A stretch of 64,000 nucleotides of DNA, from assembly GCA_903813345.2 (NCBI GenBank), contig CAIIXF020000002.1, positions 19,296,455-19,360,454 of the forward strand, in the 5' to 3' direction. The position numbers were made by a program, and so were the translations under genes. Positions within the stretch are counted from its first letter, which is position 1. Every line of letters starts with the position of its first letter. Under the pieces are notes generated by a model that was given only the letters and a program-made list of their open reading frames with translations, was not told the origin of the DNA and did no database searches. Below are positions 1 to 64,000 of this stretch, in pieces. This DNA comes from Owenia fusiformis. Lineage: Eukaryota; Annelida; Polychaeta; Sabellida; Oweniidae.

Positions 1-465
1 TTTCACCTAACGAATCCAACAAGAATGAACTTACATACTTTCAAAATAGTACACGTGCATATGCAGTTGAATTGCATTGTCGGATTAATTCGGCAAAATT
101 TTATTTTATAATATGAGAGAAATATGGGTTAAGGAAGAACAGTATAAACCTGTCCGTCGTATAGATGACATACACAACAAACTCTCGATATATCACCTTT
201 TCGAAACCCCGTCATTATGATTCACATTCTTGCCGTTTTATGAGAATCTTTATTTCACGCACTTGTTTGTATAAGTATAAGTACACGCGAAACCAGTTTT
301 GAGAACACTTAAGCACAATATCTAATTGCCTTTATATTTATAATGTTTTGAAGACTACTAATAATGAATAAAAAGTTAGTGATAAGTAGAATATATTGAT
401 AAGAAAACGAAACCGATTTTTTCTATTTAATCTATTGTGTGCGTTGCCGTTGCAACTCTAAAACG
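1..465. other. 5' flank, no feature seen
   Basis: AT-rich sequence without an open frame that looks coding on either strand. It may hold distal promoter sequence of the gene that starts at 505, but I see no element I can name apart from the TATA-like site just downstream. Confidence 0.5.
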
Positions 466-472
466 TATATAA
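466..472 (+). promoter_or_regulatory. TATA-like box upstream of the membrane-protein gene
   Basis: TATATAA lies 33 bases before the ATG at 505. A TATA box normally sets initiation about 30 bases downstream, which would leave a 5' leader of only a few bases. Either the leader is unusually short, or the box is a chance match in AT-rich DNA and the true start lies upstream. Confidence 0.25.
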
Positions 473-504
473 TTAGTTAGGATTTGTCTACTTATCGGAA
501 AGGT

Positions 505-3236
505 ATGGAGCTGATCTTCTCCAAACTTTTAATTCTCATTGGATTAACGAATCACATGACTTCAGCCACATACCATGATTCAAGTAAGTTGAAATCATAC
601 TTTAAGTTTGTATTACTGAAAGAGAGAATCAGATCTAACGAGCGGCTTAACAAAAAATGTTTCAATTTAAATATTATTAGCCTATGTCCTTCCTTTTCAT
701 GTCTATTTTCTAAAAATCCCCAAAGTGCACACTTTAATTTATTCCAGAATAACTAAAGATTTTTACAATAATGCATTATTTATTTATTTTTAAGAATGGT
801 TCTTATTATTCAGGAGAATTCAAACATTTTTCACCCATTTTTGCACTTAGAATCCATATAACTTCACCAATTTATAGCATATCGTGAGATTGTAAGGAAT
901 AGAATGGTAGGTCAATTGTACATGTTGCTTGTAATTTTGTCAACCCCATAAATCTGATTCCGCCTTTAACGCGGCAATAATATGAAGTATGAGTCATTAA
1001 TGATGTCCTCTGGACAAAGATGAAAACAAGGGCCCATGAACAATGGCAACTGACCCCTATTGTTATTTTTTTATATTTATATTCATGTAAATTGTATTTA
1101 ATGAATTGATCGAATAACACGACATCTATACGACGTCTTTTGTATCAGCTCTTTGAAAAGTGAGTGGCAATTCACACATGCGCATCGTGTTCGTTTTGAA
1201 ATTTTATAATGTTAAGGACAAACCACAACTTACAAAGTATTTCTATATTGAAAAAGTTTAATACACCAAGGTGCGTTTTGACGCAAAAAAAGAATTCTTG
1301 GAGTCGAATGGTGAGGTGCTCGTCCACTTTAAGGATTGTCAAAAATTTATACTAAGGGTCTTCCTGCTGGAAAAAAGCAAACGTCATATGATTTTTAAAG
1401 TTTTGGTATCAATTGCTGCCCGCTGATTTTGAAATTGCATATAAAAAATCTATTTGAGAAAGGCTAAATAGTTTTATGTATAAGGATCATCCTTAAATTG
1501 TGAATTTGGAAAGCGACCATGGCATATGATTGCTTCAGATATACTCTGTTGTCACTGTCAGCAACTCAACATAAATATATCGAAAACTTTCTCATAAGTA
1601 GGCTGTATGAGATCGACTAATGTATTCCTATATTCTGTTTCTAGATGGCTGTCACGCTGGAGATTACATGTTGGTGAGAAGACTTGATCGTACGTATGAA
1701 AATAAAACTCGTGCCCCTCAATGTGAAAAACTCCTAGGATTCCTTTGTCGCCCTGAGCTACAGTCACCAGGACAGTGTTTCAAGTTAGCCTGTGAGGTAG
1801 GGGCCAATGTCATTTACTTCGACCTTGAAACCGAGTGTTCGGCGTACCAATGTGACTTTAACGTTGAAGAACACGATTGGGACTATAAGTGGAAAGAAAA
1901 GAAGAGTTCTAAAGGAAGGACGTATGCCTTGCCACACCCAGCTTCCTCCCGCTGTCACAATTCATATTTTGTTAGGAGAACATGGGACAGACAGGAAAGC
2001 GGTAGGTCCACATGTCATCGTATAACTAGTATGTCCGTGGATAGCTTGGAAGACTGCAAAGTGAAGGCATGCAATGATAAGGCTAATACGCTTAACTTTG
2101 ACTTTGAATTTGACGTCGATGGCAAGACGGATCATGGCCATGCATGTGAAACCATGTACTGTAATTGGAATTCAAAGGAGTATGATTATGACATAAAGGT
2201 GAAACAGTTTCGTAGTAGAGCTATTGTTGGTCGCGTAGAGGTTTACTCCCTGGCACATATGTCCAAAACATGTAATGGCTTACGGAACAGCACAGTTAAA
2301 ATACCGCTACACGTTCCTAGGAAATGTGGAAAGCCAGGCTATTTTAAAAACGACCTATTCATACCAAATTTATTTTGTGATTCTGGTTTCAACTCCTTCC
2401 AACATCAAAATGCAGACTCAACATACACCACCTTTAAGTGTGATTTGAACGACGAAGGAACGGAATGGGCATTTTATGACGACAACGAATATATAAGACC
2501 AGATTTGCGAGAAACAGAATGGCTGGTGTTGCCACCCCCTGGGACACCAAACTGTGGGTCTGATAAGATTTTCAGGCTCAGAAAAATGAAGGCTGAACAC
2601 AAAATGTCCCTCTGTAGTCATTCCGAAAGAATAGCTGCTGCCCGAGATTTGCGACAGTGCATGTTGTATGCATGTGAAAGAGGCAATGTCAATGTCATTA
2701 ACTATTACTATAGTTCAGAAATGGTCGTATGCGATCTCAGAATTTGTGCAGAATCAGCGAATGGTGACTATAGCTTCCAATATGCAATGACTGATGGAAA
2801 TCATGGTTATGATGTATACGCATTGCAATCCGACCCAACCATTGAAGTGAACACCATGATTAAACCACCAAAGGAAAACGTCACTTTGACCCCAACAAAC
2901 AGCACAAACACTTATTTATCTGAATTAAATAGCGCAAGAGATGAGATAGCTCGTTTGAAAAATGGAGTAGCAGCTCTTGTCACGATTTTGATCATGCTGT
3001 TACTTGTAGGTATCGGTTTGTGCGTTCGATATAAGTCCACGAAGAAGCGATGCAATGAGTGGTCAGGTTCGACAAACGCTACATTTGGACACGATGCGGG
3101 GCAAGTGATAAATAAATCTGACTGCCCTCCGGGGGGAAATAAAGAACAAAGTTCTTTGTTGGAAGAAGATGCTCGACCAAAGCATGAACGTATCACAGAA
3201 CTGGGTTCGGCTGAACGGCAACTTACACACGATTGA
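505..3236 (+). CDS. Type I membrane protein with four Cys-rich (PAN/apple-like?) modules
   Basis: Two exons: 505-583 and 1645-3236. The donor after 583 reads GTAAGT and the acceptor is TTTCTAG. Both sides are phase 1 and the split codon becomes Asn, giving 556 residues. Residues 1-20 form a signal peptide (basic-poor start, then LLILIGL). The ectodomain repeats one cysteine plan: a Cys pair spaced C-x4-C, then 14-24 residues, then a second C-x4-C followed by an acidic/aromatic stretch such as CDFNVEEHDWDYKW. Modules lie near residues 53-110, 130-205, 236-300 and 330-410; module 3 lacks one Cys of each pair. Possible N-glycosylation sites are at residues 46, 241, 438 and 445. A short heptad-like stalk (about 449-466) leads to a hydrophobic helix (about 467-487) and a polar 69-residue tail. 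The 'SLEDCKVKAC' type of motif recalls PAN/apple domains, but that assignment is inference. It is probably a cell-surface receptor or adhesion molecule; the ligand is unknown. I see no AATAAA in the 500 bases after the stop. Confidence 0.85.
584..1644 (+). other. Intron 1 of the membrane-protein gene
   Basis: A 1061-base intron with a consensus GTAAGT donor and a pyrimidine-rich TTTCTAG acceptor. No transposon or nested gene is recognised inside it. Short open frames on both strands look like chance. Confidence 0.75.
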
Positions 3237-3761
3237 TTGTGAAAAACAGTACAAATTAATGTTTTATTTGAAAGGAGTAAAAACCTTGGATCATTTTTTG
3301 CTTATCAACCTACCAATATATCTTTCAAAGACACGCTAAGTAACCTCTCCTGTGGCAATTTTTTTTTATCTAACTTCCAAATGTGTAACGTTTCACCGCG
3401 TAGAATTTCTAAATATAGAGTTTCAAAATACCTATACACTTATTTTAAAAAGTAACAGCGGAATTATATCTACTTACGTATATTAGAATTTTCACTGATT
3501 TAAGCATTTGGGTGACCATTATCAGGTACATTATTTGGTGATACAAAATTTTCAATCTACACTAGATTACCTTTCATTTGAGTATAAGAAAGTTATACTA
3601 AGAAAGATGTCAAAACTAACAAACTTTTTCCCAACCCATTCATAGACGGCCTCTGAGGGTCAGTCTGAAAACACAGAACATATGTGAAATGAATATATGT
3701 TGTGAATATACTACTGACAAATGGTTTTTAAAAGAAAAACTTGTGATTTTTGAGGGAATTG
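3237..3761. other. 3' flank of the membrane-protein gene
   Basis: AT-rich, no coding signal and no canonical AATAAA or ATTAAA. It presumably contains the 3' UTR, whose end I cannot place. Confidence 0.4.
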
Positions 3762-4750
3762 CCTTCAGCAGCAGATCGTGAACAAGGTAAGTGAACGGGT
3801 TTTTATCATTCAGCGATCCTGATTTAACTATGTCAGTTGAAAGAATGAGAAAGGAGTAAGAATTTAGAAAACGTTTTAGCATTTTAATCAGTGAACACAT
3901 ACCATGACCATAAAATAAAACCGCCGAAAAGTTCAATAATTTATTTAATATCAAACCTACTGTACATCAGAAACATATAATCTGTTTTATCATGTCTCTG
4001 TGTGCATGCACACGTGCAGAAATAATTGTCTGTGGATTATAATCAGATATTAGAACATCAACATTATTATGCCATCAACTTTTATTCTTCAACATGTATT
4101 GGAATGACTTTAGTATGAATGAAATGTCCATGAGTCGGGTTTGTGTTCTGGTCCCGGTTGTGATAATGGTACTTGAGTATAGTAGTTGGGGGGTAGTAGA
4201 CATTGTTTCTTTTCACGTAAAATCGTAATTTTTCATAGCTGGGATTTGTTTTCGTTATCACTAGTGTACTCTTAGATGTTTTTTCTAGCTATGTTCTGTA
4301 ATAGTTTTAGGTCCTTCCTAACTGGCACTTGTGCATACATATTAACTTTGTTCAGACTTATACAACTCCTGAATGGTTTCAGTTAAAATGGTAGTGAAAT
4401 AACAATAATCAAATGTTGTTTTTGCTATCATGTTTCAAATGGTTTTGAGAAAAAAAAACGTGCGGCGACCGTAGCTACTAGCTTCCCATGATCGAGAGAA
4501 ATATCAATGGATATGGAGCGTAAAATACAAGGAGTGTGTAGATTTTCTATATCGATATATTTTTCAACCTACGCCCGTCGTGCGGCCGTCGTATAGCAAA
4601 TGTGACATGTTTTTTTGGTCGAGTATTTCAAGAAAACTATTTTTAAAGTGTTCAAGCAATCACAAACGTTTAATTCTTAAAGCTTCATTCTTAAATACTT
4701 GACCTATTGACAGATCTTTACATTCGTTTTCGTTATCTACTATTTTATGT
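3762..4750 (+). repeat. Long dispersed repeat, copy 1
   Basis: About 1 kb that reappears as a reverse complement at 16146-18130. Shared landmarks include the blocks near 3765-3800, 3830-3910, 4140-4240 and 4390-4745. This copy lacks the palindromic element and the G/C-tract MITE that interrupt copy 2, so it approximates the uninterrupted form, although about 130 bases (4240-4370) are not shared. No coding capacity is recognised; it is probably a non-autonomous element of unknown class. Confidence 0.7.
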
Positions 4751-4808
4751 TTATGTTCGTGTTTTTTTTATTTCCAACTTTAAGATGAGTACATAAATCA
4801 TTTTATAG

Positions 4809-4977
4809 ATTTGGATCAAATGAACTCCTTAATCATCCTACTGATGAGAATGCATTACTTTTAGCTGATCATGGTGATAGCCCACTACAGGAAGGAAACA
4901 ATCTTGCTACGATTTGTGAATATGCTGACTTCGAATTTCCGTTCAAACCATACACGATCATAGAAGAACGTAACTAA
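4809..4977 (+). CDS. Orphan terminal exon candidate (55 codons)
   Basis: After a plausible acceptor (CATTTTATAG) an open frame runs from codon 4810 to a TAA at 4975-4977 with no in-frame ATG. The predicted peptide begins FGSNELLNHPTDENALL and ends FKPYTIIEERN. Its composition is acidic and balanced, unlike the Lys/Asn/Phe/Ile-rich chance frames nearby. The acceptor leaves one base to finish a codon, so a phase 2 donor would be needed. It lies just past the end of dispersed repeat copy 1. It could be an alternative cytoplasmic-tail exon of the upstream membrane-protein gene, the last exon of a disrupted neighbour, or chance. No partner exon is visible. Confidence 0.3.
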
Positions 4978-6004
4978 TGAATTTCGTAACTCAGATAAAT
5001 GGCACAGCAGGTGTCCAATGATCGTAATCTCAGAAATGAATTTGATTTATGTGGAAATTATCTCAACATTCAGCAAATTGAATGGCCAAGTATGAGATAT
5101 TTTGCGAAATTCAAATCGTAAAGAAGCAACACTTAAGCAGGTGTTAATACAATGAGGACTTCCGATAAGATGGATTCTACTTGCGTAGTCACAAAAATGA
5201 ATCATCAAGAATTCACATCAGTTTGTTGCTTTTATCACTGTAAGATATTTACTTACCAGTATATAATCTTATGAACTCGACCTGTATATTTTACATCTAG
5301 CAATGTATAGTTTCATTTTGTTAATAAACAAAATATATATCTAAAGAGCAATGTATAGTTTCATTTTGCTGTGGATAGTGCTTTCGATTTAAAGTCTTCT
5401 CGTTACGTATTTTTAGATCTTTTCTCTACTATGATAAACTTTAAACCCAGCTTGGGGATTATTTCTTATCTGACATATTTTGTCGACCGACTAGGTTTAA
5501 CTTCCGAGCATATTCAGTCAACGGCCAACAGTGCAAAAATATTATAGCGAGCATGGGGTGGCATGCGCTTATTATTAATTCCTGATTTTATAATGTTACT
5601 CTTGAAATAAGCTTACATACCTTATGAATGAAAACAAATCATCACATATCCCCCTGTGTCCTTGCTCATGTATTGTTTCAAACTTTTTTTGAGACAGCTT
5701 TGTAAAAACTTGGTCCAGCAGATTGTGGTAACATCAAAATGGCGTGTTTGTAAATAAAGCGCTGTTGACGATACTGGACGAAACGACGTCGACAAGTACA
5801 CAAAACAAGTTGCAGGTTTTTCTCTATCTGATATTCCCGGGAATACATTATATTATCAATTTATTCGACAACAATTTTTTCTTGCTAAGTAAAATATTAA
5901 TTTTAGTGCGGCAAAGACTCAAATGGCCATAGCGTTGCGAAACTACATTTTAAAAATTGGTCAGAGTAGCCACATTTACCTATTATAAATGAACATTTAA
6001 CGCA
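4978..6004. other. Intergenic stretch with a short direct repeat
   Basis: No gene seen. A 21-base direct repeat occurs at 5300-5320 and 5348-5368 (ATGTATAGTTTCATTTTG core). The remainder is AT-rich sequence without recognisable features. Confidence 0.4.
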
Positions 6005-6490
6005 AAATGTTACGTGAAATTGTTTATGGGAGGGGTTTCTATATTTTCGTCAAGAATCTGTCGCACATTATCGAGGAAAATTGTTTAACTTGTGCAATCT
6101 TCCAATGGCATGGAGAATATTTTAGTCATCACCGATGCTTTTATCAAATTGACAGTTACAGAACCATCAAAGGACCAAAAGGCAGAAACAGTGGCATAAG
6201 TCCTACTGAAATCGTTAAACAAGTGCGCGGTGTGCTAAAACGATTCCACAGTGACCAATGACGTAATTTTGAAAGTAACGTAATTAAGTGCCTTTCAGAG
6301 ATTCTGAGACATATAACATCAAGTAGTGTAGGACTTCTCCCTACCACCCAGAAGAAAATGGACAATGTCAATGTTTTAAAAGAACCCTACATTCACTGCT
6401 TACAACCTTTGAACATGATGAAATGGAAGTGGTTGGAATACACCAGAGAGCTAACATACTGCGACAACATCAAACGGTATAGAACAACTT
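6005..6490 (+). mobile_element. Ty3/Gypsy integrase fossil (pol remnant)
   Basis: Short matches to the integrase of Ty3/Gypsy-type retrotransposons are spread over three frames. In order they are a zinc-binding-like segment near 6035-6105 (ending ENCLTC), the first catalytic-Asp strand near 6118-6200 (VITDAF, DQKAETVA), a 'KRFHSDQ' stretch near 6240-6262 where a stop replaces the usual Gly, the 'SPYHPEENGQ' block near 6330-6370 and a 'WLEYTRELTY' segment near 6430-6465. Stops and frame changes show it is dead. No LTRs or other pol domains were found, so the element is truncated on both sides. Confidence 0.8.
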
Positions 6491-6534
6491 GATATCACCG
6501 CTCTATCTAATGATTGATTTAAGGAATAAATCAT

Positions 6535-6669
6535 GATATGCCATTCAATATGGTGAAATTCAGCACGAGTTGGACAGAATGTTGTACAAAGCACGAACCG
6601 AAGGTGAGAGCATTTGTACTAACATTCTGTCCAACGAGTGCTGAATTTCACCATATTGAATGGCCTATC
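6535..6669. repeat. Long perfect-type hairpin (56-bp arms)
   Basis: The left arm 6535-6590 pairs with the right arm 6613-6669 with only a few mismatches, leaving a loop of about 22 bases. Both arms carry the core CATTCAATATGGTGAAATTC or its complement. It is probably a foldback MITE or a recent inverted duplication. A 163-codon open frame that begins inside it is a by-product of the palindrome. Confidence 0.85.
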
Positions 6670-8029
6670 ATTATTTATTCCGATTCAAACATAAAAATTA
6701 GTAAAAGCCGTCGTGGAACGGGCATGAAGGAAGAATATGCATGCTGTCAAGATTCTGAAGTCGGCCGGAAAAATTTTAGAATTTGTTTGGGCTGTTCTAT
6801 TATACTCCCCGTTTTAGATTTTATACGGTGTATGCAAACATGGGGTTGTTTGCAAACGGAGGGAGTAAAAAAAGAACAGCTATCCCCGGACAGAGCCCCA
6901 GATGTGCAGCTGAGATGTGACGTCACTCAAAACAATGCAAATTGCAGATTGAATAGAGCATGGTCGTGCACCTATGGAGAAATAGAGAACGTTCTATATT
7001 GGCTATGCTGCATGCTGATTGGTTGAGAAATTCGAATAGAGCACGGTCATGTTTGAATGATTGATAGACATCGACACCCAAGACTCCCAATATGTATACA
7101 ACTAGATGTCAGTGAAGAGGAAATGAATGAAAATGAAGACTGGATATAACACAGTAAAATTGAAACTACAAGGCGCCAACGAAATTGCCATGAAATACCA
7201 AAATGCCATTTTAAGCGACCACGTCCAATACTATTCATCAATCATGTGCGACTGTCAACGGTATGATTTTCTGCGAAAGTGAAATGCCACTAAAATTGCA
7301 AAACAATGAGAAAGTTATGATTATTTTGGCATTTGCTATAGAATATGAGATATGAATGGACGTTATCTAATGTTACTTTGTTTTACACCTATAGTTGTTA
7401 ATTGAATTAAAATGCCAAAGTAATATTTTCTAGATTATCAGACGTTCAGTTAAATATCGGAAATATAAAAATGATTTAAACTTGCTGCATAACCTTTAAA
7501 CGTTACTCAATAATAGGGGTTACATTCGCTGGAAGTCTCTTTGGGTAAAGCATAAGAATACAAAGTGTACAAGGTTGACAAGCGACAGGTAGAAGTGGTC
7601 CAGTTCTCCTGTCATCGGGAGTAAGTATAAGATTAAGAAGTATAGGTTTTTAGCTTATTTGCAAATATGAGTGAAATTTTGATTTTGGATGTGGGAAACA
7701 TATATTTAGAACGAGAACGGAATATTTTAGTTCATTTGATTTTCCAAGAAACAACTTGTCAGCTTGGGATGTAATGTCAGAAATATATGTTTGCTTTTTT
7801 CAAAGTGCTAGTAAAAACCGTAACATATTATTATGGTCCGTTACCACCCTTGGTATACGAAGCTAGCGATAATGCAACAGGATTGTGCGAAAGCTGGAGT
7901 GGAAACAGAAGTTCACAACGACTGTGATGTCAGAACCAAAGCCTAAACCTTGTCAAACCGGTCAGTTAATTTATGCATGGGTTTATCAACGCATGTAACA
8001 TACTCCACACAGGTCACGTACATTCGGAG
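6670..8029. other. Intergenic region upstream of the phosphodiesterase gene
   Basis: No gene seen. A short imperfect direct repeat with the core GAATAGAGCA occurs near 6950 and 7033. The 5' UTR and promoter of the next gene must lie here; a CCACACAG acceptor-like site at 8012 could end a leader intron, but no leader exon can be defined. Confidence 0.4.
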
Positions 8030-10271
8030 ATGAATATGGAGATCGTAATGTGCATCGCTTTGCTTTGCGCATGTGTTGATGCAAGGCATCATAGTACTAG
8101 GGCTCGGGCTGGTCTGCCCCGTGTGGGGCACAACATTGCTGGATTAGAGATGGACAGACCATTGATCATCGGACATCGGGGAAGTGCTGGGATGATGCCT
8201 GAACATTCATTAGAGGGGTAAGTACATGTTGGGCCAGTCTTGAAGTCGACCATCTTATTTTAATCAGAATTCTACATTATTTGGCGAAATTATACCAACC
8301 AACAGTTTGTCAATCAGTCAATGAAGATATTACGTTTCTTTGATTAAGTATTACATTCATGTGACACTGTAGGAAAACCTGTACACATCGCTCAAAGTTG
8401 TCAATGATTTGACTGTATTTCTCAGCAGTAATGGCTTGGATAACACACGGTAGTGTTTGAAGTTGTTCTAAAGTCATTTTTGTATCTTTGGCATATACCA
8501 ACAGTAAAAGGTCAGGGAGGGACATTTTGAACGACGTGTGCAGGTTTGCCTATAGCACGATATTTGCCACCGCCACATGTTGAAATATAGTAAGCTGGTA
8601 GAAAATTGAATGATGTACAAATGTGCCAAATACCAGGGACTCAATCCTAAAAAGACAAAGATATGAGTAAAATAGCGGCAGGGTTTCCATTTTTGACCAC
8701 CCTGTATTAAAAGTCATTCAATGATTTTGTTTTCTTGGTCAATAGGTACAAACTGGCAATAAAGCAAGGTACCGACGTTATAGAGTGTGATATGTGTCTA
8801 ACAAAAGATCTAAAGATCGTCTGCCTGCATGAAAGTTGGTTCAGCAGAGTCACAAATGTCAAGGATGATCCCGAGTTTCGGGACAAAATTGTAATATTTA
8901 AAGTATAACAGTTACAGTTCGCTGTGTTAGTCATTAAATTATTGTTGCATTACATGATAAAGGTTTTATGTACTGTACCTTTTCTGCTATAAGAGGGGAC
9001 CCTCGTGTAACAAGATTGATGGACTTCCGATGGGGGATTTTGAACGAATATTCACATCTACCTCCTTTACTTCGAATATGCTTTAACATCTTTGACAAAT
9101 ACTACTTCTTTCATTCTATCAATCTTTTTCAAAATAAACGCATTAAGCGCAAAACTTTCAATGCAGCAATACGTCCCGTTTCCTTCTACTATCGGTTCTT
9201 TGAATGCGATCATTATGGATTTCCGAACAAGTGTGACAGTTGCGGAGAGATGAACTTATACTATGAATTCTTCCAATGGACAATGAGACAACGAGTGTAT
9301 GTACATTGTCAGTTCAGACATCTTGTGACGTATGGGCCCCCTTCAATGTGGTAAGAGTAGGTACATATATGTGTATTTGAATGTTGCATATTCTCAACTT
9401 CAAGGTGTCCAGAGAGGTTGAAGGATCTCTTATAAACGACTGGTTCTCTGTGGATTTTACACTGAAAGAGCTCAAAAAACTGCGACTGATTCAACCCAAT
9501 TCTTTTCGTGATCAGACTCATAATCTCAAATATCCCATGGCTACCCTTACAGAGCTTATAGACTTGGTTAAAGCCGAAGATAGGACCGTTGCTATACATG
9601 CTGAAACCAAAAACCCGGAATGGGTTAATTCGTTGGATTTGGTAAAGAATGCAAACACAACATTTGAGGACATCGTTGTTGAGGTCTTGGAGGCACGTGG
9701 TTATGACAGTGAATATTCCCCGTTCTTTTTGCAATCATTCAGTGAAGAGAGTCTGAGAGCGTTGGCGCAGAGGACTACCGTTCCGAAGGTGATGTTGGTT
9801 TGGAAAGAGGGTGTTACGCAAGAAAAACTAATGGAACTGTCAGAGTTCTGCTACGGAATGGGACTTTGGAAGGATCTGATTATCACTGGATGGAATGATG
9901 CTTACGGTTATAAGAATTATGCTTGGAATAGAACTGATCTTGTTGAGAGAATACACAACCTTGGAATGAAAGTCCACATTTATACAATGAGGAACGAGGA
10001 CAGATATTTGCTCTGGGACTATGGGCAAGACCCGCGTAGAGAGTATGAAGCATTCCTACAATTGGGAGTAGATGGCTATTTCACAGATTTCCCTGCAACA
10101 TTGAAATCTCTGCTGGATGATGCGTATATTTCCAGTGCAATCCCCTGTGCTACACTTTGCCCTCCTAGCCTTTCTAGTCCCGGATCCTCTTCAGATAAGA
10201 ATAAAAAACAAAGTAAATCTATCTTGCGTTCGATTCGAGCCTTGCTATGTTCGGTATATTGTGACGAATAA
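8030..10271 (+). CDS. Secreted GlpQ-type glycerophosphodiester phosphodiesterase
   Basis: Three exons, 8030-8217, 8746-8890 and 9405-10271, join in frame (phase 2, then phase 0) to 399 residues. Residues 1-18 resemble a signal peptide (MEIVMCIALLCACVDA follows the first Met-Asn). The GDPD TIM-barrel signature is complete: HRG at 49-51, PE at 57-58, ECD at 76-78, LHE at 90-92, ETK at 178-180 and VDGYFTDFP near the C-terminus. Family knowledge: these enzymes hydrolyse glycerophosphodiesters to glycerol 3-phosphate and an alcohol with a divalent metal, and the HRG, PE and ECD residues bind metal and substrate. The length and the 'DWFSVDFTL' block match the GlpQ-like, bacterial-periplasmic-type branch rather than mammalian GDE membrane enzymes. 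A 45-residue polar, Cys-containing tail follows the barrel. An AATAAA overlaps the stop codon. The start could also be the Met at 8036. Intron 1 carries a mariner fossil. Confidence 0.93.
8345..8707 (-). mobile_element. mariner-type transposon 3' remnant in the GDPD intron
   Basis: The reverse strand ends with a mariner-type terminus (TACAGGGTGGTCAAAAATGG, complement near 8687-8706). It carries an open frame resembling the C-terminal tail of Tc1/mariner transposases (ITAEKYSQIIDNFERCVQVF, roughly 8370-8430), where a helical segment ends in a conserved Asn-Phe...Arg-Cys pattern. The other terminus and the DDE region are absent, so it is a truncated dead copy sitting antisense in intron 1 of the phosphodiesterase gene. 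Confidence 0.6.
8891..9404 (+). other. Intron 2 of the GDPD gene, with a long chance-like ORF
   Basis: The donor is GTAATA (weak) and the acceptor is CTTCAAG. The intron holds a 119-codon open segment, 8994-9350, bounded by an AG and a strong GTAAGA donor. Its frame (phase 2 on both sides) is incompatible with this phase 0 intron, and read in phase 0 it soon meets a stop. It is not part of the predicted enzyme. Confidence 0.7.
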
Positions 10272-10772
10272 AGTGTAACGAGAGAGGGAAAAGTGTGACA
10301 ACTTAAGTTTGACGATGACTATAGATATAGTATATCACATTACCCGGTATGCATGTTTAACTTTCAGGTATCTTAGTCCTTCCAAGAATCATATTCCAAA
10401 CGAGCTTTACCCAACAACCTAATGTTTTACCTAACTTTTTACCGTTTTAGAATTTCGATATGTTTTGAAAATTCTTTGATATGGACTTCAATGAGAACTA
10501 TCAATGAAAATATTTCGAAACAACATGCCTTGTTTTATTGAATTCAAAACCGTGGTCAAGGTTTTCTTCAACTTTACCAGATTTTTTCTCAAGAAGTATA
10601 TTGAAGGTTAAAATTGTATTTTTTAACATGCCTCAAATTGACCAAATATTTTTTCAAAATCACCTAAAAGTTCTGTGAAGTTCAAATCTGCCTAGATCGG
10701 GGATTTGACATTTGGTTGCCCTTCAATGACCTTCGAAAGGTAGTGACATTTTGTCATGTTAATGCCTGTATA
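10272..10772. other. 3' flank of the GDPD gene
   Basis: No gene seen. The only polyadenylation-like hexamer close to the stop is the AATAAA at 10267-10272, too near to serve that stop in the usual way; the real site was not located. Confidence 0.4.
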
Positions 10773-10892
10773 TACAGGGTGATCGTCAAGCAAGATCAAA
10801 AGTGCTCTAATTTTTGTAAACATTAATGAATCTGGCACATTTTCTCACAAAAATTAGAGCTCTTTTGATCTTACTTTATGATCATTATGTAC
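10773..10892. mobile_element. Short mariner-type MITE (TACAGGG terminus)
   Basis: Left arm 10773-10828 and right arm 10840-10892 form an almost complete hairpin. The left end reads TACAGGGTGATCGTCAAG, typical of Tc1/mariner inverted repeats, and both arms share GATCAAAAG and CTCTAATTTTTGT. It has no coding capacity. Confidence 0.75.
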
Positions 10893-11489
10893 GTTGACAC
10901 CGGTACAATGAAATGACAAATGCCAAAAAATAACAAATCTTATACCAAATCACTTCATCGTTATAGGGGTTGTTTAGTTCTAGGAGAACGTCCTCTGTAA
11001 TTAAATTATATTATTGGCAATGAGAAAGTTGTGTTTACATTGATCTGTAGCATTAATGTTATGTTGTTTATCATCGGCGGTGTTTGTAGTTTCCGGTAAC
11101 TCAAAAGTCAAAAAAAGTAAATATAGAAATAATTGAAAACAATAATTTCCAAAATGTCTGACATTTAGATTCAAAAGATAAACGGTGGATTACGACATAT
11201 ATTTGTTGCACAAGCAGTTGATTAATGATAATGCCACCTCTGATATCATTGATAATATATGATTGATTGTATAGATGTCCATGACATTGTTTGAATTGAT
11301 TACTTACCTTTTATTTGCGAATGCAACTAACGCCTGTCGGCTTCCGGATTAACTTACAATTTTATGAGTATTTCATTTGTATATGAATAGTACCTGCCAC
11401 TATTCCATTCATATTTAATGAGTCTGTCAGTAGTAATATTATACAAAACTTTAGTTTTTCAATATTGATGTTTAATTTCCATTTCAAAC
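10893..11489. other. Intergenic, possibly decayed LINE 3' sequence
   Basis: No gene seen. It is downstream, on the minus strand, of the reverse-transcriptase scrap at 11490-11571 and may contain more of that LINE beyond recognition. Confidence 0.3.
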
Positions 11490-11571
11490 ATGTTTAGTTT
11501 ATCAAAACAGTACTGTACTCTGTAGTCCTTCATTTGTTTCTGAAATCAAGACCAGATCATCTGCATTATAA
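11490..11571 (-). mobile_element. LINE reverse-transcriptase scrap (catalytic Asp-Asp box)
   Basis: The reverse strand encodes ADDLVLISETNEGLQST, the catalytic box and following helix of non-LTR reverse transcriptases of the jockey/CR1 kind, then shifts frame. The residue before the box is altered (TYNADD instead of YADD). Immediately beyond 11571 the coding similarity stops at the arm of a hairpin, which apparently inserted here. Confidence 0.7.
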
Positions 11572-11709
11572 GTTATTGAATGATTTGAAGTGCAATACAG
11601 GATATATTCTGCTCGAGAAATTCCGTATTGGAACGAGACGAAGTCGAGTGCCAATACAGAATATCGAGGCAGAATATATCCTGTATTGCACTTCAAATCA
11701 TTCAATAAC
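11572..11709. repeat. Hairpin element with ~60-bp arms, first of a pair
   Basis: The arm starting at 11572 (GTTATTGAATGATTTGAAG) is matched by its complement ending at 11709. The loop region near 11630-11655 is itself partly palindromic (GACGAAGTC). It interrupts the LINE scrap and abuts a second foldback at 11712. Confidence 0.85.
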
Positions 11710-11711
11710 GT

Positions 11712-11879
11712 TTTTATCGTGTGATCCTCTGTATTGCTACTAAGATTGTCCCTTCCGTACCAATATTTCTATATTGCGACGGAGATGATCAACGGGGACA
11801 ATCTCAGTAGCAGTACAGATTGGTACAGCACGAGAACTGACCAATCAGAGGGCTTCATTTCACAGATCATACGATAAAT
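11712..11879. repeat. Second foldback, adjacent to the first
   Basis: Outer arms TTTATCGTGTGATC (11712 on) and GATCATACGATAAA (to 11879) enclose inner arms TGCTACTAAGATTGTCCC (about 11733-11752) and GGGACAATCTCAGTAGCA (about 11796-11813). Together with its neighbour it forms about 310 bases of head-to-tail hairpins. Confidence 0.75.
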
Positions 11880-12930
11880 AAGAGTACATTTATCGAAGTT
11901 TCATCATTACTACTGATTTTGACAGGTTTGCATTGGTCATCAAAATATCTACTAGTATTGTGGCATTTATATATAAGTTGAAACACAAAGGACTGATTAA
12001 ACAGCCTTGTTTCCAATTATACTATGTATAGGAATTTTAAAACTCCATATTTCAAAATTCTACACGGTGAAATGTTGCACATTTGGAAGTTATTGTTATG
12101 ATATTAAGAATATTTGAAGATGCATTATGCCATATGTTTCTCCCCCAGACAATCAGTGATGTCCAATTGTTATTGCTCAAATATAATATCCCACATACCA
12201 TGGATATATCTTGAGAATAACATTTGGGTAAATTATTGCCGAAATATCGGAAATAATCAACAGAACAGCCAAACTCCAGAATTAAACACAATCGATTCCT
12301 CGGCTAGCGAGGGGAATCCACATTGAGTCACACAAGCGCCTTGAGCCAGGCAGCCAATCAGGTTCATGATAAACAAATTCAACGACAAATCAGATGACAG
12401 GACTTTCTCGGTATATTCAAACGTCAGATTGAATTAATTTCTTCGAAAATAATTAGATCGGCCAGCACAATCGCAAAACTAACACTGAAATAGGGGGACT
12501 TCTTCTTTTGTAAGTAGATGAGTATATATGTTGTTAAACTCAATATGCAAAAAAACGTCCAGAGGGTCTTGATTGTGCTATCCTATGGCATAGAGCCTCT
12601 TTGATATAAAGAAAAATTGCCACAGGGGAAGTTAATTAGCATTTTTGAGAGATATATCGGTAGATTTAATAGTCTTTCCTCCAATACCTAAATTCAAAAT
12701 TTTAAAATAATATTGTGGACTATTGTATAGTGAAACGAATAGTCGACGAGTTGACAATATTCTGAGGTATTAATCCTTTCAAATAAAATATTTATTTGCA
12801 CTATTTTTCCACCATCAATCGTATGTAAGTATCCGTCCCTGCGTTGATCGACCATTTTCTTCCAACACCGGACACTGCTCTTTATTTTGCCTCTGTAAGG
12901 CCGGCCGTTCGCTTTATGCACCACGTTTAT
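11880..12930. other. Intergenic, no feature seen
   Basis: AT-rich sequence without coding signal. The longest open frames are short and Ile/Asn/Ser-rich. Confidence 0.4.
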
Positions 12931-13525
12931 CACACTACCCTACCATGTGATCACGTTTAAAAGGGAAACAAATAGAGGAATGGGGTTTATTTCCATATTT
13001 CTGGACGTAAAATACATTTTAGATTTATTTCTAGTGTTCCACCAGACATAAAATAGATTCATCGAGCAGTTTGTAGAATATTTTTTGCATAAAAACGTGG
13101 GCGCTGTGAAGTAAAACTTGAAAGCAATACAAGATACATTTTAATAAATCTATTAATGAACGGGGAGCGTGCAAGTTTCACCTCAATATGTTACTTCTTT
13201 TGACATTGATATGTAACAAGAAACCAATTAACTGTTATTTATACTGCGTGTCATTGTATTATATGTAGATACGTTTTCTAGTATGTTATTCAACTGTATT
13301 TTGTTAATTAATTGTTTTTCTAAAATCTTAAGATGAAGAAAAAGTCCCAGAAATGTATCTTTACTTTGCCGTAAGGCAGAACATTTTTCCTCTTGTCACA
13401 AAGAGGATTATGTTTGTTTTGAGGTGTCTCGTGATGAGCGTTTCATTACTAAACGCAAAACCACTGGATCAGATATCATCCAAATACATCTGAGATTCAA
13501 CATGTCAAAATGGCAGCAATACTCG
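12931..13525 (+). repeat. Dispersed repeat family B, copy 1
   Basis: About 600 bases recur in the same orientation at 51390-52165, starting from the shared block CACACTACCCTACCA and continuing through TAAAATACATTTTA and TCTAAAATCTTAAGATGA to CAACATGTCA. Near the end both copies can be read as a similar peptide (SCHKED-VCF-VS-DERF), suggesting a decayed coding segment, although neither copy has an extended intact frame. Confidence 0.75.
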
Positions 13526-13704
13526 TTTGCTAATTTTTTTTATTGAAATTCATTGTTGCAGTGACCCAGCGGCATATGCTATATACCGCAGGTGAGTATG
13601 GCATATTCACCCGTATCACAAATACCGCGCAACCATGAATGTATGCCATATACCGCGTAACACAGTATGCTGTAACACACATTTAATTTACGAACCTAAT
13701 TACT

Positions 13705-14134
13705 CAGATGCGAGTAGGTAGATACCAGTTTCGCCACCAGGTGGCTGATTCGGGGGAATTAACATGACAGGGTATTACAAAATTCCCTTAAACTTGAATA
13801 TACATCAGTTTTAGTGATTCACTTTTCATATTACCCTTATGTATCTCAGTGATAGTTATACAAATTAACATATGTCCAGTAAAAGAAAATATTATCTGCC
13901 CAACACAAGAAAAGATATTTCACTTTTTGTGGTTTTACAACATGGGGTCTATGGGGAATCTCCCCGAGCTAGAAGTCACATTTTCAAAGAAAATTGAATT
14001 TTCAAAGTCGATAAACTCTTTTCAAAACCACATTTCTAAACGTAATTTTACATGTAGATTCCAAATATGACATCAGTTTGACTGAATTGCGAATTTTTAA
14101 TGACATAAATCAAGATTATTTCTACTCGCATCTG
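13705..14134 (+). mobile_element. MITE family C (CAGATGCGAGTAG ends), copy 1
   Basis: A 430-base element bounded by inverted CAGATGCGAGTAG and CTACTCGCATCTG. Two more copies lie at 19039-19450 (same orientation) and 26506-26931 (inverted). All three share GTTTCGCCACCAGGTGGCT or a close variant near the first end. No transposase is encoded. Confidence 0.85.
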
Positions 14135-15035
14135 GGATATTTACGGGACGCCTCTAAATGCTGAAATGACAAATATTGTACATCACATACTTATTTCCTT
14201 GGTTACATATCGATCTCATGGTACTAACAAGTAAATTGATATGAAAATCTAAGTTAATTTTCGTATTTTCAAAAAGCGTGTGTCCCGTAAATTAATCTCG
14301 TAAATTAATTTAGGATTTCAACTAACTTTAACACAAAAAATATGAAACCATGATCGCGGACGAATATAGCTGGTTTTAAAAAGAGACCAATCGTGCCTTA
14401 ATATATGTTGTATTAGATTTGTCATAATATGTCTGCATGTTCTTTAAAAATGGCAGTCCCGTAAATTAGGGCCAAAATTTCCATTCTAGAATCCATATGT
14501 TGGACTAGAATTTCTGATTACATGGACCCTTTGTCATAAAAAAGCCTCGTTTGTTGGATCAGGTATCAATACGTGATTAGTTTATGATCAATAACTTGTT
14601 GATAATAAGCTTACATACGAGACCAGGATGAAGTGTCATAGTCTGACTCGTAAATTAGATACAACTGAGTGACAGAATTCAAAGTTAAATTTTTGAAAGA
14701 CTAACAGATGGATCTAAGTATTTTTTATGAAAGTAGATATACCGAAGATACTTCATAACATGTTACATAGTGACTGTATGGCAATTGTGTATAATAAACA
14801 GCAAATCTATGTTCACTTATCACTTCGGTAACAGGCCATTTTGGATACCCCCACATACTTCAGACACCTCTCAGTCAGTAACACAATATGGTGCATATGT
14901 AATATGTATTTAATTTTACAACCATTTCATAATTTTTGATAAAAAAATGTCATAATGTCATAAAAAGTGCATATATTTTGATTAACATCATTAGGAAAAG
15001 CAGTAACACCATTTTTCACACTAACGGAGAATGAC
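14135..15035. other. Intergenic with scattered CCCGTAAATT motifs
   Basis: No gene seen. The motif (C)CCGTAAATTA occurs about three times between 14280 and 14660, which may reflect a decayed repeat. Confidence 0.3.
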
Positions 15036-15080
15036 TAGTGAAATATTGGACCGAGGGCCCAAGGTCCAATATCTCACTAT
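15036..15080. repeat. Hairpin motif family D, copy 1
   Basis: TAGTGAAATATTGGACC is followed by a GGGCCC-containing loop and the complement GGTCCAATATCTCACTA. The same hairpin and the flanking ATTATTACCACCGTTAA sequence recur at 35821 onward. Confidence 0.8.
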
Positions 15081-15574
15081 ATTGCCCGCAGAAATGACGT
15101 TATTTGTATTATTACCACCGTTAATGACCAGGACTGAATAACACCCGGTGTAAAAGAAATTATGGTCCCCTGGGGATTATGGTCCCCTTTCCTTACGGCC
15201 CTTACTGGCCCTGACTGTGTATTAATAATAAGGAAAATAACTGTGATTAGGTCACCATATAAATCAATAGAGAGTAGGACCACAATTTGATAGCACCACC
15301 TACCCTTTTACACCGGGAATATATTTCATATTGGAAAAAATAGTATTGTTCCGCCCAATCCCGCTCACAAAACTCGTATTCACCTCCTAATCCCGCTCAG
15401 GAAAATGGTATTCACTTCCCACGAATTTCTGCCAAACAAAGCTTCATTCAGTTGGGTCGATAAAGCGTGCTGCTATGATGTTCTTGATGTTAAATACAAA
15501 GTTGAAAATAGAGAGATTTTGAAACGAATTGTAATTCTATCATCACCATGCTTTGATACAGACAGTCAAAGTCT
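15081..15574. other. Intergenic, decayed element next to hairpin D
   Basis: It includes GTATTATTACCACCG near 15104, the same block that forms an inverted end in the related element at 35.9 kb. Two GATTATGGTCCCC-like units occur near 15160-15190. No coding signal. Confidence 0.35.
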
Positions 15575-15665
15575 GTGAATACCTACGCATCTTTCACAAG
15601 TGATATTCCACGAAGTCCAGAGGGATAGTGGAATATCATCTTGTGAAAGTGTCACAGGTATTCAC
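15575..15665. repeat. Nested hairpin
   Basis: Outer arms GTGAATACCT and AGGTATTCAC enclose inner arms CTTTCACAAGTGATATTCCAC (15591-15611) and GTGGAATATCATCTTGTGAAAG (15628-15649). The loop is about 16 bases. Confidence 0.8.
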
Positions 15666-16145
15666 CGAAAATAGCTATAGTGAACTATTTGTTTTATTAT
15701 ATCACTGTCTGTCACTGTTGATTCCATAGCATTCGACATCATGGATGGGTCTCTGTCTAGTTTTGATTCCTCATTTCACAAAAACTGTTATAATTTTGTA
15801 TTTATTTCACGTTTTTGCACAATTTGCAAGTTTATATCGTTCCCAGTTTCCTCCATCCAATCAACAAAAACTTTAATCGAACGATTTTTGTGTACATTTT
15901 CAATTAATTTAACTTCGTCAGAGTTAAATCTTCTCTTTTGTCATTTTGACTTACACTGAACGAAAACAAACTCTCATTGAAAATTCCCAGGGGGAGCGTG
16001 GAATATCGCTAGATATCCCACGGTTGTCTAATCTGATTAGCATGGCCATTGAATACCGCCAGATATTCCATGACATGTGACCCGGTTTTGACCAATCAAA
16101 CAGTTGTTAGCTAGATAGTGATATATTAATGAAAATCATCAAACA
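15666..16145. other. Intergenic with GGAATATC-type motifs
   Basis: No gene seen. GTGGAATATCGC and ATATTCCA motifs near 16000-16075 resemble the arms of the hairpin just upstream, so this may be decayed foldback material. Confidence 0.3.
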
Positions 16146-16582
16146 ACAATAGTGGATAATGAAAACGAATATTAAAGATATGTCAACGGGTCAAGTAGTT
16201 AAGAATGAAGTCTTAAGAATTAAACGTTTGTTATCGTTTAAAAACTTTAAAAATAGTTTTCTTGTAATACTCGACCAAAAGACCATGTCACATTTGCTAT
16301 ACGACGGCCGTACGACGGGCGTAGGTTAAAAAATCGATATAGAAAATCTACATCGTACTACTTATATTTTACGCTCCATATTTCTCTCGATTATGGGAAG
16401 CTAGTAGCTATGGCCGCCGTACGGTTGCCGTAGATCAAATGTGACTAAGTCTTAAAGGGTAAAAACTTTATTTTCTCAAAATCATTTGAAACATGACATA
16501 AAAAACATTTGATTATTGTTATTTCCCTACCATTCTAACTGAAAGCATTTTGGAATCGTATATTTCTGTACAAAGTAAATAG

Positions 16583-17325
16583 GGCTGGCCAATATGGCTG
16601 GCCAAGTGGTACAAAGTCACGTCGTTATGTTTACGACCGTAAGGTCGTTAATTATAATGTACGACCGCAAGAACGTAAATGTACGACCATAAGGTCGTTA
16701 ATTTACGTCCTTAAGGTCGTTATTATCGGTTCCAAGAACGTAAATTAACGACCTCATAGTCGTAATGTTTACGACCGTAATGTCGTAAATAAATGACCGC
16801 AAGAACGTAAATGTACCACCATAAGGTCGTTAATTTACGTCCTTAAGGTCGTTATTATCGGTTCCAAGAACGTAAATTAACGACCTCATAGTCGTAATGT
16901 TTATGACCGTAAGGTCGTAAATGTACGACCTCAAGAACGCCAAGATTGTGAAAACTTACTGACGTAAATTTACGACCTTACAACCGTGTTATACGACCTT
17001 ACTGACGTAAATTTACGACCTTACGACCGTGTAATTACGACCTTACTGACGTAATTTACGACCTTACGACCGTGTTATACGACCTTAATGACGTAAATTT
17101 ACGACCTTACAACCGTGTTATTACGACCTTACTGACGTAAATTTACGACCTTACGACCGTGTTATTACGACCTTACTGACGTAAATTTACGACCTTACGA
17201 CCGTGTTATACGACCTTACTGACGTAAATTTACGACCTTACGACCGTGTTGAACGACCATATGGTCGTTAACATAACGACGTGACATTGTACCATTTGGC
17301 CAGCCATACACTTGGCCAGCCATAC
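16583..17325. mobile_element. Foldback element built of palindromic GACCTTACGACC units
   Basis: The ends are inverted repeats of about 38 bases: TGGCTGGCCAAGTGGTACAA (from about 16594) and, inverted at the right end, the same block with two changes, each followed by CACGTCGTTATGTT. The interior is an array of short dyads (ACGACCNTANGGTCGT); from about 16950 to 17245 it settles into a 43-44-base tandem unit containing GACGTAAATTTACGACC. A second TGGCCAGCC copy lies outside the right end. No coding capacity. Confidence 0.85.
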
Positions 17326-17773
17326 AAGCTATCACAAATTACGATCGCGATTTAACGTTATGTGAAACAATGTCTAACATCCCCCTCCCCAACTATTCAA
17401 GTACCATTATCACAGCCCGGGACCACAACACCATTATACTGAAATCATTACAACACACTTTGAAGAACCAATTAATGGCATAATAATTTTGATGTTGTAT
17501 TATCATCCATAGAAAGTTGTTTCTGCACGTCATGTACACGTACACAGAGCCCGGGCACAAAGACATATTTATAAAACAGGGTTAAATATGTCTCTTATTT
17601 ACAGTAAGTTTGTTATCAAAGAAATTTTTGAAGTTTCGGCGATGGTATGTATGTGTTCACTGGAAAAAGTGTTCACTGATTAAAATGTTTAAAGTGTTTT
17701 CTAAATTCTTTCTCATTCTTTCAACTGAAAAGGTTCAATTGGTTTACGAAATGATAAAAACCCGTTCACTTAC

Positions 17774-18099
17774 CACTGGCGGATCTGGGGGGGGGGCCCA
17801 GGGGCCCGGGCCCCCCCCCCCCCCTTGGGTGGGCCCAGAAAAGAAATTTGTGCCCAAAAAAATTTTTGAGCCAAAAAAGGCCTAAAGGCCCCAAAAAGTA
17901 GGCCTTTTTGGTCATAAATGGGCCTTCTAAGGCCTTATTTTTTAAATTTAGGCCAAATTTTGAAGAAAATGGGCCTCAAAATTTTAAAATTTGGGCCCAC
18001 TTTTGGGTTTTAGGGGCCCAAAATTTTTTTCGGAAGTTTTTGTCTCAGACCAGAAGTTTGGGCCCCCCCCCCCCTTGTTGGTTCCCAGATCCGCCCCTG
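17774..18099 (+). mobile_element. MITE family E (CACTGGCGGATC ends), copy 1
   Basis: 326 bases with inverted ends CACTGGCGGATCTGGG and CCCAGATCCGCCCCTG, internal poly-G and poly-C tracts and many GGCC and GGGCCC motifs. CTTAC flanks both sides (17769-17773 and 18100-18104), a 5-base target duplication within dispersed repeat copy 2. Other copies are at 19739-20012 and 28505-28834. Confidence 0.88.
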
Positions 18100-18130
18100 C
18101 TTACCTTGTTCACGATCTGCTGCTGAAGGC

Positions 18131-19038
18131 GAAGAATTTATCAAACCAACAAGAAAAGGAAGGTAAAGAAATAACCAAGACATCTTCACTAACAGTACAT
18201 TGTCAACTATAGTTTACTTTATAAACTTATCTCTAAGTATATTAAAACGTTTTAAAACCGTTATAAGAGAAGTGATTCATGTAATCTAGTTTCTTTTTAT
18301 ATCTACTTTATTTTAACTTTCTTAAACTAACTTCCTACTATCTGTCTGCGAAAGCATCTTGACCTTATTTACTTTTTAGAGGATTGGTTAACTAATTAGA
18401 TTTAGAGTGTTCCGCGAATAAATTTGATAAATCTAGATTACAACTCGAACTTTAATATTTGAACTTCGCAAATAACATCAACGTCAAAGAAATAGAAATG
18501 AGATTCGATCACCGAAGATATGTGGTTTTCATTTTTTGTGTATATATATACAATACAATGAAATGACTATTTAGATTTTGAATCTAGCAATTCAGTAAAG
18601 GATAATCTGGGGTTAACATGACCGCTACCTCATCAAACCTGCTTATTTAAAGCGATACACCTACATGTACTTCGATCTACAGTACATCACGATAAAGATT
18701 TATATTTTTCATGGCCATAAAGCTTTTGGCAAAGTTACTGAGCTTGAATCATATTTACACAAGGTGTCGCTGCAAAATAGTTGGCTCAGTTAAAAGCCCG
18801 ATGTTAAAGGCAGAATCAGATCTATAAATTAAGGGTGACAAAATTGCAAGCAATGTGTACATTTGACCCTCCAGTGTATCCCTAAACCCCCAAATATGAT
18901 TTCTCCCAAAATATCCCCGATAGTATGCTGTAAATTGGTTATTTAAGATTAAAAGTCTAAAAACGGGAGAAAAATTATTGAATTCTCCCAAATAATAAAA
19001 GTGGTGACAATATCTAATATTATCTATAGACAATAACT
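18131..19038. other. Intergenic, no feature seen
   Basis: AT-rich. A minus-strand open frame of about 108 codons near 18755-19081 has no recognisable motif and runs into MITE family C, so I treat it as chance. Confidence 0.4.
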
Positions 19039-19450
19039 CAGATGCGAAGGTAGTTACCAGTTTCACCACCAGGTGGCTCATTCGGGTCAGATAGCATGGC
19101 GGGTATAGTAGAAAGTTCCCTTCATGATCATCAGTTTTAGTGGGTCAATTTTCATATCACCCTTATGTATCTAATAGTTATGCAAATTAATATATGTCCA
19201 TTTAAAGAAAATATTATCTGTCAAATAGAAGAAAAGATATTTAACTTTTTGTGATTTATGGGGTATATTGGGAATCTCACCGAACTAGAAGTAACTTTTT
19301 CAAAAAAAAAAAAAATTTCTAAGTTGATAAACAATATTCGGAACCATATTTCTAGATGTACTTTTACATGCAGATTTTAAAAAATTACATCACTTTGACT
19401 GAATTTTGAATATTAAATTACATAATCAAGATTATTCCTACTCGCATCTA
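19039..19450 (+). mobile_element. MITE family C, copy 2
   Basis: Same orientation as copy 1 and more diverged; begins CAGATGCGAAGG and ends CTACTCGCATCTA. The ACCACCAGGTGGCTCATTCGG block is kept. Confidence 0.8.
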
Positions 19451-19738
19451 GTCTATTGAATGCATTATTGTAAAAATCTTTAGTTTTCTACAAATAAAGT
19501 TTACACTTTGGACATTTTAGAAAATACACATGACAAGAAATATATGAGCCCAAAATGTTCTTAAATCGAAACAATTTTCGTCAGGATCATGATGGTTCTG
19601 ATTCCTGATTCTGCCTTTACAATGGCAATTACCAGAATATTTTCCATAAAATCTCAGAGTCTCCTTTATTTAGTCATAGAAGCCTTCCAGACAAACTATG
19701 CTAGTATCTTGTTAGATGATGTATATTTATATCTATGT
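19451..19738. other. Spacer between two MITEs
   Basis: No feature seen beyond AT-rich sequence. Confidence 0.3.
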
Positions 19739-20012
19739 CACTGGCTGATCCAGGGGGCAATCCCTCCCCCCTGGGGTGGGCCCAGCAAAAAAATTGGTCC
19801 AAAAGATTTTGTAGGGCCTCAATAAGTGGGTAAGTGGGCCTTTTGGGCATTACTTGGCCTTTTTGGGCCTCTTAGGCCAAATTATAAAAATGGGCCTTTA
19901 TTTTCAAAATTTTCAAAACATTTTCCAATTTTCCAATTTAGGGGCCCAACTTTTTTTCTGATTTGAAAAGTGCCCCCCCCCCCCTCCTTGTTAGCTTCTG
20001 GATCCACCAGTG
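19739..20012 (+). mobile_element. MITE family E, copy 2
   Basis: Ends CACTGGCTGATCCAGG and CTGGATCCACCAGTG; it keeps the TGGGTGGGCCCAG-like block and the poly-C tract near the right end. It is shorter and more diverged than the other two copies, and no clear target duplication is seen. Confidence 0.8.
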
Positions 20013-20422
20013 TAATATAATATACAATGATGGCATGCCTTCCAGGTTTTAGGAGCCGTTGTTGATTGTTCTAAATATCAAATCAAAGTCTGAAACAAGG
20101 ATTCATTGTAATACTGTCATTAAACAACAGAAACCTATGGGTTTATTTGGTTTATGATTATTCGAAACTATATGAATATCACTTGTTTGGTCGGCACTAA
20201 AGAATACGTGAACAGCGAGACATTTCAGCATAATGAAATATCTTTAATAGCATTTTGTGAATACTCGTAGGGTACAATTTTCCCAAAACAAATGGTGTTA
20301 TTTTCGTATAAGTCATGTCAAACTAACAAAACTCTATTATATTTTAACATTGCTTAGATATTATATGAACCCCTGAACTCCATTTTCCTCAGTATTCCCT
20401 TATTGATTTTAAACGTTAGAGG
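20013..20422. other. 3' flank of the minus-strand gene
   Basis: Downstream of the stop at 20423 on the minus strand. TTTATT at 20142-20147 would be an AATAAA polyadenylation signal on that strand, about 280 bases after the stop. Nothing else is seen. Confidence 0.4.
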
Positions 20423-21703
20423 CTATTTTATAAAATCGTTTACATCAATAAAAGTAGTTTGTCTTTTATCAAAGTCATAATCCAAATGTTTCAAGGTTAG
20501 CGGCTTCCTTTTGACACCTCCTGTAGATCTACGATATTCGTCTGGGCACGGTTGACTTGGTAAAGAACCTCGCCTGTAACCTTTCTTTCCTTTATCTGAG
20601 TTAGAGCCATTCATGTTCTGCATGAGCCGGCTTGTGTAATAGTCTACAACGTGTTCCGTGTTGGCTTTATAAGGCTCGATGTGTGTTTCTAGATCCTTCA
20701 TGCGTTCGGGAAAGTTAGCGCTATCTACACGTTGGTTGTTTATTGTCATGAGACGAGTTTTACGATCGCCATTACCAAACAGATTTGATGTTTTCGAACC
20801 TGGTGTACTGGGACGCCTCAAAGGACTAGCGCTTGGTAGCTTTCTTGATCGAGTCTTTGGTCGTTCAGTGGATTTAGCAGTTTCAATAAAACCGTCTTCT
20901 AATTGATTGGTGACCATCTCTAAAAGCCCTTCCTTGTTTGTATTGTCTTGAGCTTTTTCATGTTCATCACATTCTGATGTATTCAAATTCCAGTTAACAA
21001 CTCGTTCAATAGGGATATCTTCATCGACTGAAGCGTCATTGTCTGCGTGTATTTCTGATTCCTTATTTGCATTAGAACCAATGGCAATGCAACTCTTGGG
21101 TCTTTGCTTCGTACTTCCTAATAAGCTACTAGTGTCATTGCTCCCTCTTCTGAGAGTTACAGCGCTAATGGCTCTTCGAGTAGCGTCCAATGGGCCAGTT
21201 TGCCGCTTATGATCAGTAAGCTCCTGATTAGTTTCAATTGTGGACCCGTTCAAAGTTGGGCGGGCTGATGACGTCATACTTCTCGAGTGTCTGGTGTTTG
21301 GCCTTTCTGAGGCGGGTCTTGATGACGTAACGGTACTAGCTGCAGATTTCGCATGCGCTCTTAGTGTTTGCTTCAAAAGTACCTCGTCATCGGTATCCTG
21401 ACCACAGCTAGTGTTGAGACCAAATCGACTCATTTTCCTACCCCTAAATTCTCGTTCTTGTTCAGTGCGTCCCATGAGACGCGCATGTGCGATATCCCGC
21501 TGAAGCATCCGTCTTTGAAACCGGCGATACATAACTTGCTGGTCAACAGATATTCGGTTAAGCACTGTTGCACGAGTTTTGTCCAGTTGAGCCAGCCTTT
21601 TCTCTAATAGAACTTTTTCCTTTATCTGAACAATCTGTACTGACTTACTCCGCTCCGCTTCACCGAGACTCTTTGGGGCCTTTTCACCCCGTTCCTCTTT
21701 CAT
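20423..21703 (-). CDS. Intronless gene for a basic coiled-coil protein, unrecognised
   Basis: A 426-residue frame, much longer than expected by chance here, with balanced codons. The N-terminal 20-95 residues are charged and helical (KEKVLLEKRLAQLDKTRA, RRFQRRMLQRDIAHARL) and likely form a coiled coil or basic helix. Residues about 100-330 are Ser/Thr/Arg-rich and probably disordered, with clusters such as TRSRKLPSASPLRRPSTPGS that could be phosphorylated. The last 30 residues (from KRKPLTLKHLDYDFDKR) look ordered. There is no signal peptide, membrane segment or enzyme motif, so a cytoplasmic, cytoskeletal or nuclear location is inferred. The start is the first Met after upstream stops. It may be a genuine single-exon gene or an old retrogene; I do not recognise the family. 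Confidence 0.75.
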   Translation of the reverse strand: MKEERGEKAPKSLGEAERSKSVQIVQIKEKVLLEKRLAQLDKTRATVLNRISVDQQVMYRRFQRRMLQRDIAHARLMGRTEQEREFRGRKMSRFGLNTSCGQDTDDEVLLKQTLRAHAKSAASTVTSSRPASERPNTRHSRSMTSSARPTLNGSTIETNQELTDHKRQTGPLDATRRAISAVTLRRGSNDTSSLLGSTKQRPKSCIAIGSNANKESEIHADNDASVDEDIPIERVVNWNLNTSECDEHEKAQDNTNKEGLLEMVTNQLEDGFIETAKSTERPKTRSRKLPSASPLRRPSTPGSKTSNLFGNGDRKTRLMTINNQRVDSANFPERMKDLETHIEPYKANTEHVVDYYTSRLMQNMNGSNSDKGKKGYRRGSLPSQPCPDEYRRSTGGVKRKPLTLKHLDYDFDKRQTTFIDVNDFIK

Positions 21704-23054
21704 TTTGAGTGAAAATATGTGAACCGGACCAAGAAGAGTGTTAAAAATAAAGTTATTGTTATATCCTTAGTCGATTAAGTCAGGTTCTTTTCCAGGAATG
21801 CATGAGGAATACCTTCTGAATGCGGTGTCATCTGTTGAATGTCATCAACCTGTATAAAGTCTCATCTAACATCGTTCGAGTATAAAATCACATTGGTTGT
21901 ATTTAAAAACATTCAGTAATGAAACCGTTGTCATTTCATGTATTGATATATTCATATATTGATAATGTCATTCTTAGTGTTGATAACATCCAAACATGAA
22001 TTCCTATTTTCATACAACTTTTAATTTCGACTGAAATTTCCGCTGTATTACTATTAAGTTCTCGCTTTATTACTGGGTATCCTTTGACGAATTACATGAA
22101 AACAACATTTATTCCTTTAGAAATACAACAGTTGCTATGGCCTTGTATATACTGTAAGTAACACAATGTCATGCTCATAGACATTTAGTTAAACAGACAT
22201 CAACACCCTTTATACAGGTGTACGAATCCGCTTTATTTTTTCAACTGAACGAACTTAAATTAGCAAATAAAAATCCTTTGTGGGGAATATTTACCCACGG
22301 TAGCTTTTGATGTGTTTATTCAGTTTATAACAATTAGATTGGAATAGAATGTTAAATCGATTGTTGTTTGCATACCGTAGACTGTAAACACTGTATTTCA
22401 ATTTCACTTGCACGAGACAAGTTTCAGTTTTCAAGTGCATAAAATATGGTTTTGTATTCTTGTAATGAAATATTTGGAAGTCGTTTATGGAGGAGCTGTG
22501 TTTGAATATACATCCACATTCAAAAATATAAAAACATACAAAACGTAAACATTTACGTGTTAATTACCATTATCGGTCTACCCCATAGGCCAAGGTTGAT
22601 AGAAGATAAAAAGATATATAGTACTGGATTCCGTTGGTGCTGCCATCTTTATATCGGCCCAGAACCTATGCTCGACTCCTAATTTTGATAAAATCCCAAT
22701 TTTCTTTACGATATATGAACAATTTCAAAGAAGTTCAATGGAAAATTAATTTGAAAATAGATTATTTGGTATTTTAATTTTGTTATGCAATGTTTTCAGT
22801 ACATATGCTGAACAATGTAAAGCCGTGTGTATTGACAGATGGTTCGTTTTCTTATTTTATATTGGTTCTGGTATCATCACCTCAAGCTAAAATAACCAAG
22901 TCAATGTAAATGTTTAACCGATAAAATAAAATGAGGATGTTTTCCCAAAACATCATAAGAAAACAATAACTAAAAACACAGTTACAACAATGTCATTGGA
23001 ATGGCACGATAAACCTCAAATGTCTAAAAAGATGGCGATGCAATCGATATACGA
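21704..23054. other. Upstream region of the minus-strand gene
   Basis: The promoter of the minus-strand gene should lie in the first few hundred bases; I see no TATA box at a convincing distance. The rest is AT-rich and holds no gene. Confidence 0.4.
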
Positions 23055-23990
23055 GGGGTGATCAATAAGTAATGGACGCTTTTTTACACAGATACTTTTT
23101 ATTGACCAATCCCTTTGATTTTCCTTCCAGTGATATATCATTCAATTATCTATCAATTCTGAAGATTTGAAGACAAAATATATAATACATGTTGATATAT
23201 CCTTATTTCCGTGAAGGAGGTACAGGTACCCCGGGACCGACATTTACGTAACATATTCAGTTTTTAGCCAGTTTGGTAAATTTGAGTTAGATTTGAACTT
23301 TTTATATGCAAGAAGTGTTGTATTGTTTGAAATTTTATGCTGACTGGTAACGCATAAACAGAAAGTATATTGTAATGTCAGAGTGTTATATGGAAGGGGT
23401 TTGCAGGTCAATTTGAGAAAGCATTGTGGAAGAAAGGGGTGAGGAGAGAAGGGAACACCCTACTCCATTTGGACAATGCACCTGCCCACAGATCTCAAAA
23501 TGTTCAGAAAACAATATCCATATTGTCCACATCTGCTCACATGTGACTTGTTTATTTCTATACTACTTATTTCTATAGAGAAAGGACGCAGGTTTATTAA
23601 CATTGATTAAATAAAACAACCCATGCAACTGTATCTTGCTACCATGTCAGAGAATGGATTCAGCCTTGTCTCACAATCTTGAGTTAAGAGGATGAGGAAT
23701 TGTGTACATGTAGCACTTGATGGAACCTATTTAGAGGGCCCTGTGGAATGAATGTGGCATGAATACCACATAGTGTAATGATAAAATATTCAAAATCAAC
23801 TATGGCATAACAAAATGGGGTAATTCATGACCATAATGGTTTATTTTGTTCAGCCTGCATTCAACTGCATTGCATGTTAAACAAGCTAAAATAGTTTCAG
23901 AATATGTGACGTAAATGTCGGTCCCGGGGTACCCGTACCTCCTTCACAGAAATGAGGATATATCAACATGTATTATTTATTTGAAATCGT
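23055..23990 (+). mobile_element. mariner transposase fossil within 75-bp inverted repeats
   Basis: Two near-identical inverted segments, 23184-23258 and 23900-23974, share CCCCGGGACCGACATTTACG and flank about 640 bases. Inside, 23378-23545 reads as the second catalytic-Asp region of mariner transposases (TLLHLDNAPAHRSQNVQK), preceded by an in-frame FEKALWKK stretch. A separate mariner-like terminus, GAGGGGTGATCAATAAGTAA, lies at 23055. The first and third catalytic regions are missing. The nested arrangement suggests one element inserted in another. Confidence 0.75.
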
Positions 23991-24444
23991 CATCAAATAT
24001 TCCACTATACAGTGCAAAGCACATCTTTTTAACACCAATGCAAAGATTGAACAAAGGACACGCTATTTCATTAATAAAATGTCATATCTAATGTGCCATT
24101 TCATATTTAAGCATATCAAAAATAATTTGCAACCTAAGTGACATCATCGTGACATCACTCGGGTGTGATTTCTTTGGCAATCTTTTCAAAACATGTTAAC
24201 TTCAAGAGAAAACCAATGTTGATTGCACAACCATTGTACCATTGGTTTCTATGAGAATTAATGTTAAAATGTATTTTTTCTCTGAACTACTTTCATGCAT
24301 GGCTGATTTCATTTCTCCCTTACATATAGACCAATTTTATTCATTTTTCGGAAAAACACGTGATGATTAATGCCATGACGTGTCGCAAAAAGGTGGCGCA
24401 TTTGTTTTTTAAGGGTATCGCGTGAATGTAACTTTGATTCCCCG
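23991..24444. other. Intergenic, no feature seen
   Basis: AT-rich with no coding signal. Confidence 0.3.
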
Positions 24445-25095
24445 GATTATAAGATAATATTCTAATTAAAGATATATATCATTTTAAAGCTGTTTCGATG
24501 AAGTTTTTAGATCAACTACACTCCGTTCACGATTCTTGCGCGTTCTCTTTTAAAAAATAGTTTTTTCCAAAACATCTGGCAAATATCCCCTGTTGACACG
24601 TTACTTTTTGAACTATTTTTCGTCTTTAAACGCTCATAACTTAAACAATATATGACTATTATACTTATTTTTCATCTTGATAAAGGTAAATTGAAGTTTT
24701 ATTTCAAAGGATGAATTTTAGTAAGCGTCCCATATTGTGACGTCATAGAGTTTGAAAAACAGAATCTGTTGACAGCGACCTTTTTTGCTCATTTTTTGTT
24801 ACCTTCAACTTTTCAGGTGTACATTAAACAAAAAATACGAGATCAATTTTTAATAAAACATACATGATTATTTTGCTCTTAAACTCTAGTTTATTGATAA
24901 ATAGTTGATTTTGTTCGCAAAAGTATGTGTTTTCTGTTGTATGTGGTAAAGTGGAGGACGAAAGGTTTTCAAAATTCATTAAAATAGGGCTAATTTACGC
25001 CATTCGCCTATTTTCAAGTACAGCAACACATATATTTATTTCACCTAAAATATCAATTGATTCGTGTTTTATGATGCTCCTATCCCATTCCAGTC
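24445..25095 (+). repeat. Dispersed repeat family F, copy 1 (uninterrupted)
   Basis: Matches 52425-53535 in the opposite orientation, where the same sequence is split by a 472-base insertion. Shared blocks include AACTCTAGTTTATTGATAA, GAGGACGAAAGGTTTTCAAA and CACATATATTTATTTCACCT. The plus-strand frame at 24927-25151 is partly kept between copies and may be a decayed coding segment, but the class is unknown. Confidence 0.75.
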
Positions 25096-25494
25096 ATGAT
25101 ACCGCCGAGCAAGCTCATTGCATCATCGGGTCTGCTTTACCCCCGTGGTGACTAGAGTCTAGAAATCTCTAAGCACGCCGTAGTTAAACACAAGACAAAA
25201 TTAGTCGTTATTAAATTGCCATGGTGAGATTTTGCGCTATATATGGAAACATTTAAACTATAATTTACCGCACGTGTTAATATTTCGTACGGGATATCAA
25301 ATCAAAAAGAGTATGTTTTCACTTTATATCCGACTTGAGTCACGAAAAGTACATCGCAACATGGCTTCTTAATTGTTAACTTGTTATAAATTAAGAGGGT
25401 CTGTTTAAATGGGTATTTCCACTAATCAACACCCATTATTTCGCATTGACAAGTACCAGGGCCGAATCCAGCATTTGCTAAGGGGATGACTTGA
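25096..25494. other. Intergenic, no feature seen
   Basis: No gene or clear repeat. Confidence 0.3.
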
Positions 25495-25768
25495 ATTATT
25501 CCAGGGGTGAGGTCACATTTGATATTTGCTCAAAAGTTACACGAAAACTGCTCAAAAGGGAGAAAGAATTATTGGCCAGGGGATACAGTATTATTTTAAA
25601 CTAGACATCTCTGTCGGCGAGGGGGGGGGCTAACTTATTCCAGAGGTGGGGTCACATTTGATATTTGTTCAAAATCACACGAAAACTGCTCAAAATGGTG
25701 ATAGAATAATTGGTCGGTGGATGCAGTATTATTTTAAACAATACATTACTGTCAGCGAAGGGGGAGGG
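25495..25768 (+). repeat. Head-to-tail dimer, ~137-bp unit
   Basis: Two diverged units share GGTCACATTTGATATTTG, CACGAAAACTGCTCAAAA and CAGTATTATTTTAAAC. Each ends in a G-rich run. Confidence 0.8.
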
Positions 25769-26505
25769 GTGCTAACATATAGTTGAAATTACAGAATACG
25801 CTACCTTAATTTTTGATAATCTATTTGCATAATCTTGTCATAAACAACTACTAATTTATATACGTGAACGGATATTTGTAAATTTGGTTTAAAAAGAAAC
25901 TGAATATAGGGTAAAAATGAGGGAGACAGACGTCGGAAGAGTGGGGATAAAATCTAATCATCACTAAGCTGAGACAGAATGAGAATCATATGTCTGGACT
26001 CGCAAGATTCTCATAAACATATTTGTTGATTGCTCGCGAAAACAAAAACAAATTTCAGGGTTCATTGGCATCACACAATATTTGCAAAAGGGGGGAGTGC
26101 ATTTTCCCAGGATTTAAAACAATGCTTTACTTTAAATGTCGCCCCTCATACTAGCATACGCTTTAACTATCAGATTCAGTAGCACCCTGCCCTTGATATA
26201 TTAATACATAGTTTTCTTGTAACCCTTTTCAAAAATACAACGAACTAAATACATAGTAATAATGATCTTGGAATTCATTTCTTTGATCTGTAATCTAGAT
26301 CACACAATAACTAATTAACTGTTTGATTGCGTTTTTGCTTCTCCACAGACGGGATATCCCCAAATTACCTTGATTACAGCATGGGCTTTCAAGAGAGTCC
26401 ATGATTGCAGTCTACATGGTCTATAGGCTATTTTTAATTCCTCGTTATTTTAGTTGTGTATCTCTGAATCTGATTATCATATACAATTTACTTTAACCAA
26501 TATCC
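25769..26505. other. Intergenic, left part of a possible larger inverted pair
   Basis: No gene. CATGGGCTTTCAAGAGA (26379 on) is the inverse of TCTCTTGAAAGCCCATG near 27265-27281; the pair brackets MITE family C copy 3 and may mark the ends of an older element of about 900 bases. Confidence 0.4.
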
Positions 26506-26931
26506 CAGATGCGAGGAGAAATAATCTTGATTTACGTCATTAAGAATTCACAATTCAGTCAAACTGATGTCATATTTGGAATCTACATGTAAAATTACAT
26601 TTAGAAATGTGGTTTTGAAAAGAGTTTATCAACTTTGAAAATTTAATTTTCTTTGAAAATCTGACTTCTAGGTCGGGGAGATTCCCCATGGAGTCTATGT
26701 TGTAAAACCACAAAAAGTGGAATATCTTTTCTTGTGTAGGGCCGATAACATTTTCTTTTACTGGACATATTTTAATTTGTATAACTATCAGATACATAAA
26801 GGTAATATGAAAAGTGAACCATTAAAACTCATGCATATTCAAGTTTAAGGGAATTTTGTAATACCCTGCCATGTTAATTCCCCCGAATCAGCCACCTGGT
26901 GGCGAAACTGGTAACTACCTACTCGCATCTG
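26506..26931 (-). mobile_element. MITE family C, copy 3 (inverted)
   Basis: Begins CAGATGCGAGGAG and ends CTACTCGCATCTG; the reverse strand aligns with the copy at 13705. The two are similar enough that flanking AATTACT and GGGATATT also match, so the true ends may lie a few bases further out. Confidence 0.85.
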
Positions 26932-28504
26932 AGTAATTTTACCCGTTTTTTGAACTTCAAAACTGTCACATACATATTGGTGGTCCCTAATAATATTAGG
27001 ACCAATAACAAATAACATAATTCAAACTGGAAAACATACAATACATATTCATCATCTCATCTATTTCTCCGGTTTGTATCTCCCGGTAATCTTTATGCCT
27101 TGAGCCCCCCCCCCCCCTTACAGATACTTTAGATACACTTATTTTGACGCTACTTAATTTGACGAATTTGCTCAGTTTCAAATATTGGCGGCTATTTAAT
27201 TTGGCGGAATCAGGACTGAAGTTTAATTTTTGTGCATGTTTATACATGGGCTATCAAAAGATTCTCTTGAAAGCCCATGGTTTATGCCATTAGGACGGGT
27301 ATTTACTAAGATATTTTCTGTATTTCTTTTGGGATAATGTATGACATGTTGATGACATGCTCAGTTGACAGGAAAAGGGGCCCCAGAAGATTAATTTCTA
27401 AAGTGCATTTGACTCCGTCTAATTAAAACGGGGGCCAAATTAAGTGTCTTCAGTTATATCAATATTATTTTGTATCTATCTGACATTATAATTTCGAAAA
27501 GAGATTCTCCCGGGGACATTCGGGATTTCGAACATAATAAACTTAATTTGAAATTGAATCTGAAATTCTCGCAGAATGGAATACATGGACCTGGTTACAT
27601 GGTTTATCTTATTCTAAATGGACAAATAAGATCGCAGGGGCAGGAAACTCCCCCGTACATGTAGTTGACATTTTGTTCATATAAAAGGATTTGCATTAAT
27701 CCTTTTGATAACTTTCTTTCGTAGTTGGTCTCTTGACCCGAAACATTCTGGCTACAACAATACAATTGAGTTTTAGAGAAAAAATTGTGACTAACCACCC
27801 AAAGAGGAACGTTGGGGCTTTTTAAGACCACATAAGCCCTTACTTTAACTAACATCCTAACCCATGTTAGGATATCTCCAGGATATCTTCAAATAATCTT
27901 CAACCCCTGTTAAAGACCCATTTTACAGGGTGTCTACACCGGGGCCTACCCCCTAAGGCCTTGACCCTCGTTAAAATCCTACTTTTGAAGGTAACATACC
28001 CCTTCAACCTCCCCTCAAAACCCTACTTGTACAGGGTACCTACCCCTAAGTCCCATGTTAAAGCCCTTATATTTGCCGGGTACATACATAACCCCTTCCC
28101 TCTCAAGCCGTACCTTTGCTGTTCCCCACAGCTGAATTCATTTGTGAAGTATTATTTTGCTATAATGAATCCTGGTGGATGTGATATCTGTAAAATATAC
28201 AAAATGTACATTATATATGCGGTCTGGGGTGTGAGGGGGTTCACTTTTAAAAAACAATTTGGGGGTCTCACTTTTGACAATCAGAGACAAAGGTCTCAAA
28301 TTTGTTAAACAAAGCATGGAATGCCCATGAACCAATTATGAATATTATCAAATGAAAACAAAATATTAATTCCTTATAATCCAAATACTTCCTTGTTTTT
28401 ATGACAAGAAGATATACCGTGGAGTAGTCTAGAAATAGTTTTTCAAGCTTAGGACCTATAGCCATCTATCATGTGGATCGACACTGTTTATTTATTTACA
28501 TATA
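26932..28504. other. Intergenic with a C-rich degenerate array
   Basis: No gene. Around 27860-28120 a loose array of CCCTGTTAAAG, CCCATGTTAAAG and TACAGGGTG/TACAGGGTAC phrases repeats with irregular spacing of about 60 bases. A poly-C tract lies near 27105. Confidence 0.4.
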
Positions 28505-28834
28505 CACTGGCGGATTAGGGGGGGGGGCTGGGGGCCCGCCCCCCCCTTGGGTGGGCCCAGAAAAAAAAATTTTGGGCCCAAAAAATTTTTGGGGCCAAAC
28601 AAGGCCTTCAGGCCCCAAAAAGTGGGCCTTTTTGGTCATTACTGGGCCTTTTAAGGCCTTATTTTTTAATTTCAGGCCAAATTTTGAAGAAAATGGGCCT
28701 CAAATTTTCAAAATTTGGGCCCACTTTTGGATTTTAGGGGCCCAAAATTTTTTTCCGCGACGCGGACGCGCCGTTTTTTTCTCTCACCTGAAATTTGGGC
28801 CCCCCCCCCTTGTTGGTTCCTAGATCCGCCCCTG
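28505..28834 (+). mobile_element. MITE family E, copy 3
   Basis: Ends CACTGGCGGATTAGGG and CTAGATCCGCCCCTG; the interior matches copy 1 closely, including GTGGGCCTTTTTGGTCATTA and the GGGGCCCAAAATTTTTTT block. It differs by a small CpG-rich insertion (GCGACGCGGACGCGCC) near 28757. Confidence 0.88.
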
Positions 28835-29518
28835 ATATATATGTTACTGGCCTTGGGGAGGCACATGATGCCTTCTAGCAATTTCAGATATGTATTGTTT
28901 GAACTTCTATTTTGTTTAATGCACACTTCTGATCACCATATCAAATCATTTGAATCGTTAATATGATCATTCAAATAATTTTAATTGAGGAAAATCTAAA
29001 TATACAATTTACAATTCAATACATAATTTGCACGAGTCTTAGGTTTGAATGAATTAAAATGACGTAAGCTAAGTGTAAATTTTTTGAAAAAAGCCTATCA
29101 AAAGACGAATTGTGCTTTGAATAGTTTGAATACGAGGAAATCAATATTGATGTACCGTATTGAAGTCATAAACAACAGCTTCGAGATGTCAACCCGAAGA
29201 CTATCTCCCGGTTGTCATGTTTATCTAGGAAACTGCTGGTTGTAATCATAATAGGACACACGGCAAAAAATGTGTATCAAAATCCGTTGAAACCTGCTTA
29301 CAGGTAATACATTTGTATTATCAAAAATACAATCTCGTTCTGACCATCGAGAATCCTGAACATTCTAAAAAGGGCATATTTTGTATTCACCTTGACCTAA
29401 TGTACATGTAACTGTGTCTACAGTGGTTTCAGTAACTTTTTTTTACAAGAGGCAGATGAGAAATACAAGGGGCGGCATTCAAAATAACCAATTTTACACT
29501 CCCGGAAATGCAAATTCT
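28835..29518. other. Intergenic, no feature seen
   Basis: AT-rich with no coding signal. Confidence 0.3.
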
Positions 29519-30048
29519 TGTTATTCACTGGTGATCCGCTCGATTACGCTGGTTACCGAAACGGTTCGTTTTGGTCACAAAATGTTGGAACGTCGAAGGT
29601 ACGATTTTTCTTTTTTCCTTATTTCACGCGTTGTAGGCAGAATCCCAACGACATTTCTTCTCACAAACTAGTATCAGCACCATATGTTTTAGAAAATGTA
29701 CATGTTTGCGAAAAAATAGGTCAGAAGACAACAGAGTTAAGTTACATAAACGGTTAAGTGCAGATCTTAACTGTTTTTCGAAAAACTGTTTATGTAACTT
29801 AAGTGAGGAATTAAATAGACAATTCTGTTGTCTTCTGAACTATTTATTCAAAAATATGTACATTTTCTTAAACATATGATACATTGTCACGTATCAACAC
29901 GTTTGTGTAAAAAATGTCGTGGAAATTCTGCCTACAACGTGTGAAATAAGGAAAAAAGAAAAAACGCACCTTCGATGTTCCGACATTTTGTTACCAAAAC
30001 GAACCGTTTCGGTAACCAGCGTAATCGAGTGGAACACCAGTGTTATTA
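29519..30048. repeat. 530-bp foldback with ~230-bp arms
   Basis: The arms (about 29519-29758 and 29775-30048) are inverse copies. Both contain CTCGATTACGCTGGTTACCG, CGAAACGGTTCGTTTTGGT or their complements, and the centre holds GTTAAGTGCAGATCTTAAC. Two of the open frames here are the same sequence read on opposite arms. No transposase is present. Confidence 0.88.
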
Positions 30049-30634
30049 TAGCGTCGGCGCACCGAAAGTGGATGAATGGACAGGGAATGTCGAAATTAAA
30101 TTCATATTCTGATGTGCATTATGCTATAGCTATTGCATGGGATCACTGATCAGATGGGTCTGATGTAATCCACTTATTATTGTTCTTGTAAGATTAAAGG
30201 CAAAATATACTAAATGTCACAAAAGTGCAAGGATGAACAATTCACCTTGCACTATATATTTCATATAATATATTTCAGACAATGTATCTCATATACAAGA
30301 GTATTGTACAGTCATTCAAAGTTTTGAACATTGAATCCTATTGAGAGGTGATTTTACGTATTGCAGGTTTTCCAAAGTCATTTCTACATGTGTGATATTG
30401 TCAATTTAATTGACCACAAGACACGGGCTACACAAAATAACACCTTGAACTGTGACATGACTAGGGCAACTCATATAGAATGCCATTTTTACCTTTTATA
30501 TTCTTATAAAAATAAATTATGATTTACTCTTCCACAGGTTTCATTTTACAAATTCAAATGCACTTCCCGGGTTGAACACTCTTAATATAGAGTGCAACCT
30601 GTGTGAATAGAATGCAACCTGTGTGTATGCAATG
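30049..30634. other. Intergenic, no feature seen
   Basis: No gene. The phrase GCAACCTGTGTG is repeated near 30594 and 30614. Confidence 0.3.
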
Positions 30635-30928
30635 TACAGGGCGTTCAATAAGTACTGATAAAATGATGCGACTTTTTTAATCTCCCCCTTAAAACTAAAG
30701 ACAATATTTGGCTTCTGACAACCGGCGAATTATAAAAAACAAACGGTGATTTTGGACTCTCGCCCCCTGCTATTGAAAGGCCAGTCTAGGCGATCTTCAG
30801 TCAGTGACAGTTGTAGAGACTAGTTGCAACTTTAAAAAGAAAAAAAAGAAAATGGAAAAAGAGACTAGTTGCAACTGGTGATGTTTTCCATGGAAAGCCG
30901 TGAGCACGCTTTGCAAACTATCTCTGGA
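30635..30928 (+). mobile_element. Possible mariner-type 5' end
   Basis: TACAGGGCGTTCAATAAGTA at 30635 has the form of a mariner inverted repeat. About 290 bases of possible 5' leader follow, with a duplicated GACTAGTTGCAACT (near 30818 and 30862), and then the CT microsatellite cuts it off. No transposase motif is visible. Confidence 0.4.
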
Positions 30929-30946
30929 CTCTCTCTCTCTCTCTCC

Positions 30947-31020
<74 letters not shown>
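30929..31020 (+). repeat. CT microsatellite
   Basis: About 92 bases of (CT)n with two interruptions (CCCT and CTTTCT). Open frames on both strands through it are Ser/Leu or Arg/Glu repeats without coding meaning. Confidence 0.97.
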
Positions 31021-31022
<2 letters not shown>

Positions 31023-31190
31023 ACGGCAGAGGGAGGGGGAGTTGCGATGAGTGCGAAGGCACCCCCCCCCCCAAAAAAAGCTTATAAAATATAACCATTA
31101 GATAGAAGAAAAGAGCTTTCAATTTTTCTATTTGAAGAATTTTGAAAGATGTACAATTTTTGTAAAATTCAAAATAAATCTTAACATTTT
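31021..31190 (+). repeat. G-run repeat family G, copy 1
   Basis: Contains a GAGGGGGAGTTGCGATGAG-type start, then a poly-C run, ATAACCATTAGATAGAAGAA and a TTGAAAG end. Related sequences lie near 36960-37170 and 40430-40610. Confidence 0.5.
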
Positions 31191-31359
31191 TTGGGCTCGC
31201 TTAATAAGTTATGCCACGATCGCACATCATGACATCGCATTTCTTCTCAGTCCTGAGATGATGTTTCAGGTGAAACAGAAAGATGCTATGAGTAACAGAA
31301 TGGGATCGCACCACATGGGGAGTAGTTTCCAGAAAGATTAGAATAGGGTGGATGGGGTA
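31191..31359. other. Intergenic
   Basis: No feature seen; too short and AT-rich to interpret. Confidence 0.3.
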
Positions 31360-31446
31360 GCCTTGCCCAAGTCGGTATTTTCTTCCTATCTTGATTTCTA
31401 TTATTCAAGATCAGATAAGTAAAAAATACCGACTTGGAAAAGGCAA
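31360..31446. repeat. Hairpin
   Basis: GCCTTGCCCAAGTCGGTATTTT and its near complement ending GACTTGGAAAAGGCAAG form arms of about 38 bases with a short loop at TTTCTATTAT. Confidence 0.8.
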
Positions 31447-32013
31447 GAAGGTATCCCGGCATAATTTATGTCAGATCAACATCCTAGATATAGTGATATC
31501 TGGACACCCCCTCCCCCATCTAACGGCCCTGAGATTCAAAGAGCTCTTTGAAAGTGTCCAAAAAATGATGAAAACTGCATGTGATTGAAATTTTGGCCAG
31601 TAAGAGTTCCAGCCCCCCCCCCCCCCCATCTACCCTTGGCTCTTACCATGGACATGGAGGAAATTTAGGAGTCATTTTCAAATGCCCGATTACAAGATTA
31701 CAGTGATTTATTTCCGCCCTTACATAACAGTGTTGTTGGTGGGCAGAGGAAATCGAGTATGTATTGATCTAGTTAATTAGTGATTACAGATAGATTAAAG
31801 GAAAAGTGACTTGAAAGTGAATTCTCAAAATTGAGAATTCTGATTGTAATCAAAACTATATGAATTGACACTAATCGTCATTGAGGTACATTCTAAAATT
31901 GTCTCAGTTTATCAGGTTTAGATTTGGTCATTTTGACTATATATAATTGTTAAGTTTTAAACGCAGTTTTGGTCTATATGCTTATAATAGAAAACTTTAA
32001 GGAGATGATTTGG
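31447..32013. other. Intergenic with a poly-C tract
   Basis: No gene. A run of about 15 C near 31612 follows sequence related to that at 37310-37400 (GAAAACTGCA/GAAAAGCTGCA and TTTTGGCC phrases), so a decayed repeat is likely. Confidence 0.35.
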
Positions 32014-32991
32014 TCTACGCTACCCTTTGCATTCGTTTGACTTCACTTCTTAGAAGAGAGCTTCGTCTTCGTAGTTTAACTAGACTCTGCACGAAGGGTA
32101 GGTCTACGCCATAACAAAACCTTTAAAAAGAGGCATACTATTGGTCTAGACCTGAGAGTTAGGCTAATTCGAGGTCTACTTTTAGTTTACGCCTAAAAAA
32201 ACTATCAAAACGTAATTTGAATAAATGAACGTTTTATCCTCTTTATGGAACATTAGACCTTAATTACTCAGTTACCATATTCGGGTGGGGTACATCTTTT
32301 ACTTTTTACATTTTATATTGATCATATTTTTGCCCTCCGGCTACTGGGCAAAGTCCGATTACTGGTACAGAGAAATAGAGCCCAATCTAGAAAATAAAAG
32401 ATGAAATCATTACCCCCCCCCCCCCCCCATACATTCACTTTAATTCAGTCGTTGGAGAGTTCGGATGTTTTTCAAGTTTAAGTTTATGCTCAATCCAGAT
32501 AACATCTTCTTCATTATAAAAATAATGAAAAGTACTATTATGTAGATATATATCTCCGATATCTATACATTTCCCGTAAGAATGTGGCAACGAAAATGGG
32601 GCAACTAGACCTGGGCCTAAGACATGTTTGAAATGGGTAAACATTGCAATCGGTATGTTTCAAGGAGGCCTCTGGGGGAATGACGACCCATGAAACCTAG
32701 AACCTAGATAATCATGTTTATAAATTATAGATCAATATATAAAATTTTCAGGCCCGTAGCCAGGATTTACCGGGGAGCGGTTTTTCCATGTGGGGGTTGC
32801 CAAGGGAGTGGGGGGGGGTTTGACAGTTTTGGCAAAACATCATTTGGCCAGGAGGGGGAGCGGCCGCTCCCTCAGCTCCCCTTGGCTACGGGCCTGAATT
32901 TGGTAAGCAGCTAAAAGGTCGTCGTTTTGTGAAGAGGGGATGGGTGATTAGCAGCATTAGAAGTCGAACGAATGCAAAGGGTAGCCATAGA
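32014..32991. mobile_element. Element bounded by 31-bp inverted repeats
   Basis: TCTACGCTACCCTTTGCATT at 32014 and its inverse ending at 32991 (two mismatches over about 31 bases, including TTCGTT-GACTTC) bracket 978 bases. There is no transposase. The nested 148-base MITE at 32749 lies inside. Motifs GGTCTACGC and GGTCTA recur near the left end (32011, 32101, 32135, 32171). Confidence 0.65.
32749..32896 (+). mobile_element. Short MITE with CAGGCCCGTAGCCAGG ends
   Basis: 148 bases; the right end is CCTTGGCTACGGGCCTG. AATTT-like sequence flanks both sides. The interior holds GGGAGCGG/GGGAGCGGCCGCTCCC blocks. A degraded relative may be the G/C-tract region at 41.8-42.1 kb. Confidence 0.85.
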
Positions 32992-34074
32992 CTATTAAGA
33001 CCCTGTAATTATGATTAATCATGTCATCTTGTACATTGGTACACTTACAAAATAAGGAAATAAATTGTTCAATCAATCAATTACTTTTTGCTATCATCTA
33101 ATGACGCTAAAGAACAAAATAATACATTTGTCTCCGGAATTACTGGAAGTTTTAATAACATGTACAATTTCCTGGGAACAATAGATGTATGTGCAATGTC
33201 CGAATAAATGATTGTGGCAAAGTTTGCGATTTGCTAGATTCTGATTTTGGAATTTCTTTGATCAAATTGTACCTCACACGCAATGTCAGAAGTGAGATTG
33301 AATGTCCAAATAGCATAGTAAGAGCCCGACTAAGAGATGCCATTCCATTTTCCTGACGGGAGATTTATCGCTCAATCCCACACTAGACATTTAATGTTAA
33401 ATAACAGTGAGATCTAAAATTCATATCTTAAAATCTAAAATCGAGTTTAGTCGGAGATTATAATTTCATTGGTAAAATGCAATCAGAAAGAACCTTTAGT
33501 AATAGTTGTTTATTTTAATGAGAGATTCATAAATTGGAACTTAATTTGTAGCTACCATTTGTGGAGATTGCTGGGTCTAACACCTTAGTAGAGTATACCC
33601 CCTCCCAAATCACAACCACAGTCTATTTTTTGATTAAAACTCTTTCCCTATCCTATAATGAAAATAAATATAATTGGAGTGAAATGAATGCATTTCGAAT
33701 GAAGTTATTATATTTTTAGTATTTTATTAGTTCAAACAGGTTTACATAAGATGCATAAAAGTGACAAAGGGAAACATTTCAATTTCTAACTCTACAATTG
33801 TAATCATACATGTACATACCAGACACATGTATACATGTGCATCATCATGATCTTCACTGGACATTATGAACATGAGCGAATATGGGGAGGGGGGAACTTG
33901 GATTACGTCCTTTAGAATGCAGGTTTAGAAAACTGCAATAGATGCCATTTTTCATGATAGGGGGGTTATGAAGGAGCTTGTTCGTGAACGTGCAGAATTT
34001 TGGTCCTCTTGGAATAAGTTCTGCCTTTCGTAGTATTATTTGTCCGATTACTAGTAAGTATAAACACGAGGTGC
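32992..34074. other. Intergenic, possible LINE 3' tail
   Basis: No gene. GGAAATAAATTGTTCAATCA near 33057, ending in repeated CAAT, resembles the simple-repeat tail of a non-LTR retroposon, but there is no coding sequence beside it. Confidence 0.3.
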
Positions 34075-34437
34075 CAACTCCGACCGTTAATTTGAATTTT
34101 ATACGGTACCTACACCTGTTTGGAAATCAAGGATTGTGAATCAATATACTGCACCGTTTTTCTTCAATTTTGTTCCATTAAAAGAAAACAAATTTTTCTG
34201 ATGGTTACATTATACTGTTATACAGACTGAGTCCCTCCTTTTAGCGGCGTTTGGATCCCCAGCTGTGAGAAGCGCTTCACACACGACAGCTTGGGACCGG
34301 CCCCGACAGCAATGCACCGACAGAGAGGCATTTTTGATTTGCTTTTAATGGAACAAAAACGGTACATTATGAGACTCATAATCCTTGATTTTTAAACACA
34401 TGGTAGGTTTGAAATTCAAACTAACGGTCGTAGTTAA
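34075..34437 (+). mobile_element. Foldback MITE family H, copy 1
   Basis: Inverted ends ACTCCGACCGTTAATTTGAA and TTCAAACTAACGGTCGTAGT, with longer imperfect arms (TCAAGGATTGTGA, CACCGTTTTTCTTCAA, CCATTAAAAG) pairing toward a CAGCTGTGAGAAGCGCTTC-like centre. A second copy is at 36292-36930. Confidence 0.85.
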
Positions 34438-34641
34438 GACTCTGTGATAAATGTTTAAGGCCCGGGGTCTAAGGGATATTGAATTATTAGGGGCCCTGGA
34501 GAAACCAATGTGGAGGGGTCATAATATTACAAGTTCACGTGCACTTTGTCTCTAAAACGTGTAACTTAACTCCTCTCAAATGATAAAGTTAATACATAGG
34601 GGTTATGTACTGGAATGTTTTGGATATAGGGAATATCCTGA
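34438..34641. other. Spacer
   Basis: No feature seen. Confidence 0.3.
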
Positions 34642-34704
34642 GGGATATACAATATATCTTCCCTAGGGCCCAAAGAGACCAAGGGAAGATATATTGTATA
34701 TCCC
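34642..34704. repeat. Perfect hairpin, 23-bp arms
   Basis: GGGATATACAATATATCTTC... and its exact complement ending TATATTGTATATCCC, with a 17-base loop. Related GGGACATACGA and ATATGTCCCGG phrases follow to 34810, pointing to a cluster of dyads. Confidence 0.9.
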
Positions 34705-35820
34705 AAGGAATATAATGCGGGACATACGATTTATATGTCCCGGATCCTTGCTGGAGCGGGACATACGAGAAATATTTGCCCGGATCTGAAATATATTCCC
34801 GGTTGATATGTCACTGAAACCTCATCAGGTATGGAATACGTAGTATTATGTACAGCAAGGTCTAGAATAATTTGCAAATCTGGAAGGGAGAGATTGACAA
34901 GGGGACATCCCAAGGTGGTTCCGAAGCAAATAACTAGGAGACAGTGGAATTAAACATCGTAATGGGTAGGGGGTATTTGATCTGCAAACCTGTCTTTTTG
35001 GCTCGGTCTTGAAATTCTTTAATAGCGCAAATGTTTTTACGATGTTAGTCCCCGCTTTTTGAAAATTGTTAAAACACACTCAGACCTGAAAGTGGCACGT
35101 ACGACAACACAATAAGGAAGTAAAGAATAAAATATCTCATTAATACGGTTGACTGTATAATTCTCTCAATTTGCCATTTCTCATTGATGTCGAGTGTTAT
35201 ACTGTGTGTCGGTGGTTTTCAATATTGATGGACTGGTAAGGATTATGACGACGACAGCATTTTTAAAGCTTTGACTTGTTTGAATTACCCCCCCCCCTCA
35301 TAAGTCATTCACATTCATTCAAAATATGAAAAAGCAAAAACTTTGGAAAGCAACTGACTACAGAACAGGTGTACATCGATCAATATGCCTTTTATAAAAT
35401 GCCTCTTATAGCAATGCCCCGAGCAATGCAGTAAAACGGTTGAAACTGGAAGCGTAAAAGAAGCACAAAAAAGTACTTAGCAAAGGTTAACTAATAAAAA
35501 AGGAACATTATATCTACAATCAAGCTGTAATAAACATGTGCAATCTCGTAGCCCTCTCTCTTAGAGGGGGAGGGGTTAAGAGGATGTGAGCGACCAAACG
35601 TTTGTACAAAATCATGGCGTTTTTCTCAGTGATTTTCAAGTGATTTGGGGCCAAATTTGACCTCTTGGATTTTGGATTAAAAAGCAAACCACCCCTTGGC
35701 AAACCTGACATTACTAAGTAATAAGAAATCAAAACAATAGATACTTGGAAAGAAGTAGAACTTATCATCACCGCCAACAGAGAGAGCTACATTAGTACAA
35801 TAATGTCATTTCTAAGGGCA
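34705..35820. other. Intergenic, no feature seen
   Basis: No gene; minus-strand frames of 60-85 codons have no motif. A poly-C run lies at about 35289. Confidence 0.4.
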
Positions 35821-36127
35821 ATATAGTGAAATATTGGACCGAGGGCCGAAGGCCCAAGGTCCAATATTTCACTATATTGCTCGCAGAAATGACGTATAGT
35901 ATTATTACCACCGTTAACGACCAGGACTGAAACAGCAAGAAAATCTTACGCATTGAACGATATCTAATTTCCCGGGGAAAATTGCCGGTCCAGAATATAT
36001 TCTAGACCGGTCCATATGGACCACCACTATGACGTCATACATTTCTCAGGTCGATATAGTAAAATAAATGCCTTCTAAACTAGCACTAAAACCCCTAGAA
36101 CTGGCCCGGCAAGGTGGTAATAATACT
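35821..36127 (+). mobile_element. Hairpin family D, copy 2, with an adjoining inverted-repeat element
   Basis: A 55-base hairpin, TAGTGAAATATTGGACC with its complement, has a loop containing GAGGGCCGAAGGCCC. It is followed by TAGTATTATTACCACCG (35898 on), whose inverse GGTGGTAATAATACTA ends at about 36127. Copy 1 at 15036 shares the hairpin and the CAGAAATGACGT sequence behind it, but not the right end. Confidence 0.75.
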
Positions 36128-36291
36128 AATTATTATAAATATCTAAAAGATAACGCATAGACCATAATTATGAACTTTCAAGTCGTATAACATGTAACTG
36201 TTGGCATAACATAACGTATAAACGGCCTGTAATATAGCCCTGTAACGAAAGATTTCAAAACAGCCTTCGTTAAGCTTTAATCACTCGGTCC

Positions 36292-36930
36292 TAACTTCGA
36301 CCGTTAATTTGAATTTTTGACCTACCAGATGTTCGAAAATCAAGGATTGTGAGTCTCATACTGCACCGTTTTTCTTCAAACTTATACCATTAAAAGCAAA
36401 ACAAGCCTTTCTGTCGGTGCATTTTATTGTAAAGAGTCCCTCGTTCTAGCAGCGTTTTGGTCCCCAGCTGTTAGAAGGCCTTCTTACACCTGGGGACCAA
36501 AATCCGCTTGAAGTAGGGACTCTGTTTAAGAAAATAGTGTACCAACAGAAAGGGATTTTTGTTATGCTTTGAATGGAACAAGTTTGAAGAAAAACATACA
36601 TACAGGGCCAGAAAGGGGGTAAAAAGAAGACCTAAATAGAAAAATCAAACTCTCACATTTTGATGTTTTGACCCACTATACTTAGATCCAGTATTATAGC
36701 CTCTCCCCTCCCCTGTAACCCCCTTATATAAATTCTTATAAAAAATGAGCGACCCTAATTATATTTGTATTAACTGTATTATCATGTAACCTTACATTAT
36801 AATGTAAATCTAAAGCTTGAATAAAAAAATTAAAAAAAAGTTTGAAGAAAAAGGGTGCAGTATGAGACTTGTAATCCTTGATTTTCAAACATCCGGTAGG
36901 CCAAAAATTCAAATTAACGGTCGAAGTTAA
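36292..36930 (+). mobile_element. Foldback MITE family H, copy 2, interrupted
   Basis: Ends TAACTTCGACCGTTAATTTG and CAAATTAACGGTCGAAGTTA. The arms are longer and better matched than in copy 1, including GGTCCCCAGCTG and its inverse. Its right arm is split by a 243-base retroposed insert. Confidence 0.88.
36595..36837 (+). mobile_element. Retroposed insert with a 15-bp target duplication
   Basis: AAGTTTGAAGAAAAA occurs at 36580-36594 and again at 36838-36852, exactly flanking 243 bases that end in an A-rich tail (AATAAAAAAATTAAAAA). Long variable duplications plus an A-rich 3' end are the marks of target-primed (LINE-driven) insertion. The body is non-coding and may be a LINE 3' end or a SINE; I do not recognise the family. 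Confidence 0.8.
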
Positions 36931-36959
36931 CACCGCGTGTTAATGTCCCGTTTAAAAAA

Positions 36960-37170
36960 CAATAGGCGTTACCAAGTGGGGGAGGGTGATACGATGAGTG
37001 CGATAACCAATAAAAAATAGAACCATGAGATAGAAGAAGAAAAGGGTAAAATGCTTTTTGTTTTGAGCCGCTAGCTCAATTTTGAAAGAAGTTTTAGCCA
37101 CAATGGTACCCCCCTGACTGATAACCGCAATTCGTTTGGGCATCAGCCTCCCCCCAACTGAAAGCTGGCA
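36960..37170 (-). repeat. G-run repeat family G, copy 2
   Basis: Shares GATGAGTGCGATAA-, ACCATGAGATAGAAGAAGAA- and TCAATTTTGAAAG-type blocks with 31021-31190 and 40430-40610. A poly-C run and CCAACTGAAAGCTGG near the end match the third copy. Confidence 0.5.
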
Positions 37171-38385
37171 TGATTGTACCTTTTGGGATTCGATCAACTT
37201 GAGTTCTTCTGGGAAAATGAGGAGTCTTCAATGGTGCATCGACATAACATGGACTGGTGAAATACATGATGGTATCCCGGTGCTAAGTCATTGGAATGGT
37301 CAATGGTGGTGTATTTGAAAAGTGCTCACAATGGTGAAAAGCTGCACGCTTTTGAAAGATCTAGACTTTTTGGCCGGGGGGGGGGGGGGTGACGTGCACC
37401 AACCCTTCCAAAGGCACACGATACATTTCTCGAGGGCTCAGAGGGCCAGAGGTTAATATCATGTCGTCACAGGGTATAAAACCATAGGCCATATTCAATT
37501 CCGATCATGATATTCCTAACTCTCTTCAATGAAATCTGAAGTTCGAAGTCCATATCTAAACTTTGTATGATTAAACAAAACCAAAAGTCTTATATCATAA
37601 GTCTACAAAATATCCGAATGACTTAACTAATGACATTTTGAAATATAAAATTTTATTAAATAATATAAACACACCAGCATCAAAGAAATCAACAAAACAA
37701 TATAACAGCAACCAAACAAAATCGCTTGTTGCTCAGATGTCTATGACTTTAACTGTGTCAGAGTATGATGATGTAATTACCATTCGCCTGTGTTTAATAG
37801 GCTCAAACAGAGCTTCATACTCCTTTCATTTCAAAATCTCTTAATTTTCAAATGGGAGACGAATTCAATTTTTGTTAGCGAGTTTTGAGGTGAATGCGAT
37901 TTTTGTGAGATGGATTGGTCATCAGGACAATGCGATTTTCTTTTCGAGCGATGGACGATGGACGGTAAACACAATATCACGTCTTCATTACGTACCCCTT
38001 CCATTAGATTGGCAATCGTGTGTTTTCATTTCGAAGCATATCAATATTTAAATCTAATTCTTTCCTCAATTGCAATGCTAGATCTAGTAGTTCAATTATT
38101 TGTGACATTTGACGAATTCATCTAAATCGCCAATCATAATCAGGCTTTGATTAGATAGGTGGCCGAAGAAGTGATCCTGTTACTAATTTTATGGAGGGGG
38201 GGGTGTATGTAATATTGACCACCGTCCAAACAATTATTTCCTGCACTATAGGAGAGAAGTACCCTAAAAAGGGTTTCAAAAAACTATTTCGAATCATCGT
38301 TCTGTAATTGTGCAAAGGATTTTTATTTTTAGCGTAACGTACACTGTATTTTAATTCCTGTTTGCTAACCCTACTTTCACACCAA
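37171..38385. other. Intergenic with poly-G tract
   Basis: No gene. A run of about 13 G at 37377 and a GGGGGGGG run at 38195 are the only striking features. Open frames of about 70 codons have no motif. Confidence 0.4.
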
Positions 38386-40281
38386 ACTAGTTTTCACTAC
38401 GTTCTCGAAAACGGGCTTCAACTGTGTACGAACGGACTGGGCGTACCTAGAACCGTTTTGGGTCTATTTACAAACTTCATCGAACGTACTCGAACGGGTA
38501 GGTCCCCTAGAACTTAGAACATGCTCAAAATGTTCTCGTGGTCGATACGTTCTACAATTAGAACGAGTAACAACGTATTAACGACGAGCTGGACATACTA
38601 CAAACGGAACCGTCGTACTTCAATCCTACTAGGGACGTTTTAACAACGAGTTGAACTGTCTGAGGACGTATTGAGGACGAGGTAGAACTAATTGCAAACG
38701 TGTTTAAACTGATTAAGAACGTATTTAAGACTGCTTATGAAGGAGTTAGCGAAAATATAGCTATCACACCAAACAAGTTGCCACTGCGTTCTTCAAAACT
38801 GGTTTTAAACTGTGTGCGAACGGAATGAACGTAGCTGCAACTTTCTAAGGTCTATTTACGAACTTCATGAACGTTCTCAGACGGGATGGTGATTTTAGAA
38901 TTTTGAATCGATTCAAAATTCGATGGCGACCATACCGTTCTGTAATCAGGTCGTGATGACCTTCTAGACTAAGGGACGCGTTATACGACGTTGCACACCG
39001 ACCTGGTGCGACCTGAACAAACTGCGAATGAGATGGACGTATTGAACACTGTTTATGAACGAAGTAGCTAATTATTTTAGACATATCATAGATGGCGTAT
39101 GTCATGGTTGACAAGTTTCAAATGCTCCGGTAAATAACCGGAATTTTGTCTTTTTGTCTTGGAATATATCATATTAAAGTTCACCAAATGGATAATGAAT
39201 GTGCCAGTGATACAAAGGACATAATTGGAGAGAAGTGTGACACACACGAGGACCGTATACGACAGGAGAAAAAACGACAACGTTTATCATCAGGGGATAT
39301 CAAAATGGCGTCAGCTAGTAAACCGTTGGACTTGTCGGATCTGATGAGTGAAATCAGAGGTGTAAAATCGTCAATTATGAAACGACAGGCTAACATGGAA
39401 CGTAAGATGGATATAACAACTTACGAGATGACTTATTTTTGTCTGTTAAAAGTCCCCGATAAATCGGGCTACGTATACCGCCGTGTTTACATTAGGGGAT
39501 TAGAAGAGTTTATTTTTTATTTAGGTATGCAAGCTACGTATATCAATATTAGGCCTTCATTTATGTACTCGTGTGCATGTAATCAGCATGCCCTTCAATA
39601 TTATGTAAACCAGGCTATTCAAGTACTGTATAATGTACACTATTTATGTGTGTACTACATACAATACAATTCCCTGGGAAACAAAACACAAATACTTTTT
39701 ATATGTTCAAAATGAGCCATTTGATTGATGCAAACACTAAATAGCTTCATAAATAACATCGACAAAGTATATCTAATAGTAATTTTCAATTTCAATGGTG
39801 AAACTTCCCTGGTTACGATTATATGGGAAATCATCAAGAGACGAAGATCGTTCGCCTTCCTGGCTTACCTCTGAATCGTGTACCTGGTAATCTCTTTATA
39901 TAGTTTAGCGAGAGCGGTGCGCCTGCGCAGTTTAAACTTTGGCGCACACTTTAAACGTATTTTACAAAAACAAGAACTTATTATTGATGAACTTTTGAAA
40001 GATTTATTACATGATTTTAGATAAGTGCGCCATACTGGAAAATTCCTGAATGCTGCTCTTATCAAAAGAGCAAGCTTTGTTTAATAATCTTATAATATTG
40101 TTTTCAAATATATTGTACAATGTGCCCCATAAGCCTAAAATAGGCTGGGTATCTATACGAGGCACTTAAATAAATAAATATACATACATACATATTTCCC
40201 GACCACAGCCAGATTGAGCCCGTTTTACGACTTTTTCGTAGGACTGGCAAGAACGGGTAAGAACTAGTTTGGTGTGATAGG
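38386..40281. mobile_element. Inverted-end element (CACACCAAACTAGTT) with duplicated left end
   Basis: CACACCAAACTAGTT at about 38378-38400 and a related CTATCACACCAAACAAGTTG at 38762 are both inverse to AACTAGTTTGGTGTGATAG ending at 40281. The two left ends continue as about 120-base direct repeats (TCTATTTACAAACTTCAT and TCTATTTACGAACTTCAT). The segments between are rich in GAACG/CGTTC. Near 40140-40195 GTATCTATACGAGGCACTT followed by AAATAAATAAAT resembles a LINE tail. A possible coding segment is at 39146-39715. Confidence 0.6.
39146..39715 (+). other. 189-codon open frame inside the inverted-end element
   Basis: Residues about 15-75 are polar and helix-forming (KKRQRLSSGDIKM, DLSDLMSEIRGVKSSIMKRQ) and look like real coding sequence, possibly an ORF1-like or accessory transposon protein. 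The second half becomes Tyr/Ile/Phe-rich and looks like read-through into non-coding DNA. No domain is recognised. It lies between the inverted ends at 38.4/38.8 and 40.28 kb. Confidence 0.35.
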
Positions 40282-41232
40282 GGGGTAAATAAGATTAATT
40301 TCAATATGATTCGCAAGTATGATCACTGCATCAAATGTGGAATTTCTTGCAATTTCTAGACGTAGGATGGTCTAGAAACTCCGCGTATCTACAGGGAGAG
40401 GCAACTTAAATGAATATGCTAATTGCGTCCATAGGCGAAGCGAGGGGGGTGCAATAAAAATAAAACCACGAGAAAGAAAAGGCTCAATTTTAAAGAAATT
40501 TATTTTCATGGCTTGTTTATGCAACAATCGCAACCCGTGTCTGAAAACCGAAAAGTTTTTGGCGATCGCACCCCCCCCCCCCCATCCTGAATGAAAGCTG
40601 GCTTCGCCCCTGCCCTATATCAATTAGTAATGATACATTGCATACGCAATATGAACACATAGTTTTTTCATCCATTTGGTCAGACGCACAATAATAATAC
40701 TATTCTTGTATCTTGCTTGATACCCGGGGCTTGATGTAACAACTTGATAGATGCCCGGGAAAAAATATTTTTACTAGTTATCAGTACAGCTTGTTTGGTA
40801 TTTTACAACCTTTAAACAGTACGTGATTTATTATTCAACCATATATGTAAAACGTCATGGTTTACGTGAACAGTTTGTTATACAAAATAATAAATAAAAT
40901 AGATAAAACATAAAAAGAAATTAGTATATTTCAGTGAAAATATGTCCAAATTATGAATGTTGATCATAATTGCTTATAACAATATACATTCATCTGATTC
41001 GATAATTACTTTATTCTAGATTTCGATCATTACTCTCAAGGCGTGCCAAGACTTTTTGTCACACTCTAAGCACGTCTTTGCACTGCGTGTGCTTAGACGT
41101 GCCTAGAGATGTCTAGAGTTGGTTTCATCGCGTACCTAGACGTGTCAAAACTAGTCACGCCTAAGCACCCGGCGTGCTTAGACTTAGTTTCTAGTCGTGC
41201 TTAGTCTAGAAATTCCATTTTTCACGCAGTGT
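40282..41232. other. Intergenic with repeat family G copy 3 and a TAGACGTG cluster
   Basis: 40430-40610 is a third G-run family copy (GGCGAAGCGAGGGGGGTGCA... with a poly-C run and GAAAGCTGGCTTCGCCCCTG). Around 41040-41210 short phrases CGTGCTTAGAC, TAGACGTG and CACGTCTAAG alternate on both strands, giving a weakly palindromic block. No gene. Confidence 0.4.
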
Positions 41233-41610
41233 AGTGGAGCGATTTTGTTCATATTCTGTATGTATATCACTAATTGCCAACTATAAGCATGGCACACTGT
41301 CTAATGACACTTTTGGTAGAAGGCGGCCATTTTTCAAAACGGTCGCCATTTTAACGTATTTTCCTATAACTTGAAAAGTGGCGATTTTGTTCATATTTGG
41401 TATGTGAATACTATAAGCATGGCACACTGTCTTGTGAAACTTTTGGTTGAAGGCGGCCTTTTTTCAAAATGGCCACCATTTTATCCTATTTTACTATAAC
41501 TCGAAGAGTAGTTGAGCGATTCTGTTCATATTTGTTATGTGAATACTATAAGCATGGCACACTGTCCAATTACACTTGTGGTAGAAGGTTGTAATTTTGA
41601 AAAATACTTT
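41233..41610 (+). repeat. Three tandem units of ~130-143 bp
   Basis: Each unit starts near GAGCGATTTTGTTCATAT (41233, 41376, 41506), then has ACTATAAGCATGGCACACTGTC, a GTAGAAGGCGGCC-type block and a TTTTACTATAAC-type end. The third unit is truncated. Confidence 0.88.
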
Positions 41611-42441
41611 GCTATATACTGTACTTTGTTTGTAGAAATGCCAGTCATGGCTGTTCGATGGGATTTGCTACGCTTTGGCGTTGCTGTTGTCTAGTTTTAC
41701 AGGCCATGATAACTTGGCTCGAATTTGTTCCGTCTAAATCAACTAACTAGTCATTTTTAACAACATTGTGGGATTACTGGGCATTTTTCAAAATTTGGGC
41801 CCTTACTGTATTTTCTTCTGCGCAAGCGCGAAAATTTTTGGGTCCCCTCCCTTGTTTTCGTGGCCACCCCTGATGTCTTGTTAATAACACACTGTCAGTG
41901 GTTGGGGGGGGGGTCGTTGGGTTCATGTGAATCCCCCAGCCCCTTGCCAAGATTCTTTCAAAATCATACAGTTTTCACCAATCTGAGCACTGTCAAATGA
42001 TTTTTGGCCAAAATTATCAATTGTGGTAGGTTTTGAAAATTGACCCCCTTGGTATGTTTTGGAAATTGACCCCCTGAGCTCAAACTTATTACGAGCCTGT
42101 AATATACCAGAAATATTGCTCAAATTTCTTCTGACAAATCACTAATAATGAAGTAAGAAATAAAATGCATTATGTAACTGATACAAGCAGTATTAAGCCA
42201 TATTAAAACAAATTTAAAACTTTTATTCTTTCACATTTCACAATTCTCGTGTGTTTTCTGATATCCATATGATATCTGAGATAAACATTCGTGATAAACA
42301 ACAGATTAGACAATGTAATACAATTGTTTCTATTAGAATTGGACCATTTCTGTTTATTACAGCTGGTTTTATAATCATTCTTTCAATTGTTTTCTCTTTC
42401 AAAATATACATATACAAAAAGTGCAAGATTCAGTATGTTAA
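41611..42441. other. Intergenic with a decayed MITE-like stretch
   Basis: 41775-41870 (TTCAAAATTTGGGCCC, GGCCACCCCTGA) resembles the right half of MITE family E. 41920-42100 contains two TTTTGGAAATTGACCCCC-type units and a TTGCCAAGA start that may be a further relic. No gene. Confidence 0.4.
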
Positions 42442-42930
42442 ACCTGCACATCGCTCCAAAACGCAATATGTTGACATATATTGTTTTTACATTTTCAAGC
42501 TCTAATATAAAGTTTATGTAAATAAAAATTGTTTTTTTCTGCGTAATATCAAAGAACAATCATTTAGTTAAAAAAATAAAAAGGCTAATCATGATTCGAA
42601 CCCGGGCCTCCCGCGTGCTCAGCGAGGATTCTACCCGCTACACCACCGTATTATTACGAAAGCAGGAAGTAATTAAACGCTACTTTTTTTGAATGCTATG
42701 ATTCGGAAGTGACGTCACGTTCTTCATTTAGAAACCTTTCCAAAATCATATCGCCGGCACCGATCGAAGCAAATTCAATGAAAAATCTTTGAAATGACAC
42801 ATTTATCGTAAGTATTTCTACACAAGATTTGCCCCATTTGTTCATCATTCTATAATCTTTCATTAAGCTCAAAATGATAAAGTTCACCCCCGAAACAACC
42901 CAAGATTGCGTTTCGGAGCGTAGTCCAGCT
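42442..42930. mobile_element. TTAA-flanked MITE family I, copy 1
   Basis: TTAA at 42438-42441 and 42931-42934 brackets 489 bases. The left end ACCTGCACATCGCTCCAAAA and the inverted right end AGCTGGACTACGCTCCGAAA are imperfect inverted repeats that both continue ACGCAAT. TTAA targets are characteristic of piggyBac-type transposition, so this is inferred to be a piggyBac-like MITE. It contains a tRNA-like segment (minus strand). The second copy is at 52818-53289. Confidence 0.75.
42584..42652 (-). pseudogene. tRNA-like segment (Gly/Ala-like), not a functional tRNA
   Basis: On the reverse strand GTAGCGGGTAGAATCCTCGC, a loop TGAGCAC and GCGGGAGGCCCGGGTTCGAA follow the order of a tRNA D arm, anticodon arm and T arm. 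A recognisable B box (GGTTCGAATCA, 42592-42602) and a downstream TTTTT suggest a former pol III promoter and terminator. The anticodon arm pairs, but position 33 is G, the 3' half of the T stem does not pair and the acceptor ends do not match. A tRNA-derived (SINE-like) relic inside the TTAA MITE is the best reading. Confidence 0.6.
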
Positions 42931-43069
42931 TTAAGTTGATAATTTGATAATGCAAATAAAGAAGCGGGCGCATTTTACATTTATTGCAAATGTTTCATCT
43001 GACAAATCAATGACTATGCTTTGATCAAATTGGGGCATGGAAGAACAAACTGATGCAAATGACATACAG

Positions 43070-43880
43070 TATGGACATACAGTGTGTCAGAGCAATATGA
43101 TAAGTAAGACTTTAATCCCTATTATTCAATTTATATAAAATGAGTTTCTTTAACACTGATAACTAATCCGTTTATTTGAGTCAATGGATTAATTTCCTAC
43201 AGCCAACGATTCTAAATTCCACAAAAATAATTTGCAAATTAAGTTTTTCATATTTATTTGATTGTATATTATCCCTCATGTTATGATTAACATTGTGTTA
43301 AAATTTGGATTCAATCGACCAATTCATTGGAAAGTTAATTTTTTAATTCTTCATTAAAAAGTTTTCCTCACATTTTTACTCTATTGTTTCTCTGTCACAT
43401 CAAGTTTACAACAAACAACATTTAAATCCCCCTCTTATATTACACAGGCACAAACAACCACCTGTATTCACTTTGTCAGCCACAAAAAACTGTCTTGACA
43501 CAGAACTGCTTACTATTCAGCTAAATTCATTACGCATTTTATACACGCCCGTACCTAGCGACCCCCTCTCCTTGGCCACTTTCAGGATCATGCCGTTTTT
43601 CACAATCTCGTACATGTACATGTATTGACATGCCAGAGCAATATAATTAAAGCTTTAATCCCCAAGTATTCTATGACATACGTTTTGTTCACTGATGGTT
43701 CCGATTTTTACAGAAAAATAATGTGCAAATTAAGTTTTTCTTATTTATTTGATTCTTTAATGTCCCTCTTGCTAGGATTAATATTGTGTTAAAATTTGGA
43801 ATTAATCGATTAACTCATTGAAAATGGATTTTTTGATTTTTAATTAATGACTTTTCTTCACCTTTTATCCACAGTTATTA
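43070..43880 (+). repeat. Local direct duplication, ~300-bp units
   Basis: 43075-43370 and 43625-43850 share CAGAGCAATAT, CTTTAATCCC, GCAAATTAAGTTTTTC, TATTTATTTGATT and ATTGTGTTAAAATTTGGA in the same order. The intervening 250 bases are unrelated. No coding signal. Confidence 0.75.
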
Positions 43881-44559
43881 CCCACATGTTCTGTCGGGGG
43901 CACTTTTGAATTTAAAGGTGATCAAGGTGACCCACTATCCATATGTTTTCTCTAGATCGGAATTGAACACTTGATAACCCAGTCAAATCCAAGAGTTTTT
44001 CTTAAATCTTTATAAAAGAGCCAAATGAGACTAATAGATCAGGATACGCTTTACTTCATTTTAATTTCAACTAGAGCTAAATTGTTGATTGTTGCATCTT
44101 GGAGACAAAAAAACAAACTTCAAAGTAATATGCGCTAATTTTACTCAAAACGGGAAATAAAGTATGTACCGATTTAACGTTCATTTTCATATGTCTCTGA
44201 TTAAAATCATATACTTCAACATCATGAAATTTTCAATTAGATTTACATGTAAGACATTAAGTTTGATAATAGCTTTCTAAAGTGAAATGTAAGGTTTTAT
44301 TTGTTTACATTAGCGCTTAATTGAAAAATAAAATAGGATTTATTCCAAGCCAAAAAATACTTGTCAAAAATTGTTTCGTTTTTGGGACAATCGATACACC
44401 ATTACACCATATTTCCGAACCGTCTAAAGCAATGGATTTCATAAGTTGATCATACAATGTAATTTCAATTTCAGGACGATTTTATGTCTGTGTGCCCCTT
44501 TAAACATGCAATGGCTTTATTTGCTCGATCCCCAATCACTGACGATTGCTAAATATGTA
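43881..44559. other. Intergenic, no feature seen
   Basis: AT-rich; it may include undetected 3' sequence of the minus-strand LINE fossil. Confidence 0.3.
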
Positions 44560-44880
44560 TACTTTTGAACATATTGTTTATTCGACATTTCCAGAATCTC
44601 ATGATTTTTGTTTCATAAATGTTAATTTCAAGTTTCCAGACATTACATAAAGACTCAAGAGTGTTTAGTATAAGTTGCATCCTTCTTTGCTACTAAGTAC
44701 TTGAGTAGTATCAAATATAACTAAATCGTCTGCAAATAGCAAATTGCTAACATTTTGAGTTTCAAGGGATGGAGATTTCCCAATATTATCCAACTTTTTT
44801 ATTGATATAATAGAGCAATTCGTGACCGGCATCAGATATATGCGGATCAACGTAACTTTGAACAATCTTCCCAATGATAC
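44560..44880 (-). mobile_element. LINE reverse-transcriptase fossil
   Basis: The reverse strand reads SNLLFADDLVIFDTT, the catalytic Asp-Asp box of non-LTR reverse transcriptases. After a one-base frame change it continues as LNTLESLCNVWKLEIN and ETKIMRF, the conserved helix and 'WKLEIN..KTKIM' block that normally follow about 15 residues later (jockey/CR1-type LINEs). At least one frameshift and a stop show it is inactive. Endonuclease and upstream fingers are not seen. Confidence 0.82.
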
Positions 44881-46282
44881 GTGTATATCATACTTGGTAC
44901 CATATATCTCATTTTTGGCTGTAGAGGGGACTTATTTGACATTTAGATTACATTTAGACACAATTAGATCTCTAATTTGAACGTGGTCTCAATATGAGCG
45001 TCAGAGACCACTTACATTTAATTGTCATATCGGGTGTTATATAGACCTGATGACTTTTATGGGTCTAGCTTCTAACATGAAGTTCAGGTAATATATACTT
45101 TCACGGTATTTGGCCTTGAGGATACGATTTTACGCACGCCGACCGAAGACAATCTCCGAAATGTAATTGGCATAGAAAAAGCATAAAACGGTGGTAATAG
45201 TATAGTATCTATATAGGTGAATAAAGCTTAAATAATAGATGTCACCCACGTTTGTATTTAATTTGCTTGGGCAAAACTTCTATTGACTTTATTGCTAGAA
45301 ACTTGAAGTCACTTGATTTCATGATTTATCAAAACGCGTTGGTAAAATCTGTCTGAAAGTCGAATGGCATACTATTGTATGACTCCGGCAATGTAGATAT
45401 TGTGATTAAGCATGAAAATGTTGGTAGTCATTCGAATAAACCAAGGTTTTAAAGAATTTTAGCATTACATCAATGGAGATTTGTCCCCAAGTTTTTTTTA
45501 AATGCCATAAAAATGATTTAAAAGACACAACCGTGTAAATAAAAGCTAATGGAGAAAACGTTCCACTGGCATCAAATATGCTATTAAAAAGAAAGAAAAC
45601 TAAGTCATTAAAGGTAATAAGTGCAAATCTCTTAAAATCTCACGAAAATCGAGAATTTGCGAGATTTCAAAGCTATTTAGAAATTCCTCTATTGGATGAC
45701 GTGTAGGCAAATTTACTAGAAGCGAATCGCAGTCTGGTCGAAAATAAAAAAAAAATTATTGGCGACATCTATTTATTCATATTCATTCATCTATATGGCC
45801 CCGGCGGAGGGGGGGGGCGAGATTTGTATTGGCACGTTCGATTACCAATTTTGTAAACAGGCCTCATTTGTCATTGAAATTTCTCTCCGAGTGTTTACTG
45901 TTGTTTTGTTAATATTCTCTGCAAGTTTGAATCGATTAACTTAAAATTCTTTTGAACTGATGTTAAACCGAAATAAACGTCAATTCCTTGATTTCAAATT
46001 ACACTTTGCGTATGCACGGCCCTAAGAGAGATCGTGGTCACGATTGTTCATGTGATCATAATTTGCACTTTGATTGGACATCATCATGCATTGCGATTTA
46101 AATTAAAGAAATTATTTCCATAAACACGAAGGAATATGACAGAATTATGGGAACTACTCATTTCTCAAAAGGCTCCCTTATTGGAAGCTGAATATAGAGC
46201 TCCTGAAGAAATATACTAATTAGGATTCTCGCAGTCATATTTAATAAGCTTGAAAGTTGATAACTGATCTCCTAGACACAAA
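44881..46282. other. Intergenic, no feature seen
   Basis: Some of it could be more of the LINE upstream part, but I find no motif. A G-run (GGAGGGGGGGGCGAG) lies near 45806. Confidence 0.35.
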
Positions 46283-46490
46283 CAGGGATCATTGGAACCC
46301 GACAACTATGGATCTGAGGCATATTCAGTGGTAATTGGAAGAGGACAACCATGGACCTTGGGCAAGTCTGTGATAATTTGAAGAGGACAACTGAATATCA
46401 GGCATATTCAATTGTAATTTGAAACCGACAACTTTGAATCTCAAACATATTAAGTGGTCATTGGAAGCAGAAAACTATGGATCGAGTGGA
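46283..46490 (+). repeat. ~43-bp degenerate tandem repeat, 4-5 copies
   Basis: Units start GACAACTATGGATCTGAGGC (46301), GACAACCATGG, GACAACTGAAT and GACAACTTTGAATC, each followed by a GTGGTAATTGGAAGAGG-type end. Divergence is high. Confidence 0.8.
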
Positions 46491-49400
46491 AATGTAGATA
46501 GCGGTAAATCACAATATACATCAAACCTTAATTTATTCTTTAAAACATCACAATTTTAATGTGAAAGCACAAGCCCTTCTTGTTACATTCCATTAGACTT
46601 AACAAAAATAAAATTGGGAATTTCCGCTGAATCAAGAAATAATAGGACTTTTGTCAGGTGTCAAAATTATAAATATTCCAAAAAGTAACCGGACCTGACC
46701 AAAACCTCTACTACCAACTATTTATTTATCTAGACAGCAACTCCTCTATTGAAAGTATTACTTAAACAGTATTGAATAGATTAAAAACTCATACATCATC
46801 AAATCACTACCATAAATGTTACTTCTGTTCGAAATTGGGTTCAATTTCTGCAATATTTTCTCAAAAAACTGAGAAGTTTACAAGAAACCCATATTTTATG
46901 CCATCTTTTGAGAGATGAATGCTTTTGGAAAGTGGCTTTGGTCAGTCATTTGATTATTTCATGAATTTCAATGAACTTACATTAAAGAATAATGACTAAT
47001 TTTAACATTAAGGAATATGCATATAGCTTTTTTCATACAGTTCATAGGTTATTCTGGAACATACAGACATGTGTTCATTGTTTGAATTAACATTAAGACA
47101 TTGAGAGGCAAGTGGTGCCACAGAGGATTATGATAATGATCCCTCCAATGTAAGCATTGTACGTAATTTGTAATCACAGTTCTTTCAAGAGTCCATTGTC
47201 AGTCTAGGTAACAATCATGAGTGGTGTCACAAGAGAGTATGATAATGTTGTTCTCTCCGAGATAAAGATGCAGAATATATATTATCGCAGTCCATAACTA
47301 AGTTACACCATCATTGTTGTATATGTAACAGAGTCATTGATAGTGCCAAATACAGAAGACAACAATAATAATGTTCTTCTCTCCAAGGGGTTCAGACAAT
47401 ATGTTATTGCAGTCCGTAACTATGTTACACAAAATTGTTGCAAACACCTATCACTAGAACCAGTAACAACATGCTTTGTATATACAGACACTGCAAACAG
47501 CCGCCGCAGACTTTGGATCTCTGTCCATCTTCTCTGTCACTTCATTTACAGGATAGACATTGTTACAACCTGAAAGTACTTGAAAAAAAGAGGAAAAAGT
47601 CAGCAAGGAGGATTTGACTTTTTCCTTAAAAGGAATAGGTGAATATATCCATATCTCTGGAATGACCATTTTTAGGTATGAGTATATTTATATATTGCTT
47701 TTAAGACTATGCATTAACATGCAAATGTCACCACCGGCCATTTGTTTAAGAAGCAATTTGTAACAGTAGCTTAACACTAATTGCTGACTGCCATCAATGA
47801 AGTAGTTTTGTCCACTAAATAGAGAATATCACACTATTTCACAACTCCTGGTGGTGACATAAAAAATCAAATCATTGCTGAGTAAGTACAGTTTAATGAA
47901 AACTATGAATAAAAATCGTATGATTGCTGAATTAATTGGCAAATTAGTACTTCTATAGCTCAGATAGCTAGCATTATAGTAATCAAACAAATGATCAAGA
48001 CCAAATTGATTGAATTTAAACTATTTTCCCTGTTTAGTTCCCAAAGTCTCAGAATGAAAAATTACCAAACACATGCAAACAGTGTTCCCTGTGTAGCAAC
48101 AACGGCCCGATTTGCTGAAAAAAAGAAAAAATATATGTAATGCATGTTAATCTTATTATTCCAATTCAAATAAATTGCCAAAAAAAGAATTTGGAGGGAC
48201 GGAGTAAGGTAGTAATAGATTTTAACTAGTCAATACAATACTGCTTGCAGCACTGTAACCATTGTGTGGCTGCTACCAAGTTCATTCTTCTGGCTAAATT
48301 GTGATTTTGTGCAAGGAGAAAATTTATTTATTAGTATCTTCTTTGCAACAGTAGTAGTTGTAGTCCAGAGCAGTAGTAGTCATTGTCCTTTTTCACCTTC
48401 TTCAAAACACCTACATTGAGAAAAATGGTTTTAATGACTACCCTAACTCCGCAGCATGCAAGGGATTATCATTTGACAAAATAACATTTAAACCTTAACA
48501 ATCAGTGTCTAGGTCATAGATACCTAGACAGTTGATTGCTTTTTGGACCAAATAATGGTCGCATTTGCACTGACCTCAACACAAGAAAAAAATAGTTGAA
48601 AACTAAAAATTGGCTACAAATAGGCTACAACACAGAGAATCATCTTCCAGCTCGCACCCAAAAAAAGAATTGAAAATTGAAACCTAAAAACTGAGACTAA
48701 CATACTTAGTATGTTAACTCTCAGGTGAAAGTGAATGTAAAAAACAACAATATGAAGACAACATTTCCAAATATGGCGCACATCTCTTCCATTTTGAAAT
48801 GAACCATTGGTGGATTCCACTATTCTTTCATTTCAGAACATAGAACCTGTTACGAAGCTTTCAAGCCAACCATACCTTAACAAAAGATCAAACATTGGGT
48901 GACCGTCCCCTCGCTCATGCTGTATGCTGTCCAGAGAGATTAAGAAGAATAACAAGAATGCCATCCTTGGCCATGCATTATTAGGATACATCACATTAAA
49001 AAGATGAAATACAAGACCAGACCACTATCAATTCCCGATAGTATCTTTACTGTAACACTGATAAGCAATGTCTACCTACCTAAAGAGTACAAGGTAACAT
49101 GTATCAACTCCAATGCCGTTCCTGTACAGTAACCATGTGAATCCTAGCTGCGTCCTCACAAGATCTTAAGAATCACACTATATTCGTCATAGCCAACTAA
49201 TCGTCACTGATGCTTGAAAGCAAAAATGAGTGGACCATCACCAGAATTCACCGAGACCCCTCGGGAACTATCAAATGCACACCGGCACCACAGCAATACA
49301 TTGACCTACATCCTGGTGGGTGCAGGTCGACCACGTTTACTGACGAGTAACTGTGGCTTTCATCAGCCATCAGAATATAGGCGAAACAAGAACCAAGTTC

Positions 49401-49944
49401 AACAATAAGAATCCAACAAGGAAACTGTTGGGTTGGGACTTACAAGGAATTGATACCCGAAACCCATGCATCTAGAGATTGATAGACACTGATCATCAGA
49501 ATCACAGTGGAGATACCACAAGGAACATCAAATGGTATGATCAAGTAAGCCAGAGCTCTCAATGCAATGGATCAGAATGACCCATGCTCAACGATGCCAT
49601 CCTTAGATATTCCTCGAAATCAATCGGGACAACATAAAACATGAACAAAGGAAGGCCTCCCAACAATTGATCTCGTGTTAAGACATGCTCAGCCATCCAG
49701 CTTCATAGCAGACTCCACGTTCCTCCACTCCAGAATAATGGGCTGGCCAACAAAATCCACCGGTTCATTCAAAATGGAAGGTGCCCCACTAAACGAGAAG
49801 AACCTGCCTCCCAACCCATAGATGGAAATTATTGTCTAGCTGGAGATGACCCTTTAAATGACTATCATAACATAAAAATGACTAACATAGAAAATCAAGA
49901 TTACTTAACTTAGGTGACAGGAACATTGCAACTCTATTACAACA
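46491..49944. other. Long intergenic stretch, no gene seen
   Basis: About 3.4 kb without a recognised gene or transposon. From about 48900 onward the base composition becomes more balanced (CCATC, ACCAG, CATCA phrases), yet no long frame opens on either strand. The minisatellite follows directly. Confidence 0.4.
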
Positions 49945-50890
49945 AGGGTCGTGTTGAAGTAGCTTCCAGTGTATCCAGTGATCTTGGCTTGGCTTCCTTC
50001 CCATGTGTGGGTCATCTTCACTTGGATTCCTATGGGTGGCTAGGTTTCCATTTGTGGCTCGATGCTTATCTTCCAGCAGTTGACTCATCTTCCAGAGGGC
50101 AGCCTGACTTCCTGTAGGATGACCATCTTGGCTTGACTTCCAATTGATGGCTAAGTTTCCATTTGTTGGTCAACTTCACTTGGATTCCTATGGTGGCTAG
50201 GTTTCCATTTGTGGCTAGATGCTTATCTTCCAGCAGTTGATTCATCTTCCAGAGGGCAGCCTGACTTCCTGTAGGATGACCATCTTGGCTTGACTTCCAA
50301 TTGATGGCTAGGTTTCCATTTGTGGGTCATCTTCACTTGGATTCCTATGGTGGCTAGGTTTCCATTTGTGGCTAGATGCTTATCTTCCAGCAGTTGACTC
50401 ATCTTCCAGAGGGCAGCCTGACTTCCTGTAGGATGACCATCTTGGCTTGACTTCCAATTGATGGCTAGGTTTCCATTTGTGGCTTGATGCTTATTTGTGG
50501 CTCATCTTCCAGCAGTTGGCTATCTTCCAGCAGGCGGCTATCTTCCAACAGGTGACTCATCTTCCAGCAGGTGACTTATCTTCCAGCAGGTGACTCATCT
50601 TCCAGCAGGTGACTTATCTTCCAGCAGGTGACTTATCTTCCAGCAGCAGCAGCAGACTTCCTGTAGGATGACCATCTTGGCTTGGATTCCTATGGTGGCT
50701 AGGTTTCAATTTGTGGCTAGATGCTTATCTTCCAGCAGGTGACTCATCTTCCAGAGGGCAGCTTGACTTCCCGTAGCATGACCATCTTGGCTTGACTTCC
50801 CGTAGCATGACCATCTTGGCTTGACTTCCAATTGATGGCCTGGCTTCCATTTGTTGCTCATCTTCCAGCAGGTGCCTCGGTCTTCCAGAG
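49945..50890 (+). repeat. Minisatellite, ~157-bp higher unit with 19-bp sub-repeats
   Basis: The phrase GGATGACCATCTTGGCTTGA recurs at about 50118, 50275 and 50432 (period 157) and in degraded form at 50666, 50776 and 50808. Each unit also holds GGCTAGGTTTCCATTTGTGG and CTTATCTTCCAGCAG. Between about 50505 and 50645 the block collapses into five or more 19-base units (GACTCATCTTCCAGCAGGT). Several frames stay open for 60-70 codons but are interrupted. Confidence 0.92.
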
Positions 50891-51389
50891 GCCAGTTTGG
50901 ATTCCTGTTTGTGGTTCAGATTCTAGTGGGCTTCTAATCTCCAGGCTAAAGGTAAATCTGAAAGCAATACTGTATATTAGGAAATGAAATATTGTACTTA
51001 CTTGAATATGATCCTAGAGACCTCTCCTGTCTTGGACAATTCTACTTTAGGCGTATAAGACATCACCAATGGTAGTTATAACCGTATAATATGTGGGTAC
51101 AAATGCTGTAGACGGATGGTGTAGACTTTGGTTCCTCTCTGACACTTCTCGGACAACACAGAATTTTTCATGGCCAGGGTAAGAGGAGGGCACCTGGAAG
51201 TAAATACAAAATAGGAAAAAGTCAGCAATGAGATAATGACTTCTTTTAGGTTCAACCGACTGCTTGGAAGCAGTTAAACTCAAACCAAAGTTGACTTGGG
51301 GTTGAGTTTGACTGAGTTGGAGTTGATTTTGGGTTGAGATGACCTGTCACCTGTATGTAAATATGACGTGCAAGAACCAGAGATGATTT
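50891..51389. other. Intergenic, no feature seen
   Basis: No gene. A GTTGAGTTTGACTGAGTTGGAGTTG-like phrase, written here as GTTGAG/GTTGGAG units near 51300-51340, is weakly repetitive. Confidence 0.3.
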
Positions 51390-52165
51390 CACACTACCCT
51401 ACCACGTGACCACGTTTAAAAGGGAAACAGGGTACAATTAAGTTGCAAATGAGGGACGTGGGTTTAATTCCATATTTCTGAACGTAAAATACATTTTACA
51501 TTCATTTCTTGTGATCTACCAGACATAAAATAGATTCATCAAGCAGTTTGTAGAATATTGTTGGCAAAAAACAAAGGCAAAGATAGATAATAGTGGGCGC
51601 AGTGAAGCACAACTCTAAAGCAATACAAGAGACATTTCAGTAAATCTATCTATTAAAGTACAGGGAGCGTGTAAGTTTCACTTCGAAAATGTTACTTATT
51701 TTAACATTGGTATGTAACAAAAACACCAATTAACTGTTATTTAAACTACGTGTCATTGTGTTATATGTAGATATGTTTTCTAGTTTGTTATTCAACTGTA
51801 TTTTTGTGAATCGATTGTTTTTCTAAAATCTTAAGATGAATAAAAAGTCGTCAAAGAAATGCATCTTTACTTTGATTTAATGCACAACATATTGTGAAAC
51901 ATATTTCCTCTTGTCACAAAGAGGATAATGTTTGTTTTAGGGTGTCTGGCGATGAGCGTTTCATGATTAAATGCAAAATCATTGGAGCAGATACCATCCA
52001 AAAACATCTGACATCCAACATGTCATATAAGACTACATCACTGATAATAGTTTTTAGAGTTAAAAGCTTGGGTAAGCATAGTAATAGTATTATGAATCCA
52101 CTTCCTACAAATACATTAATTGTTCAGCACTATGTCTAGTCAACATTCGAAATGGCAGTGCTAAT
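51390..52165 (+). repeat. Dispersed repeat family B, copy 2
   Basis: Direct copy of 12931-13525 with small insertions: about 40 bases near 51435, and about 110 bases near 52030-52140 that are absent from copy 1. The peptide-like stretch (SCHKEDNVCFRVSGDERF) is kept. Confidence 0.75.
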
Positions 52166-52424
52166 GGTTACGCGATAACACGATACAAACATATGTAATA
52201 TTCTGCACATATAGTCATTTTGCAGTTTTAGGCAAGCATTTCCATATATACAGACACGTCGTAAATAGTTCGCACACATATTGTTACACATTTTCCCTTT
52301 TTAACACAACAGAATGTGACGTTTTTGAGAAAAATGTACACATTTGGAAATCCTTTCGTCCTCCACATTTGCCTCTTTATCTCAAAATATTTAAGACGAA
52401 TAACTCTGATATCGTATACATATT
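52166..52424. other. Spacer between repeat families
   Basis: No feature seen. Confidence 0.3.
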
Positions 52425-53535
52425 ACAATGGGTAAGGAGCATCATAAAACACGAATCAAATGATGTTTTAGGTGAAATAAATATATGTGTTGCTTTATTT
52501 GAAAATAGGTGAATGGCTTAAATTCGTCCTATTTTAATGAATTTTGAAAACCTTTCGTCCTCAACGCTTCCACATACAGCAGAACACACACACATTTGCG
52601 AACCAAATCAACTACTTATTAGTAAACTAGAGTTTATAAGCAAAATAAGCATGCATGCTTAATGTAAAATTGGCCTCTTATATTTTGTTTAATGAACACC
52701 CGAAAAGTTGAAGGTAACAAAAAATGAGCATAAAGGTGGCTGTTGACAAAATCTATGTTTCAAACTTTATGATGTCACAATATGGGACATTTACTAGAAT
52801 TCACTCCTTGAAATTAAACCTGTACATCGCTCCAAAATTCAATATGTTAACATATATTGTTTTTACATTTTGAAGCTCTAATATGAAGTTTATGTAAATA
52901 AAAATTGTTTTTTCTGCGTAATATCAAAGAACAATCATTTAGTTAAAAAAAATAAAAAGTGATTGCAGGACTCATGCGTGCTGAGTGAGCATTCTACCGC
53001 AAGGCTACTGAGATATTATGATTGATGGGAGTAATTAAACACTACTTAAGTTGAATGCTATAATTCGGAAGTGATGTCACGTTCTTATTAAGAAACCTTC
53101 CCAAAATCATATTGTCGTCAAAAATCGAATCAATTCAACGAACAATCTTTGAAATGACACATTTATCGTAAGTATTTATACACAAGATTTGCCCCATTTG
53201 TTCATCATTCTATAATCTTTCATTAAGCTCAAAATGATAAAGTGCATCCCGAAACAACCCAAGATTGCGTTTTGGGGCAAACAGCAGCTTTAAACTTCCA
53301 TCTACCTTTATCAAGACTATCAGGAGTATAATAGTCAAATATTGTTTCAGCTATGAGCTTTTAAAGAAAAAAATTCTTCAAAATGTAACGTGTCAACAGC
53401 GGATATTTGCCAGATTTTTGGAAAAAGAACAGTTTTTAAAAAAAGAATGCGCGATAATTGTGAAAGGAGTGTATTTGCTTTAAAACTTCATTAAAGCAGC
53501 TTTAAAACGATATATAACTTTAATCAGAATATCTT
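52425..53535 (-). repeat. Dispersed repeat family F, copy 2 (split)
   Basis: Reverse complement of 24445-25095 in two pieces, 52425-52813 and 53290-53535, separated by the TTAA MITE. At the junction the uninterrupted copy reads through (GAAATAAAACTTC on the matching strand), so the MITE arrived after this repeat. Confidence 0.8.
52818..53289. mobile_element. TTAA-flanked MITE family I, copy 2
   Basis: TTAA at 52814-52817 and 53290-53293. The internal sequence matches copy 1 (TATATTGTTTTTACATTTTG, GAAATGACACATTTATCGTA, CCCATTTGTTCATCATTC). The tRNA-like portion (52965-53015, minus strand) is more decayed: the A-box side, GCGGTAGAATGCTCACT, and the AGCACGCATGAG arm remain, but the B box is lost. 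Confidence 0.8.
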
Positions 53536-54705
53536 CCTATATTCCAAAGCATTAAAGTTACATCCATGCGATAACCTAAAAACACAAGTGCACCATCTTT
53601 TTGCGACGTGTCACATGTGTTGAAACATTCTAATGACGCCCCTTGTATGCATTCCTTCATCAATGAACTCCAATGAAACATATCATTCCTTCTATTATTC
53701 ATTATATTCTGGCTTTGAATGTCAAATACAGCTTCATGTACCACAGGATTAGGATATCAAGCACATTAGAAATAATGATTGGCACATGTATGTCATTGTT
53801 GTACTCGTCTGAAAATTAAGATAAGATCAATTACATTGAGCGGTTCAAAAATATACTATCACACTATTGTACAAAACATGAGTCTAGTATATTAGTCTAT
53901 ATTATTGACTATCTCAGATTTTTTGGGGTATAAAACCAGCGCGCGAATCGTTTCTGTATAATCATCTTACTCATCAACTTTTGCAACTGTGTACTATGAC
54001 ATATCAAATATTTTAAAATTTAAAACGATATTATTTACATTCTTTCTTCAACCATCATATAACTTGGAACATGGACTTCACTACTGCACCACTGAAGTTC
54101 AGCGAATAGCAATATTGACCCATTCCGAGCACCAAACGTATTAGCCTTTAGACTAAGCAGTTGATATACTCAAAAGCGACCTGGTTGAAAGCAAAATATT
54201 TGCGCATGCACGATCAAGATATAGGGTTTAAAATAGGTAATAAAATACAGTTTAAGTTACTTGCACCTGTAAGGATTAATTCCCGCTCTATTCAAAAACT
54301 TGTCATGAACTTACAGTCGGTTTTACTGCTTCCAAACATTCAATTGAACCGAAAAAAGAAATCTTAAGCTTATTGTGCAATAATATATGAAACAAGAACA
54401 CAAACATGTACAACATATCCCCAACAAGAAGATTTTAGGATGGAAAATCCAAAATGGCAACCTATAAATTTACCCAGAATGCAAAAAAAACTTAACCTTG
54501 GTTCAAGATTTTCATACTAAGATTGGTTTTAATTGATTTGATATATAAATAAATGCACTGTTACTATATAATAGGCAAACTTTCTGAAACATTCAGTTAA
54601 TGCAAGGTCCATAATGTTAAATTCATCTTTTGTTTATTATTGTGTTAGGAAAGTTGACTAAATAGAACGTCATATTCACATGGGCAGGCAAATGTATAGC
54701 GTCGT
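53536..54705. other. Intergenic, no feature seen
   Basis: No gene; frames of about 70 codons have no motif. Confidence 0.35.
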
Positions 54706-55433
54706 GAAAATAGCGGCTACCAGCTAACGGATTGATTGCAATTTGATGGCAAAATCATTTAAATATGAATAGTACCTGCTGTGCGTCCAATTAGTTGCGA
54801 AAACCCAGTAGCTGAGCTAAATATCGTTTTAATCTGGTATTAAAGCAGAAACTAACACTGACTATCGAGGAAATTGTAAATAGCGGAAGTACACCTGGCG
54901 CATGCGCTTAGACACAAAACATATGTGTTTGATCGGGGATTAACCCCAGAGTTCAAAGATGACATACGCTTATAATGTAAACCTGTATTGAGATGACCCA
55001 CGTCTCTGATCGGTCAAAATCAACAAACAAAAATGGCAGATTTAAAATGGCAGATTTTTCTAATAACGCTTCAAGTTATATTATGTTAATTTCTGGCGTG
55101 TTAACCAATATCATAGCTTGTTATTTCACATCAAGATAAAGAAAGATGTAAGGAATATGCTTAAATCGATTAAAACATCACAACGACGCCTTATATTCGA
55201 AAACTAACTGGTGAATATTTGCGCAAACGAAGGTGGTACGCAAGAGACGTAATGTGTCAGTCATCACTAAAGCTCTGGGGCTTTCCCTCATCTTATATCA
55301 CATTTTAAGCTTGTTTGATCATGTGACAATTCAGTGTAAGTCAACAAACTGGTTGTTCGATATTGCAACTTCAAACTGACCGATTAATTTATGCAAATCA
55401 ATAGGTAAATCTGGTAGCTGGTAGTCGCTATTT
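54706..55433. mobile_element. Element with ~25-bp inverted ends (AAATAGCGGCTACCAGCTA)
   Basis: AAATAGCGGCTACCAGCTAA at 54708 is inverse to TAGCTGGTAGTCGCTATTTG ending at about 55432, with two mismatches in about 25 bases. The 725 bases between have no coding signal. Confidence 0.65.
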
Positions 55434-56202
55434 GCATTCGCAAATATAAGGTTTAATGATTGAATATTGATTTTTGTGGGTATTTTATAGGGTGTATTTT
55501 TGAATTGCCCGCGGGTGAGTGCATTGCATAATATTTAATAAGTAATCCCTGAGGTATCACGAAAAAGAACAATGAGCCCATGCGTTGCAAATTACATGCT
55601 TATATGTTTTCATAATTCAACAAAAGCAGTACATTCAAGCGCACTTAAAGGGACAACAAGGCCTGAAGAGAGAAAATGGGATTTTTTATTCTTTCTGAGG
55701 TATCAAGGCAATATTTGACTTAACATCTTCTTTGGCATATCTATTTTCTTAAAATGTATGGATAAACTATCAATTTCAGCATTAAGAAGTGTAAATTAGG
55801 TTCAAAGCTTCAAAAAGGAGAAATCCACTTTTATATTTTTGTTCTTTTTCTTTACACCTATTGTGCAATGCACCACTGCCGTGGCCAATTCAAAACGCAG
55901 TTAACAACCCTAGCTTATAAGATAAATGAAATGATTAGTGATATCATATTTAAGGAGAAAATACGCCTAAAGTTTTACCTGGTTAATAAATGTACATAAT
56001 AAGAATGATTTATGTCTAAAAGAACGTATTAATTTAAATTATTAAAATATATTAATCAGTGTTAACTACAGTCGTATTAATGAATGTGGTTTTAATAAAT
56101 GATTATCCTTTATGGACACCACCTAATAAAGAAATACCTAATATATGTGTCAAGTATCGTCAACAGTTATCATATCAAACAAGTATAAAATACAATATAT
56201 GA
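55434..56202. other. Intergenic, no feature seen
   Basis: AT-rich; a lone ATCCTTTATGGA near 56104 foreshadows the tandem array. Confidence 0.35.
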
Positions 56203-56716
56203 GTAAGTCATCCTTTATGGATTGGCTTATAGGAATGATAATCATAAGTATTTGAAGGTAAAGTCAATTGACATCCTAAGTGGGAGTATGTTACCTGACG
56301 AAGTAATTATAATTATTAACATAGGGATGTAAATAAACTAAGTAATTGTCACCCTTTATGGATGTACATTAATGGACTAAGTATTTGTCATCCTTTATGG
56401 ATGAGCATAATGGACTAAGTATTGCCATCCTTTATGGATGAGCATAAATGGACTAAGTATTTGACACCCTTTATGGATGAGCATGAATGGATTAAGTATT
56501 TGTCATCCTTTATGGGTGTGCATAAATGGACTAAGTATTTGTCATCCTTTATGGATGAGCATTAATGGACTAAGTATTTGTCATCCTTTATGGATGAACA
56601 TAGATGAAGTAAGTATTTGTCATCCTTTATGGATGAGCATGAATGGACTAAGTATTTGTCATCCTTTATGGATGAGCATGAATGGACTAAGTATTTGTCA
56701 CCCTTTATGGATTAGA
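56203..56716 (+). repeat. 39-bp tandem array, left block
   Basis: About ten units of ATGGACTAAGTATTTGTC followed by ATCCTTTATGGATGAGCATA. Every unit contains the dyad CATCC-TTTAT-GGATG, a 5-bp stem with a 5-base loop. The units are regular from about 56330. The period is a multiple of three, so frames stay open through it. Confidence 0.93.
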
Positions 56717-57057
56717 CTATATCGTATTTAGTCTGAATTATATTCAGACTATAAGGCACCTATGTTAAAGTTTGGTAATTCTAAATATTTGTTTACATAG
56801 GAAGTGCTATTCAAAATGGCCGATTGGGTAAAATTAATTTGCACATTTGTTACTTCAACTAGCTTTATTTCCACTTGACAATATGCTCTGCTACTTTTTA
56901 TTGCATTTAATTGTACCTTACTATTTAATTGAAATTTTGTAATGTTTATTTTATTTAAGAAATGGTTCCTCCAATTGTTAATTTTGTGCAAAAAAATTCA
57001 CTGCAATTTCCACAGGAAAGTAGTACATCACTTCTAGTCAGTCTGTTGGATACATAC
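56717..57057. repeat. Interruption of the 39-bp array
   Basis: About 340 unrelated bases. The right end (TTTTGTGCAAAAAAATTCAC, TTTCCACAGGA, CAGTCTGTTGGATACATAC) resembles the flank of the foldback at 62400-62480 and 63690-63725, so an insertion by that family is likely. Confidence 0.55.
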
Positions 57058-57450
57058 TACTTTATGGATGAGCATGAATGGACTAAGTATTTACCATCCC
57101 TAATGGATGAGCATAAATGGACTAAGTATTTGTCGCCCTTTATGGATGAGCATGAATGGACTAAGTATTTATCATCTCTAATGGATGAGCATAAATGGAC
57201 TAAGTATTTGTCATTCTTTATGGATGAGCATTAATGGACTAAGAATTTGTCACCCTTTATGGATGAGCATGAATGGACTAAGTATTTGTCACCCTTTATG
57301 GATGTGCATAAATAGACTAAGTATTGTTCATCCTTTATGGCCTGGATGAACATGAATGGAATAAGTATTTATCATCCCTAATGGATGAGCAAATAATGAT
57401 CTGAGTATTTGTCATCCCTAATGGATGAGCATACGTGAACTAAGTGTCAC
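57058..57450 (+). repeat. 39-bp tandem array, right block
   Basis: Same unit as the left block, about ten copies, more diverged to the right. CATCCCTAATGGATG replaces CATCCTTTATGGATG in several units, so the stem is kept while the loop changes. Confidence 0.92.
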
Positions 57451-57534
57451 CCTTAATGGACTAGGTTAAATAAGCAGTAACATCTGAGTTTTCTAAAAGT
57501 ATGAAGTTTTCTCAATAGGTGGCCAACAAAAAAT
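57451..57534. other. Spacer
   Basis: No feature seen. Confidence 0.3.
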
Positions 57535-58280
57535 GGTGGAGTAATTTACCCAATAGATGGCTAATAAAAATGGCGGAAATAGAAATTTTACCAAAGGCCA
57601 AACTGCCCTAATTCACGTCACCATACTAGTCAATGGGCAAAAGGGCAAACGCCTGACTTTTTATCTCGATTTATGGATTTATGTGGCCTCACTGGCCTAT
57701 CTGAGGTTCTAAAGCTATGTCTAAGCTACATTTTGACACTAAACTCAATAGGGGCCAAACATCTACTTTTTGAAATAATTGGTCAATTGTGACACTACCC
57801 CCTCTCTCTGCCGACAGAAATTGAAATTCACAAAAATGAAGGCAAAATTAATACGCCACTTGATTCGAAATCTTCCTTCAGATAACCCAAGTAAACGCAT
57901 TTTCAGAAGAAATGGCATGTTGACATTGCAAAAAGATGACAACTGTGCCTACATACTAGCTTACTGACTCGTCATGATCACAATTGTGTTGGGACTACAT
58001 TCATTTTTGAAAACTACTTTATTGTGACGTATTAGGGCATTTGGGCCAAATTTACTTTGCAAAAGAACTAATAAAAACGGCGGGAACTTGAAATGATTCC
58101 ATATTTCACCCAATAGATGGCTAATAAAAATGACGGGAATAGAAATTGTGCCAAATCTTTTATTTTGCAAAATGACTAATAAAAATCGTTGGAACTTGAA
58201 ATGATCCCATATTTTACCCAATAGATGGCTAATAAAAATGGCGGAAATGGAAATTGTACCAAAAACCAAAGAAATATAAA
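57535..58280 (+). repeat. Repeats with ACCCAATAGATGGCTAATAA, 108-bp unit
   Basis: ACCCAATAGATGGCTAATAA occurs at about 57549, 58107 and 58215; the last two are separated by 108 bases and each is preceded by ACTTGAAATGAT(T/C)CCATATTT. A 62-codon open frame at 57779 between copies has no motif. Confidence 0.8.
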
Positions 58281-58414
58281 ATCCCTTTTCTTCAGTAACC
58301 TTAAAACGTAGTTTGGGAAAATAATTTATACATCCTGTGGAGTATGTCCCATAAGATATGAATTGCTATGTTAATGAAATAAGGTTCACTTTATTCAACT
58401 AATGCAAATGATTT
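58281..58414. other. Spacer
   Basis: No feature seen. Confidence 0.3.
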
Positions 58415-58650
58415 TACCCGCCAAATAGAGGTGATTTCTCGCTAAACAGGTAAAGTTTCCCGCCAGAATGTGCTCAATTACCCGCCAAAAAGGTAAAGTT
58501 TCCCGCCAAAAGGTAGAATTTCTTGTCAAAAGGGATAGCATTTCCCGCCAACATGATAGCACTTCCCGCTAAACAGGTAAAGTTAACTGCAGAATATTCT
58601 CCATTACCCGCCAAAAGGGTTGAATTTCCTGCCAAAAGGATAGATTATAA
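58415..58650 (+). repeat. Degenerate ~20-bp array with CCCGCCAAAAGG
   Basis: About ten units of TTTCCCGCCAAAAGGTAG type, mixed with GCTAAACAGGTAAAGTT (twice). The spacing is irregular. Confidence 0.8.
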
Positions 58651-59507
58651 GTACGAATATTGTATAAAGAAGTGAAGTGAAATGACCTCCTATTTATGAG
58701 ATAGAATTGTAAATAGAAGGGGAAGTATTCCTACAACGTGGCATTCCAAAGAAATGGGAGTAAAATATTGGCTTCGTAAAAATGAATGTCAATTGAAAAG
58801 GTAAACTAATAAAAATACTGGAAATTCCGATGCAAGTTGATCAATGAGTTCCAATTAAAATATATGACCATTGACCATAAATCCGGTTGGCAATGTATGA
58901 AGCCAAATAAAGTGAGCTAGTGTGTAAGTATTTACCCAAGTTTCAGCTGTAGATGTTGAAGAAGCCATGAGAACACGTCCTTCCCTTGCCACGTCGCAAA
59001 AACTATATTGGCGCGCTTATGATCACGTGATTTGGAATCTCGAACCTAGCGAGATCCAAACGTGACCGGAAGTATAGAGCCAAAAATTTGTAAAGGTGTC
59101 ACTACGGTAAATCATTGAAAAATATTGAAAAAATCACAAAATTCAAGTTCTGGGGTACATATCGCCATTTTCGAACGAATTAGCCCATACAATGACTATA
59201 TTTCTGCGTTCAACTATACATAACCTTCATCTTGACACTAAATTTAACATAGGGTTTGCGTCTCGATTTTTAAATATCACTACGCCAACATAAGGACTCA
59301 ATCCCTGCTTCACCGATGAAAATTAACGAATAAAGCTTTACATACATACCTCAAATGGCCACAGTACATGCACTCAAACCTTTATACACACCTTTGAAGT
59401 TGGCATGGCTTCGTTTTTAAGTATTATAAAAACACTACCCGGAAGTGCCGGAAGTGGTATTTACCGGAGTGACACCTAAAAACATTAGTTTCAGTAAGTA
59501 TAATATA
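58651..59507. other. Intergenic, no feature seen
   Basis: No gene. A short CpG-containing stretch lies around 58995-59070. Confidence 0.35.
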
Positions 59508-60344
59508 CAGGGCGTATAAAAAAACACAACAAGTAGTTATCTCGTAAAATCACAAAACTAGTGATGACTACATCATTTAATTCAATGTACCAAAAGCCAC
59601 GTCTCTCCTCTTTGCAATGATATATGTCATTCATTCACATGTGGTGGTTGGTTGAGAAATCCTTCCATTTGCACAGTGGGTCAAAATCCGCTCTGCTCCA
59701 AGTTTTAGATATTGCAAAATCAGTACAAGGGCTAAGTGCCAATGGAAGTTCCCCTGACTTGAACTGTTGTGACTTTTTCTTTTGGAGCTATCTCAGGAGC
59801 ATCTGTGCTCACAATTCCTCCACCAGATATTGCAAAACCTCGAGAAAGAATTGCCCATAGGCTTTTTTAGGCTGAACCATGCATGACATGGACAGATGAG
59901 CCAACTTTATGTGCAAGGAAGTTGTGGCAATTTGGAGGGGTTATAGGATGTACTAGTATTCTTGCAAGAGTATGAGTATGAACACTTTACTATCTATGCC
60001 AAACTTTCTTCCAAGAGCCCCTACGCTCCTTGTACTGACTTTGCAATGTTTAAAACTTAGGTCCTAGCTGAATTTTGCCACACTTTGCAAAATTAATGAT
60101 TATTCGGCCAGTCATGACTCCCTGTAAATGAATGATATTCCATTGCAAAGAGGAGTAATTTGGCTTTTTGGTACATTGAATGAAAAGGATGCAGTCAGCA
60201 TTGGTTTTATGTTTTCTTCCAATATTGCATTGGGCTCCGTACACCGACTTTTGCGATGTTTATAATGAATGAAATCAATGCTGTTATCACTGGTTTTGTG
60301 CTTTTCCTAGATAACAATCTGTTGCGTTTTTTTTATACGCACTG
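59508..60344 (+). mobile_element. mariner-type transposon with both ends, dead transposase
   Basis: The left end CAGGGCGTATAAAAAAACAC (59508) and the inverse of CGTTTTTTTTATACGCACTG (ending 60344) are terminal inverted repeats. TA dinucleotides flank both (59506-59507, 60345-60346), the Tc1/mariner target. The plus-strand frame 59624-59860 includes SPDLNCCDFFFW, the third catalytic-Asp block of mariner-like transposases (usually SPDLNP.DFF.W). The first two catalytic regions are not recognisable. Subterminal inverted sequences (AAAGCCACGTCTCTCCTCTT and its partner near 60150) extend the arms. Confidence 0.85.
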
Positions 60345-60879
60345 TATAAATAGAGGATCGGTTCTTTTTATTCCGTAATTAAAGTCATCATCAGAATCGT
60401 CGGAAATTAAGTGATCTATAATTATAATTATCCTACAATTAGTGTACTAAATGTATAATAACATTAAAAAATAAAGGACCTTATACACCCTCCATTGGGA
60501 TCTCCCCATGGGAAAAAATAATTCATCTGATTTTTCAAAATGAGTATTCTGCTTCAATTAATACATTTATATGTACACTAGTATCTTGTTGACCTATATT
60601 CAGCACTGTATTGATGTATAGGCCACTTATCATGAAGTGTAGAGGCATAGATTCCAAACCAGGAAGTATTTTTGTGTCTGTCAAAATCCATTTACATCCT
60701 ACGCATCCCTGCATCTTATCCAAATATGTTACAACATAATGAAATATGATAGTATAATCTTTGGTTTTACAAACTTGTATGATATTTGATAAGTGTAAAA
60801 GTTGTTTTTGGAGCATTTTTCTATAGCCATTTTGTAGGGGAAAAAATGATGAAAAAATGTACAATCTTTTAATTTTAAG
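60345..60879. other. Intergenic with one half of a 54-bp direct repeat
   Basis: 60362-60415 recurs at 61461-61514 (AAAGTCATCATCAGAATCGT) with one difference. No gene. Confidence 0.6.
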
Positions 60880-60982
60880 TATGACCTGAATCGATTGCAA
60901 ACTTCATATTTGCATATTTGATAAGATAAACCATTTGTGTCGTATTGTGAAATTATTAAGTTTGCAATCGATTCAGGTCATA
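60880..60982. repeat. Perfect 25-bp inverted repeat around a 53-base loop
   Basis: TATGACCTGAATCGATTGCA (60880-60904) is exactly inverted at 60958-60982. It could be a tiny MITE or a hairpin in an RNA. Confidence 0.9.
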
Positions 60983-61280
60983 GTGTATTTTTGGTATTTC
61001 TGTGATAATCAATGGAAACCAATGGTTTTTATTGGGATCTGCTGATATCCTCATGTTAAGTCAATGGTGCACAGCCCCATGTAAGTCAATACAACCTTAC
61101 TGAACGAAATGATCCCTATCTCAGCTTATGTGTGACCGAGCACTTTAATATTTCCCAAAGTATTAAGCCTATATGACATTTTATTCTTCATGTTACACCT
61201 ACGAATGATTCATTTTGACCATAGGGATATTTACCAATAATTGCACCTTGTCCTTTGATATTTATTGGCAAAATGAATAT
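60983..61280. other. Spacer
   Basis: No feature seen. Confidence 0.3.
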
Positions 61281-61379
61281 CCGGAGGATATAGTAACGAT
61301 ATACTCCGGGCGGAGGATATCGTGACGATATACTCCGGAAAACCCAATATGCGGAAGATATTGTGACGATATACTCCGC
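61281..61379 (+). repeat. Three 29-bp dyads GCGGAGGATAT..ATATACTCCG
   Basis: Units at 61281-61309, 61310-61338 and 61351-61379, the third after a 12-base spacer. Each is nearly self-complementary (CGGAGGATATCGT and ACGATATACTCCG). Confidence 0.9.
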
Positions 61380-61863
61380 TTGTTGATTTCCCTCCAAATT
61401 GCTACGCTCGCTCGTGCAGATCCGTGGATAAAAATCATATCACTCATAAATCATAGGATGTTCTTTTTATTCCGTAGTTAAAGTCATCATCAGAATCGTC
61501 GGAAATTAAGTGATTTAATTCGAATTTTCCAAACCATCCGGCGATGTTGTCACTTAGCCTCGTTTTGAGTCTGAAGTAGCAAAAATCCATAATTCATAGC
61601 ATACGGCGCCGTATGTCATGGCTAAACACCGTATGCTATGGTTAAGTGAAAATTTGTCAAAAATATTTAAAAAATATTATCTAAAATATCTAAAATATCA
61701 AAAATACTGTTTTTATTTTGACATGTTATCCTATAAATATCATGCTAAGCACTATGGAATAAGTAATTTATCCCATACTTGGACCTGTTACAGGTACATG
61801 AAGCCGGTTTGTAAAAACTTATATTTTCATCAGCGGGCAGATATAGCTTTACGTCCCTCTCCG
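61380..61863. other. Intergenic with short palindromes
   Basis: CATACGGCGCCGTATG at 61600-61615 is a perfect 16-base palindrome. The second half of the 54-bp direct repeat is at 61461-61514. AGCGGGCAGATATAG near 61833 is a half-site of the palindrome that follows. Confidence 0.6.
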
Positions 61864-61892
61864 AGCGGGCAGATATAGTATATCTGCCCGCT
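61864..61892. repeat. Perfect 29-bp palindrome
   Basis: AGCGGGCAGATATA, a central G, and the exact complement TATATCTGCCCGCT. A direct half-copy lies about 32 bases upstream. Confidence 0.92.
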
Positions 61893-62185
61893 ACGTCATA
61901 ATCGCCGCTCGCATGTTGGTTCATAATTTGTAACGTTCGCGTAATAACTGTAAACGACAATGGAGAAAAACGTAGACAATCGCGATTTGTTTGATGGTTT
62001 AAAAAGGGAAGGAGCATCCAGTTAATCAAAAATTCGAGACAATAAATGTGGGAATAACTGAGAGAACAGGAAAATCCGGTCACGGCCACGGCCAGGAAAA
62101 CAAAACTGGACATGAATATTCTAAAATATTTCCAACGGTTGAACAATGTGAACCAGATGACCAAGATTGGTATGGGATAAACATA
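61893..62185. other. Spacer with inverted TTATCCCATAC/GTATGGGATAA
   Basis: TTATCCCATACTTGG near 61769 and its inverse near 62165-62180 bracket this region, perhaps as ends of a decayed foldback. No gene. Confidence 0.35.
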
Positions 62186-62242
62186 TTATCCTATAGTCGG
62201 TTCAGGATATTGGGATTATCCTGAACCTCATATAGGATAATC
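62186..62242. repeat. Hairpin ATTATCCTATAG..CTATAGGATAAT type
   Basis: ATTATCCTATA and GGTTCAGGATA pair with TATCCTGAACC and TATAGGATAAT around a short loop. Confidence 0.8.
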
Positions 62243-62469
62243 TCTATATATCAACCAGGTCCCTATGCCATACTGGCGGTATAATACAAATGTCGGGCTC
62301 CTGGTCGTTACAGCAGTATAAAACTTGCGCATCATTATTAGACTTTATCCTATAGTCTGAATTGTTTTCAAAATTTGGAATAAGTATATTTAAAAATTTA
62401 TAATTTTGTGCAAAAAAATCTCTGCAGTTCCCACAGGACAGAACATAAGGTTAACAGACCGACTTCTAC
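62243..62469. other. Spacer
   Basis: Includes TTTTGTGCAAAAAAATCTCT near 62403, shared with 56985-57005. No gene. Confidence 0.35.
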
Positions 62470-63712
62470 AGTCTGTTACACTGCTTCAAAGGCAAGCAGT
62501 TAAACCTGAAATATAAGAATATTGTTCAATAATATACTCCTCAAAAAAAGTTAAGGACCAGTGGTTTTCCTCATAGGTTTACATGTTTACCCCCATATTT
62601 GTTTGAACGACTATTTTCTAAGCGTGGAACAAAAGAAATCCCAATAAAGAAAATAAATCTGTATCTTGATTCTATTCCTTATAAAGTCCGCAACATTTCA
62701 ATGTTGTATCTCCATTACATTGGTTCAAAATTTGATGTCAAAATTGATGAATTTCGTAAAATTTAACAAAAATGGCAGATCCCATGTTAAACAAATGGGG
62801 AATGGTTGGGTTGCCATAAGTCATATGAGGAACGATCCATCCATCCGATTGCTCTCAAAATTGAAATTGTAAGAGATAATTTAATTTGCTAAATTGTCCA
62901 CTCGACAAAAATATGATTTAATTGTCCAGGCTTTCAAAAAGTTAATGGTTTCAAATTAAATAATTTTTTAATGATCCTCTGATTGAAATAACACAGGTGG
63001 TTCAGTGAGGTGGTCAAAATTACTTTAACGCTCCACATCGCTAATTTTAACAACATTAGCCAGACATTTAGCATGTAAAATGTAAAATCATTCAATTTTC
63101 TACTTAGAAAGTATTTTTAAACAAATGTTTTACCGAATAGATATTCCAAAATCTGAGTTGCCCCTAAGCCACCATTCCCCATTTGTTTAACATGGGATCT
63201 TTGTTAAATTTCATGAAATTCATCAATTTTGACATCAAATTTTGACCCAATGTAATGGAGATATAACATTGAAACTTTATTGCGGACTTTATAGGGAATA
63301 GAATCAAGATACAGATTTATTTACTTTATTGGGATTTCTTTTGTTCCCCGCTTAGAGAATAGTCGTTCAAACATATTTGAAGGTTAACATGTAGAACCTA
63401 TAGAAAAATATATTCATATTGCACTCGAATGACATTTGTATATGTTGGATTGCTTGTAAATTGGCTCATAAAGTCTGTAACCTCTTATATTTTGATGCTT
63501 CTCTACCATGTTAATTCTCAAAAAAACATAGCGGACTGACCTCAAATTACAAGAGGGCACAGGCTTATTGCACTAAACACTAGGCCTAAATAATCTGAAA
63601 TATATAAATGTCATTCGTATTCAATATGAATATATTTTTCTATGGTCTATAGATTTCTTATTTTTCAGGTTCAACTGCTTGCCTTTGAAGCAGTGTAACA
63701 GACTGTAGGCAG
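62470..63712. repeat. 1.24-kb nested foldback
   Basis: Outer arms 62470-62520 and 63655-63712 share CAGTCTGTTACACTGCTTCA or its complement. Inner arms 62575-62830 and 63165-63395 match over about 230 bases (TTGAACGACTATT, AATCCCAATAAAG, CAAATGGGGAATGGT). A third hairpin, AGAAAAATATATTCATATTG near 63396 with its inverse near 63623, sits between the inner and outer right arms. There is no coding capacity; it is probably a composite foldback transposon. Confidence 0.88.
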
Positions 63713-64000
63713 TATGTTGGATACAGACGGTTTGCATCATGTAAATCCACACCTCGCATACAATGAATATAGAAACAGATTATTTGAATATTGTCGGGAT
63801 TTTTCATGAAAATCTGAGTCCAAGACACGTGAACTCGAAGTTCGGAATATCTTGATAACAAGTCGAGGGTTACGTATAAAAAATGGAGGGATTTAGTTAA
63901 ATGTCAGAATGACCACTAAATCGGAATTTGACAGGAAATATGAAATCGTCAAAAATATAGTTTATGAGGACTAATGAGTAATACTCCATTCATTACTTTT
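63713..64000. other. Window end, no feature seen
   Basis: No gene or clear repeat. Confidence 0.3.

What the first reader, a model, noticed from the sequence alone, without database searches (positions are those of the whole stretch)
42442..42930. TTAA MITE that carries a tRNA-derived, pol III-type segment
Two copies (42442-42930, 52818-53289) have TTAA at both borders, imperfect inverted ends and, inside, a tRNA-like segment with a B box and a T-run. A DNA-transposon MITE spreading a SINE-like promoter would be an unusual hybrid; alternatively a SINE inserted early in the MITE's history.
Basis: partly seen in the sequence, partly recalled or inferred. Interest (0 to 1): 0.6.

Follow-up and report, generated by a model that had tools for sequence, protein, structure and literature searches.

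The report
TTAA MITE carrying a hypermutable tRNA-promoter module
A small, roughly 500-copy DNA-transposon family in this animal genome carries, in its ancestral body, a piece of a glycine tRNA gene with its promoter boxes and terminator, and exactly that piece mutates about ten times faster than the rest of the element, as if it were being transcribed.

Summary
Window copies 42438-42934 and 52814-53293 belong to a ~497-bp family with 510 left-end matches genome-wide. TTAA stands at 49/54 left and 51/54 right borders. Empty sites in two host repeats show a duplicated 4-bp slot. The tRNA-like segment is on the minus strand, comes from tRNA-Gly(GCC), and is present in every subfamily sampled. 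It is essentially absent elsewhere: 368 matches to its T-arm followed by the T-run, one without the run. Copy 2, however, has lost the B box. The family is therefore a TTAA MITE that mobilises a pol III-type promoter-terminator unit; it is not a SINE.

A new observation goes beyond the finding. The unit from about -16 of the tRNA-like part to its T-run is hypervariable: nearest-neighbour copies differ 15-24% in leader and acceptor arms against 1.6-2% elsewhere (37/37 pairs). Young copies carry private leader mutations. The non-CpG B-box arm is spared. A lineage that lost the B box, which includes window copy 2, has lost most of the hypervariability. The best reading is pol III-dependent, transcription-associated mutagenesis. 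Transcription is inferred, not shown. No autonomous partner was found.

The parts
42438..42934 (.). MITE copy 1 including both TTAA (element between them 42442-42930)
   Evidence: TTAA at both ends of copies with unrelated flanks
42442..42467 (+). left terminal inverted repeat
   Evidence: 510 genome matches at <=2 mismatches, 0 in control
42905..42930 (-). right terminal inverted repeat (25/30 to the left one, counted with TTAA)
42583..42669 (-). hypervariable pol III-type unit: leader, tRNA-Gly-like core, 3' acceptor strand
42635..42645 (-). A box TGGTGTAGCGG
   Evidence: sequence; motif scan
42592..42602 (-). B box GGTTCGAATCA (one mismatch; consensus GGTTCGAATCC)
42570..42582 (-). T-run TTTTTATTTTTTT directly after the tRNA-like part (terminator type)
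42704..42717 (-). CRE TGACGTCA with ETS-like CGGAAGTG upstream of the tRNA-like unit, conserved between subfamilies
52814..53293 (.). MITE copy 2 including both TTAA, nested in host repeat Y
52945..53012 (-). degenerate tRNA-like segment of copy 2; B box deleted; A-box position 52997-53007; CRE mutated to TGATGTCA at 53072-53079

Best explanation
The two copies belong to a non-autonomous TTAA-duplicating DNA-transposon (MITE) family whose founding element already contained a tRNA-Gly(GCC)-derived type-2 pol III unit, namely leader, A box, B box and T-run terminator, with a CRE/ETS-like site about 50 bp upstream. Cut-and-paste copying at TTAA spreads the unit; there is no sign of retroposition. 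The unit cannot be a working tRNA because the acceptor stem is gone. The B box arm and T-run persist in most copies, and the region between the predicted start (about -16) and the T-run mutates roughly 5-15 times faster than the rest. The most likely cause is that TFIIIC/pol III engages the unit in the germ line and transcription damages or exposes the DNA (transcription-associated mutagenesis, as described for tRNA gene flanks). Shown: the anatomy, the ancestral module, the hypervariability with its edges, and its drop after B-box loss. Inferred: transcription and its role as the cause. The MITE part alone I hold at about 0.9, the pol III mutagenesis part at about 0.5.
For: Family and TTAA; empty sites in two host repeats. 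Module in all subfamilies. Module not free-standing: 368 against 1. Parent: the genome's own tRNA-Gly-GCC shares the tracts GGTAGAATGCTCGC and GGCCCGGGTTCGA. Rfam tRNA model up to 30.9 bits. Hypervariability: hold-out trees; 37 nearest-neighbour pairs, leader 18.6% (hot part 24%), acceptor arms 16-18%, outside 1.6%; 37/37 pairs in the same direction; sample chosen only by left end, leader 23%, outside 2.0%, 14/14 pairs, non-CpG T arm 2/163. New mutations rather than exchange: 27 young copies have 13 leader haplotypes, 12 of them private and none found in other subfamilies, while fourteen other 15-nt windows have 1-6. Also seen in MITEs riding in host repeat X: leader 9.0%, 3' acceptor 8.4%, flanks 1.2-1.5%. 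B-box dependence: six copies of a B-deleted lineage, outside 4.0%, leader 8.5%, 3' acceptor 0%; none of 7394 matched B-intact groups is as low, mean leader 29%.
Against: There is no RNA, ChIP or other expression evidence. The B-deleted lineage is one event spread with host repeat Y, so its copies are not independent, and its leader is still about twice the outside rate. The deletion also removes the T-arm hairpin, so a DNA-structure cause is not separated from a transcription cause. A tandem array of real tRNA-Gly genes did not show the pattern clearly (eight units, homogenised). Loci were chosen by module similarity, so core rates including them are too low; one search corrects for this. CpG-rich 316-330, the A/T run near 90 and the right end are also somewhat variable.
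Confidence: 0.6

Rival explanations
1. Passive hitchhiker: a tRNA gene or tRNA-derived SINE fragment was captured or inserted into the founding MITE and has no activity; the hypervariability comes from sequence or hairpin instability, not transcription.
For: No expression data; the module cannot be a functional tRNA; the B-box deletion also destroys the T-arm hairpin.
Against: The hottest stretch is the leader (positions 218-232), outside the hairpin core; limits fit a start near -16 and the T-run; the same leader sequence type is quiet in the B-deleted lineage.
Confidence: 0.25
2. Gene conversion or recombination among copies shuffles module variants.
For: Hundreds of homologous copies exist.
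Against: Young copies carry private leader haplotypes, none found in other subfamilies; sharp edges inside otherwise homologous DNA; sister copies in host repeat X that share structural markers differ mainly in the module.
Confidence: 0.07
3. A tRNA-derived SINE with TTAA-like ends; the borders are not those of a DNA transposon.
For: Pol III boxes and T-run.
Against: Inverted repeats at both ends, TTAA 49/54 and 51/54, 4-bp slot in empty sites, module internal, no tail, no free module.
Confidence: 0.03
4. The module is selected within the element because TFIIIC/pol III binding opens chromatin and helps transposase reach the donor.
For: Non-CpG T arm spared inside the hypervariable unit; among the sampled copies no B-less subfamily was seen to expand by TTAA insertion, and the B-deleted lineage spread within host repeat Y.
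Against: TFIIIC protection or ascertainment could spare the box; mobility was not measured.
Confidence: 0.2

Closest known systems
piggyBac-type MITEs (TTAA target)
   Same: Short, non-coding, inverted ends, TTAA duplication
   Different: Ends begin ACC/AGC after TTAA; in seven piggyBac transposase loci checked here the flanks lack this end; carries a pol III unit
tRNA-derived SINEs
   Same: tRNA-derived A and B boxes, pol III-type start and T-run
   Different: Spread as a DNA element at TTAA, module internal, no tail, no free copies found
tRNA genes with transcription-associated mutagenesis (Thornlow et al. 2018, cited in PMC8113476)
   Same: Mutation excess around the pol III transcript limits while the box regions are spared
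   Different: Here in a pseudo-tRNA inside a transposon, where tRNA function cannot explain sparing of the box arm
Pol III genes with an upstream CRE, e.g. 7SL, vault RNA, EBER (from memory)
   Same: CRE upstream of A/B-box gene
   Different: Role of this CRE untested; similarity recalled, not tested

Membership tests
TTAA MITE (piggyBac-like) | TTAA target duplicated at unrelated sites | tested here: met
   49/54 left, 51/54 right; 4-bp slot in empty relatives of two host repeats, though their slots read AACA, TAAA or similar rather than TTAA
TTAA MITE (piggyBac-like) | Terminal inverted repeats | tested here: met
   25/30 in copy 1, perfect in several copies
TTAA MITE (piggyBac-like) | Autonomous relative with the same ends | tested here: inconclusive
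   PF13843 hits abound but seven flanks show no shared end; not all were checked, and other TTAA superfamilies (Kolobok, Sola3) were not tested
TTAA MITE (piggyBac-like) | piggyBac end motif CCY right after TTAA (motif from memory) | tested here: not met
   Ends read ACCTGC or AGCTGG; superfamily left open
tRNA-derived SINE | Element begins with tRNA-related region, copies with variable target duplications and LINE-like or simple tail | tested here: not met
   Internal module, TTAA borders, no tail
tRNA-derived SINE | Free-standing dispersed copies of the module | tested here: not met
   One T-arm match without T-run against 368 with it at <=2 mismatches; more diverged heads would be missed
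Type-2 pol III unit | A box, B box at tRNA spacing, T-run downstream | tested here: met
   46/60 left-end-anchored copies at <=1 mismatch per box
Type-2 pol III unit | Transcribed by pol III | not testable with these tools
   No RNA or ChIP data; only indirect mutation pattern
Functional tRNA gene | Cloverleaf with acceptor stem | tested here: not met
   Consensus acceptor strands do not pair (read by eye from the consensus); only 1 of 20 copies passes Rfam tRNA gathering

The most novel reading that the evidence does not exclude
A DNA transposon keeps a pol III promoter because TFIIIC/pol III engagement helps it move, and pays for it with a transcription-made mutation hot spot. Hundreds of copies, some with a deleted B box, then form a natural reporter array for pol III mutagenesis free of tRNA selection.
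Probability: 0.25. Interest if true: 0.8.

Novelty: new variant of a known kind. Interest (0 to 1): 0.62.

Why it matters
If right, a MITE has carried a pol III unit to hundreds of loci, and mutation caused by pol III transcription can be read in sequence not selected as tRNA. It would give start and end sites of the transcript from mutation alone, and a built-in control in copies without the B box. The open question of why box regions stay intact in tRNA genes despite high mutation, by selection or by protection, becomes testable here.

Tried and rejected
piggyBac partner: PF13843 search found 113 matches, but flanks of seven loci lack the ends. Real tRNA-Gly array as positive control: homogenised, not informative. 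Five X copies with a truncated unit have identical leaders but are too young to be informative. Acceptor-stem pairing: absent. Rfam hits to miRNA, snoRNA and tmRNA families are below gathering and treated as chance. Literature searches found no MITE with a tRNA-type promoter; the library lacks most subscription journals.

Full report
Observation. Copy 1 runs from TTAA 42438-42441 to TTAA 42931-42934, copy 2 from TTAA 52814-52817 to 53290-53293. The tRNA-like part is on the minus strand: reading that strand, CRE/ETS-like site, leader, A box, B box, T-run. Copy 1 is the only A+B+T arrangement at <=1 mismatch per box in the window.

Family. The window lies in a 498-Mb animal genome with 12 large contigs. 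Size and number fit Owenia fusiformis (505.8 Mb, 12 scaffolds; PMC9977687), which I did not verify. The left end has 510 matches at <=2 mismatches and none in the control. BLAST-chosen copies with different flanks have TTAA at 49/54 left and 51/54 right borders. Two host repeats that carry the MITE, X and Y, have relatives without it. In these the element plus one TTAA is missing and a single 4-bp slot remains, although the slot in the relatives reads AACA, TAAA or similar. This supports a 4-bp duplication but not TTAA at those particular empty sites.

Is the module ancestral, and does it live alone? Sixty copies were fetched by the left end only. All subfamilies carry the module; copies without it are individual deletions, truncations or insertions, and 46/60 keep both boxes and the T-run. 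The T-arm of the module followed by the T-run occurs 368 times at <=2 mismatches; followed by no T-run, once. A more diverged SINE head would be missed by this test. The genome's own tRNA-Gly-GCC (21 genes) is the nearest parent found, sharing GGTAGAATGCTCGC and GGCCCGGGTTCGA. The anticodon loop and acceptor strands have changed, and the acceptor stem no longer pairs, so it is a promoter relic and not a tRNA. The Rfam tRNA model gives 20-31 bits for the better copies.

New observation: a local mutation hot spot. Along the element, diversity is low except for positions 146-232, from the 3' acceptor strand just inside the T-run to the leader about 16 nt before the tRNA-like part. With trees built without the tested block, the module has 4.3 and the leader 6.4 changes per site, against 1.1-2.0 in the other long blocks; the CpG-rich 316-330 and the right end (471-494) are also raised, at 3.7 and 4.3. 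Thirty-seven nearest-neighbour pairs differ by 1.6% outside, 18.6% in the leader (24% in its hottest ten sites), 16-18% in the acceptor arms, 4-8% in the core and 1.7% at the CRE; the module exceeds the outside in 37/37 pairs. Because part of that set was chosen by module similarity, I repeated it with left-end-anchored copies only: leader 23%, outside 2.0%, 14/14 pairs, T arm without CpG sites 2/163. Among 27 young copies the 15-nt leader has 13 haplotypes, 12 private and none found in other subfamilies; private leader mutations are 6 times the outside rate (p about 1e-5). This speaks for new mutations, not exchange. MITEs riding in host repeat X show the same pattern: leader 9.0% and 3' acceptor 8.4% against 1.2-1.5%.

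Natural control. Six copies, including window copy 2, descend from one that lost the B box. They differ by 4.0% outside, 8.5% in the leader and 0% in the 3' acceptor strand. B-intact groups of matched outside divergence average 29% and 36%; none of 7394 is as low in the leader. The lineage is a single event, so this is one comparison, not six.

Mechanism. The limits of the hot spot match a pol III transcript, the B-box arm is spared, and loss of the B box quiets it. Transcription-associated mutagenesis is reported for tRNA genes, with elevated rates in their immediate flanks (Thornlow et al. 2018 as cited in PMC8113476). I infer germ-line pol III engagement of the unit. Whether the B box is spared by selection through better transposition or by TFIIIC protection cannot be told here. 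A DNA-hairpin cause is not excluded because the deletion also removes the T-arm hairpin.

Filing. It is a TTAA MITE by duplication and ends; the superfamily is open because no transposase with these ends was found and the end motif is not the usual piggyBac one. It is not a SINE and not a tRNA gene. A MITE with an ancestral pol III unit and a transcript-shaped mutation hot spot was not found in the literature held.

Noticed in passing
window 52650-53450; L009-L014, L016: Copy 2 lies in a repeat (Y) with at least 40 relatives lacking the MITE at 88-90% identity.
   Followed up: partly
L072, L075, L084, L094, L095, L097, L099, L105, L153-L178: A second repeat (X, ending ...AGTACATTCC) carries the MITE as passenger in at least 29 copies identical over 96 bp; how X itself moves is unknown.
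   Followed up: partly
element positions 233-240 and the bases after the T-run: TTTAATTA before the leader and TTTAACTA after the T-run match 7/8, possibly an old target duplication around an inserted tRNA unit; could be chance in A/T-rich DNA.
   Followed up: no
L114: A mariner-like sequence (CAGGGTGGGCCAAAAAAA) sits inside one MITE copy after TA.
   Followed up: no
window 9381-10271 (+): Open frame with a GDPD (glycerophosphodiester phosphodiesterase) domain match, E 8.5e-16.
   Followed up: no
genome C2:29323044-29327432: Tandem array of tRNA-Gly-GCC genes with a unit of about 150 bp.
   Followed up: partly
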